Shown: positions 1 through 64,000 of the stretch, piece by piece
Layout of the letters: each line of letters opens with the position of its first letter
How positions within the stretch are numbered: the stretch's first letter is position 1
Assembly: GCA_903842345.1 (NCBI GenBank)
Contig: CAIMLR010000002.1
Span: 310,001-374,000 of the forward strand
DNA length: 64,000 bases
Direction: 5' to 3'
Origin: an uncultured Myxococcales bacterium
GTDB lineage: Bacteria; Myxococcota_A; UBA9042
The notes under the pieces: generated by a model
What the model saw: the letters and a program-made list of their open reading frames with translations, nothing else
Database searches by the model: none
What the model was told of the DNA's origin: nothing
Made by a program: the position numbers and the translations under genes

Positions 1-1489
1 AGTGCTGCCGGGCGCCGTTGTGTTCCTGCTGCACGACACGCACGGCTTCCCGACGGACTTGACGGCGCTGATCGCGGCGGAGCGCGGCTATACGGTCGAT
101 ATCGCCGAATTCGAGGCGGCGATGCAGGCGCAGCGCGCGCGCGGCAAGGCCTCGTGGAAGAAGGGTGCGGCGGACTGGCAGGCGGCGGCGAAGCTGGTGG
201 CGGACGCGGGCTACGTGACGAAGTTCGTCGGCTACGACGCGGAGAGCGTGTCGGCCAAGGTGCTGGCGATCCTCGGCGACGAAGCCAAGCTGGAAGATGC
301 GCCGATGGGAACGGAAGCGTGGCTGATCCTCGACCAGACGCCATTCTACGGCGAAGGCGGCGGTCAGGTGGGCGATCACGGTCGGCTGCGCTGGAGTGAA
401 GGTGGACGCGCGGCCGTGCTGGACACGCAGAAGACGGCGACGGGCCTGTTCCTGCACAAGATCCTCGTGGAAGTGGGCACGCTCTGGCCGGGCGAAACGG
501 TGCAGGCGGAGGTCGACAGCGAGCGGCGCGCGAGCGTGCGGGCGCACCACTCGGCGACGCACCTGCTGCACAAGGCGCTGCGGGATGTGCTCGGCAATCA
601 CGTGAAGCAGCGTGGTTCGCTGGTGCAGGCGGGGCGGCTGCGGTTTGACTTCAGCCACTACGCGGCGCTGACGGACGAGGAGATCCGCGCGGTCGAGGCG
701 CACGCCAACGCGCGCGTGTTCCGCAATGAAGCAGCCGACGTGGCGCAGACGAGCATGGACGATGCGGTCGCACGCGGGGCGCTGGCGTTCTTTGGCGACA
801 AGTACGGCGAAGTCGTGCGGGTCATGAAGCTGGCCGACTCGGTGGAGCTGTGCGGCGGCACGCACGTGGCGCGGACGGGCGACATCGGCCTGATCAAGAT
901 CGTCAGCGAGGCGGCGGTGTCCGCGGGCGTGCGGCGCGTGGAAGGCGTGTGCCGTGAGGCGGCGCTGCAGTACGTGCAGGACGGCCTGGGCGCGCTGGAG
1001 CAAGTCTCGCGCCGGCTGAACACGACGGCGGAGCAGCTGCCGGAGCGGATTGAGAAGCTGTCAGAACAGGTCAAGAGCGCGCGGGACGAGGCCGAGAAGT
1101 GGAAGCACAAGGCGCTTTCCGGGCAGACGACCGGCGGGCAGAACCAGGAGCAGAAGTTCGGCACGCACACCGCGGTGTTCCGCGTTGTCGATGGCGCCGA
1201 GGGCGCGGGCTTGCGTGCGCTCGCGGATCAGGCGCGCGACCAGTTGGGCTCCGGCGTGGTTTGCCTGCTGTCGACGCTGGGCGACGGCAAGGCGCTGCTG
1301 CTAGTGGCGGTGACGGCCGATTTGACCGGGAAGCTGCCGGCCGGGCAGACCGTGGCGGCGCTGGCGCCCCTGCTTGGCGGCCGCGGTGGCGGTCGGCCCG
1401 ACTTTGCCCAAGCGGGCGGCAAGGCGCCGGAAAACGTCGCGACCGTTGCGGCGGCGTTCTTTGCCAAGGTCGCTGAAGCGTTGGCGTAA
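1..1489 (+). CDS. alaS: Alanyl-tRNA synthetase, C-terminal part (gene cut by window start)
   Basis: Attaches alanine to tRNA-Ala in the cytoplasm and hydrolyses mischarged Ser/Gly-tRNA. The window opens inside the gene: the frame is open from base 2 and the N-terminal catalytic core is missing. The visible 495 residues begin near the end of the catalytic domain (HDTHGFPTDLT). They continue through the tRNA-recognition region into the editing domain, with HHSATH at about residue 182 and CGGTH at about residue 284, both metal-binding signatures of the family. They end in the C-Ala/DHHA1 domain with the glycine-rich GGRGGGRPDFAQAGG. A short coiled-coil linker (about residues 325-375) separates editing and C-Ala domains, as is usual. 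The gene is convergent with the next one, only 11 bases away. Identity is secure; only the start is unknown. Confidence 0.97.
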   Translation, partial: VLPGAVVFLLHDTHGFPTDLTALIAAERGYTVDIAEFEAAMQAQRARGKASWKKGAADWQAAAKLVADAGYVTKFVGYDAESVSAKVLAILGDEAKLEDAPMGTEAWLILDQTPFYGEGGGQVGDHGRLRWSEGGRAAVLDTQKTATGLFLHKILVEVGTLWPGETVQAEVDSERRASVRAHHSATHLLHKALRDVLGNHVKQRGSLVQAGRLRFDFSHYAALTDEEIRAVEAHANARVFRNEAADVAQTSMDDAVARGALAFFGDKYGEVVRVMKLADSVELCGGTHVARTGDIGLIKIVSEAAVSAGVRRVEGVCREAALQYVQDGLGALEQVSRRLNTTAEQLPERIEKLSEQVKSARDEAEKWKHKALSGQTTGGQNQEQKFGTHTAVFRVVDGAEGAGLRALADQARDQLGSGVVCLLSTLGDGKALLLVAVTADLTGKLPAGQTVAALAPLLGGRGGGRPDFAQAGGKAPENVATVAAAFFAKVAEALA

Positions 1490-1500
1490 GGCCGCGCGCG

Positions 1501-3207
1501 CTACACGGCGGCAAAAACCACAAGGCGCGGAAACGCGCTGCTGGCACCCAGATCGCCCAATGTCAGCTGGACCTGTGTCCCGTCGGCCAGCGTCGCGATC
1601 ACGCCGCCCGGGCCGTCAAAGCCGTGGCTGGGCGCAAGCGCGGTGGCCTGGGCCAACTGTCCAGCAAGCGCGTCATACGCGCGCTGGGCGATGCGGCCGC
1701 GCGGCGTGTTGCTGTCCCACTCGGCGGCGACGACCGGATGCAGCAAGCTGCCGTCGGCCTGCCACTCACCGCGCAGCGGAAGATGCGCGCTGTCGGCGAA
1801 GATCAGGGCCGCATCTACCCGCAGCGCCAGCTTGGTTGCCAGCCGCTCCGGCGCGATGCGCGTCATCTCCGCTTCCAGCTCAGCGACTTGCGCCAGCGAG
1901 GCCGCGCAGTCAAACGAACACGGCACGTGGCGGACAAAACAGGCGTCGTCAATTGGCGAGCCAAAATTCAGCCGCCGATCGAACTGCTGACTGCCGCGAC
2001 CGGCCTGCAGCACCGCGAAGGCGTGCTCCGTCACGTCCGCGGCATCGGCCGCAGTCCGCGCAGTCTGGGCGGCGAGGAAGGCCGTCACGCAGCACTCGGG
2101 GTAGCCCAGCAGCTGGCCCAGCTCGCGGTGCGCAGTCACCAGTTGCTCGGGATCCCGCGTCGCCGCCGCCATGTCTGCCGCGCGCGCGGCTTCGGCATCG
2201 GCGCGATCGCGCGCCAAATAGAGGATCTGCATCGTCGCGCCGGGCGCGTCAAACGCCAGCGTCGTCTCCGGATCCAGGGTGATCTGCGCGCCCGGCAGGA
2301 CAATCAGCCCCGGCGGCGGATGCGCGCCCAGCACTTCGGCTTCGGCCAACGGCAGCTCGGCGCGCCAGACCCGGCGCAGGCCCAAGCGGACGGCCATTTC
2401 CTCCAGCGTCTCATTGGGTTCCGCGACGATGACGACCGGCGCGCGTTCCTTCGCCAGCGTCTCCCAGCCCGTCCACACCACGCCCGCCGCCTGCGTCGCT
2501 TGCAGCAAATCCGCAGCCATACCGTCGCACCGGCCGGATTCACGCGCGGAACATCCCGCGCACTCCGCCGTGTAGGTCTGGCGCGCCGCGTTGCGTTCGC
2601 TGCCGTAGGTCGCCTCGCCGTCCACGCCTTCTGGAATCGCGCACGCCGGCAGCAGCCGCGTCACCGTCACCGTATGTCCGGTCTGCCACAGCGCGACGAT
2701 CGCCTGCGCCAGCCTGTCCAACCGCGGCGCATGGGCGCCGAGCACCGGCCGCAGCACGAGCGTCAGCACGTCCTCGCCCGTCTCCTGCGCCAGCTGGTCC
2801 AGTGCCTCCACGGTCAGCTCCGCCAAGGTCGGTGCTGAGACGTGCAGCGCCAGGCGCGTCGTCGTCCCGGCCACGGTCAGCGCCTTGAGCACGCGCTGCA
2901 GCACGCCAAGGCCCTCCGGCCAGCCGATCGCCGCCATGCCCGCTTCCGTCCATGCGGGCGTGCGCAGCTCCACAACGTCCGGCTTCAGCGCCGCGAGCCA
3001 AGCCGGCACGTTCAGCCGCGAGGCCTCCGGCAAGTCGACAACCGCGGTCAAGCGGCCTTCCGTTGGCCGTTTTGCCGCCCACGCGTTGGCCTGCGCCGCC
3101 GTCAGTTGCGTTGTGTGGCGCAACTGCAATTCGGCATCGGCAGGAATGGCGTCCGCAGACTCGGCGCCGGCGCGCGCGTCAAGCGCGACTTTGGATTGGA
3201 CAACCAT
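1501..3207 (-). CDS. DUF483-like protein with N-terminal barrel-like region
   Basis: A 568-residue protein of unknown function. The C-terminal third carries LLGYPECCVTAF (about residue 368) and HVPCSFDC (about residue 425), which resemble the conserved cysteine motifs of the uncharacterised DUF483 family. The N-terminal half alternates short hydrophobic strands and helices (AVVDLPEA, VVELRTPAW, TRLALHVSAP, VLTLVLRPVLG) and has a cysteine patch CAGCSARESGRC at about residues 213-228. This looks like a radical-SAM-type barrel followed by a SPASM-like patch, but no CxxxCxxC cluster motif is present, so catalysis by radical SAM chemistry is not supported. Start chosen at the ATG preceded by GGGAGGAATCTGCC; a longer frame upstream would overrun the neighbouring membrane-protein gene, which lies 14 bases upstream on the same strand. 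Function is unknown. Confidence 0.7.
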   Translation of the reverse strand: MVVQSKVALDARAGAESADAIPADAELQLRHTTQLTAAQANAWAAKRPTEGRLTAVVDLPEASRLNVPAWLAALKPDVVELRTPAWTEAGMAAIGWPEGLGVLQRVLKALTVAGTTTRLALHVSAPTLAELTVEALDQLAQETGEDVLTLVLRPVLGAHAPRLDRLAQAIVALWQTGHTVTVTRLLPACAIPEGVDGEATYGSERNAARQTYTAECAGCSARESGRCDGMAADLLQATQAAGVVWTGWETLAKERAPVVIVAEPNETLEEMAVRLGLRRVWRAELPLAEAEVLGAHPPPGLIVLPGAQITLDPETTLAFDAPGATMQILYLARDRADAEAARAADMAAATRDPEQLVTAHRELGQLLGYPECCVTAFLAAQTARTAADAADVTEHAFAVLQAGRGSQQFDRRLNFGSPIDDACFVRHVPCSFDCAASLAQVAELEAEMTRIAPERLATKLALRVDAALIFADSAHLPLRGEWQADGSLLHPVVAAEWDSNTPRGRIAQRAYDALAGQLAQATALAPSHGFDGPGGVIATLADGTQVQLTLGDLGASSAFPRLVVFAAV

Positions 3208-3221
3208 GGCAGATTCCTCCC

Positions 3222-3521
3222 TTACGCGCGGCTGAGCAGCCAAATGACGCCCATCGCGCACAGCACGTTCAATGCCGACTCCCGCCAGCCCTGGGTGTGA
3301 AACACGTGATGCGCCAGCATGCCGCCAAGCAGCGAGCCGACGATGCCGCAAAGCGCGGTCGCGAACCAGCCCATGGGGTGAACGCCCGGCAGGATGAACC
3401 GCGCAAGGCCGCCGATGAGCAGGCCGATGATCAGCTGGCTGATGACGGAAAGCACCGTGCCGGCGATGAAGATGCCGATGATGAGGGCGATGGCGAGGAC
3501 GAGTAGGGTCGCGAGCATCAT
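3222..3521 (-). CDS. GlsB/YeaQ/YmgE-family small membrane protein
   Basis: A 99-residue integral membrane protein of the transglycosylase-associated / YmgE family, often linked to stress responses but without a defined activity. Three hydrophobic segments are visible: the N-terminal segment rich in A, L and I, a middle segment beginning SQLIIGLLIGGLARF, and a last one around ALCGIVGSLLGGMLAHHV. The glycine pattern IGGLARFILPG is characteristic of the family. The start is the first of two adjacent ATG codons at 3521, with AGGA ten bases upstream; the frame could extend 23 codons further but that stretch is not membrane-like. It sits between arfB (72 bases upstream) and the DUF483-like gene (14 bases downstream) and is probably cotranscribed with them. 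Confidence 0.85.
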   Translation of the reverse strand: MMLATLLVLAIALIIGIFIAGTVLSVISQLIIGLLIGGLARFILPGVHPMGWFATALCGIVGSLLGGMLAHHVFHTQGWRESALNVLCAMGVIWLLSRA

Positions 3522-3593
3522 GGCGATGGGTTCCTGCTGCGCGGGTCGCGTGGCGGAATGCAGCATGCCGTTATGGGCATCGCGCTGCAACCA

Positions 3594-4022
3594 TCAGGCG
3601 TCGTCGCGCGGGCGCTGGCGCAGGCGCTTGGTCTCGCCAGTTTGGATCTTGCCAGCGAGGCGCCGCTCCTTGGAGCCTTTTGTCGGCTTGGTCGGTCGCC
3701 GCAAAATGGGCGGCGGCACGGCCTCCCGAATGATGGCCGCCAGCCGGTCGCGCGCGTCCGCGAGGTTGCGATCCTGACTGCGCGTGGTCTGGCTGACGAT
3801 GAGCAGCACGCCTTCCTGGTCAATCCGCTTGCCGGCCAGCGCGCGCAGGCGACCGAGCACGCCCCACGGCAGCTCCACGAGCTTGAGGTCGAGGCGCAGT
3901 TCAACGGCGGTCGAGACTTTGTTGACGTTCTGCCCGCCGGGGCCGGACGAACGCACAGCCGTCCACGACAGCGCGTCGCCGGGAATCGTCAGGTTGGGGG
4001 TGATGCGGAGGTCGTCAGGCAT
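3594..4022 (-). CDS. arfB: Alternative ribosome-rescue factor ArfB (YaeJ-type peptidyl-tRNA hydrolase)
   Basis: Releases nascent chains from ribosomes stalled on truncated mRNA, acting like a release factor that needs no stop codon. The 142 residues contain the RF catalytic signature [20 protein letters not shown] near residues 24-43, with the GGQ motif. They end in a basic tail ([14 protein letters not shown] ... [13 protein letters not shown]) that in this family inserts into the empty mRNA channel. The length matches ArfB and not RF1/RF2, which also have codon-recognition domains. The start is 12 bases downstream of the clpX stop codon, so it is very likely translated from the clpP-clpX transcript. 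That links ribosome rescue to the ClpXP degradation machinery. Confidence 0.95.
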
Positions 4023-4034
4023 GGCGCTGGGCGC

Positions 4035-5324
<1,290 letters not shown>

Positions 5325-5463
5325 CTCTCTCGCTCCGGACTGGATGGCCAGTCGCCTTGTCGCTCACACTCTACACACCGTCAGCGGGGCGCGTCAAAGA
5401 CGCGTACACTTGGATGCGGCGATCGCGCGCAGGGTTCAAACACCGCGCGCGCGCCAAAGCAGT

Positions 5464-6105
5464 TCAGGCCTTGCCCTTGCGCACCAGCACGTTGTCGACC
5501 ACGCCGTACGCTTTGGCCTCTTCCGCACCCAGATAGAAATCGCGATCGGTATCGACACGAATCTTCTCCAGCGGCTGACCGGTGTGACGCGCGACGATCT
5601 CGTTCAGGATGTTCTTGGTGTAGAGCATCTCCCGCGCCTGGATGTCGATGTCCGACGCCTGACCGGAGAACCCGCCGAGCGGCTGGTGCAGCATCACGCG
5701 GCCGTGCGGCAGGATGACGCGGCGGCCCTTGGTGCCGGCTGAGAGCAGCACCGCTGCCATCGAGGACGCTTGACCGAGGCAAATCGTCGCGATCGGGCAC
5801 TGCACGTACTGCATCGTGTCGTAGATCGCGAGGCCGGCGTTGACCAGACCGCCCGGGCTGTTCAAGTAGATCGAGATTTCCTTGGTCGGATCCTCGCTCT
5901 CCAGAAACAGCAACTGCGCGATCACGGCGTTGGCGACGTAGTCGTTGATCTCCGTGCCGAGGAACACGATGCGGTCCATCAGCAAACGCGAGTAGATGTC
6001 CGAGTGCCGCTCGCCGCGCGGCGTGGATTCGGTGACGATGATCGAGTCGTGAATCTTCATGGCTTCCATCCAGGCCGGCGTGCGGTCGACGCGCGTTGAG
6101 GGCAC
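5464..6105 (-). CDS. clpP: ATP-dependent Clp protease proteolytic subunit ClpP
   Basis: Serine protease that forms the tetradecameric chamber used by ClpX. Counting from the upstream GTG, the catalytic triad is visible as Ser115 in [11 protein letters not shown], His140 in [10 protein letters not shown] and Asp175 in [11 protein letters not shown]. The handle region and the oligomerisation motif LNSPGG are intact. The start is not certain: a GTG at 6105 gives 213 residues, while an ATG at 6060 ([13 protein letters not shown]) preceded by GGA would give 198 and fits the short N-terminus of processed ClpP better. The gene lies 41 bases after the trigger-factor stop codon and is probably in the same operon. 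Confidence 0.96.
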
Positions 6106-6146
6106 CTTGCACGCACTGTTACAGATCCCGACGGGGGGCCGGGCAC

Positions 6147-7583
6147 TCAGCCGTGGTTGCAGTTCTCGTCGTGCACGTGCTCGCCGTGCGCGTGGTCATG
6201 ACCCTCGTGATCGTGGTCCTGTTCGAGGTCCAGGTCGCCCTCGTCAGCCATTTCCTGAGCGGCCGGCGCCTTGGCGGCCCGCAGCGTCTTCTGCGCGCCA
6301 TCCGTATAGGTCGCCAGCTTGACCAATTCATCCATCGCCCGATCGCTGCGCACCCGGCGGCGCAGTTCATCGCGGCCCTGCTGGTTGCCGTACTCGCGCT
6401 TGAGGCGCTCCTGACGCGACGGGCTCTGCGCGATCAGCTCGGCCAGCTTGGCGTCGATCGCCTCATCGTCCGGCGCGATCTCCAGCTTGTCCGCGATCGC
6501 CTCCAGCACCAGACCGCGCCGCAGCGCGCTCTCCGTGTTCTTCCGCATGTCGACGCGCATCTGCTGGAAGAAGCGGCCGAGGCTCTTCAGCGTCTTCTCG
6601 TCCAGATGGCCGAACGACTGCGCCAGCTGCTGGTCGACCAGTTCGTCGACGAACGACGCCGGCAATTCGACCGTGTTGTTGGCCAGCAGGTGATCGACCG
6701 CGGCGTTCCGGCGCGCTTCCAGGTTGCGCTTGGCGACATCGGCAGCCACTTCGGCCTCCACAGCCGCCTTGAGCGCCGCCAGATCGGCATGGCCGAGGTC
6801 CTTGGCCAGCTCATCGTCGACCTTCGGGATCTCCGTGCGGTGCGCCTCGGTGATCGTCAGCGTCACTTTGCGCGCCGTCAGCGTGCCTTCCGCCGGGCGA
6901 TCCTCGCTGATCGCTTCGCCAACCGTCGCCTTCAGCGCCAGTTCATTGACTTCATACGGCACGTGATCCGCACCGATCACGAAGCGGCGCTGCTCGGCCG
7001 TCTCGCGCGGCGCGTCTGCGCCTTCGTCCGTGATCGACCAGCTGCCCACGGCTTCATCGCCGCTCTGCAGGCCCGTCTCAACGGCGAGCTGCTCCGCGCG
7101 ATCGCGGGCCTTCTGTTCCAGCGCTTCTTCGACGTCTTCGGCATCGGCGACGACCGTATCCGCCGTCAGCGCCGCGCCCTCGTAGCCCGCCAGCTCCAGC
7201 GTCGGCAGCACTTCGCACATCACCTGCACGCTCAGCGGCTTGTCGCGCGCCAGCTCGCCCACCGACTCGACTTCCGGGCGGCCTACGGGATTCAGGCCGG
7301 TCGCCTGAATCGCCTTGAAAACCCATGCTTTCAGGATGTCGTCCAGCGCGGCGCGGCGGATTTCCACGCCGTGCATCCGCTCGATCATCGCGGCCGGAGC
7401 CTTGCCCGGGCGAAAGCCGGCGACGCGCACTTTGCTGGCGTACTTGGCGGTCGTGGCCGCGAAAGCGATCGCAACCTGCGCCTGCGGCACGGCGAAACGC
7501 AGACGGCGGCGGACCTGACCGAGCGTTTCGACCTGTACGTCGAGGTTCGAGTTGTTCGTCTGGGCGGGCTGAGCGGCGGTCAT
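6147..7583 (-). CDS. tig: Trigger factor (ribosome-bound chaperone, peptidyl-prolyl isomerase)
   Basis: Ribosome-associated folding factor that meets nascent chains at the exit tunnel. The 478 residues contain the N-terminal ribosome-binding domain with FRPGKAP as the version of the family's GFRxGxxP signature, a diverged FKBP-type middle domain (about residues 150-240), and the long helical C-terminal domain. The start is the ATG preceded by GGAGACCGAC; the frame is open 11 codons further upstream without a better site. The last 25 or so residues form a histidine/aspartate-rich tail ([18 protein letters not shown]), which suggests metal binding and is not part of the standard fold. It heads the tig-clpP-clpX run, with tRNA-Leu just upstream on the same strand. 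Confidence 0.96.
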
Positions 7584-7659
7584 GTCGGTCTCCGGGGCCC
7601 GCGAGCAGCGAGCCAATTCAGTGCCCGCTACGGCGAGCTGGGGGGCAGGTTCGGAACGG

Positions 7660-7740
7660 TGCGAGAAGAGGGACTCGAACCCTCACGCCAAAGGCGCCAG
7701 AACCTAAATCTGGTGCGTCTACCAATTTCGCCATTCTCGC
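7660..7740 (-). tRNA. tRNA-Leu (anticodon TAG)
   Basis: The minus-strand sequence folds into a class II cloverleaf: acceptor GCGAGAA pairing with TTCTCGC, D-loop AAATTGGTAGACGC, anticodon stem CCAGA/TCTGG with loop TTTAGGT giving anticodon TAG, a short variable arm (CGCCTTTGGCGT), and T-arm GAGGGTTCGAGTCCCTC. Discriminator base is A. CCA is not encoded. It lies 76 bases upstream of the trigger-factor start on the same strand. Confidence 0.96.
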
Positions 7741-7910
7741 AGGGCTTGAACGCGGAGTTTGTCGATGCAATCAAGCGCTTCTGCGGGCTGGTCGCTGCGG
7801 CAAGCGGCAGTGAGCGGCGGGTCAGACGCTGGACGCCACAAAACCGCCGGCTGCGCGTGGTCTCGTCGCGGCTGCGGCCGGCGCTGCACCGGCGTGAGGA
7901 TGGTGTTGGG

Positions 7911-7983
7911 TGCCCCCTGAGTGATTCGAACACTCGACAAACGGATTAAGAGTCCGCTGCTCTACCAACTGAGCTAAGGGGGC
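7911..7983 (-). tRNA. tRNA-Lys (anticodon CTT)
   Basis: Minus-strand cloverleaf with acceptor GCCCCCT, D-arm GCTCAGTTGGTAGAGC, anticodon stem-loop CGGACTCTTAATCCG (anticodon CTT), T-arm GAGTGTTCGAATCACTC and discriminator A. CCA is not encoded. The 170 bases between this gene and tRNA-Leu hold no gene that I can support. Confidence 0.95.
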
Positions 7984-8051
7984 GTAGGAGAACCGGATTC
8001 GTCGCCATTGACGCCGATGTACGCATCGACAACGCGCTGGGCGTTGCGGAT

Positions 8052-8128
8052 TGGCGCGCCCGGCAGGATTCGAACCTGCGACCTGCGGATTCGAAGTCCG
8101 ATGCTCTATCCAGCTGAGCTACAGGCGC
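8052..8128 (-). tRNA. tRNA-Arg (anticodon TCG)
   Basis: Minus-strand cloverleaf with acceptor GCGCCTG pairing with CGGGCGC, D-arm GCTCAGCTGGATAGAGC, anticodon stem-loop CGGACTTCGAATCCG (anticodon TCG), T-arm GCAGGTTCGAATCCTGC and discriminator G. Unlike its three neighbours, the CCA end is encoded in the DNA (bases 8052-8054). Confidence 0.95.
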
Positions 8129-8364
8129 ATCTGACCACAAGTGCGTGTTCAGCGCGGTTGGGCATGCCCCGAGAGGCGTGTGACCGCGCGTTCTGCCGCG
8201 ACGAAGCGTTCTGTCATCGGGTCGGCCGCTGAGGGCCGGTCGACCGTCTCGCACACCGTCGCCGCACAGGCAACGGTTCAGAAACCAGTCCTCGGGTCGT
8301 CGACCGGAGGACTTGCGGGCTCCAGGCTTGTGGCACATTGGCCAAAAGCACTGTGACCGCGCGG

Positions 8365-8438
8365 GGTGAGTGATGGGGCTTGAACCCATGACATCGGGAA
8401 TCACAATCCCGCGCTCTACCAGCTGAGCTACACCCACC
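8365..8438 (-). tRNA. tRNA-His (anticodon GTG)
   Basis: Minus-strand cloverleaf with the extra G at position -1 typical of tRNA-His, acceptor GTGGGTG pairing with CACTCAC (one G-T pair), anticodon stem-loop GGGATTGTGATTCCC (anticodon GTG), T-arm ATGGGTTCAAGCCCCAT and discriminator C. The 236 bases between this gene and tRNA-Arg contain nothing recognisable. Confidence 0.95.
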
Positions 8439-8607
8439 GCTGGCGCGCGGCAGGATAGCCGATCCTCCCGCTGTGTCAAGCTGGTGACTTGGCTGAGTCG
8501 CTGCGGGTGCGGCCCGGCGACGTTCTGCCGCGCTTGTTCACGCAACCGTGACGTCAGGATCGCGGTGATCTGTTAGACTCTTCGCCCGGTTAGCCCGGGA
8601 GTCTGTC

Positions 8608-9093
8608 ATGAGCCTCGATTACCCCGTTACTGCCGCCGTCCGCGTCCTTCGCCAGCACGGTGTCCCTTTCACGCCTTTGACCTACGCCTACATCGATCGC
8701 GGCGGGACGGCGCACAGCGCTGAGGCCCTGGGCGTTGACGAGCATCACGTCGTCAAAACCCTGATTTTTGAAGACGAAACCGCCAGGCCGCTGGTCATCC
8801 TCCAGCACGGCGATCGCGCAGTCTCGACCAAAGCAGTCGCGGCCGCGATCGGCGTGCGGCTCGTGCGGCCCTGTGCGCCGGAACTGGCGCAAAGACACAG
8901 CGGTTATTTGGTTGGCGGCACGTCCCCCTTCGGGCTGAAGAAGTCGCTGCCGGTGTACGTCGAGCGCTCGATCCTCGGCCTGCCGCAGATTTACCTCAAC
9001 GGCGGCAAGCGCGGCTTCCTCGTGGCGATCGCGCCGCGCGATCTCGTGCGCGTGCTCGAGGCCAAGCCGATCGAAGCGGCGATCGATCCGTAG
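8608..9093 (+). CDS. ybaK: YbaK/EbsC-family aminoacyl-tRNA deacylase
   Basis: A 161-residue single-domain protein of the YbaK/ProX editing superfamily, whose characterised members hydrolyse mischarged Cys-tRNA(Pro) and related species in trans. Seen here are the substrate-pocket lysine in VVKTLIFE (about residue 50), STKAVAAAIG, and the signature GGTSPFGLKKSLPVY at about residues 108-122, followed by NGGKRGFLVAI. Length equals the family norm. The ATG at 8608 has GGGAG six bases upstream. It stands alone on the plus strand, convergent with rplS; a strong hairpin separates them. The exact tRNA substrate cannot be read from sequence. Confidence 0.93.
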   Translation: MSLDYPVTAAVRVLRQHGVPFTPLTYAYIDRGGTAHSAEALGVDEHHVVKTLIFEDETARPLVILQHGDRAVSTKAVAAAIGVRLVRPCAPELAQRHSGYLVGGTSPFGLKKSLPVYVERSILGLPQIYLNGGKRGFLVAIAPRDLVRVLEAKPIEAAIDP

Positions 9094-9132
9094 CCGCCGC
9101 CGACCCTTGCCAATCCGGCGGCAAAAATGCCA

Positions 9133-9163
9133 GCGGCGGCCGGAACTGAATCCTGGCCGCCGC
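9133..9163. terminator. Intrinsic terminator hairpin between ybaK and rplS
   Basis: GCGGCGGCC-GGA at 9133-9144 pairs with TCC-T-GGCCGCCGC at 9151-9163 (12 pairs, one bulged T, six-base loop ACTGAA). On the minus strand it is followed closely by TGGCATTTTT, so it fits a terminator for the rplS operon. The stem may serve both converging genes. Confidence 0.7.
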
Positions 9164-9183
9164 CGACTGCACACCGTGAAGAG

Positions 9184-9543
9184 CTAGTACTGCTCTTCGA
9201 TCTTCTTGAGCTTCGCGGCCTTGCCCTGCAGTTCGCGCAGGAAGTAGATCTTCGCGCGGCGGACCTTGCCGGACGACAGCACTTCCATCTTGAGCAGACG
9301 CGGGCTGTGCATCGGGAAGATGCGCTCGACGCCGATACCGTTGGAGATCTTGCGGACGGTGAACGTCGCGTCGACGCCCTGACCGGCGGACTTGCGGAGG
9401 ACGACGCCTTCGTAGATCTGCACGCGCTCTTTTTCGCCTTCGATGATGCGGCCGTGGACGCGCACGGTGTCGCCGGTCGCGAAGGACGGCAGGTCGAAGC
9501 GCAGGTGGCCGCTCTGGACGTAGGAAATGAGGCTGTTCATCAT
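9184..9543 (-). CDS. rplS: 50S ribosomal protein L19
   Basis: Large-subunit protein at the interface with the 30S subunit. The 119 residues show the L19 pattern: [20 protein letters not shown] near residue 30, VYEGVVLRK-type strand ([14 protein letters not shown]), [13 protein letters not shown] and the basic [17 protein letters not shown] end. The start at the first of two ATG codons has GGAG six bases upstream; an upstream in-frame codon would add six residues with no ribosome-binding site. It closes the gpsA-rimM-trmD-SPOUT run, the usual place for rplS downstream of trmD. Confidence 0.97.
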
Positions 9544-9685
9544 GCTGGACTCCGTTGGCAACGCCTTGGCATTGCGGAACTTTCAGGTGGGCAGCGGTAC
9601 ACGGTGGGTTGCCCCGGCGGTGTGTACTTGCCTCCGCTTGGACGCCGCAGTCTCGCTTTTCAGCGTGCGGCGTCTTGAGGCCGGC

Positions 9686-10282
9686 TCAGCGGGATTCGCC
9701 GAGCAGCCGATCCAGTGCAATCGCCACAGCGGCGCGCACTGAAAGGTGATTGTACGCGCCATCCGGGTCCTCGATCCGTGGATCGCGAAGAATCGGTGGC
9801 AGGCGCAAGTCCGCGGTATCGATGAGCTCCTGCGTCATGCCCCAACCAGTCCCAAAGACCAGCAGCAGCGGACGTCCATCGACGCCGCCCGTTTGCAGGA
9901 GGTTTTGCCGGAGACCGACAAAATCCGCATTGGGCGCGCGCATTTGCGCTCCCGTGACGGCCACCACTGGCGCGCGGCCAGTCTGGTGTTCAATCGCCGT
10001 CACGGCGTCCTGCAGCGTAGCGACCGCAGTCACCCGGCGCAGGGCATCGGCGCGCCGCTCATGCGACGAACCCTCCCCCTGCGTCCAATGGCCCAGCACT
10101 TGGCCGACCATTCGCTGCTGCAGCAGCACCGGAGTCACAACGAAAACGCTGTCAACTCCGTACGTTCGACCTGACCGCGCGAAGTCGTGCAGGTCGACGT
10201 TGGTGATCGCTGTCGTCACCACTTCCCCGCGCCGGTTATGGACGGGATGGTGAACGAGGGCCAAGAAGATAGAGGTTTGCAT
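9686..10282 (-). CDS. SPOUT-fold RNA methyltransferase (TrmD-C2-like, PF09936 type)
   Basis: A 198-residue protein resembling the SPOUT methyltransferases found between trmD and rplS in many deltaproteobacteria and Aquificae; their RNA target is not established. Visible are the N-terminal ALVHHPVHNRRGEVVTTAIT strand-helix, VDSVFVVTP, and the SAM-knot region LLLVFGTGWGMTQELI with PDGAYNHLSVRAAVAIALDR near the C-terminus, where the trefoil knot is expected. I chose the ATG at 10282; a TTG seven codons upstream is also possible. The position in the rimM-trmD-rplS cluster supports a role in tRNA or rRNA modification. Confidence 0.82.
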   Translation of the reverse strand: MQTSIFLALVHHPVHNRRGEVVTTAITNVDLHDFARSGRTYGVDSVFVVTPVLLQQRMVGQVLGHWTQGEGSSHERRADALRRVTAVATLQDAVTAIEHQTGRAPVVAVTGAQMRAPNADFVGLRQNLLQTGGVDGRPLLLVFGTGWGMTQELIDTADLRLPPILRDPRIEDPDGAYNHLSVRAAVAIALDRLLGESR

Positions 10283-10357
10283 GAAAAAGTCAAGCGCGAT
10301 CAAGACCTGCGCGCGGTGGGAGGATAGGGGCTGCGGCCGTTGGACGCAATCTCCGGG

Positions 10358-11032
10358 TCAATCTTTGAGCAGTTCGGGCCGCATCTCGCGCGTGCGCGCC
10401 ACGCGCTGGGCCAGCCGCCACTTGGCGATCGCCGCGTGATTGCCGGACAGCAGGACGTCCGGCACCGTCTGACCTTCAAAATCGCGCGGCCGCGTGAACT
10501 GCGGATACTCCAGCAGGCCATCGGCGAACGACTCTTCCGCCAGCGAATCCGCGTTGCCGATCACGCCCGGCAGCAGGCGCGCCACCGCCTCAATCACCAC
10601 CATCGCCGCGACTTCGCCGCCGTTCAGGACGAAGTCACCGATCGAGATCACGTCATCGACGTGCTGCTCGATCCGGTGGTCAAAGCCCTCATAGCGACCG
10701 CAAATCAGCGTCAGGCCAGGCAGTTGCGCCCATTCGTGCGCCAGCTTCTGGTCAAACTTGCGGCCAGACGGACTCAGCAGGATCTTGCGCGATTCCGCCG
10801 GCACGACCGCGCGCAGGCACTTGACCAAAGGGTCAGGTTTGAGCACCAGCCCCGCGCCACCGCCAAAGGGCGCATCGTCGACGGTGCTATGGCGATCCGT
10901 CGCGAATTCCCGCCAGTTGTGCAGTTCCAGCGCAATCGTCTGCGCGTCCAAGGCCTTGCCGATCAGGCTCTCCTGCCGCAGGCCGTCAAACAGCGCTGGA
11001 AACAACGTCAGCACGTCAAAGCGATAGCTCAC
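10358..11032 (-). CDS. trmD: tRNA (guanine-N1-)-methyltransferase TrmD
   Basis: Makes m1G37 in tRNAs, which prevents +1 frameshifting. The 224 residues start YRFDVLTLFPALF, then FGGGAGLVLKPDPL, LICGRYEGFDHRI, the knot segment ISIGDFVLNGGEVAAMVVIEAVARLLPG and the C-terminal SGNHAAIAKWRLAQ, all family signatures. The frame is open far upstream, but homology begins at the GTG at 11032, which overlaps the rimM stop by four bases and has AAGGA just before it; this makes translational coupling with rimM likely. Length is slightly short of the 240-250 usual, through a shorter C-terminus. Confidence 0.97.
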   Translation of the reverse strand: MSYRFDVLTLFPALFDGLRQESLIGKALDAQTIALELHNWREFATDRHSTVDDAPFGGGAGLVLKPDPLVKCLRAVVPAESRKILLSPSGRKFDQKLAHEWAQLPGLTLICGRYEGFDHRIEQHVDDVISIGDFVLNGGEVAAMVVIEAVARLLPGVIGNADSLAEESFADGLLEYPQFTRPRDFEGQTVPDVLLSGNHAAIAKWRLAQRVARTREMRPELLKD

Positions 11033-11607
11033 CGGTCCTTCCAGTCGTCGATGTCGCGGACGACCAGGATGCCTTTGTGCCGCCCCATCTCCGTGATCGC
11101 GTCGGCGTTCACCGGAATCATCGCGGCCGCGCCGGAATTCAGGGAAATTTCCAGCACGTCCGCCGGGGTCTCCAGCAGCGCGCGCACCACGCCCACGGGC
11201 TTGCGCGTCGCGTCGTCGAGCACCGTCGCGCCAATGAGCTCGTGGATGTAGAACTCGTCCGCGTCCGCGTCCGGCAGCTCCTGCTGGTCCACGGCGAGCA
11301 CGGCGTGCGTCAGCTTGGCCGCCACGTCGCGATCGTCGACGCCCACCAGCGCCGCAGTCGGCATCGGCAGGATGTCGCGAAAGCTCGCCAACTCGATGAG
11401 CACCGCGGGCTTGCCGGGTAGCCACGCGCGCAGTTTCTGGCCTTTTTGCCAGATGTCGCTCTCCGGATTGTAGACCTGCAGCCGCAGCTCGCCTTTGAGG
11501 CCATGCGGGCGGCCGATCTTGCCCACTTCGATCCAGATCGCGTCCGGGTCCACCTTGCCGACGCTGCCGGGCAAGGGCTCAATTGTCTTGGTATGATTGT
11601 CCGTCAC
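11029..11607 (-). CDS. rimM: Ribosome maturation factor RimM
   Basis: Assists 16S rRNA processing and S19 assembly in 30S subunits. In 192 residues the N-terminal RimM domain (VGKIGRPHGLKGELRLQVYNPESD, about residues 28-51) is followed by the PRC-barrel domain (ADEFYIHELIGATVLDD ... PVGVVRALLETPADVLEI). The gene overlaps gpsA by four bases at its start and trmD by four bases at its end, so the three form a tightly coupled operon. The N-terminus is about 20 residues longer than usual. Confidence 0.96.
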   Translation of the reverse strand: MTDNHTKTIEPLPGSVGKVDPDAIWIEVGKIGRPHGLKGELRLQVYNPESDIWQKGQKLRAWLPGKPAVLIELASFRDILPMPTAALVGVDDRDVAAKLTHAVLAVDQQELPDADADEFYIHELIGATVLDDATRKPVGVVRALLETPADVLEISLNSGAAAMIPVNADAITEMGRHKGILVVRDIDDWKDR

Positions 11608-12620
11608 AGTACGAGTTCATCCTTCAGGGAGCGCGTCATCAGCGCATTGAGTGCGTCCATCGGTGCCAGACCTTCGTGCACGACGCGGTACGTATTTTCA
11701 ATGATAGGCACGTCGACGCCAAGTTGCTGCGCCAGACGGAAGGCTGACCGACTGGTCAGGACGCCTTCCGCGACTGCTGTCATCGAATTCAGGATTTCGG
11801 TCATCGACTCGCCGCGGCCCAGGCGCAGGCCGACAGTGCGATTGCGGCTCAAGTCGCCGGTGCAGGTCAGCACCAGATCGCCAATGCCGGCGAGGCCTTG
11901 CATCGTCAGCGGATTGCCGCCTTTCTTGACCGCGAGCCGCGTGATCTCTGCCAATCCGCGCGTGATCAAGCCAGCGCGGGCGTTGTGGCCAAAGCCCAGG
12001 CCATCGGACGCGCCCGTCGCGATCGCCATGACGTTCTTGAGCGCGCCGCCCATCTCGACCCCGATGACGTCGTTTGTCGCGTAGCAGCGGAAACGATCGG
12101 TCGACAGCTCCTGCTGCAGGAACCGCGCGAGGTTGCGGTCGACGGACGCGATCGTCACGGCGGTGGGCGAGCCGATCGCCACTTCCGCGGCAAAGGACGG
12201 GCCGGAGAGGTACGCCAGCGAGCTCTTGAGCCGCCGCGGCAACACGCGCTCAAAGATTTCATTCACCGTTTCCAGGCTCTCGTTGTCGATGCCCTTGGAG
12301 CACGAGACGATCGCCTGCTCGTCGCTCAGCATCGGCGCCATCTGCTGGGCCAAGCGCGCGACGTGGGGCGTGGGCATGACGGTCAGGATGATGCGCGCGG
12401 ATTTGACGCAGTATGCCAGATCGCCGGACGCCTCGAGGCCCTTGGGCAGCACGTGGCCCGGAAAAAACCGCTTGTTCTCAAAGTGTTCGTTGACGTCGTG
12501 GACCACGTCCGGCTCATACGCCCAGAGACGCGTGCGCAGGCCCTTGCGCGCGGCATGCATCGCGAGCGCGGTTCCCCAGGCGCCTGCGCCGACGACGGCA
12601 ACGTCAATCTGTTCGCTCAT
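11604..12620 (-). CDS. gpsA: Glycerol-3-phosphate dehydrogenase [NAD(P)+]
   Basis: Reduces dihydroxyacetone phosphate to sn-glycerol-3-phosphate, the backbone for phospholipids. The 338 residues show the Rossmann nucleotide site VVGAGAWGTALAMHAARKG at residues 10-28, the family motifs IVSCSKGI, YLSGPSFAAEVA, the catalytic-domain lysine region GGALKNVMAIATGASDGLGFG, and GLAGIGDLVLTCTGDLSRNR. Length is standard. It overlaps rimM by four bases and is preceded seven bases upstream by the Ycf46-like ATPase gene. Confidence 0.97.
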   Translation of the reverse strand: MSEQIDVAVVGAGAWGTALAMHAARKGLRTRLWAYEPDVVHDVNEHFENKRFFPGHVLPKGLEASGDLAYCVKSARIILTVMPTPHVARLAQQMAPMLSDEQAIVSCSKGIDNESLETVNEIFERVLPRRLKSSLAYLSGPSFAAEVAIGSPTAVTIASVDRNLARFLQQELSTDRFRCYATNDVIGVEMGGALKNVMAIATGASDGLGFGHNARAGLITRGLAEITRLAVKKGGNPLTMQGLAGIGDLVLTCTGDLSRNRTVGLRLGRGESMTEILNSMTAVAEGVLTSRSAFRLAQQLGVDVPIIENTYRVVHEGLAPMDALNALMTRSLKDELVL

Positions 12621-12627
12621 GGCATCC

Positions 12628-14082
12628 TCACGTGTCGAACAAGTCGCGCAGGCTGCGGTCTGTGCCCGCCGATCGGCAGCGTTTGCGCGCCCATTCGCGG
12701 AGCGCCTTGACCTGCGGCTCGTAGGTTTCCACGAAAGGCACGGTCTTGGAAAGCGCCGAGGCGATGTCTTCCGTCGTCAGCTGCCGATTGTCCGACCAGC
12801 ACTGCGCCAGCGCCTCGATGACACCTTGCTCCACTTCAGCGCCGGTCAGGCGATCGGCGACCTGCGCGAGCTTGTCGAGGTCAAAATCCTGCGGCCGCCG
12901 TCCCGAGCGCGCGAGGCAAATCGCCAGGATCTCGCGGCGCACGTGTGGATCGGGCGTATCGACAAAAAACGTCTCGTCAAATCGGCCCTTGCGCAGCAGT
13001 TCGGCGGGCAGGTGATCGACGCGGTTGGCCGTCGCCGCCACGAACACGCCGCGCTGTTCGCCCAGCCAGGTCAGCATCGTGCCCAGGAGGCGCCCGCCCG
13101 CTTCGGACGGACTTGCTGCTGCCGTCGCGAACGCCTTGTCGATCTCGTCCAGCCACAGCACCGCCGGCGCCATCGCCTCCGCGATCTGCAGCGCGCGCCG
13201 CAGCGGTTCATCGGGCGCGCCGCCTGACGCATACAGCCGACCGAGGTCCAGACGCGCGAGCGGCACACCGAGCGCCGACGCCGTCGCCTTGGCCACCAAC
13301 GACTTGCCGCAACCCTGCACGCCAATGACCAGCACGCCTTTGGGCTTGGGCAGGCCAAACGCCTGCGCTGCCGGCTCGAGCGCCCGCTTGCGCCGCAACA
13401 GCCACGCCTTCAGCGCCTCCAGACCGCCGACCTCCGAGAGGTTGGGCACGTTGTCGATGACTTCCAGCACGCCTTCCGCCGCGACCAGATCGCGCTTTTC
13501 CGCCTGCAGGAGCGCCAGCGTGCTCGCGGGATCGCCCGCGCTGATTCGCGCCCGTCGCAGCGCCCGCCGCGCCTGACCCAGCCCCAGCCCCGCCAGCGCC
13601 TGCGCCGCTGCGTCGATGAGCCGCGGGTCATTGGCCATCGGCGTCCCGCGCAAGGCCGCCACGCACAGCGGCTTCAGCACTTCCGGACCCGGCAGCGGCA
13701 GGTGCAGCACCACGCGCTCGCGCGCCAGCTCCGGGCACGGCACATCGATCGGCGCCAGCAAGCCCACCACGTGACCGCCGCGCTCCACGTCCTCCAGCTT
13801 CTCCGCGAGCAGTCGGACAAAAGACTGCGATGTCCAGAGCTTGTGTCCATCCGGCAGCAGCAACAGCGTGGGTCGATCGCGCTTGTCGAGGCTCGACACG
13901 GCCTGTGCGGCGATTTCTTCCAGCGATTGGCGTCCGACTTTGACCACTTCTGCCGCGAGACCCGAGTGCGCGGCCGCCGCGATCATGGTGCGCTGCGCGT
14001 CCGCCAAATCCGCCGCGACGAGGCTGAGCAGCGGATACCGCGCGCCAAGACGTTCTGCGACTGCTGCCCAAGTGTGCGTCAT
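12628..14082 (-). CDS. Ycf46-like AAA+ ATPase
   Basis: A 484-residue AAA+ protein resembling the Ycf46 group of cyanobacteria, plastids and some proteobacteria, whose function is poorly known (a role in inorganic-carbon use has been suggested in cyanobacteria). The first 230 residues are a non-catalytic region with an ATPase-like remnant (TLLLLPDGHKLW). The AAA core follows, with Walker A GVQGCGKS at residues 254-261, Walker B LWLDEIDKAF at about 309-318, sensor-1 VAATANRVDHLP, arginine finger KGRFDETFFV and a C-terminal helical lid. The gene sits between an NtrC-type regulator (12 bases) and gpsA (7 bases), clearly in the same run. Substrate is unknown. Confidence 0.88.
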   Translation of the reverse strand: MTHTWAAVAERLGARYPLLSLVAADLADAQRTMIAAAAHSGLAAEVVKVGRQSLEEIAAQAVSSLDKRDRPTLLLLPDGHKLWTSQSFVRLLAEKLEDVERGGHVVGLLAPIDVPCPELARERVVLHLPLPGPEVLKPLCVAALRGTPMANDPRLIDAAAQALAGLGLGQARRALRRARISAGDPASTLALLQAEKRDLVAAEGVLEVIDNVPNLSEVGGLEALKAWLLRRKRALEPAAQAFGLPKPKGVLVIGVQGCGKSLVAKATASALGVPLARLDLGRLYASGGAPDEPLRRALQIAEAMAPAVLWLDEIDKAFATAAASPSEAGGRLLGTMLTWLGEQRGVFVAATANRVDHLPAELLRKGRFDETFFVDTPDPHVRREILAICLARSGRRPQDFDLDKLAQVADRLTGAEVEQGVIEALAQCWSDNRQLTTEDIASALSKTVPFVETYEPQVKALREWARKRCRSAGTDRSLRDLFDT

Positions 14083-14094
14083 CTCTGCCTTGCG

Positions 14095-15495
14095 TCAGTT
14101 CTTGGGCCGGCCGGTCGGCGCCGCCATGTGGATGCCGTACTGCTTGATCTTGTACTGCAAGTTGCGCGCGGAAATGCCCAGCAATTCAGCGGCGTGCGTT
14201 CGATTGCCGTCGGTCTGCGTCAGCGCCGCCTGGATGAGCGCGCGCTCCGTTTCCGCCACGGCATGCGGGATCGACAGCGTCTCGCCGATCCGCGGCGGCG
14301 GCAGGTTCGGCGGCGGCGCATCGCGGCCCAGCTGCAAACCGCTCGCCCCGATCGTCTCCGTGTCGGCCATCACGCAGGCTTGCTCGACGACGTTCTGCAG
14401 CTCGCGCACGTTGCCCGGCCACGCGTAGGCGACAAGTCGCGCCATCGCCCCCGGGTCCACGCCGCGGATACGCGTCCCCAGCCGCTGGTTGGTCTTGGCG
14501 ACGAAGTGCTCCACGAGCAGGGCGAGATCCTCGCGGCGCTCGCGCAGCGGCGGCACCGTGAGCTCGATCACCGCGAGGCGATAGTACAGATCCTCGCGAA
14601 ACAGGCCCTGTCGCACGCGATCGCGGATCCCGATCGCGCTTGCCGCTACAACGCGCACGTCCACCTGCGTTGCCTTGTTGGCGCCGACCCGGCGGATCTC
14701 GCCTTCCTGCAGCGCCCGCAGCAGCTTCACCTGCAGGAGCAGCGGCAAATCGACGATTTCGTCGAGAAACAGCGTGCCGGTGTGGGCTTCCTCAAACAGC
14801 CCCTTGCGGTCCATCGACGCGTCCGTGAAGGCGCCTTTCGTGTGGCCAAAAAGCTCGGATTCCAGGAGCATTTGCGGAATCGCCGCGCAGTTCACGGCGA
14901 CAAACGGCCGATCGCGCCGCGGACTCGCGTCGTGCAACGCCCGCGCGATCAGTTCCTTGCCCGTGCCCGACTCCCCCTGAATGACCACGGTGGAGCCAAA
15001 ACGCGCCACGCGCTCGATTTGCCGGTACAGCGTTTGCATCGCCGCCGCGGTGCCGACCATGCCGTGGAACATGCCCTGGCGCGGCGGTTCCTCAGGACGT
15101 TGGCGCGCCATCGCCGGTTTGCCGGACTTGGCCAGCGCGAGGCGCAGCTTCAACTCCGCTTCAGCCATGCGAAAAGGCTTGGACAGGAAGTCCGCGGCGC
15201 CCAGCCGAATCGCCTCCAGCGCCACTTCATAGCCGCCAAAAGCGCTCATCACGATCGTCGCGGGCAGTTGCCGATCGCGGGCGAGCTTCTCGACGACTTC
15301 CAAGCCCGTCAGCCCGGGCATATGCAGGTCGATCAGCAACGCGTCCGGCTTGTGCTCAGCGATCAGCGCCAACGCCGCGCGACCGTCCGCGGCTTGCAGG
15401 ACCTTGAAACCACAGGATTGCAGGTGCTCGGCGAGCAACTGGCCAAACGCCGCCTCATCATCCACGACCAGGACGGTCGGCGTCGCGTGGGCCAT
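14095..15495 (-). CDS. Sigma-54-dependent response regulator (NtrC family)
   Basis: Domains in order: receiver (phospho-acceptor Asp near residue 56 in LLIDLHMPG, switch lysine in LSKPF), AAA+ activator domain (Walker A GESGTGKE, Walker B GTLFLDEI, arginine-finger region FREDLYYRL), and a Fis-type HTH (TQTDGNRTHAAELLGISARNLQYKIKQYG). The loop that contacts sigma-54 reads GAFTDA instead of the canonical GAFTGA, which may weaken or alter sigma-54 activation. No sensor kinase gene is near, so the partner is unknown. The ATG at 15495 and a GTG two codons upstream are equally placed after the preceding gene's stop codon; the GTG abuts that stop directly. Confidence 0.93.
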   Translation of the reverse strand: MAHATPTVLVVDDEAAFGQLLAEHLQSCGFKVLQAADGRAALALIAEHKPDALLIDLHMPGLTGLEVVEKLARDRQLPATIVMSAFGGYEVALEAIRLGAADFLSKPFRMAEAELKLRLALAKSGKPAMARQRPEEPPRQGMFHGMVGTAAAMQTLYRQIERVARFGSTVVIQGESGTGKELIARALHDASPRRDRPFVAVNCAAIPQMLLESELFGHTKGAFTDASMDRKGLFEEAHTGTLFLDEIVDLPLLLQVKLLRALQEGEIRRVGANKATQVDVRVVAASAIGIRDRVRQGLFREDLYYRLAVIELTVPPLRERREDLALLVEHFVAKTNQRLGTRIRGVDPGAMARLVAYAWPGNVRELQNVVEQACVMADTETIGASGLQLGRDAPPPNLPPPRIGETLSIPHAVAETERALIQAALTQTDGNRTHAAELLGISARNLQYKIKQYGIHMAAPTGRPKN

Positions 15496-15501
15496 CGTCA
15501 C

Positions 15502-15768
15502 TCACGAACCCGCGTGTTTCGCGGCGTCGACGTAGGCGATGCGCACGTCATGCAGCACGCGCTCCAGCAGTTCAGTCTCGCGGGCGTCGAGGTTGCCGTG
15601 GGTCTTCTGGCGCAGCATGGTCAGGATGTCGACCGTCTGCCGCGCCAATTCGAGATTCGGCTCGTGTTTTTCGCCCGCGGGATCCGGCACGGCGCCGAGA
15701 TGCACCATGGCCGAACCGGTCAGCGACAGGACAAAAGTAGCGAAATCAATGATTTGCGGGGTGCTCAT
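15502..15768 (-). CDS. DUF1844-domain protein
   Basis: A short 88-residue protein matching the DUF1844 pattern: DFATFVLSLTGSAMVHLGAVPDPAG, then LELARQTVDILTMLRQKTHGNL and LLERVLHDVRIAYVDA. The family is common in deltaproteobacteria and acidobacteria and has no assigned function; the first helix is hydrophobic enough to lie on or in a membrane. The start is the ATG with AGGA ten bases upstream; an upstream in-frame start would add 23 non-conserved residues. It leads directly into the NtrC-type regulator and diverges from the RpoH-type sigma gene. Confidence 0.88.
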   Translation of the reverse strand: MSTPQIIDFATFVLSLTGSAMVHLGAVPDPAGEKHEPNLELARQTVDILTMLRQKTHGNLDARETELLERVLHDVRIAYVDAAKHAGS

Positions 15769-15915
15769 GGTGTGCGAATCCTTTTCTGGCCGTGGCGTCG
15801 CCTGCCGCATGTGTCGCGCAGAGCTCGGGGGAATCATGAAACGAGGGTGCGCGTTGTCAAGCGCGTCCTATGTTGGAGACGGTTTGTCTCGACGCGTCGT
15901 CGTCAGGGGAGTATC

Positions 15916-17028
15916 ATGTATCGTGTAGCCGCTGCCGAGTCCACGCCACAATCGGGAACCAAGTTGTCAGATAATATCACGCGTTTTCCAAAACTTCCCC
16001 TCCGAAGCGAGCCCAGGATGAGTCAAAGTCGCGAGCCGATCTTGAAGGATACCCTCGAGCAGTATCTCGCCGAGGTGAACCGGTACCCGCTGCTGACCCG
16101 CGAACAAGAATTCGCGCTGGCCAAGCAGTTTCAGGAGACCGGCGACCCGGAAGCTGCGCGGGCGTTGGTTACGGCAAATCTGCGCTTTGTCGTCAAGATT
16201 GCCTATCAATTCACGCACTACGAGATCAAGCTGACCGACCTGGTCCAGGAAGGCAACATCGGCCTGATGAAGGCTGTGGCCAAATTCAAGCCGGATCGCG
16301 GTTATCGGCTGATCTCCTACGCCGTGTGGTGGATCAAGGCGTACATCCAGAACTACATCATCAATTCATGGGCTTTGGTCAAAGTGGGCCCGGTGTCGCA
16401 GCAGCGCCGGGTGCTCTTTGGCAAGCGCGGTCTGCCGGCGCCCGAGGATGGTGCCGAGCCCGAGGTCGCGCTCCTGGTGGCGGATCACGGCGACGAGGAC
16501 GCGCTGGACGTGGAGGTCGTCGATCCGACGGCGGAACACGACGGCACGGAGACGTTCCTGATTGCAGCGGAAGCCCGTGGTGGCAAGCCGCCGCGCGTGG
16601 CGCGGACGCCGACGGAAGCCGAAGTCGAGACTTGGCGGCGTGCGGCCAACGCGGCGCGTCATGATCTGAACCTCGACTCAACGATCGGCGACGACGGGCG
16701 CATGACGCTGGCCGAGACGATGGCGTCGCCGGGTCCGAGCCTGGAAGATCAGTACGCGAGCGCGGAAGTGACCGACATCGTGTCCCAGCGCCTGCACCAG
16801 CTCCGCGATCAGTTGACCGACAAGGAGTTGGCGATCCTGCAACAGCGGCTTCTGGCGGATCAGGAAGTCACCCTGCAGGACATTGGCGACGAATTTGGCA
16901 TTTCCCGCGAGCGGGTTCGCCAGATCGAGACCAACCTGAAAAAGAAGATCGCCAAACTGCTGGAAGGCTTGCAGGTGACCGGTCCGGTCGGCGCCCTGCT
17001 GGAGCACGAGCACGGCGGGAAGCGCTGA
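15916..17028 (+). CDS. RpoH-type alternative sigma factor with an acidic insertion
   Basis: Sigma-70-family factor of the RpoH group, expected to direct RNA polymerase to stress promoters. Region 1.2/2 is well conserved (YLAEVNRYPLLTREQE, VTANLRFVVKIAYQF, LVQEGNIGLMKAVAKF, YAVWWIKAYIQNYI, SWALVKVG), as is region 4 (LTDKELAILQQRLL, TLQDIGDEFGISRERVRQIE). Between them QQRRVLFGKRG stands where RpoH has its QRKLFFNLR box. It is followed by about 55 unusual, acidic residues (PEDGAEPEVALLVADHGDED) in place of a normal region 3. Start: ATG at 15916 with GGGGAG just upstream (371 residues); homology begins only at the ATG at 16018 (337 residues), which is the alternative. It diverges from the DUF1844 gene. 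Confidence 0.9.
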   Translation: MYRVAAAESTPQSGTKLSDNITRFPKLPLRSEPRMSQSREPILKDTLEQYLAEVNRYPLLTREQEFALAKQFQETGDPEAARALVTANLRFVVKIAYQFTHYEIKLTDLVQEGNIGLMKAVAKFKPDRGYRLISYAVWWIKAYIQNYIINSWALVKVGPVSQQRRVLFGKRGLPAPEDGAEPEVALLVADHGDEDALDVEVVDPTAEHDGTETFLIAAEARGGKPPRVARTPTEAEVETWRRAANAARHDLNLDSTIGDDGRMTLAETMASPGPSLEDQYASAEVTDIVSQRLHQLRDQLTDKELAILQQRLLADQEVTLQDIGDEFGISRERVRQIETNLKKKIAKLLEGLQVTGPVGALLEHEHGGKR

Positions 17029-17051
17029 GCAATTGCGGCAACGTGCGTTGA

Positions 17052-17071
17052 CCAAGCGCGGACGCGCTTGG
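17052..17071. terminator. Hairpin between the sigma-factor gene and topA
   Basis: CCAAGCGC at 17052-17059 and GCGCTTGG at 17064-17071 form a perfect 8-bp stem with a GGAC loop, 23 bases after the sigma-factor stop. No T-run follows on either strand, so termination is plausible but not proven. The genes on both sides converge here. The rest of the 161-base gap shows nothing else. Confidence 0.5.
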
Positions 17072-17189
17072 CGACCCAGCCTGCGAGCCAGAATCGCCCT
17101 CATAGCCAAAGACGTCGGTTCCGGGCGCTGAGCGCTCGACGCCCCGACGACAGACAAGCCTTGGACGTACAACCGCCGCGGGCCTGCGC

Positions 17190-20100
17190 CTACGCGCGCG
17201 GTCGCCGCACGACGCCGGTCCGACTCACCGGCAGCGCAGTCGCTTCAGGCTCGGCGGGTTCAGCCTTGGCGCGTGACGCAGAACGCGCTGAAATCATCGC
17301 GGAATCATCCTTCTTGGGCGGTGCCTTGGTCGCCTTCTTCGCCGCGGGCTTCTTGGCCGCAGCCGCAGCCTTTGCCGGCTTGGCGGCCTTTGTCGTCTTT
17401 GCCGCCCCCGTCGTCCGGCCGCCGCGACCCTTGGTCTTGGCCTTGACCGGCTTGCCGTAGTCGCGCAGGCGATCGACCGCCATTTCCAGCGTGACTTCGT
17501 CTTTCTGCACGCCGCGTTCCAGCGACGCGTTGGTTGCGCCATTGGTCAGGTACGGGCCAAAACGCCCGTCGATCAGACGAATCTCCGTCTTGCTCTCCGG
17601 ATCCACGCCGATGAGCTTGCCCGCCCGCGCCTCAGCCGCCGCGGCCAGGATCGCGTCCACGTCGCTCACCTTCAGCGTCTCGATATCGACCGTCGGCGGC
17701 AGCGTCTTGTTGGTCGTGCCATCGGTCACGTAGCGGCCAAAACGGCCCTGCCACACGGAGATCTGCTTGCCGTCGCTTTCGCGCACGCCAATGTCCCGCA
17801 GGTGCACTTTGCCCGCGACCGACTTCGGCTGGCGCAGCACGTTCACCGCCTCGTCAAACGAGACCGTCGCAGCGAAGCAGCCCGCGGGCAGCGTCCGGGA
17901 CTCATCGCCACACTTCACGTAGTCGCCATAGCGGCCGACCATCGCGACGATCGGCTCGCCGGACTTGGCGTCCTTGCCGAGCGTCCGCGGCAACTGCAAT
18001 TGCAGCAGCGCCGTCTCCAGCGTGACGCGTTCCGGCACCATGCCCTTGGACAGGCTGACCATCTTGGGCTTCTCGGCGGCGTCCTTGACAGCCACACCCA
18101 GCTGCAGATACGGGCCAAACCGGCCGGTGCGCACAAAGATCGGCAGGCCGCTCTCTGGATCGTTGGCCAGCGGCGCTTCACCGCGCGCCTTCTCTTCCAC
18201 AAGGCTGAGCGCCTTGGCCGGCGTCAGTTCATCCGGCGCGAGATCTTCGGGCACGTTCGCCGTCCGCTCACCCACTTTCAGGAACGTGCCAAAGCGGCCG
18301 ATCCGCACCACAACGTCCTCGCCAGCGTCCGTCTTGCCGATCGGCACCGAGCTCGCCGTCACAGGATCGATCTGATCGCGCACTTCCGCCAACATCTCGG
18401 TGAGGCCGCGCGTCTTGGCGCCCTGCACAAAACCCTTCTCATAGAAGTCGCGCAGGTACGCGCCAGCCTGATCCTCGCCGCGGGCAATCGCGTCCAGGCG
18501 ATCCTCCATCTTGGCGGTGAAGCTGTAGTCGACGAGGTGCGGCATGTACCGCTCCAGCATCTGCGTCACGGCCATGCCCATGAAGGTCGCGACGAGCGCG
18601 TTGCCTTTGCGGAACGCATACGCCTTGTCGATGAGGTTCTGCAGGATGGCCGCGTACGTGCTCGGGCGGCCGATGCCTTTCTCTTCCAGGCCTTTGACAA
18701 GACTCGCATCGGTCAGCCGCGCGGGAGGCCGCGTGTCGTGGCCGCGCGCTTCGAGGTTGGGCTTCTCGTCCCACCCGATCACGTCGCCGGCTTTCAGGAT
18801 CGGCAGCGTGCGATCGCCCTCGTCCTTCTTGTCGTCATCCGCCTCGTCCGATTCTTCGCCGTAGACCCGCAGGAAGCCGGCAAAGCGCGTCGTGCGGCCG
18901 CTGGCGCGGAATGTCGCGTCGAGGACCGCGATGTCGACCGTGGTCTGCTCGACCTGCGCGTCCGGCATCTGGCTGGCGATCGTGCGCTTCCAGATCAGCT
19001 CATAAAGCCGCGCCGCGTCGCGGCCCAGCGAACGCTCGACTTCAGTCTGCGACGGGAACTGCGTGCCCGCCGGGCGGATCGCTTCGTGCGCTTCCTGGGC
19101 ATTCGCGGTCTTGGTCTGGTAGCGGCGCGGCTGCGGCGGCAGCCACTTGTCGCCGTACTGCGCGCCGATCACTGCGCGGGCCGCCTGGATCGCCTGATCG
19201 GAGAGCGTCACGGAATCCGTGCGCATGTAGGTGATGAAGCCGCTTTCATACAGCTTCTGCGCCACCTGCATCGTCTGCCGCGCATTGAACCGCAGCTTGC
19301 GGTTGGCTTCCTGCTGCAGCGTCGACGTCGTGAACGGCGGCGCGGGGCGCAGCGTTTGCGGCTTGACGTCGGCCGTCAGCACGCGCGCCGGCTGGCCATC
19401 GATGCGGGCGCACAACGCGCGGGCGCTCTCGCCGTTCAGGATGATCGTATCCTTGGCGGTGAGCAGGCCGGTATTGTCGTCAAAGTCCTTGCCGGTCGCG
19501 ATCCGCTTGTCGCCGAGCTTCTGCAGCGTCGCGTCAAAGCCCTGACCCTCCGCCTTGAGCTTGGCCAGCACATCCCAAAAGTTGGCAGAAATGAATGCCA
19601 TGCGTGCGCGCTCGCGCTCCACCAGCAGCCGCAGCGCGACGGATTGCACGCGACCCGCCGAAAGACCCGGCTTGATCTTGCGCCACAGCACTTCGCTCAC
19701 GTCCCAGCCGTACAGACGGTCGACGACGCGGCGCGTGCGCTGCGCCGACACCAAGTGCTCGTCCAGTTCGCGCGTCTCGGACAGCGCCTTCTGGATGGCG
19801 TCCTTCGTGATCTCGTGGAACACCAGGCGCTTGACCGGCACCTTGGGGTTCAGCACCTGCAGCAGGTGCCAGGAAATCGCCTCACCTTCGCGATCATCGT
19901 CTGTCGCGAGATAGAGCGTGTCCGCTTGGGCCAGCGCGGCCTTGAGCGAGTCCACCTGACGCTTCTTCTCGGGCGGCACCAGATACACTTCTTCCAGCGG
20001 CTCAAAATGATTGGCAATGTTGACGCCGTACTGGACCCACGGCTCAGCGCGGCGCTTGTCGTTCGCGGGCAGATCGGTCTTCTTTGTCACCAGGTCGCGC

Positions 20101-20231
20101 ACGTGGCCAACGCTGGCTTCCACCAGATAGCCCGCGCCCAGGTACTTCTTGATCGTATTGGCCTTGGTTGGCGATTCCACGATCACCAGTGAAAGGCCCG
20201 TGCCGGTCCCGACTTTCTGCTTGCCTGCCAT
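17190..20231 (-). CDS. topA: DNA topoisomerase I with lysine/alanine-rich tail
   Basis: Type IA topoisomerase that relaxes negative supercoils. In 1013 residues: Toprim domain beginning SLVIVESPTKANTIKKYLG with acidic cluster DDDREGEAISWHL; the catalytic domain with active tyrosine in SGFITYMRTDS (near residue 333); then at least four C-terminal Topo_C-type repeats marked by GRFGPYLQLG, GRYGDYVKCG, GRFGRYVTDG and GRFGPYLTNG. The last 75 residues are a basic, histone-H1-like tail rich in K, A and P (KAAAAAKKPAAKKATKAPPK). The zinc-finger cysteines of the E. coli enzyme are absent, as in actinobacterial and many deltaproteobacterial TopA. The start codon abuts the dprA stop. Confidence 0.97.
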   Translation of the reverse strand: MAGKQKVGTGTGLSLVIVESPTKANTIKKYLGAGYLVEASVGHVRDLVTKKTDLPANDKRRAEPWVQYGVNIANHFEPLEEVYLVPPEKKRQVDSLKAALAQADTLYLATDDDREGEAISWHLLQVLNPKVPVKRLVFHEITKDAIQKALSETRELDEHLVSAQRTRRVVDRLYGWDVSEVLWRKIKPGLSAGRVQSVALRLLVERERARMAFISANFWDVLAKLKAEGQGFDATLQKLGDKRIATGKDFDDNTGLLTAKDTIILNGESARALCARIDGQPARVLTADVKPQTLRPAPPFTTSTLQQEANRKLRFNARQTMQVAQKLYESGFITYMRTDSVTLSDQAIQAARAVIGAQYGDKWLPPQPRRYQTKTANAQEAHEAIRPAGTQFPSQTEVERSLGRDAARLYELIWKRTIASQMPDAQVEQTTVDIAVLDATFRASGRTTRFAGFLRVYGEESDEADDDKKDEGDRTLPILKAGDVIGWDEKPNLEARGHDTRPPARLTDASLVKGLEEKGIGRPSTYAAILQNLIDKAYAFRKGNALVATFMGMAVTQMLERYMPHLVDYSFTAKMEDRLDAIARGEDQAGAYLRDFYEKGFVQGAKTRGLTEMLAEVRDQIDPVTASSVPIGKTDAGEDVVVRIGRFGTFLKVGERTANVPEDLAPDELTPAKALSLVEEKARGEAPLANDPESGLPIFVRTGRFGPYLQLGVAVKDAAEKPKMVSLSKGMVPERVTLETALLQLQLPRTLGKDAKSGEPIVAMVGRYGDYVKCGDESRTLPAGCFAATVSFDEAVNVLRQPKSVAGKVHLRDIGVRESDGKQISVWQGRFGRYVTDGTTNKTLPPTVDIETLKVSDVDAILAAAAEARAGKLIGVDPESKTEIRLIDGRFGPYLTNGATNASLERGVQKDEVTLEMAVDRLRDYGKPVKAKTKGRGGRTTGAAKTTKAAKPAKAAAAAKKPAAKKATKAPPKKDDSAMISARSASRAKAEPAEPEATALPVSRTGVVRRPRA

Positions 20232-21254
20232 TCACAACCTCGACGCCGTTGCCAGCGCGTACCAACTACCTGCGACCCGCTTCAGGCCGCCGTGAAGCGT
20301 CCAATTCAGAAGCGTAGCCGCCACTGCGGTGCGATCCGTTTGGGTCGTTGCCGCGAGCTCATCCACTGTCAGACCGTGCTCGCCGGCCTGCCGCAGTTCT
20401 GCGCGCAATCGCGCGACCAGACCGGCATCGCAGCCGGGAGGATCCCCTGGCGAAAGCCCGGGGGCCGGCGCGCCGGGTGCGTAGCATGGCCAAGCGGTGG
20501 CGACCGCGTCAAATGTTTGCTGTGGATTTGTCGCACAACCGGCTTTCGCGACCGGCCACAGCGGCAATTCTGCCGCCCGCTGCAGCAGCGCTTGCGGGTC
20601 GTGCATCAGCGCGCCAACGGCCTCGCGCAGCGGCGCGCCCGGCCAAAGCGCCCGTGCCCCGGCATAGAGCAGCGCGTGTGAGCCTGCGCTGTGCGGCGCG
20701 TCAGGCGACCATGGCACCGTGAACACCGGCACTTTCTGACGCCAAGCGCTGTTGGCGCAATGCAGCGTGCCACTTGGCCGGTCGGCGCAGACCGCGATCA
20801 CCGCGTCCACCATTTGCACCAGGAGATCATTGCGGGCGTGGAATCGGCCGCGGCTGTGCGCGTCGTCCGGCGCAACTTTGCTGCACAGGCTGCCGCCGCG
20901 TTCCACGATTTCCCGATACAGGTCGAGGTTCTCCTTGGGAAACGGCGCGTCGACGCTGGCGGGGACCACCGCGAGCGGGGCGATCCGCGTTTCGCCACCC
21001 ACCGCGAGCGCGCCGCGCAAAGCATGGGTATCGACGCCAAGTGCCCCGCCGCTCACCACGATGACGCCGAGTTCGGCGAGATCGCGGCCAAAGGCAAACG
21101 CGTGCTCCAGTTGCTGCGGCGTTGCCCGACGGCTGCCCACGACCGCAATGCGCAGCCGCTCCTGCGGCAGATCCGCGCCCAACCAGTAGAGGGGCCCGGG
21201 CAAGCTGCCGCGCCGCAACACGCTGCGCGGAGGTACGATTCGGCTTTGGCTCAT
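20232..21254 (-). CDS. dprA: DNA-processing protein DprA
   Basis: Loads RecA on incoming single-stranded DNA during natural transformation. The Rossmann-like core is present as IAVVGSRRATPQQLEHA (about residues 36-52) and VVSGGALGVDTHALRGAL (about 66-83), followed by FPKENLDLYREI and the region RNDLLVQMVDAVIAV. The C-terminal 65 residues form a winged-helix domain (LTVDELAATTQTDRTAVAATLL). The sequence departs from standard DprA (GGALGVDTHA instead of GGARGID.AAH) and the N-terminal SAM domain is short. Position directly upstream of topA is the common arrangement and supports the call. Confidence 0.88.
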   Translation of the reverse strand: MSQSRIVPPRSVLRRGSLPGPLYWLGADLPQERLRIAVVGSRRATPQQLEHAFAFGRDLAELGVIVVSGGALGVDTHALRGALAVGGETRIAPLAVVPASVDAPFPKENLDLYREIVERGGSLCSKVAPDDAHSRGRFHARNDLLVQMVDAVIAVCADRPSGTLHCANSAWRQKVPVFTVPWSPDAPHSAGSHALLYAGARALWPGAPLREAVGALMHDPQALLQRAAELPLWPVAKAGCATNPQQTFDAVATAWPCYAPGAPAPGLSPGDPPGCDAGLVARLRAELRQAGEHGLTVDELAATTQTDRTAVAATLLNWTLHGGLKRVAGSWYALATASRL

Positions 21255-21332
21255 GGCAGTTCCCGTCGGGCGATTGGGCCTCAGACAGGTATTCGGCGAT
21301 TGGCGGGTTTTGCCGCGGCCATTTTGGCCCGA

Positions 21333-22664
21333 TCAGGCGATTTTTTGCAGACGCGCGGCAAAAAAGCCGTCGACCCCGCCGCGGACGGTCGCCGAGACCA
21401 TATCGCCGTGATCATCCAGCCAGCCCGTCAGCCACGGACTGTCGCCGGGAAAACGCTGAAAATCGGGGTGCTGCGCGAGGAAATCGGCGATCTGCTGCGG
21501 TCCTTCCTCTTCAGTGAACGAGCACACCGCGTACAACAGCACGCCGCCGGGCCGCAGCCACTTCGCCGCCTGCCGCAACAGCCGCGACTGCAGGTCGGCC
21601 ATCCGCAGGATATCCGCCGCCATCCGCCGGTGCCGCAGCTCGGGTCGCCGCCGCAGGGTGCCCAGCGCGGTACACGGCGCGTCCAGCAGGATCGCGTCAA
21701 AAGAGCCCGGCGCGATCCCGAGGTCCTTTGTCGCGTCGCCCGTGATCGTCGCGGCGAGCGGATGGCCGATTTGCGTGCACAACTGCACCGCGTGCAGGAG
21801 CTTGTCGCCGTTCTGGTCGATCGCCGTGACTTCTGCGCCGGTGTGCACAAGCCGCGCGGACTTGACGCCATGGCCCGCGGCGATGTCCGCGACGCGCTTG
21901 CTCGGCTGCGTGACGACCCACTCGGCCAGCCATTCCACGACCGCTGCGCTCGCGGCGTCCTGTGCCAACGCCCGGCGTGCGGCAAAGACCTGCGATTGCA
22001 GGAATTTGCCGTCGGCCGCCTTGCCTACGCCGGGCACGGACAACCCATCAAGCGGCGCGATCGCCACGCCTTCAGCCGCCAGGTCGGCGATGAGCCGCTC
22101 GCCATCGCCGTCGAGCGCGTGGACAAACAGCGGCGCTGGCTGCGACAGCGCGCGCTCCAGCGTCGCCGGGTCCACACCCGTGCGCTGCGCCCACGCCTGC
22201 ACGCGGCGCGCCAGCCAGTCCGGCAAGTCGTGATCGTCGGGGCGATCGCCGCCAATCATCCGCTGACTCAGCGACCGCAGCACGGCGTGGACAAAGCCAA
22301 TCTGCTTGTGCGGCAGGACGCGCTTGGCGGTCTCCACGGTGGCGTGAACGGCTGCGTGCGGCGGAACACGCATGTCAGCCAACTGCACCGCACCCAGCCG
22401 GAGAATGGCCAGCGTCGGTTCTTCCAGATCGTACAGGCCCTGCCGGCAGGACATTTCCAGCCAGCGATCCAGCGCCCGGCGCCGCCGCAGCACGCCGTAG
22501 ACAAGCTCCGTGCAAAGGCCGCGATCCGGCCCAGCAAGCGGCGGATGGAGATCCAGCACTTCGCGCAGCGCAGCCTGGCTGCCGAGGTTATCTTGCTCAA
22601 TCATCACAAGCGCTTGGGCAGCGCGTAGTCGCGGGTCGGCGAGGTTCTTGGGCCGGTCTGACAT
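21333..22664 (-). CDS. rsmB: 16S rRNA (cytosine-967-C5)-methyltransferase RsmB
   Basis: Makes m5C967 in 16S rRNA. The 443 residues start with a NusB-like RNA-binding domain (PRLRAAQALVMIEQDN ... TELVYGVLRRRRALDRWL), followed by the Rossmann methyltransferase domain: SAM site VADIAAGHGVKS (diverged from the usual DxCAAPGGKT), motif IV DAPCTALGTLRRRPELRHR with one cysteine, and motif VI YAVCSFTEEEG with the catalytic cysteine. Start is the ATG at 22664, where homology begins; the frame continues upstream only as antisense to other sequence. It is 137 bases downstream of the HTH gene on the same strand. Confidence 0.94.
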   Translation of the reverse strand: MSDRPKNLADPRLRAAQALVMIEQDNLGSQAALREVLDLHPPLAGPDRGLCTELVYGVLRRRRALDRWLEMSCRQGLYDLEEPTLAILRLGAVQLADMRVPPHAAVHATVETAKRVLPHKQIGFVHAVLRSLSQRMIGGDRPDDHDLPDWLARRVQAWAQRTGVDPATLERALSQPAPLFVHALDGDGERLIADLAAEGVAIAPLDGLSVPGVGKAADGKFLQSQVFAARRALAQDAASAAVVEWLAEWVVTQPSKRVADIAAGHGVKSARLVHTGAEVTAIDQNGDKLLHAVQLCTQIGHPLAATITGDATKDLGIAPGSFDAILLDAPCTALGTLRRRPELRHRRMAADILRMADLQSRLLRQAAKWLRPGGVLLYAVCSFTEEEGPQQIADFLAQHPDFQRFPGDSPWLTGWLDDHGDMVSATVRGGVDGFFAARLQKIA

Positions 22665-22801
22665 CTGGGTTCGCCTGCGCTGCGCCCCGAATGCTGGGGC
22701 GCGCGCATGGTCGACGCCGCGGGCGTTTCCGTCAAACGTCCTGGCGATCCCGGCGCACTTTGTTGTGCCCTCCGTGTGGCGCAAGCGCTGCCAGACTGCG
22801 G

Positions 22802-23635
22802 CTACACGGGCCAGACCGCCTGTGCCGCCAGCAATCCCAGATGCCGCGCGCGCACAAGCACCGCCTCGGGCGACCGCGCCAGTGCCGTGGCCAGTTCCGC
22901 GAGCGTCGTCGTTCCTGCGTGCCCGGATCGCACGATGACGTCCTCCGCGTGCGACCACGCCTTGCCGTGATGGGCCGGCAGCGGCGGCCGTTTACCGACC
23001 GGTCGCGGCTGCCATTGGCCGCGGAGCGCCAGGGCGATCGCCACTTTGCCGCGCGTCGTCTCGCTGCGCGCCTGCGCCCGCCGCAGGTTGAACCAGGCGT
23101 TGGGGCCGTCCAGCAGCGCATTCACCTGACTGATTTCGGCATCGCTCAGCCAAGGCGCCGCGTCCGGCTCCGGCTGGGCCGCCAGGAACGCGGCGATGTG
23201 CATCTCCAGCGTTGCCGGATGCAGGCCGGTCGCCCGCACCAGTTGCGGCATCGACAAACGCGCCGCCAGAAGCGCCGGCAGGTCAATCGCCCCGTTTGCC
23301 GCCCGCGGCGCCGACGCCGGTTCGCCGATCGGATGCGCGGCATTCCATCGCGTCGCTGCGACCAGCCGAACTGCGGCCACGGACACCTGGAGTTCATCGG
23401 CCAGTTGCGCCATCGTCGGCGGCGCCGCGCGTTCCAGGGCGCCGGCGATTGCCGCGGCCTCATCTGGCGCGACCCACGGCGCCGCGTCGGTCCGCCCGGT
23501 CCGTCGCAGCCAGCGCAGCAGCGCCTGGACCACCGCGCCCGTCGGCTTGCCCGTTTGTGCCGCCATCTCCGCGACCGTCGTTCCCACGGCGGCCATCTCC
23601 GCCACCTGCTTGGCCAACTTCGTCTCGTTCTCCAT
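22802..23635 (-). CDS. Protein made of successive helix-turn-helix-like segments, unrecognised
   Basis: I do not recognise this 277-residue protein. It is built of several HTH-like helical segments: KLAKQVAEMAAVGTTVAEMAAQ, PPTMAQLADELQVSVAAVRLV, SMPQLVRATGLHPATLEMHI, and at the C-terminus KAWSHAEDVIVRSGHAG with TTLAELATALARSPEAVLVRA, the last resembling a Myb/SANT-like DNA-binding segment. Alanine-rich, proline-containing linkers separate them. No membrane or catalytic motif is seen, so a DNA-binding or regulatory role is likely but inferred. The start is the ATG with GGAG six bases upstream; the frame is open 47 codons further up. It is followed by rsmB and diverges from the flippase-like gene 225 bases away. 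Confidence 0.72.
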   Translation of the reverse strand: MENETKLAKQVAEMAAVGTTVAEMAAQTGKPTGAVVQALLRWLRRTGRTDAAPWVAPDEAAAIAGALERAAPPTMAQLADELQVSVAAVRLVAATRWNAAHPIGEPASAPRAANGAIDLPALLAARLSMPQLVRATGLHPATLEMHIAAFLAAQPEPDAAPWLSDAEISQVNALLDGPNAWFNLRRAQARSETTRGKVAIALALRGQWQPRPVGKRPPLPAHHGKAWSHAEDVIVRSGHAGTTTLAELATALARSPEAVLVRARHLGLLAAQAVWPV

Positions 23636-23860
23636 CGGAATCTCCGCCCAGCGGGCCAGAAATCGGCCCGACACTTGGTATTCGCGCGCTGACGGTTTTT
23701 GCCGCGCCACCGCCGCAAAATAGTGGGGCGATTGCCGCACTGGCGCTTCCACGCTGCGGTTTGGGCGTTGCCGCATCGTGTGTTAGCCTAGCGATCGCGC
23801 TTGCGCCTGCGTCCAGCAACCGCAGCGGCGCGTTCGTTCACATCCAGCCTTTGCGAGACC

Positions 23861-24835
23861 ATGGCCACTTCCACCCGCGACCGTCTCCGTCAAATCGTGC
23901 CGTTCGTCGGCGCCGCGGCGCTGCTCGGCTATTTTTTCTGGTCGACCGATTGGCAGAAATTTGCCGCAGCCTTGAAGTACGCGGATTTGTTCCGCTACAC
24001 CGTCGTGATCCTGACGACAACCGTGCTGGTCTGGCTCTACGACGCCTTCTGCCTCACGTGGCTTGTCGGCCGAACGCTGCGCGATCGCGGCCGGGTCCTG
24101 TCGTGGCGGACGTTCCTGCCGATCAAGGCCGCGAGCTACTACATCAACCTCATCAATTACCACGCAGCGACGCTGGCGATGGCCTGGCTGGTCGGCAAGC
24201 GCAAAAACGTTTCGTTCCTGGAGGCGACGGCGTCCCTGGCGCTGCTTTCCTACCTCGATCTCATCGTCGTTGCCGGCATGGTCGCGGTCGGTCTGATGCT
24301 GGCGCCCGACGTGGTGGCGGCGCAGCCTGGCCTGCAGGGCTGGCTTCAGGGCGTGACCGCGGTTGTCTTTGTCGGTGCGGTGACGAGCGTCCTGCTGCTG
24401 CAGTCCAACTGGAAGCTGCCGCTGCTCGTGCAACTGCGCACGCTGCCGGTGCTCCGGCCGTTGGCGTCGCTCAAGCCCGGCGCGATGCTGATCGGAATTG
24501 CGCTGCGGACGGGGCTCATCGTCGCCTACGTCGCGATCAACATGCAGCTGATGCTGTGCTTTGGGATGCAGCCGACGTGGGGCCGGATGTTCGTCGTCAT
24601 GCCGATCCTGACCATCATCGGCACTGTGCCGATCTCCGTCAGCGGTCTGGGTACCACGCAGGTGCCGATGCGCACGCTGTACGCCCCGTTCGTCGTCGAT
24701 GGTCGCGATCCGTCGCCCGTGATCGACGCGTTTTCCACGTCGATGATCATCGGCTTTGTCGTGGTGCGGCTGCTCCTGGCCTTGCCGTATTTGCGTGGCA
24801 TTCTGGCGGAACTGCGCGAGAAGAAGATCGCCTGA
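23861..24835 (+). CDS. YbhN/UPF0104-type membrane protein (LPG-synthase TM-domain family)
   Basis: A 324-residue integral membrane protein like YbhN/AglD2, the transmembrane part of lysyl-phosphatidylglycerol synthases that occurs alone in many bacteria and is proposed to move lipids. About seven or eight hydrophobic segments are visible, starting with IVPFVGAAALLGYFFW and VILTTTVLVWLYDAF. Conserved family features include the polar IKAASYYINLINYHAA region near residue 95 and ISVSGLGTTQVPM near residue 260, where the family has its SxGGLGxxE-type motif. It stops 10 bases before a lipoprotein gene with a strong ribosome-binding site, so the two are probably cotranscribed. Confidence 0.82.
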   Translation: MATSTRDRLRQIVPFVGAAALLGYFFWSTDWQKFAAALKYADLFRYTVVILTTTVLVWLYDAFCLTWLVGRTLRDRGRVLSWRTFLPIKAASYYINLINYHAATLAMAWLVGKRKNVSFLEATASLALLSYLDLIVVAGMVAVGLMLAPDVVAAQPGLQGWLQGVTAVVFVGAVTSVLLLQSNWKLPLLVQLRTLPVLRPLASLKPGAMLIGIALRTGLIVAYVAINMQLMLCFGMQPTWGRMFVVMPILTIIGTVPISVSGLGTTQVPMRTLYAPFVVDGRDPSPVIDAFSTSMIIGFVVVRLLLALPYLRGILAELREKKIA

Positions 24836-24845
24836 CGGAGGCTGC

Positions 24846-26498
24846 ATGCGCGGCGCACGCTGGTTGAGTGGCTTGGGTTTCATCCTGATCAGTTGCGGCA
24901 GCACGCCCACCCCGGTCGTTGGCGACGGCGGCAGCAGCGGCACCGCGACCGACGCCACCGCGATCGACGCCGGGACAGACGACGCCGCCAACGTGGGCGC
25001 CGACAGCAGCGGCAGCGACGCCGTGAGCATCGGTCCGTGCAACCCGGGCTTCCAGGTCGACGGCCAGAACGCCGGCTGGCAGAACGGCGCGGGCTGCGGT
25101 GAATACGCCACGACCGGCAGCGTCCAGGGCATGAATGGCACTTATTACGCGGCGCGGCCCGCAGTCGGCGCACTGCAGTTCTTTGCCGACTGGAGTTGGC
25201 GCAGCGACGGTGATCTCTGCGGCGCCATGTTCAGCCGCGCGCGGTTCTCGACCGGCAACGGCAAGCAGCATTGGCAGATCCAGATCTTCGCTGACAAACA
25301 CAACGAGACGCTGCGCAACGGCGTGGCGTGGACCGGCGCGCATCAGGCGGGCTACAGCTTTGGCGCGTCGGCGACTCAGAGCCAGCCGCATCCGCAGTTC
25401 GAATTTCGTCTGGACGCCGTGCCGGTGGGGCAGATCGCCCTCTTGCTGCACGGTCCGGACAAAGCGGCCAACCTGAAAGATGACCCCGCGACGCAGCCGG
25501 GGTGCGCGCAGCCGGGGAAGGCGCTGGTGCTGGAGCCGACGGTGCTGGTGGCGCAGATGTCCGCGACGGGCCTGACGTCGCTCTCGCCCGCGCAGGCGCT
25601 GATCGCGGTGACGGTGGACAAGCCGCAGACGGCGGTCGATGAGATCGTGACGGTTTGGGGCGCGTTCTTTGGCACGACAGCGGGTACGGCGACGGTCAAC
25701 GATGTGCCGGCGCAGGTCGTCGATTGGCAGCCGGGCGCGGTCAAGCTGAAGATGCCGATGCTGGCGGCGGCTGAGGGCAAGATCGTGCTGACCACCGCCG
25801 ATGGCAAGGCCAGCAACCCGCTGTTTGTCGCGGTCAAGGCGCCGCCCGATCCCGCACAGTGCCAGGGCAAGAATCCCGGCACGCCGTGCGACGACGGCCT
25901 GAGCTGCACCAAGAATGACACGTGCAAGGCCGGCAAGTGCGCCGGTTTGGACACGTGCCTCGCCAGCAGCCCGTGCGCGGCCGCGACGTGCAGCGCCGGC
26001 AGCGACTGCGTCGAATCGCCGATGGGCGCCGGCATGCCCTGCGCGGGCGGCAAATGCACCGGGTTTTGCAGCGCCGCGGGCGTGTGCACGGTCGACAGCA
26101 ACGTCCTTGCCTGCGACGACAGCAACCCGTGCACGCAGGAAATCTGCAACGCGTCCGGCTGCGCCCATAGCGCCATCAGCGACGGCACGATGTGCGACGA
26201 CGCCAACGTCTGCACGGAGAACGACGCCTGCAAGGCGGCCCTGTGCGCGGGCAGCGCCAAGGACTGCAACGACAACGACGCGTGCACCGTGGACAAGTGC
26301 GAGGCCGGCAAGGGCTGCGTCTACCCGACCGCGTGCGACGACGGCAACCCGTGCACGATTGACAGCTGCCAGGCCGGCAAGTGCGCCACCACCAATCTGG
26401 CGGACACGACCGGCTGCGATGATCTGGATCCGTGCACGACCAACGGCCACTGTTCCGGCGGCAAGTGCTTGAGTACGCCGGTGCCGGGCTGCAAGTAG
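24846..26498 (+). CDS. Lipoprotein with IPT/TIG domain and cysteine-rich CDDGNACT-type repeats
   Basis: A 550-residue secreted lipoprotein. The signal peptide ends in lipobox LISC with Cys17; a Ser/Asp/Ala-rich tether (residues about 18-60) follows. Residues 60-220 contain one aromatic-rich domain (FFADWSWRSDGDLC ... HWQIQIFADKHNE). Next comes an Ig-like IPT/TIG domain (about 235-330: TVTVWGAFFG-like strand, TVNDVPAQVVDW). From residue 335 on there are about five cysteine-rich units such as CDDGNPCTIDSC and CNDNDACTVDKC. The ATG has GGAGG four bases before it. The same repeat family makes up most of the giant lipoprotein at 50492-58630. A surface-exposed role is likely; the ligand is unknown. 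A short hairpin (GTCGA/TCGAC, 26499-26523) lies between it and the converging anti-sigma gene. Confidence 0.85.
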   Translation: MRGARWLSGLGFILISCGSTPTPVVGDGGSSGTATDATAIDAGTDDAANVGADSSGSDAVSIGPCNPGFQVDGQNAGWQNGAGCGEYATTGSVQGMNGTYYAARPAVGALQFFADWSWRSDGDLCGAMFSRARFSTGNGKQHWQIQIFADKHNETLRNGVAWTGAHQAGYSFGASATQSQPHPQFEFRLDAVPVGQIALLLHGPDKAANLKDDPATQPGCAQPGKALVLEPTVLVAQMSATGLTSLSPAQALIAVTVDKPQTAVDEIVTVWGAFFGTTAGTATVNDVPAQVVDWQPGAVKLKMPMLAAAEGKIVLTTADGKASNPLFVAVKAPPDPAQCQGKNPGTPCDDGLSCTKNDTCKAGKCAGLDTCLASSPCAAATCSAGSDCVESPMGAGMPCAGGKCTGFCSAAGVCTVDSNVLACDDSNPCTQEICNASGCAHSAISDGTMCDDANVCTENDACKAALCAGSAKDCNDNDACTVDKCEAGKGCVYPTACDDGNPCTIDSCQAGKCATTNLADTTGCDDLDPCTTNGHCSGGKCLSTPVPGCK

Positions 26499-26524
26499 GT
26501 CGAGCGGATCCGCAGGATTCGACG

Positions 26525-27616
26525 CTAGAGCCAAGTCGCCTTGGGCACCAGCGGCAGGAGCGCGGACGCCGACAGTTCGCTCACCAGCGTGAGCACGCGG
26601 TCACGGGACACGACGTGCAGCAGGTGCAGGCCCGCGCGCTGGTCCAGCAGTACGCCGGAATCGTGGTTGTCCGGCGCGGTCGCCGCCACTTCCGGATCGT
26701 CGACGTCGGCCACTTTGGCGCGGCTGAACACGGTCAGCGGCGTGCCATAGGCGCGGTAGCTGTAAATCACCACGAGCTGCGGTCCGAGCACGGCCAGCCG
26801 CGCGCCGAGCAGCTCGACGCCCGCGCCTTCTGACAGCGGCAGCGGCGGCACCATGGCCGGCGCACCGTTCACGGTCGGCATCCGCTGGGCGAGGTAGCGC
26901 TGCACCTTGGTCGCGGGGCCGCCCACTTCCGGCGGCAACTGCGCGGCGTGGACGCGCGCCATCGTGCGCAGGCTGGCATCCGAGCGCACGGCGCCAAACG
27001 GGCTGCGGTCGACCAGCGAGGACGGCTGGATCGCCCCCCGCAGCACTTCACCCGAGTCATTGGCGTTGGCGGAAACCAGCTGCAAGCCGCCCGCAGCCGG
27101 ATTGCTGTGTACCGACTGGCCGCGGTTCAGGTTCTGCGGCGGCTGCGGCGCTTGCATCGCCACGAGCGGCATGCGGTTGAGCAGGGCCGGCGCGTGGGCG
27201 AGTTGCTGTTGGGCCTTGTTCAAGGGCGTCGCTTGCGCCACGACGACCGGCGAGCGCCCGGCTTGCGCAACGACGATCTGCGCGTGCGGCTTGGTCGACG
27301 ACACGCGCCATTGCCAGCCGACAATCGCGACCGTCACCGAGGCCGCGATCGCCATCGGCACGACGACCGTCGTCACCGATCGGCGCTGTTGCACGCAATC
27401 CATGCGCGCCTGCAGCCGCAGCTTCAGATCTGCGCACGGCGCCTCAACCGCGCCCAGCTTGGCACGCACCATGTCGCGAAACAGCGCGTCGCGCTCGACG
27501 GCCTCGCGACACGGCGGACACATCCGCACGTGGGTCTCGAATTCCCCCCGCTCGCGGCCGTCAAACTCCGCGTCGAGGTATGTGTAGGCGAATTTCTGCA
27601 CGTCCTGACAGTTCAT
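26525..27616 (-). CDS. Anti-sigma factor with zf-HC2 zinc finger and large extracytoplasmic part
   Basis: A 363-residue partner for the ECF sigma factor encoded just upstream. The N-terminus has the ZAS signature: MNCQDVQKFAYTYLD with the H-x3-C-x2-C motif HVRMCPPC near residue 33. A single membrane-spanning segment follows at about residues 85-107 (VVVPMAIAASVTVAIVGW). The remaining 250 residues, predicted outside the membrane, are low in recognisable motifs, with a compact last domain (LGARLAVLGPQLVVIYSYR). Start: ATG with AGGGG six bases upstream. The 42-base spacing after the sigma gene and the family architecture support sequestration of that sigma factor until an envelope signal. Confidence 0.86.
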   Translation of the reverse strand: MNCQDVQKFAYTYLDAEFDGRERGEFETHVRMCPPCREAVERDALFRDMVRAKLGAVEAPCADLKLRLQARMDCVQQRRSVTTVVVPMAIAASVTVAIVGWQWRVSSTKPHAQIVVAQAGRSPVVVAQATPLNKAQQQLAHAPALLNRMPLVAMQAPQPPQNLNRGQSVHSNPAAGGLQLVSANANDSGEVLRGAIQPSSLVDRSPFGAVRSDASLRTMARVHAAQLPPEVGGPATKVQRYLAQRMPTVNGAPAMVPPLPLSEGAGVELLGARLAVLGPQLVVIYSYRAYGTPLTVFSRAKVADVDDPEVAATAPDNHDSGVLLDQRAGLHLLHVVSRDRVLTLVSELSASALLPLVPKATWL

Positions 27617-27658
27617 CGCACGCCCCTTAGCCCCCAAGATCCACTGACTTCCCTTGGA

Positions 27659-28303
27659 CTAACCGACCTTCTTGGCGCGCATCCGGAACGCATCCAGATC
27701 CGCCACGCCTTCTTCCGCCACGGGCGGCTTCGTCACGATGCCCTCCTGGATGGCATGCGTCAGCAGGCGCTTCTGCATCGCCTTGCGGGCCCGGAACAGG
27801 CGGCTCATCACCGTGCCGACCGGGCAATCGACCACTTCCGCGATCTCCTTGTAGGAGAAGTCGTGGAGATCGGCCAGCAGCAGCACCGTGCGGAATTCCG
27901 GCGGCAGGGCATCCAGCGCTTCAGTCACGTGCTTGGACACCACGCCGTCGAGCAGCTGCATGTCGATCGGCCGGTAAATGCCGCGATCCTGCGCGCTCTC
28001 CGCCATGGCGAGCTCCAGCTCGGGCATCTCGGAATCGATCGGGTTGTGGCGCTTGCGACTGCGCCGCAGGTTGAAAAACGTGTTGGTCAGGATGCGGAAC
28101 AGCCAAGCGCGGCAGTTGGTGCCGGGCTGGTACGACGCGAAGTTGTTCAGCGCCTTGATGTAGGTTTCCTGCACCAGGTCATCGGCGTCCGCGCCGTCGC
28201 GACAGAGATGCAGCGCGTAAGCGTGCAGCGCGTCCAGATGCGGCAGGGCCTCGCGCTCAAAGGCGTCGCGCTGGCGTTTTTGGCTGGAAAACAGACTGAT
28301 CAT
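27659..28303 (-). CDS. ECF-family RNA polymerase sigma factor
   Basis: A 214-residue extracytoplasmic-function sigma factor. Region 2 is FEREALPHLDALHAYALHLC with DADDLVQETYIKAL and CRAWLFRILTNTFFNLRR. Region 4 is LPPEFRTVLLLADLHDFSY and EIAEVVDCPVGTVMSRLFRA. It lacks regions 1.1 and 3, as expected for the class. The ATG at 28303 is preceded by GGAGGACCTTC, a strong ribosome-binding site; the frame is open 32 codons further up without homology. The downstream zf-HC2 protein is its probable anti-sigma factor. The 100 bases upstream would hold the promoter, possibly autoregulated; I cannot assign the motif. Confidence 0.94.
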   Translation of the reverse strand: MISLFSSQKRQRDAFEREALPHLDALHAYALHLCRDGADADDLVQETYIKALNNFASYQPGTNCRAWLFRILTNTFFNLRRSRKRHNPIDSEMPELELAMAESAQDRGIYRPIDMQLLDGVVSKHVTEALDALPPEFRTVLLLADLHDFSYKEIAEVVDCPVGTVMSRLFRARKAMQKRLLTHAIQEGIVTKPPVAEEGVADLDAFRMRAKKVG

Positions 28304-28403
28304 GAAGGTCCTCCGGAGTGTCAGGCTACGAAGCCCGCACCTTGTATGCAACGCACGGGTCGCAGATTCTATTCCGGACAAAAAAGGACCGTATTCCACA
28401 TTG

Positions 28404-28763
28404 TCAAAACGCCGGCACGTCCAGCCAGCGCGTCGTCTGCGACCGGCCGTCGATGGCGACGAGAATCACCGCCATCTCAATCCCGTCAAGCTCCTCCTGA
28501 TCCGCGAAATGCTTGGCCATTTTGCGCAGTCTCACCAGTTGCGCGCGGCTCACCCGCTCGGTCTCCGGCAGCTCACCGCGCCGCGTCTTGACCTCCAGGA
28601 TCAACGCCTCGCGCTTGCCGTCGCGGGTCCGCAGGCACACCACGTCCGCTTCGCCGCCCGCGATCGGCACGTTGGTCCGCCACGGCTGCCAGCCGAGGCG
28701 CTCCGCCAGTTTGAGCGCGATCAGCTCGCCGGCCTGCCCGGTCTGTTGGTTGGTCGGCGTCAA
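28404..28763 (-). CDS. yraN: YraN/UPF0102-family protein (nuclease-like fold), TTG start overlapping rnhB
   Basis: A 119-residue protein of the UPF0102 family, which has a restriction-endonuclease-like fold and no firmly assigned role. Seen are the N-terminal GQAGELIALKLAERLGW helix and the core GGEADVVCLRTRDGK followed by LILEVKTRRG, which carries the E..D..ExK-type residues. No ATG or GTG fits: the best start is TTG at 28763, whose TTGA overlaps the rnhB stop by four bases, with AAGGA eight bases upstream inside rnhB. This is a coupled rnhB-yraN pair, a common genomic arrangement. Confidence 0.9.
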   Translation of the reverse strand: MTPTNQQTGQAGELIALKLAERLGWQPWRTNVPIAGGEADVVCLRTRDGKREALILEVKTRRGELPETERVSRAQLVRLRKMAKHFADQEELDGIEMAVILVAIDGRSQTTRWLDVPAF

Positions 28764-29464
28764 AACAGCGATCCTTGTGCCTTGCCGGCCGCCAGAAGCG
28801 CGGCGACGGGCGCAAAACTCCGGCGGTGCTCCGGGCATGGGCCAAGCCGCGTGAGCGCCGCGAGATGTTGGGGCACCGGATAGCCCTTGTGCACGGCAAA
28901 ACCGTAGCCTGGATAGCGGATTTCCAGCGCTTCCATGTACGCATCGCGCGCCAATTTGGCGAGGATCGACGCCGCCGCGATCGCCCGCGACCGGCTGTCG
29001 CCCTTCACCACCGTCTTCTGCAGCAGGGTCAAGCCCGGAATCGGCATGTGGCCATCGACGAGCACCACGGCCGGATCGGCTACCCCGCGCTGCCGCAGTT
29101 GCTCTTGCACCTGGGCTACGGCCAGGCCCATCGCCCAGAGCGACGCGCCGAGAATGTTGCGGCTGTCGATCTGGCCGACGTCGCCAAAAACCACGGCAAA
29201 AGCGATCGCCTGTTGTTCGATCAGCGGCCCGAGCACGACGCGCTGCGCGTGGCTCAGCAACTTGGAATCGTTCAGCCCGGGCAGGCTGGCGTCATCGCGC
29301 AAGATCACCGCCGCCGTGACGACCGGCCCCGCGAGCGGTCCGCGGCCCACTTCATCCGTGCCCAATACTGGCCAAAGCCCGTTCGTGCGACAGTGATCTT
29401 CAGCCTCGCCGCAGCGCGCTTTGGCGGTCAACGGCAGGTCCAGGGCGTGGGGGCGTTGGCGCAT
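28760..29464 (-). CDS. rnhB: Ribonuclease HII
   Basis: Cleaves RNA in RNA-DNA hybrids and removes misincorporated ribonucleotides. The 234 residues contain LGTDEVGRGPLAGPVVTAAV (catalytic Asp-Glu near residues 37-38), LNDSKLLSHAQR, VLVDGHMPIPG (third acid) and KGDSRSRAIAAASILAKLARD (fourth acid), then the C-terminal HKGYPVPQHLAAL. There are about 30 extra residues before the core. It is translationally coupled to yraN and diverges from ychF, 99 bases away. Confidence 0.96.
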   Translation of the reverse strand: MRQRPHALDLPLTAKARCGEAEDHCRTNGLWPVLGTDEVGRGPLAGPVVTAAVILRDDASLPGLNDSKLLSHAQRVVLGPLIEQQAIAFAVVFGDVGQIDSRNILGASLWAMGLAVAQVQEQLRQRGVADPAVVLVDGHMPIPGLTLLQKTVVKGDSRSRAIAAASILAKLARDAYMEALEIRYPGYGFAVHKGYPVPQHLAALTRLGPCPEHRRSFAPVAALLAAGKAQGSLF

Positions 29465-29563
29465 GAGGGGAGTCTGGCATTGCGGGGTGCTTGTCGTCCA
29501 GCCCGCGCCGTGTTATCCGCGCCGCGCCCGTTCGCGGGTTCGGCACGAAAAACGGAGTTCATC

Positions 29564-30661
29564 ATGGGTCTTGCTTGCGGTATCGTCGGTCTGCCAAATG
29601 TCGGAAAATCGACGCTTTTCAATGCGTTGACGAATGCGGGCGCACAGGCCGCCAACTATCCCTTCTGCACGATCGACCCGAACGTCGGCGTTGTGCCCGT
29701 GCGCGACGCCCAGTTGGACCGGATCGCCAAGATCGTGGGCACGCCGACGATCATCTACGCCACCATGGAATTCGTCGACATCGCTGGCCTTGTCAAAGGC
29801 GCGAGCAAGGGCGAAGGGTTGGGCAACAAGTTCCTGGCCAACATCCGCGAGACGGACGCGATTTGCCACGTGCTGCGCTGTTTTGAAGACGGCGACGTGG
29901 TCCACGTGGAAGGCAGCGTGAACCCGGTGCGGGACGCGGAGATCATCAACACGGAACTGGCACTGGCGGATCTGGACGCGGTCGAGCGCCGCCTGAAAAA
30001 GCAGGAGAAGCTGGCCAAGGGCGGCGACAAGGACGCGGCGATCGAGGTGGGCGCGCTGGAGCGGATCTACGCCGCGCTCAATCAGGGCAAGCCGGCACGC
30101 GCGGTGGAAGTGACCAAGGAAGAGGAGCCGCTGGTGCGCGCGCTGCAGCTGATGACGCGCAAGCCGATGCTGTACGTGGCCAACACGGCGGATCCGACGC
30201 CGGGCCTCGCCAATCCGTTTGTCGAAGCGGTGAAGAAGCTCGCCGCGGCCGAGAACGCCGCGGTTGTCGAGTTGTCCTGCCGCACGGAAGCGGAAATCGC
30301 TGAGCTGGACGACGCGGCCGATCGCCTGGAGTTCCTCACGGCGCTGGGTCTGGAGGAGTCGGGTCTGGATCGCCTGGCGCACGCCGCGTTCCAGTTGCTG
30401 GGCCTGCAGACGTACTACACCGCCGGCGTGAAAGAAGCGCGCGCATGGACGATTCGCCAGGGCTGGACGGCGCCGCAAGCCGCGGGCGTGATTCACACCG
30501 ATTTTGAGCGCGGCTTCATCAAGGCGGAGATCTACAGCTGCGATGACCTGTTCGCGCTCGGCAGTGAGAGTGCGGTGGCGAGCGCGGGCAAGAAGCGGAT
30601 GGAAGGGAAAGAGTATGTGATGCGGGAAGGGGATGTGGTGAATTTCCGGTTTAATGTGTAG
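29564..30661 (+). CDS. ychF: Redox-regulated ATPase/GTPase YchF (OBG family)
   Basis: Universally conserved P-loop protein that binds the ribosome and preferentially hydrolyses ATP. In 365 residues: G1 loop [15 protein letters not shown] at the N-terminus, the DxxG equivalent [20 protein letters not shown], a coiled-coil region in the middle ([14 protein letters not shown]), the G4-like NTADP, and the TGS domain at the C-terminus ([20 protein letters not shown] ... [10 protein letters not shown]). ATG at 29564 has GGAG six bases upstream; the frame is open far upstream but without homology. The gene is complete, and its last codons and stop lie inside the left boundary repeat of the accessory island. 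Confidence 0.97.
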
Positions 30662-30750
30662 TAGATTGAATGATTTCAACTACTTACAACACGCAAGACC
30701 GACCAGATCACTGCCCCGCATTGCCCGGCGTGTCCCGCAGCGGGGACAAA
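30647..30750 (+). repeat. Boundary repeat A (104 bp, left end, overlaps ychF stop)
   Basis: The first 20 bases (starting CGGTTTAATGTGTAG, which encodes Arg-Phe-Asn-Val-stop of ychF) and the last 40 bases (starting CTGCCCCGCATTGCCCGG) are identical to repeat B. The 44 bases between them have the same length in both copies and match at 27 positions. The last 40 bases can fold: TGTCCC/GGGACA flanks GCAGCG, or CCCCGC pairs with GCGGGG. The remaining bases to the next gene show nothing else. Confidence 0.85.
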
Positions 30751-30777
30751 TCCTGACAACCCCAGCTGCCGCTGGCC

Positions 30778-31599
30778 TCATGTTCCTCGCCGAACCGCCT
30801 CCAAGAGCTCACTCGCCAGGAAGGCACACGACGCCCGAATCGTTGCCGCATCTGCCAACGCCGCGCTTGCCCGGACGGCCATCTCGGTGCCAAGCGGTTT
30901 GCCAGTCGTGAACAGCTGCTCGAAATGCACAACCGCTTCTACGACCACAGTCGCGCAAACCTCAGCGGAGAGGAGCCGCTGCAAACTCGTCGCGAGTACA
31001 TGTGTCGGAACCGCCTGAAGCAAGCGAAGCACGTCCAGCGCGTCCTTGTCCCGCGAACGATCGGCATCGCCCGCCCGATCCGCGATCTTGTGCAGTTTCG
31101 CCACCAGCAGCGCGGCTGGCCCAGCGACGCGGATCACGTGGATGCGGGCGTCTCGATCCGGTTCCAGAGAGACCACGCGATGCGGCGCCCAATCTTCGAC
31201 AGCCGCCTCCAGACCTTTCGCCTTGCGCGCCGCGTTGTTGTCGTGCGGTGGAATTCTGGCGCCACGACGACCACCGCCGCCCAGTGTCGCTGGCACCATC
31301 AGGTCGACTTCAACATCTTCGTCGCCGAGCCAAGTGCCAGGCCGGCCACTCGCGCGGAAGCCGGCGGCGATGAGCGTCGGCCCAAGCAGCGGACTCGCCT
31401 CCAGGATCCGTGGATCGATCGCGAGATCGGCATCAGTCGTGTGCTCCGGCACGGCGATCTCCGATGGACCCGTGTGGAAGTACACCGCCTGGGCGCCGAC
31501 CAAGACGCAAGCGTCGCGGTGCCTGCCGAGCGCGTCCAAGGCGTCAAGCAGGACGCGGCGGGCAAGCACATACTCTCTTTCATGTGCGCCAGAGATCAT
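30778..31599 (-). CDS. AbiEii-like nucleotidyltransferase (probable toxin of an AbiE-type pair)
   Basis: A 273-residue protein with a DNA-polymerase-beta-like nucleotidyltransferase core: VLVGAQAVYFHTG (GA in place of the usual GG/GS), TTDADLAID with the Asp-x-Asp pair about 30 residues later, and a third acid in DVEVDLMVPA. AbiEii toxins and related minimal nucleotidyltransferases have this layout and modify tRNA 3' ends or inhibit growth. The rest is helical, with KLHKIADRAGDADRSRDKDALDVLRLL resembling the helical region of that family. Its start overlaps the upstream gene by 20 bases, so translation is coupled with the probable antitoxin, in the same order as abiEi-abiEii. Substrate and toxicity are inferred. 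Confidence 0.72.
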   Translation of the reverse strand: MISGAHEREYVLARRVLLDALDALGRHRDACVLVGAQAVYFHTGPSEIAVPEHTTDADLAIDPRILEASPLLGPTLIAAGFRASGRPGTWLGDEDVEVDLMVPATLGGGGRRGARIPPHDNNAARKAKGLEAAVEDWAPHRVVSLEPDRDARIHVIRVAGPAALLVAKLHKIADRAGDADRSRDKDALDVLRLLQAVPTHVLATSLQRLLSAEVCATVVVEAVVHFEQLFTTGKPLGTEMAVRASAALADAATIRASCAFLASELLEAVRRGT

Positions 31600-32644
31600 C
31601 GTGCTCCTTCATCCACTCCAGCAGCGCCACGGCTTCCGCTGGACCGCGGCCCGGGCTTGTCATCAGGTCGGCGGCAACCTGACTGGGATTGGCCAGAACC
31701 AAGCCGTCTCGCACCAAACTGCGTTCGTAGACGACCGGATCGAATGGCTCCACGAGAAACACGTTGGCGCCTGCATCGGCCGGTCGTAGGTCAAGCTTCT
31801 CGGCGCAGGCTCGCACGTCATCCACGTACAATGTGAGCAGGCGCGGCGGCGCAATTGGGGCGAACTGGGCGGCCACATACGAGCCTGTGATCGCATACCG
31901 GTCCACCATCCCCGGCAGCTTGGAGATGACGCTGGACAGACCACGCGGGGCGAGCCAAGTGGACGTGTGGTTTGCCTTGGTCAGTTCGTGATCCTGCACC
32001 CAGCGGGCGAGGAGCTTCTCCCAGGCGACATCGATCACGGCCCCGCGCGGGTCCCGCGTCACCAACGCCTCGTCGGTGAGGACTTGCAGCACACGGGAGA
32101 TCGTCGCTGCGGGCGTTCCTGACCGGGCAGCGAGCTCGCGCACGCCAAACGGCGTCCGAAGGTCGCAGACCGCGCGCACTACGCGTCCCGCTGCCGGACC
32201 CTTGAGGCTCACCAGCGGGCGCGGCGCCGGGTCGGGATCGCGCGCCTCACCATTGCTCTGGATGTACAACACGGGTTCGGCGACTGCGAGGCGGAAGTTG
32301 CCCGTGGCGTCGCCAAAGTTGCCGCCTAACTCGATGATGCGCTCGCGCGTCCGCTGCCCAAGAAAGCCCGCATAAATGAACGGAACTCCTGTCTCAAACG
32401 CGGCAAGTTGGCGCAAGATGCGCTCGACGTCGACGGCCTGGACACGGCTTTTGACCGCGACGGCAAGCTTCACCGCGCTCGAGTTGGGCGCCGACAACTC
32501 AACGACCGCATCGACCTCGCGACGCAACTTGCGGGTCCGTTCGACTTGGACTTCCACGCGCCAAGTCGAGGGCAGCATCGCCCGCAGCTGGTCAGCCAAG
32601 CGGTTCACCATGGCTGTTTCAGAAATGTATGTGTTCCGCATCAT
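31580..32644 (-). CDS. Winged-helix protein, probable AbiEi-like antitoxin/autorepressor
   Basis: A 354-residue protein without a firm family. Residues 20-115 look like an alpha/beta domain (VEVQVERTRKLRREVDAVVEL, KLAVAVKSRVQAVDVERILRQ) whose D...VKS spacing faintly recalls a nuclease fold. A winged helix-turn-helix follows at about residues 165-205 (TPFGVRELAARSGTPAATISR, VLTDEALVTRD). The C-terminal half ends in a compact domain (YAITGSYVAAQFAPIAPPRLL). The genetic layout, regulator first and nucleotidyltransferase second with a 20-base overlap, is that of type IV AbiE pairs. Start: ATG at 32644, first of two adjacent; an ATG three codons upstream is possible. A symmetric sequence covers the start codon and may be its own operator. 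Confidence 0.7.
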   Translation of the reverse strand: MMRNTYISETAMVNRLADQLRAMLPSTWRVEVQVERTRKLRREVDAVVELSAPNSSAVKLAVAVKSRVQAVDVERILRQLAAFETGVPFIYAGFLGQRTRERIIELGGNFGDATGNFRLAVAEPVLYIQSNGEARDPDPAPRPLVSLKGPAAGRVVRAVCDLRTPFGVRELAARSGTPAATISRVLQVLTDEALVTRDPRGAVIDVAWEKLLARWVQDHELTKANHTSTWLAPRGLSSVISKLPGMVDRYAITGSYVAAQFAPIAPPRLLTLYVDDVRACAEKLDLRPADAGANVFLVEPFDPVVYERSLVRDGLVLANPSQVAADLMTSPGRGPAEAVALLEWMKEHDDLWRT

Positions 32645-32668
32645 GTGGAACATCTTACTTTGTGGAAC
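32632..32668. promoter_or_regulatory. Candidate operator over the start of the winged-helix gene
   Basis: TGTTCC at 32632-32637 and GGAACA at 32647-32652 form an inverted repeat with nine bases between, centred on the start codon. The half-site TGTGGAAC at 32644-32651 is repeated directly at 32661-32668, 17 bases on. This is what an autoregulated antitoxin gene would show; it could also control the divergent gene starting at 32789. Confidence 0.5.
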
Positions 32669-32788
32669 GCATGAACGCAAGCGAATCGTGTCCAAGACGC
32701 TTCCATGGCGCGCCGTGTGGACATGCGAGTCAGGGTTCGACCAGAATCGTCCGTCCCGCTTCACCGGGGCAGTACACGGCGGTACTCC

Positions 32789-33925
32789 ATGAATCCGCAT
32801 CAGGTTGTCTATCGGCGGACCGACCTCTACGTGCAAGTCTGGGCGGCGCCGATGCTCGAAGTGGCCAAGAAGTACGATGTGTCTGACGTCGCGCTGGCCA
32901 AGACCTGCAAGAAGCTGGGCGTGCCGGTGCCAGGCCGTGGCCACTGGGCGCGCGTCGCGGCGGGGCGCGCGATCAAGACGCCGCCGCTGCCGCCGCGTGC
33001 CAAGGACGTGCCCGAGGAAATTCACGTCTGGCGCCGTGCGTCGCGGAAGGCCGCTCAGGCGATTCGAAGCGAGGTCCGCGAGCAGGCTGACGCAGAACGG
33101 CAGCCTGAAGCCTCTATTGCCGTGGCGGAAAGCTTGGACAAACCGCATCCGCTCGTCGCGTCCGCGGCCAAGTTGCTGCGCAAGGCGAAGGTAGGCGATG
33201 ACGGACGGGTCGCCTGCCGTTCCGAGCCGTGTCTCGACATCGTCGTGTCGCCTGCGCTGCTTGAGCGGGCGTTGCGCATCATGGATGCGCTGGTCAAGGC
33301 GCTGGCGGCCCGCAAGATGACGGTCGAGGCGCCGCTGTTGGACGTCAACGCTGCGCGGGCGAAAATGCGGGTCCGGGTTGAGAACGTGTTCGTGACGTTC
33401 CGCCTGACTGAGCCATGTCGCATGATGCGCATTCCGCCGCCCGCGAAGCCGCGCTTTGCGTGGCTGGACCGTGCGACCATCCAGTACGTGCCAACCGGCA
33501 TCCTTGAACTGGCGATCGACGAGTTCCGCATGTCGGGCGAACGCAAGACTTGGCGCGACGGGACGACCCGCAAATTGGAGGCGTGCCTGAACGAGTTTGT
33601 CGCACAGCTTCACGTCGCCGCGGCGTCGGCCAAACGGTGGGAAGAAGAACGCGCCGAGGAGCAGTGGCGTTGGGAAGAACAGGCGCGACGGCGCCGTGAG
33701 GCTGAAGAACGGGCAAAGGAAGAGCAGCGCAAGGCGGCGGAATTGACCGCGCTGGTTGGCCGATGGCGACTGGCCGACGACATTCGGGCGTTCGTCGCGG
33801 ATGCGCAACTCCGAGGCGATCGCGGACATCCGGTTGACTGGTCTTGGGCGCTTGGGTACGCCGATCGCGTTGATCCGCTGGGTCCGACGCGGCAGAATGG
33901 CGGGATTGACTGCGGGGAGACCTGA
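32789..33925 (+). CDS. 378-aa accessory protein with N-terminal HTH-like segment and C-terminal coiled coil
   Basis: I do not recognise a named family, though proteins with this N-terminus occur in accessory regions of many bacteria. The first 65 residues look like a DNA-binding helix set: YRRTDLYVQVWAAPMLEVAK, YDVSDVALAKTCKKLGVPVP, then GRGHWARVAAG. Residues 130-250 form an alpha/beta region (LDIVVSPALLERALRIMDAL, VFVTFRLTEPCRMMRIP). A highly charged coiled coil follows at about residues 270-320 (RWEEERAEEQWRWEEQARRR). Start is the ATG at 32789; the frame is open 28 codons upstream without a good site. It diverges from the AbiE-like pair and ends 26 bases before boundary repeat B, so it belongs to the same module. 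Confidence 0.7.
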   Translation: MNPHQVVYRRTDLYVQVWAAPMLEVAKKYDVSDVALAKTCKKLGVPVPGRGHWARVAAGRAIKTPPLPPRAKDVPEEIHVWRRASRKAAQAIRSEVREQADAERQPEASIAVAESLDKPHPLVASAAKLLRKAKVGDDGRVACRSEPCLDIVVSPALLERALRIMDALVKALAARKMTVEAPLLDVNAARAKMRVRVENVFVTFRLTEPCRMMRIPPPAKPRFAWLDRATIQYVPTGILELAIDEFRMSGERKTWRDGTTRKLEACLNEFVAQLHVAAASAKRWEEERAEEQWRWEEQARRRREAEERAKEEQRKAAELTALVGRWRLADDIRAFVADAQLRGDRGHPVDWSWALGYADRVDPLGPTRQNGGIDCGET

Positions 33926-33950
33926 CTGAGCGGTCAATCAGCCGGACCGG

Positions 33951-34109
33951 GGACAAAACGGGGAAAACGCCAGCAACCTCATGAAATCACAAGCTGCTGA
34001 AACATCGGTTTAATGTGTAGTAGATCGTGTAATGTCAATGACTTGCGACACGCGGAACGCTCCAAATCGCTGCCCCGCATTGCCCGGCGTGTCCCGCAGC
34101 GGGGACAAA
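33951..34109 (+). repeat. Boundary repeat B
   Basis: The right 104 bases (34006-34109) are the second copy of repeat A, including the ychF-end sequence CGGTTTAATGTGTAG. The left part (33951-34005), GGACAAAACGGGG ... ATGAAATCACAAG ... GCTGAAACATC, is shared with boundary C and more weakly with D. Boundary B therefore joins the two sequence blocks that occur separately at A and C. No gene lies between 33926 and 34136. Confidence 0.85.
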
Positions 34110-34136
34110 CTTCTGCGCAAGAGCCACACCGCGCGT

Positions 34137-36647
34137 CTACGCTCCGAGCACCTCGACCAGCTCCGCCACGACGCGCACGTCAGCCAGTTGTTCACCCTCG
34201 ACCCGCATCACCGGGTACGCGTGATTGCGCGGCTTGAGCACCAAAGCTGAGCAAATCTGCAACTCGTCCTCGTCCGTGCTCCACTCAACGCGCACGTCCT
34301 TGACCGTGAACCGGCTCGTTGCTTCCGCTTGCCCAGCCAGCCGGACCAACATCGGACGCGTACCGGCTGCATCAAGCGACGCGGCGCGGAACAGGCACCA
34401 AGCGCCATCCTCAATCAAAGGCAGCATCGAGCGCCCGGTCACGCGCGCAACGAAGTGACCGGGGCGAACGTCAGGCGCGTCATCCCATGTGATGCGGTCG
34501 TCCGCGTGTGCGATGTCGTCCAAGTCTACTTGCTCCGGCCCGAAAGCGCCCGCAGCAGCCTGGAGATCGAGCACAGGAAATCCGTGCGCCGCCGGCCGCG
34601 GTTTGAACCGGCTGGGCTCCGGAAAGTTCAGGATTCTTGCTGAGCCGCCTTGCGGGCCAAGACTTTCGCGGATGGGTCGCACGCCAGCGACCGCCGCCAT
34701 TGGTATCACGTACGACAAGCAGGCCTGCACGTGCGCGCGCGTCTCGTCGTCCAACACGAACAGGTGCGTCTCGCGCATGCCGCGTGTCAGCAAGACGCGG
34801 TACACATTCAGCAACTTGGCAACCGGGTCTTCACCGCTGGTGCGCAATTCCTGTTTGAAAGTGCCATCTTTGTTGTGCTCCAGTTGCGCCACCCAGCGGT
34901 CGTTGCGCCAGACCAGATCTTCGCCCCAGATGATGCCGATTGCGTCGAACTCAAAGCCTTGCACCGAGTAGATGCTGCCGACTTCGTCGTACAGTTCGTC
35001 CATCGTCGCCCAGCGGTAGTAGCGGTGTTCGCGTGGCGCCGCGTCTTGCTCGCCCTTTTCGATCCAGCTGCCGGCCCAATGGCCAAAGCGTTTGTCGCGC
35101 AAATCGACCGGCAACTTGCCAAGGCCATCGGGTTTGCTCCAGCGCCAGCAAAAGCCGGCGAGCAGGCGACAGCGCTGTCCTTGTGCCCGCAGCGCGCGCA
35201 GGTAGCCGTCCATCCGGGGCATGTCGTCCCACACTCGGACCGTGTAGATGTCGTTATCGCGCCAGCCGAGGTCGAGGCCATTGCGCAGGCCCAGCACGCC
35301 TTCGACCCAACGGATGTAGCTGTCCGAGCCGGCACAGCGGAATTGGGCGTCGAGCTCGAAGCGCTCCCACGGCACGCCCATGAATTCGGCATGTTGCTCG
35401 ATCAGGTCGGAGTGGCCGATCTCGCCTGAGCGGACCGACTGGTTGTCGTCCAGAAAAAAGGCCGTCACGCGACTTGCGGCAATGACCTCTTGGACCATCG
35501 AGCGGTCGCTGAGTTGGATGATCTTGGTGCCATACTTGCTTTGGCGGAACAGCCACAGCCGATGCGCTTCGTCACAGACTGTCAGATCGAGCAGTTCAGG
35601 CGTCGCCGCGCCCACCCGGGCGATCTCAGAGAACGTGGTGAACAGGTGTTTCACCGGCAATGCCTTCTTGGTCCGGACATTGTGAATCTGCTTGAGCTTG
35701 TCCTCCGCGAACTGCATGGTGATTCCCTGCAGTACCGTCTGGAACGCCTTGGACCCTGTCGCGTGGGCCACAGCCCAGTGTTGCCGCGCCGCGTCAGCCA
35801 AGAGCTGCAGCGCGATGACGCTCTTCCCCGTCCCCGGACCACCGCGGACGATGATGACCTTCTTCTCGCCGCCGTCCTTGGCCATCTGCACCGCGTGGCG
35901 GATCGCGAAGTGCGCCGTCTTTTGCTGGTCCAGCAGCTTCCATTGGTGCGTCCCTTTGACAGTCTCGACCACCAGATCCAGCAGCTTGGTGCTCGGAGCA
36001 GGCCGCCCGAGCCGAATCCGTTCTGCAACCGAATCGCCCGGACCAGGTACCAGCTTATGGCTCAGCCACTGGGCAAACGCGGCCTGCTCTCGCTGGAAGA
36101 ACAGTGGGAAGTCGAGATGCACGCCACCAAACCGTGGGTCGCGCAATGCTGCGCCCTTGACGGGATCCATGTCGTGCAAGTAGGCGACGCCCGACAGTCC
36201 GATGGACTCGCCCGCGCCCGTGAACGCGCTGTGGTAGCTCTTGAGCGTGTCAACGTAGTCGCGCACCTGGATGCATGGATGCAGGCGCGGTTCGCCGCCG
36301 ACGCTTACATGTTCTTCCAGCACGCTTGGCTTGAAAAACGTCCACTGCTTCAGTTCGACGACAACCGCGGAAGGCCCACCGGGCGTATGGCCGGTGAGCA
36401 GTACGTCGCAGCGTTGGCTACTGAGCGGCATGAGGAGCTCGACGAAGACTTGCGACGCCGCAAATTCCGGACGTCCGAGCACGTCCGCGAGCGCCGGCAG
36501 CGAGCGCAGCCAAGCGGTGCGCTCGCCATCGCCAGTGGCGCGTGAATCGACTTCAGCGAGGCGGCTGGACAACCGATCGGCGAAGGCCGGGTCGCGGGCG
36601 TCGTCGAGGAACTGTGGCAGCGCGGCGAGGTAGAGGTGGCGGGCCAT
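34137..36647 (-). CDS. Nuclease-like / DUF2075 helicase / S24 peptidase fusion protein
   Basis: An 836-residue three-part protein. Residues 60-130 resemble a PD-(D/E)XK nuclease: Asp81 in RCDVLL and Glu98-x-Lys100 in VVVELK. Residues 260-650 are a superfamily-1-type helicase of the DUF2075 (Schlafen group 3-like) kind: Walker A GGPGTGKS at 269-276, DEAH box at 359-362, FLDDNQSVR at 398-406, FELDAQFRC at 420-428, [15 protein letters not shown] at 561-575 and LLTRG at 619-623. Residues 725-836 are an S24/LexA-like domain with Ser740 in TGRSM and a candidate Lys783 in TVKDV, the usual Ser-Lys dyad spacing. No signal or membrane segment. Start: the ATG at 36647 where homology begins. It diverges from higB1, 111 bases away, in island module 2. 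A role in defence or in DNA-damage-triggered control is inferred. Confidence 0.82.
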
Positions 36648-36758
36648 GCTGCTCCAGACTCTGTGTGCGACGAGGCTAACGCGACCACGTCCGGTTGTCG
36701 ATCGAGCGGCGCAACCATAACGCTTGCCGTTACTACCGGACCCCGTTATCATGTAGCC

Positions 36759-37040
36759 ATGATCCGGTCCTTCGCCGACACCGAGACTGAAAAGCTGTTC
36801 CACCGCGAGCAGGTGCGCAAACTACCGCCCGAGATTCAGCGAACCGCGCTGCGCAAGCTGGTGCAACTGGACGCGGCGATTACTCTGGACGACCTGCGGG
36901 TGCCGCCCGGCAACCGGCTGGAAGCGTTGACCGGCAACCGGCTGGGTCAGCACAGCATCCGCATCAACGACCAGTGGCACGTGTGCTTCGTATGGATGGC
37001 TGGCGGCGCTGAAGGCGTTGAGATCGTGGACTATCACTGA
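36759..37040 (+). CDS. higB: HigB-like toxin (RelE/ParE fold), copy 1
   Basis: A 93-residue toxin of the HigB group, ribosome-dependent mRNA interferases. It has [19 protein letters not shown], then [13 protein letters not shown], and the core [26 protein letters not shown] followed by QWHVCFVW and the C-terminal VEIVDYH, a hallmark of the family. The usual QWRI is QWHV here. The gene is followed after 11 bases by its antitoxin (toxin-first order, typical of higBA). Confidence 0.92.
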
Positions 37041-37051
37041 AGGAGCTGACC

Positions 37052-37357
37052 ATGAACGACAAGCTGCCTCCGATTCACCCAGGCGAAGTGCTGCTGGAAG
37101 ACTTTCTGCTGCCGCTCGGCGTCTCGCAGTACCGGTTGGCCAAGGACATTGCCGTGCCGCCGCGGCGGGTCAACGAGATCGTCCACGGCATTCGCGGTAT
37201 CAGCGCGGACACGGCGTTGCGGCTGGCGCGGTACTTCGGCACGTCGGCAGAGCTGTGGATGAACCTGCAGTCGCGGTACGACTTGGAGCGGCAGCGCGAC
37301 GAGGCGGAGGCGCGGATTCTGGACGAAGTGCACGTGTTGAAGCGGGCGGCCGCGTAG
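37052..37357 (+). CDS. higA: HigA-like antitoxin (HTH), copy 1
   Basis: A 101-residue antitoxin with an XRE-type HTH: IHPGEVLLEDFLLPLGVSQY, RLAKDIAVPPRRVNEIVHG, RGISADTALRLARYFGTSAE and LWMNLQSRYDLE, all standard HigA segments. It would neutralise HigB1 and repress the operon. The stop codon lies 10 bases before boundary repeat C. Confidence 0.94.
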   Translation: MNDKLPPIHPGEVLLEDFLLPLGVSQYRLAKDIAVPPRRVNEIVHGIRGISADTALRLARYFGTSAELWMNLQSRYDLERQRDEAEARILDEVHVLKRAAA

Positions 37358-37367
37358 ACCGCACCGC

Positions 37368-37440
37368 GGACAAAACGGGGATTTCGCCCGCAACCCCATG
37401 AAATCACAAGTCGCTGAAACATCCATTTAACGTTGGATAA
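37368..37440 (+). repeat. Boundary repeat C
   Basis: GGACAAAACGGGGA, GCAACC, CATGAAATCACAAG and GCTGAAACATC are identical in order and spacing to the left part of boundary B. The end differs: ATTTAACGTTGGATAA replaces CGGTTTAATGTGTAG. The 40-base folded block of A and B is not found after it. The 290 bases from 37358 to the next gene contain no coding sequence that I can support. Confidence 0.8.
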
Positions 37441-37647
37441 CAATGTGTTGCGCGACATCCACAAGGCCGATTCTTCAGCGAGTGCTTTGGGCCGCTGGCC
37501 GCGCGCGTACACAGGCCTGGTACGTTCTGCCCGCTGCGCTGGAGGCTGGACGGTCACTTGAAGACAAGACACCAAGAACACGCTTGCACGGTATCCGTGT
37601 ATCCGCTACCTTGACACCAAGCCGCAGGTGGCGGCGACGGGGACAGC

Positions 37648-37938
37648 GTGATCCGCAGCTTCGGCGACCAACGCACCCACGACGTGTTTCTCGGCCACGA
37701 GACGCGCGAGGTCAAACGTCTCGATGCTGCCTTGGTCAAGGCGACCGCTCGCAAGTTGGACATGATCGTGGCGGCAGCAGCCATTCAGGATCTTCGTTCG
37801 TCACCTGGCAACCGCTTGGAAGCCCTGCACGGCGATCTGGAGGGCTGGTTGAGCATCCGCGTGAACGACCAGTGGCGGATCATCTTTCGCTGGGTCGACG
37901 GTCAGGCCGACGACGTCAAACTCGTCGACTACCATTAG
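37648..37938 (+). CDS. higB: HigB-like toxin, copy 2
   Basis: A 96-residue paralogue of the first Hig[67 protein letters not shown] and the terminal VKLVDYH. Here the canonical QWRI is present. The two copies are clearly related but differ at about half their positions, so this is not a recent duplication. Start is GTG, preceded by GGGGACA. Antitoxin follows after nine bases. Confidence 0.92.
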   Translation: MIRSFGDQRTHDVFLGHETREVKRLDAALVKATARKLDMIVAAAAIQDLRSSPGNRLEALHGDLEGWLSIRVNDQWRIIFRWVDGQADDVKLVDYH

Positions 37939-37947
37939 GAGGTCAAG

Positions 37948-38235
37948 ATGTTGCCGCAGAACCGCACGCCCACGCATCCGGGCGAAATCCTGCTCGAAGA
38001 GTTCTTGGCCCCGCTTGGCGTGACCCAGGTTGCGTTTGCGGCGCATCTTGGCGTGCCGGTGCAGCGGGTGAACGAGCTGGTCAAGGGCAAGCGGGGCGTG
38101 ACGCCGGAGACGGCGTGGCTGTTGTCGCAGGCTTTGGGCACGACGCCGGAGTTCTGGATGAACCTGCAGACGGCGCATGACTTGGGGCGGACGCGGCACG
38201 GGAAGTCGGTGAAGCCGCTCGGGAAAGCAGCCTGA
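37948..38235 (+). CDS. higA: HigA-like antitoxin, copy 2
   Basis: A 95-residue antitoxin: THPGEILLEEFLAPLGVTQV, FAAHLGVPVQRVNELVKGKR, GVTPETAWLLSQALGTTPEF and WMNLQTAHDLGR. AGGAGG lies seven bases before its ATG. Partner of the second HigB; the stop codon lies 10 bases before boundary repeat D. Confidence 0.94.
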   Translation: MLPQNRTPTHPGEILLEEFLAPLGVTQVAFAAHLGVPVQRVNELVKGKRGVTPETAWLLSQALGTTPEFWMNLQTAHDLGRTRHGKSVKPLGKAA

Positions 38236-38244
38236 CCGAGATGG

Positions 38245-38317
38245 CGATGGAATGGGGATTGCGACCGCAACCATTTGAAATCACTACGCCGCGGCACATC
38301 GGCTCAATGTGTGATAA
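38245..38317 (+). repeat. Boundary repeat D (degenerate, probable right end of island)
   Basis: A more diverged relative of boundaries B and C: GATGGAATGGGGATT, CCGCAACCA, TGAAATCAC and ACATCGGCTCAATGTGTGAT occur in the same order and nearly the same spacing as in B. The stretch from 38318 to 38600 has no gene that I can support and no further boundary copy, so the island probably ends here. Confidence 0.6.
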
Positions 38318-38600
38318 TCCGCACTTGTGCGTCGCTCGCAGCCATCGGCCCCAAAGTCCAATCCCCCACTGCAGCGAGCCGCGGCGCAGAACGCTGAGGC
38401 CTTCTCTCACTTGACCAGGAACTGCCCACCCGCCATCCTCACGGTTGGCCATGTGACAAGGGTACATGGACGTGGCCGTCGCGCTGGCAAAGTCGTCAAA
38501 CTTGGCGATAGAGCTCACCGACTCATGGACTGGCACGAACACCGTGTCCTTCCAGCCTTGCTCCCACGCGTTGACGCCGCTGCCGAAGGAGATCCAAACC

Positions 38601-39650
38601 ATGACCAACCGGCGGAGTTCCACGGCCATCACGAGCTTTCCGGCGCTCGTCGCGATGGTGGTCTTCGCGGTCTTCAGCGTAGGTGTCGCGGTCTTTCGGC
38701 CGTCGCCGCTCTGGACGCTGCTGCTCCTTCCCCTCCCCGCGCTGCTGACGTACGCGGTGGCGCGCGCCGCGGTTGGGGCGCCTCCGACGACAGCGGGCAT
38801 GAAAGGCAAGGCGCCCAGAGCGCGCCGTGGCTTGCCGCGGTATCAGCTTGTCGCCATGCCCATCAATCACTTTGGCGAGAAGCTTCGCTGGATCCTGGAT
38901 CTCCTCGGCGCGCCCTACGACGAGAGCACAGTGGGCGGCATCCTCTCGGCCACTCTCCGCGGCCGCAGCGTGCCGTGGTTGGTGGACCGCGTGTCCTGTT
39001 CGCGGATCGGGAACTCCGACGAGGCGCTGTGGTACCTGGCGGCGGTCCACGTGCCGACGATGGAACCCGAGCCGGGGCGGCGGGCGGCCGCGCTGATGCA
39101 GCGCACCCCGGAGACGATGGCCTGGGAGGCCCGGTTGAATGCGCTCGGTCACGCCATTCAGGGGTGGGCTTATTTCTACCTGTTGGATCCGCAGGCCGAC
39201 GCGGAGCTTTCCCTCCGCTTCTGGGGCGGCCGCGAGCCGACCGTGCCCGTCCTGCAGCGCGTTGCGGTGCGCATCGCCCACCCCGTGTTCACGAGCGCGG
39301 TTCGCGGCCTATTCGAATTGCGCGACGCCGCGAAGCACGAAGCGCGCCGCGCACTGATTGCGTCGATCCTGGACGCAGCGGACGCGGCCTTGGAACGGCA
39401 CGACGGCAAGTTTCTCACCGGAGCGTCCATGTCCTACGTGGACATCGGCTTTTGCGCGTTGCTTGGGCCTCTCCTCCCGAGCACGGTGCTGCCGCTTTGG
39501 GCCAATGGCCGCTTCACGTCTTTTGCGGCGTTGCAGGATCATCCCTCCATGCCCAGCGCGCTGCGGGAGTTTGAGCAGGAGTTGCGCGCACGCCGTTGTG
39601 GCCAGCACATCGAGCGGACGTACCGCGCGCATCGCGGCCGTCAGCTCTGA
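38601..39650 (+). CDS. Membrane-anchored glutathione S-transferase-like protein
   Basis: A 349-residue protein. Two hydrophobic segments at about residues 12-30 and 38-60 (ALVAMVVFAVFSVGVAVF, LWTLLLLPLPALLTYAVA) anchor it. A thioredoxin-fold GST N-domain follows (YQLVAMPINHFGEKLRWILD, with SVPWLVD as the strand after the cis-Pro position), then an all-helical C-domain (HDGKFLTGASMSYVDIGFCALLG near residue 280, the GST N-capping-box region). The usual catalytic Ser/Tyr cannot be assigned; the position reads INHFGEK. AAGGAG lies nine bases upstream of the ATG; an upstream start would add 45 poor residues. Function is likely thiol-related but not provable from sequence. Confidence 0.78.
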   Translation: MTNRRSSTAITSFPALVAMVVFAVFSVGVAVFRPSPLWTLLLLPLPALLTYAVARAAVGAPPTTAGMKGKAPRARRGLPRYQLVAMPINHFGEKLRWILDLLGAPYDESTVGGILSATLRGRSVPWLVDRVSCSRIGNSDEALWYLAAVHVPTMEPEPGRRAAALMQRTPETMAWEARLNALGHAIQGWAYFYLLDPQADAELSLRFWGGREPTVPVLQRVAVRIAHPVFTSAVRGLFELRDAAKHEARRALIASILDAADAALERHDGKFLTGASMSYVDIGFCALLGPLLPSTVLPLWANGRFTSFAALQDHPSMPSALREFEQELRARRCGQHIERTYRAHRGRQL

Positions 39651-39695
39651 CGCGGGGTGGCGGCAATCGACGTCACCACGAAGCTGGACATCGCT

Positions 39696-40388
39696 TCAAC
39701 GGCCGACCGTTCCGCCCAATTCCCGCGCGATGCTCGCCCGGACCTGTGCCTGCGCATCCACTTCCAGCAGCCCGCCGTGTCCGCCGATCAGCCGCCGGAA
39801 CGGCAGCGCCGCGAGACGTTCAAAATCGCCGCGCAACGTCCCTCCCGGCGGCGTCTGCTTTTTGCGCCACGGCGGACCGATCTGCGCGGGCTTCTGAAAC
39901 CCGATCAGCCGCGTTGCAACCTTGGCGAGAGGCGACATCAGCCCGCTCGGTGCCCAGTGTTGGATCGCGTCGCAGGTGATCAGCAAGCCGCCGTCGCGCT
40001 GAACAAGCAGCGCGCATTCGGCCCGAATCGTGTCCGCAAACCGGAAGACGCGCACGTCCGGAAACGGCAACACAGTGTCCTCCCGGAGCGCGTCGGCGTG
40101 CCAAAGTTTGGCCTGGTAGCGATCGACGTAGTAGGGGTCATCCATGCCGTGCATGCCGATCTGCATGATGTGCGCAACCCGACCGAGCGCGTTGAGCTCC
40201 GCTTCTCCCTCGGCATTCAGCCGCACGCTGTTGACCAGCATCAGCTCTCCGCCGTGGCGCAGGACCACCATGTTGCGCGGCAGTCGAAGCAACGGCTTGA
40301 ATTGCACGGACCCCGTCACGTACCACGCGTTCTCGAGGATCGGGAGAAGCGGGCCGTGCGCCTGGGCTGCGGGAAAGCGGTTCGTCAT
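39696..40388 (-). CDS. Metallo-beta-lactamase-like (DUF4336-type) protein lacking the metal motif
   Basis: A 230-residue protein whose strand pattern matches the start of metallo-beta-lactamase-fold hydrolases: LENAWYVTGSVQFKPLLRLP, RNMVVLRHGGELMLVNSVRL and ALGRVAHIMQIGMHGMDDPYY, and a late HGGLLEVDAQAQVRA. Where active members have HxHxDH, this sequence reads MHGMDDPYYVDRY, so zinc hydrolysis is doubtful. The best similarity is to DUF4336-type proteins. Start at ATG 40388, with GAGAG upstream. It lies 97 bases downstream of the GMC-hydrolase gene on the same strand. Confidence 0.66.
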   Translation of the reverse strand: MTNRFPAAQAHGPLLPILENAWYVTGSVQFKPLLRLPRNMVVLRHGGELMLVNSVRLNAEGEAELNALGRVAHIMQIGMHGMDDPYYVDRYQAKLWHADALREDTVLPFPDVRVFRFADTIRAECALLVQRDGGLLITCDAIQHWAPSGLMSPLAKVATRLIGFQKPAQIGPPWRKKQTPPGGTLRGDFERLAALPFRRLIGGHGGLLEVDAQAQVRASIARELGGTVGR

Positions 40389-40485
40389 GGTTTTGGGCTC
40401 TCTCTGGAAATCGGTTTGCTGACCTGGGTTGCCTGTCGTGGGTCCAAGCATACACGGAATCCGTCGCGTTTCAGCCCCAGCGGGC

Positions 40486-43400
40486 CTACGCGACCTTGCC
40501 GTGGCTGTCCTCCCCTGCGCTCGCGTCGGCGCGCGCCAAGCCGATGCTGATGAGGGGAAATACGTCGCGCCAGGCACGGTCGCCGATGACGCAATCGATG
40601 TGGCCATACCCGTCCACAACGTAGCGGCGGTACAAGTCGCTGCCGTTGGCGGCGCAAAGCGCGCGGTAGGTTTCAGCCGTCGCTTCCTGACCAACCGCAC
40701 GGTTCTCAGCGCCATGGATGAACGTGACCGGCAGCGCCAGGCGATCGAGGTGCGGGAGGTAGACGTTCCGACCGGCGAAATCGCGCAGCCCGCCCGCGCG
40801 CGTGATGGTCGCCATTTGCCGGAACGGCCGGACTGCGGCGCGGCCAAAGAACTCTGCGTAGCGCGCGTGTGTCGCGCTGCTGAGGTTGGCGTGCTTGGTC
40901 AGGTCGCCAAAGAGAAAGGCTTCGCGGCGACAGGTCGCGTTGTCGCAGCGCTCTTCCCGGGCGATGGGATACGCCTTGAGCGCCACGTCCAGCAGGCGGT
41001 GGCCAATGCCATCGGCTGAATCTACCGCGCCGTCGATCGCGTCGAGTCCCAAGCGGTCCAGCAGCGTTGGCAGGCCCGAGCGCACTTTCGCGTGCACCAA
41101 CTTGCCCGTCGCAAAGTGCGCCGCCACCTGCAGGATGACCAGCTGGCCGAGCTGCTCCCGCGGCAGATGACCGCCCAGCACGGACATCAGCACCGTCTGC
41201 GCGCCGACGCAGTGCGCGACAATGTCCACCTGCCGTGCGCCCGTCCGCCCGCGGATCGCCGCGACCGCCGCCGGATGGTCAAACTGCGCAACTTCGTCAA
41301 GCGTGAACGGCGCGCCGCCATCTTCCAGCCGACAGCTTGAGCGCCAATCCAGCACCCAGACGTCCCGACCCTCAGCGTGCAAGTGCTCCACCAGGTTGGT
41401 CGACTGCGTGTCCAACGCGAACAACTGCGCGCTGTTGGAGAACCCGTGTAGCAGCAGCACCGGTGCGCCGTGGCCGCGATAGCGCGTCAGCAGCAGGTCG
41501 CGGCCATCGGCGGTATGCAGCCCGTGCTCCGTCGGTCGAGGCACCCGCAGTTCGCGCACGGATTGGCGCGGTGCCGTGCGATCGTAGATGTGTCGCGGGT
41601 CGATGAGCGGTGTATACGTGTCGACCATCCGCGCAACAAAGCTGCTGAAATACGCCGCGCCCGCGCTGATAGCCGACTCCGTTGACTTGCCGCGCGCCGC
41701 ACGCGCCGACAGCACCATCCGCACGAAATCGCCCAGATGCAGCTTCAGCACACCCACCGCAACGACGTCACCATCGTCGCTCCCCTCATGCAGCTTCACT
41801 TCCAGATGTGTCGTCTGCTCCCAGCCTTCCAGAAAGCCGCCTTGGACGCGGCGGACCTGCTTTTGCGCGTTCAGGAACCACTGGCGGCCATCGACCGCGC
41901 GCAGCGTTCCTTGATAGATCATGCGGCGCGTGCCGTCGGGTGTCCGGGCGAGCAGGTGAAAGACGCCGTCCGTGAGCATCAGCGGCCGCTCCGCCAGGCC
42001 CGGCGCGTGTGCGACGCCGAAGAGTCCAGCCGCCACGCCAGGATCTTGCGCCATGGCGTCGATATCGGCCACTTCGATGGTCATCAGCAGGTCCAAGGCG
42101 CCCAGCGGCGCACCTGCCACCGCGCCTGAAAGCGGCCCTGCCATCCGTTCGCTAAAGGTGAGAGGTCGCCGCCCGCGCGTCTCCACAAGTGCGCGCTTCA
42201 CCGGTGCGTGGAGCGGCGTTTCCAACTCAGCGACTGCCAACGCGCACGCGCGCTCCGCGACCGCGCAAATCGTCGCCAGCGGATTCGCGCCCAGCGCGCA
42301 CGGTATGATGGACCCGTCGAGCACGTAGAGGCCGTCGTACACGTCCGCGCCGCGCGATTTGGCGAATACCCGTCCGCGGTGGTCCACAACGCCATCTTCC
42401 GCGCGCTCGGCCATCGGGCAGCCGCCGAGGGGATGGACCGTTGCACTCTCGGCCAGCGTCGTGAAGGTGCCACCCAGCGCTTCACTCATCGGCCGCAGCC
42501 GCTCGTGCACGCGATCGACGTGCGCTTGGCTTCCCCCATCCGGCCACGCGATGCGGATGCGTTGGCCGTCGACTGTGATGGTGCCGCTCGCCGTGTCGGC
42601 GCCCATCGACAGCCAGTGCAGCGTGCGATCGTGGCGCTCCGTCAAACCGCGCGCCCAAGTGCCACGCGCCGTTGCCGCGACGCCTTTTTCGCGCGCTTCA
42701 AGGGCGGTCAACAGCGCGCGCATCGTGCGCGTCGCGATCGTCGGATGCGTGCCTTCCTGCAGCAGGAACGCCGTTTGGCCCGTCGCGTTGACTACGGGGA
42801 TCGAGCCGGAGATGCTCGGTCCGGCCTCGCTGCTGCCATCGGATCCGCGCGCCTGCACGACGCTCGCTGTGTCAAACGCAAACGACAGCATGTCGCCGTT
42901 GCCGCTGAATTTCGCGCCGATGCGTTCCGAGCAGGCAAGACCGGCCGCGCGCGAGCGGGCCAAGAGCGCGGTGCTGCCGAGGGTGCCCGCCGCGATGACG
43001 ACACGCGGCGCGGCGATCCACAGGCCGGGGCTGGCGTACAGTTCCCGTTCGCGGCCGAGGGCGTCAAAATGCACGAGCCACTGACCGTCGCGGCGCTCCA
43101 CGCGCTGCGCATCGGCTTCCGCGAAAATGGCGGCGCCGAGGCGGGCGGCGGCTGCCAAGTAGGTCGCCGTCAGCGTCGTCTTGGCGCCGACATTGCAACC
43201 GCCACAGCATTCTCCGCAGCCCGTGCATGCGGCCTGGGCGATGCCGGCGCTGCTCGTGCGATCGGCAAAAGCGATCGTCAGCGGTGCCCGCTGCGCAGTC
43301 AGGCCCACGGATTGAGCGGCCTTTTCCATGGCGGCCAGCTTCGGCGGCGTTGCGCGTCCAGAGGGGTAGGGCTCCGGCGCGAGGAGTTGCTCGGCTTTGG

Positions 43401-43833
43401 CGTAGCCCTCCGCGAGCCGCGTCGCGACGTCGGCGCGAAACGCCGCGGGCCACCGCTCGTCCTCAAATACCTGAGGATCCGGGCGCAGGAATACGCCGGC
43501 ATTGATGAGGGATCCGCCGCCGACGCCGGATGCCGTGAGGACGCTCATCGCGCCGCCGACGTACATGCGCGCCAAAGATCCGCGACGGCCAAGATGGCCG
43601 TACGGCGTCTCGAACTCAAATTCCCCCAGGCCTTCCGCTTCGGTGCGCGGAAAATCCCCCGGCTGAAATTCCCGTCCGCGTTCCAGGACGCAAACGCGGA
43701 GACCGGCTTGGGCAAATCGCAGCGCTGCGACCGCGCCGCCATAGCCAGAACCAACCACAATGACGTCGTAATTCGGTGCGAGATTGGCTAGCGAGCGCGC
43801 AAGCGTGGGCGCGGCGTGCGCAGTTGGTCCAGA
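40486..43833 (-). CDS. GMC oxidoreductase (cholesterol-oxidase-like) fused to alpha/beta hydrolase
   Basis: A 1115-residue two-enzyme protein. Residues 15-560 are an FAD-dependent GMC oxidoreductase: VVGSGYGGAVAALRFAQAG binds FAD, ASGVGGGSLINAGVFLRPDP is the second GMC signature, and HPLGGCPMAE with DGSIIPCALGANPLATICAV closes the domain. An internal cysteine set (CTGCGECCGGCN) suggests a bound metal or Fe-S centre. Residues 565-735 are a beta-rich linker domain. From about 760 an alpha/beta hydrolase follows: LLLHGFSNSA, nucleophile elbow VAHCVGAQT with Cys near residue 875 in place of Ser, and catalytic His in DGYGHID. No signal peptide is clear. Sterol or other alcohol oxidation coupled to ester or lactone hydrolysis is inferred. 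Start ATG 43833 with GAGG eight bases upstream. Confidence 0.88.
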   Translation of the reverse strand, partial: SGPTAHAAPTLARSLANLAPNYDVIVVGSGYGGAVAALRFAQAGLRVCVLERGREFQPGDFPRTEAEGLGEFEFETPYGHLGRRGSLARMYVGGAMSVLTASGVGGGSLINAGVFLRPDPQVFEDERWPAAFRADVATRLAEGYAKAEQLLAPEPYPSGRATPPKLAAMEKAAQSVGLTAQRAPLTIAFADRTSSAGIAQAACTGCGECCGGCNVGAKTTLTATYLAAAARLGAAIFAEADAQRVERRDGQWLVHFDALGRERELYASPGLWIAAPRVVIAAGTLGSTALLARSRAAGLACSERIGAKFSGNGDMLSFAFDTASVVQARGSDGSSEAGPSISGSIPVVNATGQTAFLLQEGTHPTIATRTMRALLTALEAREKGVAATARGTWARGLTERHDRTLHWLSMGADTASGTITVDGQRIRIAWPDGGSQAHVDRVHERLRPMSEALGGTFTTLAESATVHPLGGCPMAERAEDGVVDHRGRVFAKSRGADVYDGLYVLDGSIIPCALGANPLATICAVAERACALAVAELETPLHAPVKRALVETRGRRPLTFSERMAGPLSGAVAGAPLGALDLLMTIEVADIDAMAQDPGVAAGLFGVAHAPGLAERPLMLTDGVFHLLARTPDGTRRMIYQGTLRAVDGRQWFLNAQKQVRRVQGGFLEGWEQTTHLEVKLHEGSDDGDVVAVGVLKLHLGDFVRMVLSARAARGKSTESAISAGAAYFSSFVARMVDTYTPLIDPRHIYDRTAPRQSVRELRVPRPTEHGLHTADGRDLLLTRYRGHGAPVLLLHGFSNSAQLFALDTQSTNLVEHLHAEGRDVWVLDWRSSCRLEDGGAPFTLDEVAQFDHPAAVAAIRGRTGARQVDIVAHCVGAQTVLMSVLGGHLPREQLGQLVILQVAAHFATGKLVHAKVRSGLPTLLDRLGLDAIDGAVDSADGIGHRLLDVALKAYPIAREERCDNATCRREAFLFGDLTKHANLSSATHARYAEFFGRAAVRPFRQMATITRAGGLRDFAGRNVYLPHLDRLALPVTFIHGAENRAVGQEATAETYRALCAANGSDLYRRYVVDGYGHIDCVIGDRAWRDVFPLISIGLARADASAGEDSHGKVA

Positions 43834-44166
43834 CATGGCGTGGGCCTCACATGCAACGGCGTTCAACCGATCCGGGCATTCGCCCGTTCAATTCATAACG
43901 CGATGCGTCAAAATGCCATGCCAATCGGGTGCGGTCAAGGCAATTGACGCATGTTTCCCGGCGCACCGCAGCGCGAAATTGAGGGTTTCCGCGCAGGAGA
44001 CTGCACCGTCCGCAGCAACTCCGCCATTTTATTCCGCCCCGTGCAGAATCCCGCCATCCCTTCAGCCGTGAACGGATGCACCCGCCACGGCATGCCGCCC
44101 GGGCTCGGCACGGTCGCCACGCTCGGGAGGACGCGATTCCCTCTCCGTCGCTCGAGGCGTCTCCCC
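43834..44166. promoter_or_regulatory. Intergenic region upstream of the GMC-hydrolase gene with a long inverted repeat
   Basis: A 333-base gap between the arsA stop and the GMC-hydrolase start, both on the minus strand. It contains ATGCGTCAA (43903-43911) and its inverse TTGACGCAT (43944-43952), with TGCC and GGCA just inside, so an imperfect stem of about 13 pairs is possible. This could be an arsA terminator hairpin or an operator about 70-120 bases upstream of the GMC gene. Short open frames here have no recognisable features. Confidence 0.4.
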
Positions 44167-45837
44167 TCAGGCTTGCCAGGCGACGACGGCCACCCGCTGC
44201 GCGAGCGCCGCCACTTCCTGATGGTACCGCGTCTCCTGACTCCGTCGCTGCACAAGTACCGGATCCGTCACCGTGAGCGGCAGCAGGCTCTGGTTGATGA
44301 CCCACGCAAACGGATGGATGTCAGCCCGCGCGAGGTCGTTCTGCAGTTGCGCCGCTTCATGCACGGGGGTTGCCTCCGGCAATGTCACCAGCAGCACCCG
44401 CGTGAATTCCGGATCGCGCAGGCGTGGCAGCAACCGCTTGACCTCCTCGGGCGCCTGACCCGCCGTCCGCAGCACTTCGCGGTGATAGGACTCGGCCGCG
44501 TCCAGGAGCAGCAGCGTGTGGCCCGTCGGCGCCGTGTCGATGACCACGAAGCCGTCCTGTCCCTGATCGACAATCCGCGCAAAAGCCCGAAACACCGCGA
44601 TTTCCTCCGTGCACGGCGATCGCAGATCTTCCTCGAGCAGCGCGCGTCCGGCCTTGTCCAGCCCGGCGCCGGCCGTCTTCAGAACCTCGTCCGTGTATGC
44701 CTGCGTCTCCACGATCGGGTCGATTCGGCTCACGCGAATCCCCGCAACCGGTTGCCCCATCGTATCGACTACGTGCGCCGCCGGGTCCGTCGTCGTCAGG
44801 TGCACCGCATGGCCCAGGCGCACGAGCCGCCGCGCGACTTCGATTACCACGCTTGTCTTGCCCACGCCGCCCTTCCCCATCGTCAGGATGACGCCATGGC
44901 CATGCGCCACGAGCTCCGGCAGCAGGGACTCCAGCGGCGCGAGCGCCACGGCCTTCGGCGGCACGAACAGCGCGCGCAGCGCGGCAATCCCCACCAGGCC
45001 AAAGGGCAGGAGCGGCAGCTTGTGGGTCGGCTGCGTGCGCAGGCCTTCCGGCATCGCGGCCAACGCGTCCAGGCCGCGCTGTTCCAGCGCCAGAGCGATG
45101 GGATCGCGGCGATCCGTCGCCGTGAAGAGCGCGTTCAGCACGACCTCCACGTGCGTGATTCCCAGGTGCGCCAGCTCAGCGCGCGTCCGTTCGGCTTCCC
45201 GCAACGCTGTCCTCTCGGCGCGGGAGACAAGCACGAGCGCGGTCTTCTCGACGTCGATCAGCATCTTGCGCGAAGCGTCGTAGAGCGCCTGCTGCGACTG
45301 CAAGCCCGCCAGCGGTCCCAGGCAAGAGGTGCCGCCGACGTTGGCCTCCAGGAACCCCGTCCAGGCCGCGGGCAATTCGAGCAGGCGCAGCGTGTGGCCG
45401 GTCGGCGCGGTGTCAAAGATGACGTGGTCGAACTGCGCGGTCGCCGCCGGGTCGCCGAGGATCTTGGAGAACTCGTCAAAAGCCGCGATTTCAACCGTGC
45501 ACGCGCCGGAGAGCTGCTCTTCCATGCTGCGAATTGCCGCGGCCGGCAGCACGCCGCGATACGGCCCCACGACTTTCTCGCGGTACGCGAATGCCGCCGC
45601 TTCCGGGTCGATGTTGAGGGCCCACAGGTTCGGCACCGCCTTCACCGGCGTCGGCGCCGAATTCAGCGCGGTCTCCAGTACTTCATCCAGGTTTGACGCG
45701 GGATCGGTGCTCACCAGCAGCACGCGCAGGCCTCGGTCGGCGAGCGCAATCGACGTTGCGCATGCCACGCTTGTCTTGCCCACGCCGCCTTTGCCGGTAA
45801 AAAACAGGTGACGCGGCGGATTCTTGAGCAGTTCCAT
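44167..45837 (-). CDS. arsA: Arsenite-transporting ATPase ArsA (two-domain)
   Basis: Drives arsenite/antimonite efflux with a membrane partner. The 556 residues are two homologous halves. Each has a deviant Walker A GKGGVGKTS (residues 15-23 and 321-329), switch-I region TDPA (44-47 and 350-353) and the DTAPTGHTL motif (142-150 and again in the second half). All three metalloid-binding cysteines of characterised ArsA are present: Cys113 in GACTVEIAAFDEF, Cys172 in SCLGPLAG and Cys409 in SPCTEEIAVF. The start codon overlaps the arsR stop by one base. No arsB, acr3, arsD or arsC is found in the window. Confidence 0.95.
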   Translation of the reverse strand: MELLKNPPRHLFFTGKGGVGKTSVACATSIALADRGLRVLLVSTDPASNLDEVLETALNSAPTPVKAVPNLWALNIDPEAAAFAYREKVVGPYRGVLPAAAIRSMEEQLSGACTVEIAAFDEFSKILGDPAATAQFDHVIFDTAPTGHTLRLLELPAAWTGFLEANVGGTSCLGPLAGLQSQQALYDASRKMLIDVEKTALVLVSRAERTALREAERTRAELAHLGITHVEVVLNALFTATDRRDPIALALEQRGLDALAAMPEGLRTQPTHKLPLLPFGLVGIAALRALFVPPKAVALAPLESLLPELVAHGHGVILTMGKGGVGKTSVVIEVARRLVRLGHAVHLTTTDPAAHVVDTMGQPVAGIRVSRIDPIVETQAYTDEVLKTAGAGLDKAGRALLEEDLRSPCTEEIAVFRAFARIVDQGQDGFVVIDTAPTGHTLLLLDAAESYHREVLRTAGQAPEEVKRLLPRLRDPEFTRVLLVTLPEATPVHEAAQLQNDLARADIHPFAWVINQSLLPLTVTDPVLVQRRSQETRYHQEVAALAQRVAVVAWQA

Positions 45838-46166
45838 CACAGACCTCCCACGAGAGCGCGCAGGCGCCGCAGCGTTCGTGGTTCCAGGCAATAGCAGATG
45901 CGCGGGCCGTCGATTTCGCCGCGGATCAGTCCGGCGTCCTTCAGGACTTTCAGGTGCTGCGAAACAGTCGACTGCGCCAGCGGTAGCTGGTCGACGATTT
46001 CGCCACACACGCAGGACACGCGGTTGCTCAGCAGGCGCAGAATTTGCACGCGCGCGGGATGGCCGAGCGCCTTGGCGAGCATGGCGAGCTCTTCTTCGGC
46101 TTCCATTCCCTCAATGGGGCGCAGGTCTGGGGTCGAATCGGACGGGGGGCAGCAACTTGTCGTCAT
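45837..46166 (-). CDS. arsR: ArsR-family metalloregulator
   Basis: A 109-residue winged-helix repressor: [20 protein letters not shown], the metal-binding cysteine pair CVCGE in helix 3, [20 protein letters not shown] as recognition helix, and [18 protein letters not shown] as wing. An extra N-terminal Cys-Cys (MTTSCCPP) could add metal ligands. It is expected to leave DNA on binding As(III)/Sb(III). It is translationally coupled to arsA, and a symmetric operator lies 11 bases upstream of the start. Confidence 0.95.
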
Positions 46167-46176
46167 GGCGGTTCCT

Positions 46177-46194
46177 TATCGTTGTTACACGATA
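46177..46194. promoter_or_regulatory. Probable ArsR operator
   Basis: TATCGT (46177-46182) and ACGATA (46189-46194) are a perfect inverted repeat around six bases, 11 bases upstream of the arsR start and overlapping its expected promoter. ArsR repressors usually bind such 12-2-12 or shorter palindromes near their own start. The rest of the 197-base gap to the aspartate-kinase gene shows no feature. Confidence 0.65.
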
Positions 46195-46363
46195 GGAGTG
46201 CGCGCGGTGGCTGTCAAGCCTGTTGCTGGATTGCTGATGCGCGGCAAATTGCGACGGTCAATTCCGAGGGATCATCGCGAGTAGACGATGGAGCCGCGTT
46301 GCGGCGCACTTCAGCCTGTCCCGGCAGCCGCTGGAGATTGGGCGCCCAGCCTGACGCGTCCCG

Positions 46364-47701
46364 CTACGCCTGCGCCTGCTCAAACAGCGCCGCGTGCAGC
46401 GCTGGAACTGCGCGATCGACGTCGGCGTCGGCGATCACCATCGAAAAGTTGATGCTGCCGGCGGAGAAGCTGACAAGTTCGACGTTGACGTCCACGAGCG
46501 CGAGCGCCTGCAGGATCAGCGCGCCAAGTCCGCTTCGTGTCGGCAGATTTTGACCGACCACGGCGAGGATCGTGCGCCCATGGTCCAGCCGGCAGTCACC
46601 TAATTTCTGCGCCTCCACGTGCACGCGGGCGAGCGTCTCCACGTCCGCGCATGAGAGCGACACGCTGATCTCGCTCGTCGTCACCATGTCGATCACCAGG
46701 TTGTGGCGCGTGGTGATGGCGAACAGCTCGCTCAGGAAACCCGACTGGGCAAACATCCGCGGGGAACGCACGGTCAGGATGCTCTGGTTTTCCTTGTAGG
46801 CGATGCTCGTCACGACGAGATCGCGCGCCGCCGGTTCGCGCAAAATGACAGTTCCCGGATGCTCCGGGCGGTTCGTGTTCAGCACGCGCACCGGAATATC
46901 CTTGGCCATCGCCGGCAGCAGCGTCTCGGGATGGAGCACGCGGCTGCCGAAGTAGGCCAACTCGGCGGCTTCGGCAAAGCTCATCGTCGGGATGTTGCGC
47001 GCGCCGGCCACCAAGTGCGGATCGGCGGACATCACGCCGTCCGTATCGCTCCAAATCTCCGCTTCCGCCGCATTGATTGCCGCCGCCACGAGCGTCGCTG
47101 TGAGGTCGCTGCCGTTGCGCCCGACCGTCGTGATCTCGCCCGCTGCGTTCTGCCCGACGAAGCCCGTGACGATTGGGACCACGCCCGCGGGCACGAGACG
47201 GGCGAACGCGTCGTTCATCCGGACTTCGTAGCCCTCCAGGGGGCGCGCTTGGCCAAAGTTGGAGTCGGTCACAAAGCCGAGGTCCCACACGTCGTATGCG
47301 CGCGCGCGCAGCCCAGTGCGGGTGAAATAGTCGGCGATGACCCGCACGGCCATGCGTTCGCCAAAGCTGGTGATGTAGTCGAGGCTGCGCGGCGACAGTT
47401 CCTTGACCAGACGGACGCCGCGCAACAAGTCGCGCAATTCCGCGAAGAGCGGCGTGAGCAACGCATCGCCGCAGCCCAGATCGCGGGCGATGCCCGATTG
47501 TTTGGCGATGACGTCCGCACCCGCGTCGTCCTTGCCCGCCGCCGCGGCCTTGCCTGCGGCAATCAGCGCATTGGTGACGCCTTTGTGCGCCGAGGAGATG
47601 ACGACGGGCCGCCGCGCCGCCCGACCTTGGACGATGGCGCGGACTTTGTCGATTTGCGTGCGGTCTGCGACGGAGCTTCCGCCGAATTTCATGACGAGCA
47701 T
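46364..47701 (-). CDS. lysC: Aspartate kinase (LysC/AKIII type)
   Basis: Phosphorylates aspartate, the first step to Lys, Thr, Met and diaminopimelate. The 445 residues start with the kinase motif [49 protein letters not shown] and [13 protein letters not shown] follow, completing the amino-acid-kinase domain. The last 140 residues contain two ACT domains ([40 protein letters not shown]). These are the sites of feedback control. Overall similarity is to the monofunctional AKIII type; which amino acid inhibits it cannot be read. ATG at 47701 has GGAG nine bases upstream. No leader peptide or riboswitch was recognised in the 95 bases upstream. Confidence 0.94.
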
Positions 47702-47796
47702 AGGTGCGCTCTCCAAAGGGGGACAACAGAGGTCCCGGCGTGCAGGGCACGGGAGTGTAACGGCGACCCGGGACGGGTCAAGTTGTGGGGACCGTG

Positions 47797-48864
47797 CTAC
47801 TTTTCCCAATCCCAGAAGAAATCGGCATTGGTGACCTCCGGGGCGTCGTCCGGCGGCAACGACACAACGGGCTCCGGGTCGGCCCATGCCAGATCCAGCG
47901 CCTCTTCCAAAGCATCCGTGGTCTCGTGCCAGAACGCATCGGTGGCGAATTGCGGCCAGGTCTGCGGAAAGATCGGATCGTGCCAGCGCGCCGCCAGCCA
48001 CCCGCAGAAGTGCACGAGGCGAAGGCCGCGCAGCGGCTCGATGAGCTGCAGCGAGGCGCGATCAAAGGGCCGAAACTGCTCGTAGCTCTGCAGGAACAGC
48101 TCGCGCCGGCGCAGCGTGTCGGTATCGCGGCCGGGCAGCAGCATCCACAGATCCTGCACGGGCGGACCCATCAGCGCGTCGTCAAAGTCCAGCGCGTAGA
48201 GAATGTTATCGCGCGCAATCAGGTTGCCGAGGTGGAAATCGCCGTGAATGCGCTGCAGCGGCGCGTCGGCCATGCGCTCATCGGTCAGCGCGATCAGCGC
48301 GCGCGCCGCGGTCAGGAACTGCCGGCGCAGCGTCGCAGGCACGCGGCCTGACGCCTCGACAAACGCCAGCGGCACGCCGCCATAGGTCGTCCCGCTCAGC
48401 CGTTGCCGCGCGACAAAAGGCTTGCGCGCGCCGACGACGTGGATGCGCGCGCACAGCGCCCCGAGCCGGCTTGCCAGCGCATCGTTCACTTCTTCCGGTG
48501 CGCGACCGCCGAACCGCGGGAACAGGCAAAACCACACGACGTCCGCGCCGCCCGCGACCGAGACCTGCCGCAGCGTGCTTCCATCGGGAAACGCCAGCGC
48601 GGGCACGACCGGCACTTCATCCGCATGCAATTCCGCCAGCAGGGCGTGTTCTTCCAGAATCTGGGATTCGGTCCACCGCTGCGGCCGGTAGAACTTGGTG
48701 ACAAGCCGGGTCCGCGCCTCGTCGGCAAGCTCCACTTCCATCACGCGATTTTCATAGGAATTCAGCGGCCAACAGACCGACGTGCAGCGCAGACCGGCCG
48801 CCTCAATCGCCGCCAATACCGTATCGGGCGTCAAGCCCAGGAACAGGTCAGCGGCAGACTTCAT
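47797..48864 (-). CDS. srkA: SrkA/RdoA-type stress-response kinase (YihE family)
   Basis: Protein kinase of the aminoglycoside-phosphotransferase fold; E. coli SrkA (YihE) protects against programmed cell death during stress. The 355 residues begin FLGLTPDTVLAAIEAAGLRC. They include the N-lobe pattern SYENRVMEVELADE with the lysine in VTKFYRPQRW, the catalytic loop RIHGDFHLGNLIA (His-x-Asp...Asn), the metal-binding DFDDALMGPPVQDLWML, and the C-terminal FCGWLAARWHDPIF. Length is slightly greater than E. coli (328). Start ATG at 48864, with GGAG ten bases upstream. It is flanked by lysC and dbpA on the same strand. Confidence 0.93.
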   Translation of the reverse strand: MKSAADLFLGLTPDTVLAAIEAAGLRCTSVCWPLNSYENRVMEVELADEARTRLVTKFYRPQRWTESQILEEHALLAELHADEVPVVPALAFPDGSTLRQVSVAGGADVVWFCLFPRFGGRAPEEVNDALASRLGALCARIHVVGARKPFVARQRLSGTTYGGVPLAFVEASGRVPATLRRQFLTAARALIALTDERMADAPLQRIHGDFHLGNLIARDNILYALDFDDALMGPPVQDLWMLLPGRDTDTLRRRELFLQSYEQFRPFDRASLQLIEPLRGLRLVHFCGWLAARWHDPIFPQTWPQFATDAFWHETTDALEEALDLAWADPEPVVSLPPDDAPEVTNADFFWDWEK

Positions 48865-48915
48865 GACTGGGCGACTCCTCTCATCTCTCAGGCTTCTGCC
48901 GCGCAACAGGAGCGA

Positions 48916-50340
48916 TTACTGGACGCGCTCGATCCGGAACGTCCGGCCCTTGATGCGCAGCCCGGGTAGGCCGGCCAAGAGCTTGGTCAGCACACGCTGG
49001 GCCAGCGCGACGTAGGCGAATCGATCGTGGATCTCGATGCGGCCAATGTCCGCGGCTTTCAGGCCCGCTTCGCCGGTCAGCGCGCCGAGGATATCGCTCG
49101 CCCGGAGCTTGTCCTTGCGACCGCCGCTGATGAACAGCGTGTCCATCGCAACAGCGGTCGCTGCGGGTTCCGCCGCCTTGGGCGAGCTGCGCGTCGGCAT
49201 GGGCAGTCGTTCGATGGCGCCATTTGCCGCCGACTCGCACGCTTTGAGGCGATCGGCGTCGCGCGACGTCACCAGCGAGATCGCGAGGCCAGGTGCCCCA
49301 GCGCGACCCGTCCGGCCAATCCGGTGCACGTAGATGTCCGGCTTGACGGGAAATTCGTAGTTGATGACGGCCGCCAGCCCTTCGATGTCCAGACCGCGCG
49401 CGGCGACGTCGGTCGCCACCAGGAACCGCGTGGTCCCGTTGCGGAACTTGGCCATGACGCGATCGCGGTCGCGCTGCTCGAGATCGCCGTGCAGCGCGTC
49501 GGCTGCGAATCCCGCGTTGGCCAGCAGCGCGGCGACTTCGCGCACGGATTCCTTGAAATTGCAGAACACGAGTCCGGATGCGGGCGCATGAATGCGCAGG
49601 ATCGATTCGATCGCCGCCGGCCTCTCCTCCGCCGTGATCACGTGGACAATCTGCCGGATCGCCGGTTTTTCCCCCGCCGCTTCCGCGATCGTCACGTGCG
49701 TGGGCGCCTTTTGCCAATTCCGGCTCATCGTCGCGATCGACGGCGGGAACGTCGCCGAGAAAAACAGCGTCTGCCGCTCCTTGGGTAAGGCCCGCAGGAT
49801 GCGCTCCACGTCCTCCTGAAAGCCCATGTCCAGCATCCGGTCGGCCTCGTCGAGCACGGCGATCCGCACGCCGTCGACATCCAGACCGCGATCCAGATGA
49901 TGCTGCACCCGCCCCGGCGTACCGACGACGACGTGAACGCCTTCTTCCAGCGCCTTGCGCTGTGGCCCGGACGGCATCCCGCCCGCCAGGACGAGCACGC
50001 GCAGGCCCGGACGGTGGCGACCCAGCGTGCGCAACGTTGTCGCGACCTGGTTGGCCAGCTCGCGCGTTGGACACAGGACCAGCGCCTGCAGCGTTCGCCC
50101 GGCGATGTCGAGGCGATCCAGGAGTGGCAAGCCAAACGCGACCGTCTTGCCGCTGCCCGTCGCGGACTGGCCGACGAGATCGCCGCCACGCAGCAGCACG
50201 GGCAGGCTCTGGGCCTGGATGGGCGTCAGTTGGGCAAAGCCCAGTTCGCGCACGACGCGCAGGGAGGCCTCGGACAAGCCGAGCGAGGCGAGTTCCGCCG
50301 GGACCAGCGTGGGAGATTCAGTCGTCATGTCAGCTACCAT
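48916..50340 (-). CDS. dbpA: ATP-dependent RNA helicase DbpA
   Basis: DEAD-box helicase that acts on the 23S rRNA helix-92 region during 50S maturation. The 474 residues have the Q motif FAQLTPIQAQSLP, motif I SATGSGKT, DEAD in VLDEADRMLDMGF, SAT in FFSATFP, and HRIGRTGRAG. The C-terminal RNA-binding domain is of DbpA type: GGRKDKLRASDILGALTG, then IGRIEIHDRFAYVAL and IKGRTFRIERVQ. The start is ATG at 50340; neither it nor the ATG four codons later has a clear ribosome-binding site. Confidence 0.93.
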   Translation of the reverse strand: MVADMTTESPTLVPAELASLGLSEASLRVVRELGFAQLTPIQAQSLPVLLRGGDLVGQSATGSGKTVAFGLPLLDRLDIAGRTLQALVLCPTRELANQVATTLRTLGRHRPGLRVLVLAGGMPSGPQRKALEEGVHVVVGTPGRVQHHLDRGLDVDGVRIAVLDEADRMLDMGFQEDVERILRALPKERQTLFFSATFPPSIATMSRNWQKAPTHVTIAEAAGEKPAIRQIVHVITAEERPAAIESILRIHAPASGLVFCNFKESVREVAALLANAGFAADALHGDLEQRDRDRVMAKFRNGTTRFLVATDVAARGLDIEGLAAVINYEFPVKPDIYVHRIGRTGRAGAPGLAISLVTSRDADRLKACESAANGAIERLPMPTRSSPKAAEPAATAVAMDTLFISGGRKDKLRASDILGALTGEAGLKAADIGRIEIHDRFAYVALAQRVLTKLLAGLPGLRIKGRTFRIERVQ

Positions 50341-50445
50341 CGGGTGCGCAGGCCTACCGATGCGGAGGCGATGGCGGTCAGTCTAGCACGGATGCGGCGC
50401 GAGGATGACGCTGTCGCATACCGGGGACGCCGCCATGCGCACGCC

Positions 50446-50478
50446 TTGGACCGCCGCAAGGTGGGGCGGACGGTCCAA
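50446..50478. terminator. Hairpin downstream of the giant lipoprotein gene
   Basis: TTGGACCG-CCGC (50446-50457) pairs with GCGG-A-CGGTCCAA (50466-50478), 12 pairs with one bulged A, beginning 14 bases beyond the lipoprotein stop codon. On the minus strand no T-run follows. It fits the end of that long transcript. Confidence 0.5.
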
Positions 50479-50491
50479 AGCGGCGTTCAGA

Positions 50492-53400
50492 CTACAGATG
50501 CGGGGCGACTGTGACGCCGCGGTACGTGTAGTTGGTTGTGTACGTCGGAATCGTGATCGCGGCCGGAGTGGTCTGCGTCGCGCCGCTGTCCGTCATCTTG
50601 TACAGCCACGTGGAGCTGCTCGAGCCAGTCGCCGCCGTCACCACGAGCTGGACGTCCGTGCCGTCTGACCACGCTGCGACGCCACGTGCGCCGGTCGTGA
50701 GCGGCACGGCCCATGCGCCTGCGCCGGTCGTCGGACTCTTGGTCCACGTGCCGGCGTTCAGGACCCAGCGCGTCACGCCGCCGGTGGTCGCCGTGGCATC
50801 CGCGACGTACATCACCGTTGCGTTGCCCAGCTTGGGATGCTGCGCGACGAACGCCATCGCGTGCGAGGCCTCCGTTGTCGCGATTGCAGCGAGGGTCGTC
50901 GCCGTGCCGCCCGTTGTCGTGCGCATTCCGCCGCTCACGGAGAAGACGTTGCGGTTGGAGCTCGTGGCGCCGATCGCATAGAGCTGGCTGTTGAAGATCT
51001 GCACGCCGCGCGTCATGTTCGGGCTGGTCATGATGTTGACGACGGTCGTCGCGGTCAGCGTCGCGAGGTAGTAGATGCCGACGGACGGGTTGGAGCCGGC
51101 GTTGCCGATCCAGAATTGCGTGCCGTCATCTGAAGCCACGGACGACATCAGGCCGCCGCTGCTGCTGAACACGCCCGAATAGGTCGGCGTCGCGTCGCTG
51201 GGGCCCAGCCGGCCGACGAGCTTGGACGAGCTGTCTTGCAGCGACGTGCCCGACTGCAGGCTGTAGCCGGCGAGCACGGCGTACTTGCCGTTGTTGGACC
51301 GGCTGATGCCGCCCTCGTTGGCGGAGCTGCCGGTGATCGTCAAGTGCGGCGTGGCGCTGGTGGCTGCGAACGCCGTGGCGCCGCCGCTGGTGCCGTTGAG
51401 AAAGTATTTGACGATGCTGACCGCCGCGGTGTTGCCTGAGTTGCCGGCGATTTGCGTGTACCAGAAGGCCTGCGTGCAGGACGTCGCGAGCGCGCCGCCG
51501 TCGCAGACACCATCGGTCGCCCCTGTGCTCGCGGTGCACGTCGTGTAAGCGACCTGCGTCGCGCCGGCCGCGCAGCTGCCCGAGCCATCGCACTTGTCCG
51601 CGCCGGCAACGCCCGTGCAACTCACACCGTCGCTGCAAGTCGTCGTGGCGGCAGCGAATTCGGTGCCGCACGTGTGGCTGCTCGCGCCCGTCGATGTGCA
51701 GGTTGGCGTGTTGCACGCGTTGCCGGTCCCGCAGTCGGCAGGCAGGGAGCTCGTCGGCGCGCCGCACACGCCGCCCGCCGAGCACGTTTCCCCGGTTGTG
51801 CAGCCGTTGCTGTCGTTGCACGCCGTGCCCGCGGGCTTCGCTTGGCCGTTCAGGCAGGCGCCCGTGGCGGTGTCACAGACGCCCGCGTCGTGGCACGCGT
51901 CGCCCGTGAGGCACACCACTGGATTGCTGCCGGTGCACGTGCCGTTTTCGCAGGTATCGGTCTGCGTGCAGGCGTTGCCGTCGGCGCAAGCGGTGCCGTT
52001 GGGCTTGGCCGCGCCGACGCCGCACTGCCCGGACGCCGGATTGCACGTGCCGCCGTCATGGCACGCGTCGCCGCTGCAGATGACCGGGTTGGCACCCGTG
52101 CACGCGCCGTTCTCGCAGGTGTCGGTCTGCGTGCATGCGTTGCCATCCGAGCACCCGGTGCCGTTGGTCTTGGCGACGCTCGCGCTGCAAATGCCCGTGC
52201 TGGAGTCGCATGTGCCCGGGTCATGGCAGGCATCGCTGGCCACGCAAAGGACGGGGTTGGCGCCCGCGCACGTGCCGTTTGTGCACGCGTCCGTCTGGGT
52301 GCATGCGTTGCCGTCGTTGCAGGTCGAGCCGTTGTTCTTGACCGGGTTGCTGCACGTGCCCGAGCTCGTGTCGCACTGTCCGGCGTTGTGGCACTGGTCC
52401 AGCGCGCTGCACACGACCGGAACTGCGCCTGTGCAGATGCCCGATTGGCAGGTGTCGCTCAGCGTACAGGCGTTGCCGTCGCTGCATGCCGCGCCGTTGG
52501 CCAGGATCGGATTGCTGCAGACGCCGCTGCCCGGGTCGCAGAGACCCGCCGTGTGGCACGCGTCGCTCGCCGCGCAGAGGGTCGCTGTGCCCGCTGCGCA
52601 CGCACCGCCCTGGCACGTGTCGCCGTTGGTGCAGAGGTCGCCGTCACTGCAGGCGGTGCCGTTCGCCGCGGCGGGATTGCTGCACGCGCCGGTGCTGGCG
52701 TCGCACACGCCCGCGACGTGGCAGCCGTCACTCGCGGCGCACGTTATCGCCGTGCCGCCGCAACTGCCGCCCGTGCAGACATCGCCGCTGGTGCAGAGCG
52801 CGCCGTCGTTGCACGCCGTGCCGTTGGCCTTCGCCGGATTGCTGCACGTTCCCGTGGCGACGTCGCACGTGCCGGCGTCGTGGCACTGATCCGCCGCCGC
52901 GCACACCACGGGATTGCTGCCGTTGCACGCGCCGGCTTGGCACGTATCGCTCTGGGTGCAGGCGTTGCCGTCGTTGCAGGCGGTGTCATCGGCTTTGACC
53001 GGCTGGGAGCAAGTCCCGGCGGTCGGGTCGCAGACGCCAGCCACGTGGCACTGGTCCTGCGCCGCGCACACGACGGGCGCGCCCGCCTGGCAGCCGCCGC
53101 CGCTGCAGGCGTCGTTCTGCGTGCACGCGTTGCCATCGGAGCACGGCAGCGTGTTGTTGCTGTGCGCGCAGCCGTTGGCGTCGCAGCTGTCCGTCGTGCA
53201 GGCGTTGTTGTCGTCGCAGTTGAGCGTCGCCGTGCCGGTGCACGCGCCTGCGACGCACTTGTCGTTCAACGTGCACGGGCTGCCGTCGCTGCACACCGCG
53301 CCTTCATTGGCCGAGGTGTACTTGCAGCCCACGCCGGTCAGGCACGCGTCATTGGTGCAGACGTTGTTGTCATCGCACGGCGTCAGGCTGCCGATGCACA

Positions 53401-56400
53401 CGCCGTTGCTGCACGTGTCGCTCGTCGTGCACGTGTTGTTGTCGCTGCAGCTGCCAACGCTGAGCGGCGTGAACACGCAGCCCGTGGCGCCTGCGCAGCC
53501 GTCGCTGGTGCAGACGTTGCCGTCGTCGCAGACGGGTGCCGTGCCGCCGACGCAGACGCCGCCCGCGCAGCTGTCGGCCGTGGTGCAGGCGTTGCCATCG
53601 GTGCACACCGCGCCGTCGTTGCCCGCAGCGTGCTGGCAGCCGTTGGCGACGTCGCAGGAATCGACCGTGCACGGCTTGCCGTCGTCGCAGTTGACGCCGA
53701 CGCCCTGACAGAACTTGCCGGCGCACGCATCGCCCGTCGTGCAGGCGTTGCCATCGGTGCACGCGGTGCCGGCTTGGACGGCGTTGTGGACGCACGCGCC
53801 GCCGCTGCAGGAATCCGCGGTGCACGCGTTGCCGTCATTGCAATCGAGTGCGCCGGTGCCCGTGCACACCTTGTTGGCGCAAACGTCGCCGGTCGTGCAG
53901 GCGTCGTTGTCCGTGCAGGCGAGGCTATTGGCGGTGAAGACGCACGCGCTGGTGAGGCTGCTACAGCTGTCGTCCGTGCACACATTGCCGTCCGCGCAGA
54001 GGTGGGCAGTTCCGACGCACGCGCCCGCGACGCACGCGTCGTTGTCCGTGCAGAAGTTGCCGTCGCTGCAGGTGCCGCTGTTCATCGGCGTGTTGCTGCA
54101 GCCGCCCGTGGCGCTGCAGACGTCCAGCGTGCAGGGATTGCTGTCGGCGCACACCGCGTTGCTCGGCGTGCCGGTGCACGCCTTGTTGGCGCAGACGTCG
54201 CCGGTCGTGCAGGCCACGCCGTCGTTGCAGCTCAGCGCATTGGCGGCGTTGACGCAGCCGGTTGCGGTGTCGCAGGAATCGCTGGTGCAGACGTTGTTGT
54301 CATTGCAGTCGACCACCGTGCCCTTGCACGCGTTGGCGTTGTTGCACGCGTCGCCGGTCGTGCAGGCGCTGCCGTCGCTGCATGCGGCGCCGACGCCAAG
54401 CGGCGTGTAGACGCAGCCGGTGCCCACCGCGCAGGTGTCCGTCGTGCACGGGTTGTTGTCATTGCAGACTTGGCCGACGCCCTGACAGCTCGCGCCCACG
54501 CACACGTCGCCCGTGGTGCACGGGTTGCCATCGTTACAGGCGATCGCGCTGGCTACGGCCGTGTGCACGCAGCCGCTGGCCACGTTGCAGCTGTCCGTCG
54601 TGCAAGCGTTGTTGTCGTCGCAGGACACTGTCGCGCCCACGCAGACGCCGCCCGTACACGCATCGCCGCTTGTGCATGCGCTGCCGTCCGAGCACGCGCC
54701 CGCCGCGTTGGCATGCAGGCAAAGGCCGGTGCTGCTCTCGCAGCTGTCCGCCGTGCAGACGTTGGCGTCCGAGCAGTTCTTCACCGTGCCGTTCCCGCAC
54801 ACGCCGGCGCTGCAGGTCTCGCCAAAAGTGCAGTTGTCCGCGTCGAGGCACGCCGTGCCGGACAAGTTGCTGTGCGTGCAGCCCTTGACGCTGTCGCAGC
54901 CGTCGGCCGTGCACGCGTTGGTGTCGTCGCAGAGCGCCGCGGACGCAGTGCCCGTGCACGCGCCGTTGCCGCAGACGTCATTGATCGTGCACGCGACGCC
55001 GTCGTTGCACGCCGCGCTGTTGTTGGTGAAGACGCAGCCGGTTTTGGCGGTGCAGCTGTCGTCCGTGCAACTGTTGTTGTCCGTGCAGACGATCGCCGTG
55101 CCGGTGCATTTGCCGTTGCCGCAGGTGTCTTTGGCGGTGCACTGGCTGCCATCGTCGCAGGTGGCGCCGTCATTGCCGGCGGCGGCGAAGCAGCCGTTGA
55201 CGGTGTCACAGCCGTCCGCGGTGCACGGGTCGCCGTCATTGCAAACAAGCGCGGTACCCTTGCAGACCATGCCCACGCACACATCGGACTGCGTGCACGC
55301 ATTGCCGTCGCTGCACGGGCTGATCGGGCCGACCGCCGCGCTGGGGCCATGGACGCAACCGAGCTTGGTGTCGCACGTGTCCATCGTGCACGGATTGCCG
55401 TCGTCGCAGTGGGTGGCGATGCCGGCGCATTTGCCGCCGCCACACGCGTCGTCGCTGGTGCATGCGTCGCCGTCGTTGCAGAGGCCCGTCAGGTCCTTGT
55501 GCACGCACCCGTTGACGACGTCGCACAGGTCCGCGGTGCAGACTTGGCCGTCGTCGCAATTCGGCGCCATGCCCGGGTTGCATTTGCCGTCGGCGCACAC
55601 GTCAAGCAGCGTGCATGCGTTGCCGTCGTCGCACGCGGCGCTGTTGGCCACGTGCGTGCAGCCCGCACTGTCGGAGCACGTGTCGTTGGTGCACGCGTTG
55701 CCGTCGTCGCAGTTCGCCACCACGCCCAGGCACTTGCCGCCGAGGCACGCGTCCTGGACGCTGCATTTCTGGCCGTCGTCGCACGCGGCGCCGTCGTCGT
55801 TGACGTTGACGCAGCCAACGTCCGGCGCGCAGCTGTCCTTGGTGCAGGCGTTCAGGTCGTCGCAGTTCAGCGGGGCGCCAAACGCGCATTTGCCGGCCAA
55901 GCACGCGTCGGCCAGCGTGCAGGCGTTGTTGTCGGAGCAGGGATTCGCGTCGTTGGCGGTGTACGTGCACCCGAGCTTGCCGTCGCAGCTGTCGTCCGTG
56001 CACGGGTTGCCGTCATTGCAGACAAGCGGCTCGCCCGGCGCGCAGGTTCCTTGGCTGCAGGTGTCGCCCTGCGTGCAGACGTTGCCGTCCTCGCAGGCCA
56101 GCGCGATCGGCGCGTGCGTGCAGCCAGCGAGCTGATCGCACCCGTCCGCGGTGCAAACGTTGCCATCGCTGCAGTCAATGGCCTTGCCCAAGCACTTGCC
56201 GGCTTGGCAGACGTCGCTCGCCGTGCAGGCGTCGCCATCGCTGCAGGAGACAAAATCCATCGCCGTGTGCTGGCAGCCGCTGTCGATCGCGCAACTGTCC
56301 TGCGTGCACGGATTCTGGTCGTCGCAGTTGACGGCCTCGCCCGGCGCGCACTTGCCGTTCTTGCACGCGTCGCCGGTGGTGCAGGCTGTGCCGTCGCTGC

Positions 56401-58630
56401 ACGTGATGGCGTTGGGCAGGTGGACGCAGCCGTCCACGTCCGAGCACGTGTCGTCGCTGCACGGGTTGCCGTCGTCGCAGTTGGGCACGAGTCCCTGACA
56501 GACGGCGTGCAGGCACGCGTCGTTGATGCTGCACTTCTGGCCGTCGTCGCACGGAATGCCGTCGGCGTCCTTGTAGACGCAGCCGGTGTCAAACGCGCAG
56601 CCGTCTTTGGTGCAGAACTTGCCGTCGTCGCACAGCAGGTTGCCCTGCGGCGCACATTGGCCGTTCTGGCACGTGTCGCCGGTGGTGCACGCGTTGCCGT
56701 CGGAGCACGTGCCCGTGGCCGCCGCATGCACGCAGCCGAGCAGTTTGTTGCAGGAATCCGCGGTACACGCGTTGCCGTCGTCGCACGCGATCGCTTGGCC
56801 GGGGGCGCATTTGCCGTCGACGCACGTGTCGTTGGCGGTGCAGGCGTCGCCGTCAGCGCACGCGATCGTGAGCGCCGTGTGGACGCAGCCCTTCTGCTTG
56901 TCGCACTGGTCGGCCGTGCAGACGTTGCCGTCGTCGCAGCCAATCGCCGCGCCGACGCAGACGCCGTTCACGCACGCATCGCTCGCCGTGCACGCGTCAT
57001 TGTCGGAACACGCGCCCGTGCTGAGGACGTGCTTGCAGCCGCTCGCGACCTCGCAGGAGTCGACGGTGCACGGCTTGCCGTCGTCGCAGTCGAGCGCCGC
57101 GCCCGCCGCGCATTGGCCGCCCTTGCACGCGTCGCCGGTGCTGCAGGCGTTGCCGTCATCGCATGCGACCGTGTTGGGGAGGTGGACGCAGCCAGCCGCG
57201 TCGGTGCACGTGTCGTCCGTGCAGGGGTTGCCGTCTGCGCATTGCGGGATCACGCCCTCGCACTTGCCGTGCAGGCAAGCGTCATTGGCGGAGCACTTCT
57301 GGCCATCGTCGCACGGCGCACCGTCGGCGTCTGTGTGCACGCAGCCGTCCTGCAAGTTGCACGAGTCCACGGTGCACACGTTGCCGTCATCGCAGGCCAA
57401 CACGCCCGCGGGCGTGCATTTGCCGTCCTGGCAGGCGTCGCCGGTCGTGCAGGCGTTGCCGTCGCTGCAGGTCCCGGTCGCCGCCAGGTGGACGCAGCCG
57501 TTGATCGTGTCGCAGTTGTCGGTGGTGCAGACGTTGCCGTCGTCGCAACCGGGTTCGCTGCCGGGCGCGCATTTGCCGGCGTCGCATACGTCGCCCGCGG
57601 TGCAGGGATTGCCGTCGCTGCAGGAGCCGCTCACCGCCGCGTGGACGCAGCCCGTGGCGCCGTTGCAGCTGTCCGCCGTGCACGCGTTGTTGTCATCGCA
57701 GTCCACGGTCGCGCCAATGCACAGGCCCACGAGGCACGTATCGCCGGCGGTGCAGGCGTCGCCGTCCGTGCAGAAGCCGTCGCTCTGGGTGTGGCTGCAG
57801 CCGTCGACGAGGTCGCACGCGTCGATCGTGCACGGATTGCCGTCTTCGCAGGTCAGGATGCCGCCGCCGAGGCACTTGCCGGCCTTGCAGCCGTCCGGTC
57901 CGGTGCAGGCGTTGCCGTCGTCGCACGTCGCGGCGTTGGGCATGTGCACGCAGCCGGTGGTGTCGTCACAGGTGTCGTCGGTGCAGGCGTTGTCGTCCGC
58001 GCAATCCGGCACGATGCCGAGGCACTTGCCGCCCTGACACACGTCCTGCGCGCTGCACTTCTGGCCGTCGTCGCAGACAACGCCGTTGGCAAACGCGTGG
58101 GTGCAGCCGATTTGCAGGTCGCACGCGTCCTTGGTGCAGACGTTGTTGTCGTCGCAATCCATGCTCGCGCCGCCGGCGCACGAGCCGTTCTGGCACTTGT
58201 CGTTGGTTGTGCACGCGTTGCCGTCGTCGCACGCGTTGGTGCTGGGGCTGTAGGCGCAGACGCCCTTGCTGCAGGTGCCCGTCAAGCACGGCGATTCGAC
58301 GCTGCAGTCGCTGTCCAGCGTGCAACCGACAGGCACGTCGACCTGGACGACGTCGCTGTCCGCGGCGTCAAAGCCGTCGAGGCCAATCGCGTCCTTGGCA
58401 TCCTGACCGGTCACTTCAGAGGGGACAACGTCGGCTGTGTCCTTGGCATCCTGAGCGTCGCCGACGACTTGCGCGTCATCGCCGCCGTCGGGGAGCGTCA
58501 CCGCGTCTGCCGTCGTCGCATTCGACGGCGTGCCGCACGCGATGAGGGAAACGAAAAGCGCGGTCATCGCCACAAAAGCCGACCACCGCCGCCAACTGCC
58601 AATCGCCGTTACGTCGTCACGCTGCACCAT
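50492..58630 (-). CDS. Giant cysteine-rich repeat lipoprotein (2712 aa)
   Basis: A secreted lipoprotein, by far the largest protein here. The signal peptide has basic residues at 14-15, a hydrophobic core (FVAMTALFVSLIAC) and lipobox LIAC with Cys32. An Asp/Ala/Val-rich tether spans residues 33-105 (GDAQDAKDTADVVPSEVTGQ). From about residue 133 some 42 units of about 50 residues follow. Units 1-33 have the form CDDGNACTxxDxC...CDDGNxCTxDxC...GCVH; units 34-41 have a second half of the type CxxxDxCHxAGxCDxxTGxCSNP; unit 42 is irregular. The last 320 residues have no cysteine repeats and look like a beta-propeller-type domain (ISRSNNGKYAVLAGYSLQSG, MYVADATATTGGVTRWVL). AGGAGG precedes the ATG by five bases. 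A surface-attached adhesin or recognition protein is inferred; the ligand is unknown. Confidence 0.88.
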   Translation of the reverse strand: MVQRDDVTAIGSWRRWSAFVAMTALFVSLIACGTPSNATTADAVTLPDGGDDAQVVGDAQDAKDTADVVPSEVTGQDAKDAIGLDGFDAADSDVVQVDVPVGCTLDSDCSVESPCLTGTCSKGVCAYSPSTNACDDGNACTTNDKCQNGSCAGGASMDCDDNNVCTKDACDLQIGCTHAFANGVVCDDGQKCSAQDVCQGGKCLGIVPDCADDNACTDDTCDDTTGCVHMPNAATCDDGNACTGPDGCKAGKCLGGGILTCEDGNPCTIDACDLVDGCSHTQSDGFCTDGDACTAGDTCLVGLCIGATVDCDDNNACTADSCNGATGCVHAAVSGSCSDGNPCTAGDVCDAGKCAPGSEPGCDDGNVCTTDNCDTINGCVHLAATGTCSDGNACTTGDACQDGKCTPAGVLACDDGNVCTVDSCNLQDGCVHTDADGAPCDDGQKCSANDACLHGKCEGVIPQCADGNPCTDDTCTDAAGCVHLPNTVACDDGNACSTGDACKGGQCAAGAALDCDDGKPCTVDSCEVASGCKHVLSTGACSDNDACTASDACVNGVCVGAAIGCDDGNVCTADQCDKQKGCVHTALTIACADGDACTANDTCVDGKCAPGQAIACDDGNACTADSCNKLLGCVHAAATGTCSDGNACTTGDTCQNGQCAPQGNLLCDDGKFCTKDGCAFDTGCVYKDADGIPCDDGQKCSINDACLHAVCQGLVPNCDDGNPCSDDTCSDVDGCVHLPNAITCSDGTACTTGDACKNGKCAPGEAVNCDDQNPCTQDSCAIDSGCQHTAMDFVSCSDGDACTASDVCQAGKCLGKAIDCSDGNVCTADGCDQLAGCTHAPIALACEDGNVCTQGDTCSQGTCAPGEPLVCNDGNPCTDDSCDGKLGCTYTANDANPCSDNNACTLADACLAGKCAFGAPLNCDDLNACTKDSCAPDVGCVNVNDDGAACDDGQKCSVQDACLGGKCLGVVANCDDGNACTNDTCSDSAGCTHVANSAACDDGNACTLLDVCADGKCNPGMAPNCDDGQVCTADLCDVVNGCVHKDLTGLCNDGDACTSDDACGGGKCAGIATHCDDGNPCTMDTCDTKLGCVHGPSAAVGPISPCSDGNACTQSDVCVGMVCKGTALVCNDGDPCTADGCDTVNGCFAAAGNDGATCDDGSQCTAKDTCGNGKCTGTAIVCTDNNSCTDDSCTAKTGCVFTNNSAACNDGVACTINDVCGNGACTGTASAALCDDTNACTADGCDSVKGCTHSNLSGTACLDADNCTFGETCSAGVCGNGTVKNCSDANVCTADSCESSTGLCLHANAAGACSDGSACTSGDACTGGVCVGATVSCDDNNACTTDSCNVASGCVHTAVASAIACNDGNPCTTGDVCVGASCQGVGQVCNDNNPCTTDTCAVGTGCVYTPLGVGAACSDGSACTTGDACNNANACKGTVVDCNDNNVCTSDSCDTATGCVNAANALSCNDGVACTTGDVCANKACTGTPSNAVCADSNPCTLDVCSATGGCSNTPMNSGTCSDGNFCTDNDACVAGACVGTAHLCADGNVCTDDSCSSLTSACVFTANSLACTDNDACTTGDVCANKVCTGTGALDCNDGNACTADSCSGGACVHNAVQAGTACTDGNACTTGDACAGKFCQGVGVNCDDGKPCTVDSCDVANGCQHAAGNDGAVCTDGNACTTADSCAGGVCVGGTAPVCDDGNVCTSDGCAGATGCVFTPLSVGSCSDNNTCTTSDTCSNGVCIGSLTPCDDNNVCTNDACLTGVGCKYTSANEGAVCSDGSPCTLNDKCVAGACTGTATLNCDDNNACTTDSCDANGCAHSNNTLPCSDGNACTQNDACSGGGCQAGAPVVCAAQDQCHVAGVCDPTAGTCSQPVKADDTACNDGNACTQSDTCQAGACNGSNPVVCAAADQCHDAGTCDVATGTCSNPAKANGTACNDGALCTSGDVCTGGSCGGTAITCAASDGCHVAGVCDASTGACSNPAAANGTACSDGDLCTNGDTCQGGACAAGTATLCAASDACHTAGLCDPGSGVCSNPILANGAACSDGNACTLSDTCQSGICTGAVPVVCSALDQCHNAGQCDTSSGTCSNPVKNNGSTCNDGNACTQTDACTNGTCAGANPVLCVASDACHDPGTCDSSTGICSASVAKTNGTGCSDGNACTQTDTCENGACTGANPVICSGDACHDGGTCNPASGQCGVGAAKPNGTACADGNACTQTDTCENGTCTGSNPVVCLTGDACHDAGVCDTATGACLNGQAKPAGTACNDSNGCTTGETCSAGGVCGAPTSSLPADCGTGNACNTPTCTSTGASSHTCGTEFAAATTTCSDGVSCTGVAGADKCDGSGSCAAGATQVAYTTCTASTGATDGVCDGGALATSCTQAFWYTQIAGNSGNTAAVSIVKYFLNGTSGGATAFAATSATPHLTITGSSANEGGISRSNNGKYAVLAGYSLQSGTSLQDSSSKLVGRLGPSDATPTYSGVFSSSGGLMSSVASDDGTQFWIGNAGSNPSVGIYYLATLTATTVVNIMTSPNMTRGVQIFNSQLYAIGATSSNRNVFSVSGGMRTTTGGTATTLAAIATTEASHAMAFVAQHPKLGNATVMYVADATATTGGVTRWVLNAGTWTKSPTTGAGAWAVPLTTGARGVAAWSDGTDVQLVVTAATGSSSSTWLYKMTDSGATQTTPAAITIPTYTTNYTYRGVTVAPHL
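51470..58231 (-). repeat. Coding tandem repeat array with higher-order 762-bp period
   Basis: About 42 degenerate units of about 150 bp encode the cysteine-rich region. A variant unit encoding CDDGQKCS starts at the four forward positions 58055, 57293, 56531 and 55763 (sequence GCACTTCTGG or GCATTTCTGG). They are spaced 762, 762 and 768 bp apart, exactly five units each. Units 2-6, 7-11, 12-16 and 17-21 are therefore copies of a five-unit block. Downstream units 22-33 lose this register. Confidence 0.85.
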
Positions 58631-58972
58631 GTTGTCCTCCTGGCACCTGCAGCCGACCAGACGGCCTTGCAGATGGGCGGAGTCTGCGCGCTGCGTTGTC
58701 CTTGCTCAACGAAATGGCCAGCTATTTTGTCGCAGATTTGTCATGAAATACCTCTGGAAACAACAAGAATGCCGGTCGACATTGACGCCTGTCAGGACCA
58801 AAATGGTCGGAAATTGCCTGCTTTGACGCACGACAATTTGCCAAAAACAAGGTGCAACAAGTAGGCAATTGCCGGCGCCATGCCAACGGGTTGACGCGGC
58901 TGGAGCGCTCCCGCAGAGTGCGCGGTCAGCAAACCGCGACGTGATCGCGGCTACCTCGCAACGGAGTTCAGC
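58631..58972. promoter_or_regulatory. Divergent intergenic region (342 bp), relatively AT-rich
   Basis: Separates the giant lipoprotein gene (minus) from the SDR operon (plus). No gene can be supported. Two symmetric elements are seen: GACCA-AAA-TGGTC at 58796-58808, and AATTGCCT at 58812-58819 with its inverse AGGCAATT at 58863-58870. They could be operators for either transcription unit. Promoter hexamers were not assigned. Confidence 0.45.
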
Positions 58973-59893
58973 ATGTCCATTTACGCACGCCTCGCCGGCA
59001 AAGGTCGGAGCGGCTTTGGCTACGGTTCCACGGCAGAACAGGTCACGGAAGGGCTGTCGCTGGCGGGCAAGACGATCCTCGTCACGGGATGCAACTCTGG
59101 CCTTGGCCATGAAGCGCTGCGGGTCCTGACCAAGCGGGGCGCGCGCGTCGTCGGCACCGCGCGGTCTTTGGACAAAGCCAAGGCGGCGTGCGCGAGCGTT
59201 CAGGGCGACACGATTCCGCTGGCGTGCGAATTGGCCGATCCGGCGAGCGTCCGCGCGTGCGTCGCAGCCGTGAAAGCCGCCGGCCTGCGCCTGGACGCGA
59301 TCATCTGCAACGCCGGCATCATGGCGCTGCCCAAGCTGCAACAGGCGTACGGCTACGAGCTGCAGTTCTTCACCAACCACATCGGCCACTTCATCCTCGT
59401 GACCGGCCTGCTCGACCAGCTGACCGACGACGGCCGCGTGGTCATGCTCAGCAGCGCGGCGCACAAGATGGCGCCCAAGGTCGGCATCCAGTTTGACAAC
59501 CTCTCCGGCGCCACGGGCTACCGCGATTGGACGCAGTATGGTCAGTCGAAGCTGGCCAATCTGTTGTTCGCCAAGGAGCTGGCGCGGCGCTTCGCCGGGA
59601 CGAAGAAGACCGCCAATGCGGTGCATCCCGGCGTCATCCAGACCAACCTGGGCCGGCACATGAACCCGATCGCGCAGTTCTTTTTTGGCCTGAGCGACAA
59701 GATCGCCCTCAAGTCGATTCCGCAAGGCGCAGCGACGGAGGTCTACGTGGCGGTGCATCCAGCGACCGCCGGCATCTCCGGTGCGTATTTTGCCGACTGC
59801 AACGTCGCCCAGTCGCGCCCGGATGCGGACGATGCGGCGCTCGCGCGCAAGCTCTGGCAGGTCTCCGAGGAAATCGTCGCCCAACTGCCGTAA
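58973..59893 (+). CDS. Short-chain dehydrogenase/reductase
   Basis: A 306-residue classical SDR resembling retinol-dehydrogenase/WWOX-type enzymes. NAD(P) site TGCNSGLGHEALR near residue 38, an Arg after the second strand (VVGTARSLDKA) that favours NADP, CNAGIMALP at about residue 110, catalytic Ser in VMLSSAAHKM, and YGQSKLANLLFAKE with the Tyr-x3-Lys pair near residues 189-193. HPGVIQTNLGRHM follows. Substrate unknown. It starts a plus-strand run with an acyltransferase (12 bases away) and a membrane SGNH hydrolase, pointing to lipid or envelope metabolism. Confidence 0.9.
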   Translation: MSIYARLAGKGRSGFGYGSTAEQVTEGLSLAGKTILVTGCNSGLGHEALRVLTKRGARVVGTARSLDKAKAACASVQGDTIPLACELADPASVRACVAAVKAAGLRLDAIICNAGIMALPKLQQAYGYELQFFTNHIGHFILVTGLLDQLTDDGRVVMLSSAAHKMAPKVGIQFDNLSGATGYRDWTQYGQSKLANLLFAKELARRFAGTKKTANAVHPGVIQTNLGRHMNPIAQFFFGLSDKIALKSIPQGAATEVYVAVHPATAGISGAYFADCNVAQSRPDADDAALARKLWQVSEEIVAQLP

Positions 59894-59905
59894 GCGAGGC
59901 CGACC

Positions 59906-60763
59906 GTGCATCACCTTCGCTGGGGCAACGTGACCGTCGCTGAGCCGGGGCGCATTTCCCCTCGCTGGGTCGCGCTGATTGACCGGTACTTGCTGCCGAT
60001 CGTCCGGCTGCTGTGGCGGCCGACGCTGACGGGCACGGAGAACCTGCCGACGGATGGGCCGTTCCTGCTTGTGGCCAACCACTCCGCCGGCATGGGCGTG
60101 GCGGAGATCCACAGTTTTCTCGCGCTGTATCTGCATCAGGTGGGCGCCGCGCGGCCGTTGGCCGGTTTTGCGCTGCCCCTGGGCTTTCAGGTCTGGCCGC
60201 TCTCCGCCGCGCATCGGGAGCTGGGCACGATTCCGTCCACCTATGCCGCAGCTGAAGCGACGCTGGCCCGCGGCGTGCCGATCCTGATCTTTCCCGGCGG
60301 CGATCACGAATCCCTCGCGCCGATCTGGCGCGCCAATCGCGTGGATTTCGGCGGTCGACTGGGCTTTTTGCGCATTGCGCGCGCCGCCGGCGTGCCCATT
60401 GTGCCGCTGGGAATTCGCGGCGGCCACATGACCGCGCCGATCCTCTTGCGCGGCAAGTGGCTGGCCAACGTGCTGGTGACGCCGCGCCTGATCGGCGTCA
60501 AGCGCTGGGGCGTGTCCGTGCTGGGCGTGCTGGGCGCGATCGCCCTCGGCGCCTGGCTGCCGGTGATGTGGCCAGTTCGCGCGGGCATCATCTGGCTGTG
60601 GTTGGGCTCGCCGCTGACCTTTCTGCCGTGGCTGCCCTGGACGCTGCGACTGCAGATTGGCGCGCCAATCGCGGCGGTGGACCTGTTTGCCGACGGTTCC
60701 GATGCGGCGTTGCGGCAGGCACTCCAGCGGGTGCAGGGCGCTGTCCAGGCGGAGGCCTCATGA
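59906..60763 (+). CDS. PlsC-like acyltransferase family protein
   Basis: A 285-residue protein of the lysophospholipid acyltransferase superfamily. Seen are GTENLPTDGPFLLVANHSAG at residues 42-61, where the catalytic motif NHx4D is reduced to NHSAGMG (no Asp at the expected place), block II GFQVWPLSAAHRELG, block III LIFPGGDHESLAP near residue 129, and VPIVPLGIRGGH. Two hydrophobic segments follow (GVLGAIALGAWLPVMWPV, AGIIWLWLGSPLTFLPWL). Missing the catalytic Asp makes activity uncertain, although HE at the FPGGDHES block may compensate. Start is GTG with GAGG six bases upstream. The stop overlaps the next start by four bases. Confidence 0.82.
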   Translation: MHHLRWGNVTVAEPGRISPRWVALIDRYLLPIVRLLWRPTLTGTENLPTDGPFLLVANHSAGMGVAEIHSFLALYLHQVGAARPLAGFALPLGFQVWPLSAAHRELGTIPSTYAAAEATLARGVPILIFPGGDHESLAPIWRANRVDFGGRLGFLRIARAAGVPIVPLGIRGGHMTAPILLRGKWLANVLVTPRLIGVKRWGVSVLGVLGAIALGAWLPVMWPVRAGIIWLWLGSPLTFLPWLPWTLRLQIGAPIAAVDLFADGSDAALRQALQRVQGAVQAEAS

Positions 60764-62643
60764 CGTGCCGCCTGCAGCGTCTCGCTGCCCGACTGGTTCC
60801 CCTGCTGTCCTTCCTGGCGGTGGACGCGCTCGCGGGTCCCGTCCTTGGCGCGGCCGCCGGTCCGCAGCTGGAGCAGGCCTTCGCCGCGTCGGGCGGTGTG
60901 ACGCTCGCCGACGCCCAGATCCGCGCAGATCGGGCCGACCTGCGCGTATGCATGCCGGATGCCACGTGCGCGCAGGTCACGCTCGCGCCGCCGCAGCCGC
61001 CGTGCGCGGGCGACCTGACGCCGGCGTTCTGCGTCCAGGTGGGCGATCTGCCGCAGGCGCTGCGGCCGCGTCTCCTCGGAATCCTCGTGCAGATTCCGGC
61101 GACCGTGTGGCAGATGCCGCCGACGCGCACGCCGCCTCCGCCCGCAGCCCAACTGGTTGCCCGCCAGCCGCCCAGGCCCGCGCTGTCGCAGTGGCCGGAT
61201 CGCCGTCCTTGGCTGCAACTGGGTCTGGTCGTCGCGCTCTGCGCGCTGCTGTACGCGGCCAGCCGCAGCGTGCGCGGCGCGCTTCTGGCGGGTGGCATCG
61301 CCGTCGTGGGCTTGGCGCTCTGGTGGTGGCAATTTGCCGATGCCGACCTCGCCGACCCTGCGCGTCGTGAAGGCCTGGCGCTCGGTTGGGAAGCGGTGTG
61401 GTGGCTCGTGCCGGTGCTGCTCGGACTGCTCGCTGGTGCTGTGACGCGGCGCTGGCCGCAGTTGCGCGCGCTGCCGCTTGCCATCCCGGCGAGCTGGGTG
61501 TTCGCGCCGCTTGTCGGGTCGCAGCTGTTCCTGGGCGACGCGCTGGGCATGGCGCTGGTCGGCGCGATCGTCGCGCTCTGGCACGGCGACATCCAGCCCC
61601 ACCGCGCCCGCCGCTGGCTGCTCGCAGCGGTTGTTTCGGTCCTCGGCCTCGGTGTGCTGGAGGGGGCGCTGCGGGTGCGGCGCCAACCGCCTCCGGTCGT
61701 CGAGGACGCCCGCGTCCAACTTCTGGCCGCGGCGCAGTGGCAATCCGCGGCGGATCTGGATCTCCAGCACGTGCCGCCTGGCAGCAGCGCCGCGGGGATG
61801 CTGGAGGCGCTGTTCGTCGATCCGCGGCATTTCCGGACCTTGCGCGCGCAGCGGCCAACGGATCGGTGGCTGCTGCATCTGGGCGATTCCATGCTGTTTG
61901 GCGACGGCATCGCCGCGGACGCCGCCGTCCCCGCGCGTCTGCGAACCCGGCTGCCCGGCCTGGCCCAAGTCAACGCTGGCGTGGCCGGTTCAACGCTGGA
62001 CGTCCAGTTCGCCTTCCTCCAGCGCCTGCTCGCCACGTGGCCGGCGCCGACCGCCGTGGTGCTGCACGTCTATCCGCGCAATGACCTCGTCGGTCTGGAC
62101 TATCCGTTTGATTTCTGCGCGGGCCAGCCGGTCCTGACGCCGCCGTCCCAGCCCGTCGCGGTGCGCTGCCTGGCGCCTGGCCGCATGCCGCTTGTCGATC
62201 GTCTGCGGCATTCGCCGTTGCCGTTGCCGCTGGCGCGCGCCGCCCGTTGGTCCTGGCTGGCCCGCTGGCTCGTCGGGGTGCACGCCGCGTCGCCCGGCGT
62301 GTGGGCGCCCGCGGTCGGGGGCGATGCGCCGCACCGCTACGGGCAAATCGCCCGGGCGATGCAGCAGCGCCTGCGCGACAAGCAGATCGGGTTCGCCGTG
62401 GCGCTCATGCCCGTCCGGCAGCGTGCTCGCCACGACGCGGCGGCGGAAGCGGCGATCTTCCGGACGATCTTTGCCGCGCTGCAGGTTCCGGTGCTGGACA
62501 GCCAACCGCTCTTTGACGCGAACGCGGCCGACGAGGCGTCGCTGTTCCTGCCGGGCGACAACATTCACCTTTCGCCGCAGGGCGCGGAGTTGTACGCCGG
62601 GTGGCTCGCCGGACAGTTGCCACAGGAACTCAAGTTGCCCTGA
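60760..62643 (+). CDS. Membrane-bound SGNH-type hydrolase/acyltransferase
   Basis: A 627-residue protein with an N-terminal signal-like segment (LVPLLSFLAVDALAG). A periplasmic stretch with four cysteines follows at residues 67-90 (RVCMPDATCA, PCAGDLTPAFC). About six membrane segments lie between residues 145 and 310. The C-terminal SGNH domain covers about 365-627: block I LLHLGDSMLFGDG near residue 375, block II NAGVAGSTLDVQ, block III YPRNDLVG, and block V PGDNIHLSPQGAELY with the Asp-x-x-His pair near residue 600. Polysaccharide or lipid (de)acylation outside the cytoplasm is likely by architecture. GGAGG precedes the ATG, which overlaps the acyltransferase stop. Confidence 0.83.
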   Translation: MTCRLQRLAARLVPLLSFLAVDALAGPVLGAAAGPQLEQAFAASGGVTLADAQIRADRADLRVCMPDATCAQVTLAPPQPPCAGDLTPAFCVQVGDLPQALRPRLLGILVQIPATVWQMPPTRTPPPPAAQLVARQPPRPALSQWPDRRPWLQLGLVVALCALLYAASRSVRGALLAGGIAVVGLALWWWQFADADLADPARREGLALGWEAVWWLVPVLLGLLAGAVTRRWPQLRALPLAIPASWVFAPLVGSQLFLGDALGMALVGAIVALWHGDIQPHRARRWLLAAVVSVLGLGVLEGALRVRRQPPPVVEDARVQLLAAAQWQSAADLDLQHVPPGSSAAGMLEALFVDPRHFRTLRAQRPTDRWLLHLGDSMLFGDGIAADAAVPARLRTRLPGLAQVNAGVAGSTLDVQFAFLQRLLATWPAPTAVVLHVYPRNDLVGLDYPFDFCAGQPVLTPPSQPVAVRCLAPGRMPLVDRLRHSPLPLPLARAARWSWLARWLVGVHAASPGVWAPAVGGDAPHRYGQIARAMQQRLRDKQIGFAVALMPVRQRARHDAAAEAAIFRTIFAALQVPVLDSQPLFDANAADEASLFLPGDNIHLSPQGAELYAGWLAGQLPQELKLP

Positions 62644-62765
62644 CCCGGCCGTTGACCGTCTCTTGCCAGTCCCGGCGCGCGCCTACAGCGGCAAAGTTTG
62701 ACAAGCCTCGCGGCATCACCTTTGCTGTGAGGGCGCGCCTTCAACCTCCGCGCCATGAGTTGTCG

Positions 62766-64000
62766 ATGTCCGCTGATCCTCAGATCCTGCTCCTTCCGGT
62801 CCTGCCGCTGCGCGATGTCGTTGTGTTTCCGCACATGGCTGTGCCGCTGTTCGTGGGCCGCGAGCGCTCCGTCGCTGCGCTTGAAGCGGCTTTTGACCGT
62901 CCGGCCAAGGACATTCTCGTCGTGGCGCAGGTCAACGCCCGCACCAATGATCCCGCCGCGCCAGATATGTTCGATGTCGGTTGCGTGGCCACGGTCGGCC
63001 AGATCCTGCGTTTGCCTGATGGCACGGTAAAAGTGCTCGTGGAAGGCCGTCGCCGCGCGCGCATCGTGCGTTTCGTCGAGCAGTCGCCGTACCTGAGCGC
63101 TGAGGTTGAGATCCTCGATGCCGGCGATGAAGTGGCCCCGGACAGCGACGATCTGGAGTCCCTGCGCGTGGAAGCGCGCCAGGCTTTTGAGGCCTACCTG
63201 AAAGTCAGTCGCCGCGTGCCGCCGGAGGTGCTGGCCAGCGTCGCGCAGATTGAGGAGCCAGGCCAACTGGCCGATACGATGGCCGCGCACGTCGGCTTCA
63301 AGATTGCGGAGCGGCAGGAGCTGCTGACCTTGGCGCCGCCGATCGCCCGGCTGAAGCGGCTTGTGGAGCTGATCCGCGCTGAGACGGAGACGTTGGCGGC
63401 GGAGAGCCGGATTCGCAAGCGTCCGGCGACCGGTGCCGGCGCGCGATCGGGCCAGAATCCGCCGCCTGGCGATGGCGCGCAGAACGCGGACGCGGGCGAG
63501 GCGGACGAGTTCAAGAACGAGTTGGAGGAGCTGGGGCGCCAGATCGACGAGAAAGAGCTGCCCGAGGAGGCCAAGCAGAAGCTGGATCGCGAGTTCAAGA
63601 AGCTGCGGGCGATGAACCCGATGTCGGCGGAAGCCGGCGTGGTGCGGACGTACATCGACTGGGTGTTGTCCTTGCCGTGGCTGCACAACTCAGAAGACAA
63701 GCTGGATGTGACGGAGGCGAGCGACATCCTCGACAGCGATCACTACGGCCTCGACAAGCCCAAGCAGCGCATCCTCGAGTACCTCGCGGTCCAGCAACTG
63801 CGCGGGGAAGTGGGCCGCGGTCCGGTGCTGTGCCTCGTGGGGCCGCCGGGCGTGGGCAAGACGTCGTTGGCCAAGTCGGTGGCGCGCGCCATTGGTCGGC
63901 AGTTTGTGCGGCTGAGCCTCGGCGGCGTGCGCGATGAAGCGGAGATCCGCGGTCACCGGCGCACGTACGTCGGCGCGCTGCCCGGCAAGATCATCCACTC
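62766..64000 (+). CDS. lon: ATP-dependent protease Lon, N-terminal part (gene cut by window end)
   Basis: Only the first 411 codons are in the window. They contain the LonN substrate-binding domain (LLPVLPLRDVVVFPHMAVPL at residues 8-27, then VEGRRRARIV), a long coiled-coil region (ELEELGRQIDEKELPEEAK), and the start of the AAA+ domain with RTYIDWVLSLPW, Walker A GPPGVGKTS near residue 359 and LGGVRDEAEIRGHRRTYVGA. Residues about 222-240 contain a non-conserved linker (GAGARSGQNPPPGDG). The frame begins at the ATG at 62766; an ATG 11 bases upstream is out of frame. The protease domain with the Ser-Lys dyad lies beyond the window. Confidence 0.97.
   Translation, partial: MSADPQILLLPVLPLRDVVVFPHMAVPLFVGRERSVAALEAAFDRPAKDILVVAQVNARTNDPAAPDMFDVGCVATVGQILRLPDGTVKVLVEGRRRARIVRFVEQSPYLSAEVEILDAGDEVAPDSDDLESLRVEARQAFEAYLKVSRRVPPEVLASVAQIEEPGQLADTMAAHVGFKIAERQELLTLAPPIARLKRLVELIRAETETLAAESRIRKRPATGAGARSGQNPPPGDGAQNADAGEADEFKNELEELGRQIDEKELPEEAKQKLDREFKKLRAMNPMSAEAGVVRTYIDWVLSLPWLHNSEDKLDVTEASDILDSDHYGLDKPKQRILEYLAVQQLRGEVGRGPVLCLVGPPGVGKTSLAKSVARAIGRQFVRLSLGGVRDEAEIRGHRRTYVGALPGKIIH

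Follow-up and report, generated by a model that had tools for sequence, protein, structure and literature searches.

It has long been asked how bacteria keep restriction and helicase-nuclease defenses from attacking the DNA of the cell itself. A gene in a 64,000-nucleotide stretch of DNA from an uncultured Myxococcales bacterium (hereafter, the window) bears on this question. The domains of the encoded protein were shown by sequence, and from them the product appears to be a defense protein, in which a RecB-like nuclease would be driven by a superfamily 1 (SF1) motor of the Schlafen group 3 (SLFN-g3) type and controlled by a C-terminal tail of the S24 (LexA/CI-type) autopeptidase family.

Domain Architecture of the Window Protein

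The open reading frame starts with an ATG at position 36647, which is preceded by a GGAG motif and conserved as a start in three relatives. An earlier note made from the DNA letters had described a single protein joining nuclease-like, DUF2075 helicase, and S24 domains. This three-domain architecture was supported by Pfam matches and invariant residues, and the residues named in the note (D81, E98, K100, K275, DEAH at 359–362, QGFEFD at 563, S740, and K783) were all found where they had been placed. Structure prediction, which had been proposed as a check for all three domains, gave confident models of the nuclease-like and helicase domains, whereas the S24 part was of low confidence.

Table 1. 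Positions in the window of the nuclease-helicase gene, its predicted domains and sites, and the neighboring HigBA unit
Feature	Position	Strand	Evidence
Nuclease–SLFN-g3 helicase–S24 protein, 836 aa	34137..36647	-	ORF and Pfam
S24 (LexA/CI-type) autopeptidase tail, C-terminal, residues ~676–836	34140..34622	-	Pfam and alignments
Catalytic Lys783 (FTVK), predicted	34299..34301	-	Lys in 47/47 modules
Catalytic Ser740 (GRSM), predicted	34428..34430	-	Ser in 46/47 modules
Predicted self-cleavage site Ala699↓Gly700 (LQAAA↓GAFG)	34548..34553	-	Module alignment, LexA of the genome
SF1 helicase, Schlafen group 3/DUF2075, residues ~225–649	34701..35975	-	Pfam and structural matches
RecB-like PD-(D/E)XK nuclease domain, residues ~5–200; D81, E98-x-K100, Q127xxxY131	36048..36635	-	Invariance in homologues and AlphaFold2 element order
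Inverted repeat TAACG-N5-CGTTA between the divergent genes, probable HigA operator	36718..36732		Identical in three relatives
HigB-like toxin 1	36759..37040	+	PF05015, E = 8e-18
HigA antitoxin 1	37052..37357	+	TIGR02607, E = 1.6e-31

The N-terminal part of the protein gave no Pfam match. In alignments of 9 and 10 homologues, taken from the phylum, a plasmid, and viral contigs, D81, E98, K100, Q127, and Y131 were invariant, as were the Walker residues. The order D81, E98-x-K100, QxxxY is a RecB/Cas4-type signature, and the nuclease assignment thus goes beyond a chance triplet. AlphaFold2 modeled the N-terminal region (~1–250) confidently (pLDDT ~75–95), and the order of its elements, alpha-beta-beta-beta-alpha-beta, fits the PD-(D/E)XK fold; the structural search was dominated by the helicase. 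By alignment and model, the N-terminal domain fits a RecB-like PD-(D/E)XK nuclease.

The match to the Pfam family SLFN-g3_helicase (PF09848, formerly DUF2075) covered residues 262–633 and profile positions 1–354 (E = 6.6e-69). With this full-length match, motifs that were invariant in homologues, and matches to the SF1 fold, the earlier reading of an intact helicase held. The region modeled confidently by AlphaFold2 (~260–640) matched the solved structures of UvrD (Z 22.0, rmsd 4.0, 318 aligned) and SLFN11 (Z 20.0). The PADLOC candidate profile PDC-S41 also matched (E = 1e-21), but its best stretch covered only residues 554–632. The PADLOC candidates Nhi and AbiO (E ~1e-3) were dropped, their matches being weak and confined to the helicase.

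The Schlafen core (RNase) domain gave no Pfam match in the protein, the N terminus of which is PD-(D/E)XK-like instead. In the structural comparison, the nuclease-like domain (residues 11–230) and the helicase aligned with the linker and helicase of SLFN11 (7zel, 404–899; Z 20, rmsd 18.7 over two domains), and a conserved SW motif is common to the protein and human SLFN11 (SWxxSL, SWAVDL). The linker of Schlafen proteins may derive from a RecB-like nuclease domain by decay. Another SLFN-g3 nuclease-helicase, in L121 (8638–12849), is extended at its N terminus by ~760 residues within a single open frame.

The C-terminal Tail Is a Predicted Self-Cleavage Switch

Pfam Peptidase_S24 (PF00717) matched residues 697–821 with a score exceeding the gathering score (E = 3.7e-5). 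The suggestion that Ser740 and Lys783 form an S24 dyad was borne out by homology to phage CI and LexA and by conservation in an alignment of 47 modules. In this alignment, Ser was present in 46 modules, Lys in all 47, Ala or Cys at P1 in all 47, and Gly at P1′ in 43, although the modules had been collected with a profile built from six of them, which somewhat favors conserved columns. The sole module without Ser is a degenerate extra copy. P2-P1 was mostly Ala-Ala, and two viral type III tails had A↓T in place of A↓G. The sequence LQAAA↓GAFG of the window protein occupies the same place as VAA↓G of the genome's own LexA. Neither this cleavage site, Ala699↓Gly700, nor the portability of the tail had appeared in the earlier note.

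A tail of the same family (L026) aligned over its whole length with CI-like repressors of Lactobacillus phage A2 and related phages (tblastn, 27.5%, E down to 2e-6), and a profile of the tails gave a weak match to LexA structures. In AlphaFold2, for which the alignment was shallow, the S24 part had a pLDDT of ~25 in the full-length model and a mean of 49 alone, with weak structure matches only, LexA among them. Because the domain was not folded confidently, the assignment of the S24 fold rests on sequence. These data make it a well-supported prediction that the tail is a self-cleavage switch.

The -AA end was considered as a mark of the fusions versus XRE repressors and proved not diagnostic, as several small S24 repressors share it. 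Two large proteins (L098, 6003–9152; L099, 6065–8713) carry a variant S24 module in mid-protein with an insert at the cleavage site, followed by ~570–610 residues without a Pfam match.

The Tail Is Portable Among Unrelated Defense Enzymes

When relatives were searched with the full protein, the last 150 residues matched parts of other ORFs that were far longer. With a tail profile (A2), matches were obtained in 45 of the 379 Myxococcota genomes, most of them within ORFs of 850–2020 aa and nearly always ending within 0–29 residues of the C terminus. The partners, named by Pfam and PADLOC, were type I HsdR of two subfamilies (in L033, REase_I at 1089 bits and then the tail), type III Res (L113 and L114, both viral contigs), DruE-like DEAD/MZB proteins of the Druantia type (L077 versus DruE, E = 1.5e-106), ResIII helicases with a TnsA-like nuclease (L088), the SLFN-g3 helicase (the window protein and L097), and a GHKL ATPase encoded directly 3′ of hsdM-hsdS-like genes (L084). 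HsdR-S24 was also found on a third viral contig (L137), and the module was further carried by small XRE repressors and by a small protein in an ATPase cluster. HsdR-S24 genes adjoin hsdM/hsdS-like genes in L033 and L025, and the Res-S24 gene of L114 lies 3′ of a Mod-like gene, these neighbors having been named by reading the sequence and not by a database call. In type I and III loci, the tail rides on the restriction or motor protein. A tblastn search of plasmids with four different tails gave a sole match, an unannotated Halomonas plasmid record in which this helicase and tail are likewise present but split over two overlapping frames, perhaps owing to a sequencing frameshift. A viral scan with P0001 itself gave no match.

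Bodies and tails differed in their relationships, the tail having moved among unrelated partners. The HsdR proteins of L075 and L025 were 76% identical in the body and 54% in the tail, whereas the L075 tail shared 72% with the tail carried by a small protein (L026) and 65% with the tail carried by a ResIII protein (L074), neither partner being related to HsdR. Similarly, the DruE-like proteins of L077 and L100 were 66% identical in the body and 36% in the tail, and the L077 tail was closer to the HsdR tail of L075 (60%). Between the ResIII protein of L088 and the window protein, tail identity was 48%. In the tail tree, well-supported branches require at least five gains or losses for HsdR, the type III protein of L114 groups with DruE, and L088 groups with Schlafen-like proteins. 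The comparisons show a portable module at the C terminus of many unrelated DNA-cleaving or DNA-translocating defense enzymes, and that one module has joined unrelated defense motors again and again argues for a selected function.

The body also occurs without the tail. In four genomes (G010, G210, G243, and G313), homologues 52–54% identical to the body end just after the helicase, which indicates that the enzyme is complete without the tail and that the tail was added to it. Only 4 of ~34 SLFN-g3 matches in the 379 genomes carried an S24 tail, and relatives of HsdR, present in 148 of the 379, were far commoner than tailed HsdR.

Genomic Context of the Gene

The gene lies at the 3′ end of ychF, among units flanked by direct repeats of 75–115 nt (30636–30750, 33942–34109, 37359–37433, and 38236–38310). 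The sister genome G003 lacks the first unit, and there ychF is followed directly by the nuclease-helicase gene; in G004, the order of the units differs. This locus has the make-up of a small, shuffled defense and addiction island. Integron cassettes were considered and rejected, as no GTTRRRY core was seen in the flanking direct repeats and their copies were only local. A nucleotidyltransferase (NTP_transf_8) and a wHTH protein (IclR-type match), encoded at 30778–32623, resemble an AbiE-like type IV toxin-antitoxin pair.

Two tandem HigBA pairs occupy 36759–38235, the first at 36759–37357 and the second at 37648–38235. The divergence of the gene from a HigBA pair, as pointed out in the earlier note, is real; for the suggested back-up arrest, nothing was found beyond the shared divergent promoter region with its conserved inverted repeat. 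This repeat, in the 111-bp gap, is probably the HigA operator, and it might co-regulate higBA and the nuclease-helicase gene. A further HigBA unit exists apart from the nuclease-helicase gene, and the repeat is largely present at a second HigB copy in L006.

The genome carries one lexA and two recA genes (recA of G000 at C2:141992 and C36:188742). The lexA and recA promoters have CTGAACAT(C/T)TGT in common, and only the first recA gene shares this LexA-box-like site with lexA. No SOS box of the CTGAACAT(C/T)TGT type was found beyond chance in the window and none at the nuclease-helicase promoter; control of its expression by LexA is thus not supported.

A Possible Damage-Triggered Shut-off

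The reading that we favor, tentatively and at somewhat short of an even chance, is that RecA filaments or a similar signal would cause the tail to cleave itself and the nuclease to be switched off, amounting to a hard-wired restriction alleviation. In the undamaged cell, the tail would remain intact and the enzyme stable. Once RecA filaments form, for example when the nuclease begins to attack the host chromosome, the tail would dock on the filament and Ser740/Lys783 would cut between Ala699 and Gly700. The cut motor-nuclease would end in -QAAA; the comparable LexA fragment has -VAA at its end and is degraded by ClpXP. Removal of the enzyme would make the tail a built-in fuse against self-damage. 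RecA or damage is a plausible trigger signal. In the S24 family, self-cleavage is established, and RecA filaments usually stimulate it. C-degrons have been located directly beside the cleavage site in LexA-like proteins (PMC5742171), phage CI is acted on by ClpX only once it has been cleaved (PMC10584840), and HsdR is a known ClpXP target in restriction alleviation, with a tag on EcoKI HsdR sought and not identified (PMC4231737). The -AA end itself is weak evidence for a degron, because Ala at P1 is demanded by the cleavage chemistry. Counting against the fuse, EcoKI restriction alleviation is independent of SOS (PMC11109961), and damage control of restriction is therefore not universal.

The main rival is the reverse, release or activation, as suggested in the earlier note. 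In this reading, the intact tail would hold the enzyme inactive, and RecA or phage recombinase filaments that arise during infection would induce a self-cleavage that frees the active enzyme. Self-cleavage is a common way of unleashing effectors, and the cut product would resemble the natural tailless homologues, which presumably work. However, LexA-type cleavage normally destabilizes the N-terminal part (PMC5742171). Moreover, the type I and III restriction subunits with the same tail must act within minutes of DNA entry, before any SOS signal, so activation that depends on damage would leave them useless; shut-off is preferred for this reason, and release of an active enzyme seems rather unlikely. 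It is improbable that the tail is a docking or dimerization domain that anchors the enzyme to RecA filaments or pairs it with itself, as S24 does in CI/LexA dimers, with cleavage incidental: S24 domains do dimerize and bind RecA filaments, as established for LexA, CI, and UmuD, but the near-invariance of Ser, Lys, and the scissile Ala-Gly across swapped tails is more than docking alone would require. Equally doubtful is self-cleavage driven by a signal other than RecA, such as motor stalling, oligomerization, a phage protein, or general stress, since, despite a promoter without an SOS box and the RecA-independent cleavage of IrvR, the genome itself encodes a canonical lexA/recA system and all other characterized members of the family use RecA (PMC7101444).

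Beyond damage-triggered shut-off in the window protein, we regard as evenly balanced the broader proposal that the LexA-like tail is a general, horizontally exchanged cartridge, which would link type I/III restriction, Druantia, and Schlafen-like nuclease-helicases to RecA filaments by a direct route that bypasses transcription and would turn them off or on by self-cleavage. If true, a portable tail that reads damage would provide a direct post-translational link from the SOS machinery to immunity, and such a ready-made damage-sensitive switch could serve engineered nucleases.

Comparison with Known Systems

The general finding is a portable LexA-like tail on unrelated DNA-cleaving defense enzymes; among the open-access papers searched, none was found to describe HsdR, Res, DruE, or DUF2075 proteins that carry an S24 tail. 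The tail resembles the S24 autopeptidases LexA, CI, and UmuD in its GxSM...K Ser-Lys dyad, in the P...(A/C)-G site N-terminal to the dyad, and in its C-terminal position; in those proteins S24 is fused to a DNA-binding repressor or polymerase subunit, whereas here it is fused to a nuclease-helicase. The body is that of the prokaryotic DUF2075/SLFN-g3 helicases with an N-terminal nuclease (PADLOC candidate PDC-S41), homologues of which (25–57% identical) occur in several phyla, on plasmids, and on viral contigs, but nearly all of these end after the helicase. Human Schlafen group III proteins (SLFN11 and SLFN14) share the helicase domain, and the N-terminal domain partly aligns with the SLFN11 linker (from ~404); in contrast to them, the window protein is without the Schlafen core RNase and carries an S24 tail along with an intact PD-(D/E)XK set. 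In ClpXP-dependent restriction alleviation of EcoKI HsdR, a motor-nuclease subunit is removed and the host is spared, as proposed here; EcoKI HsdR has no identified degron and its removal needs no SOS, whereas the self-cleaving tail could itself create the degron.
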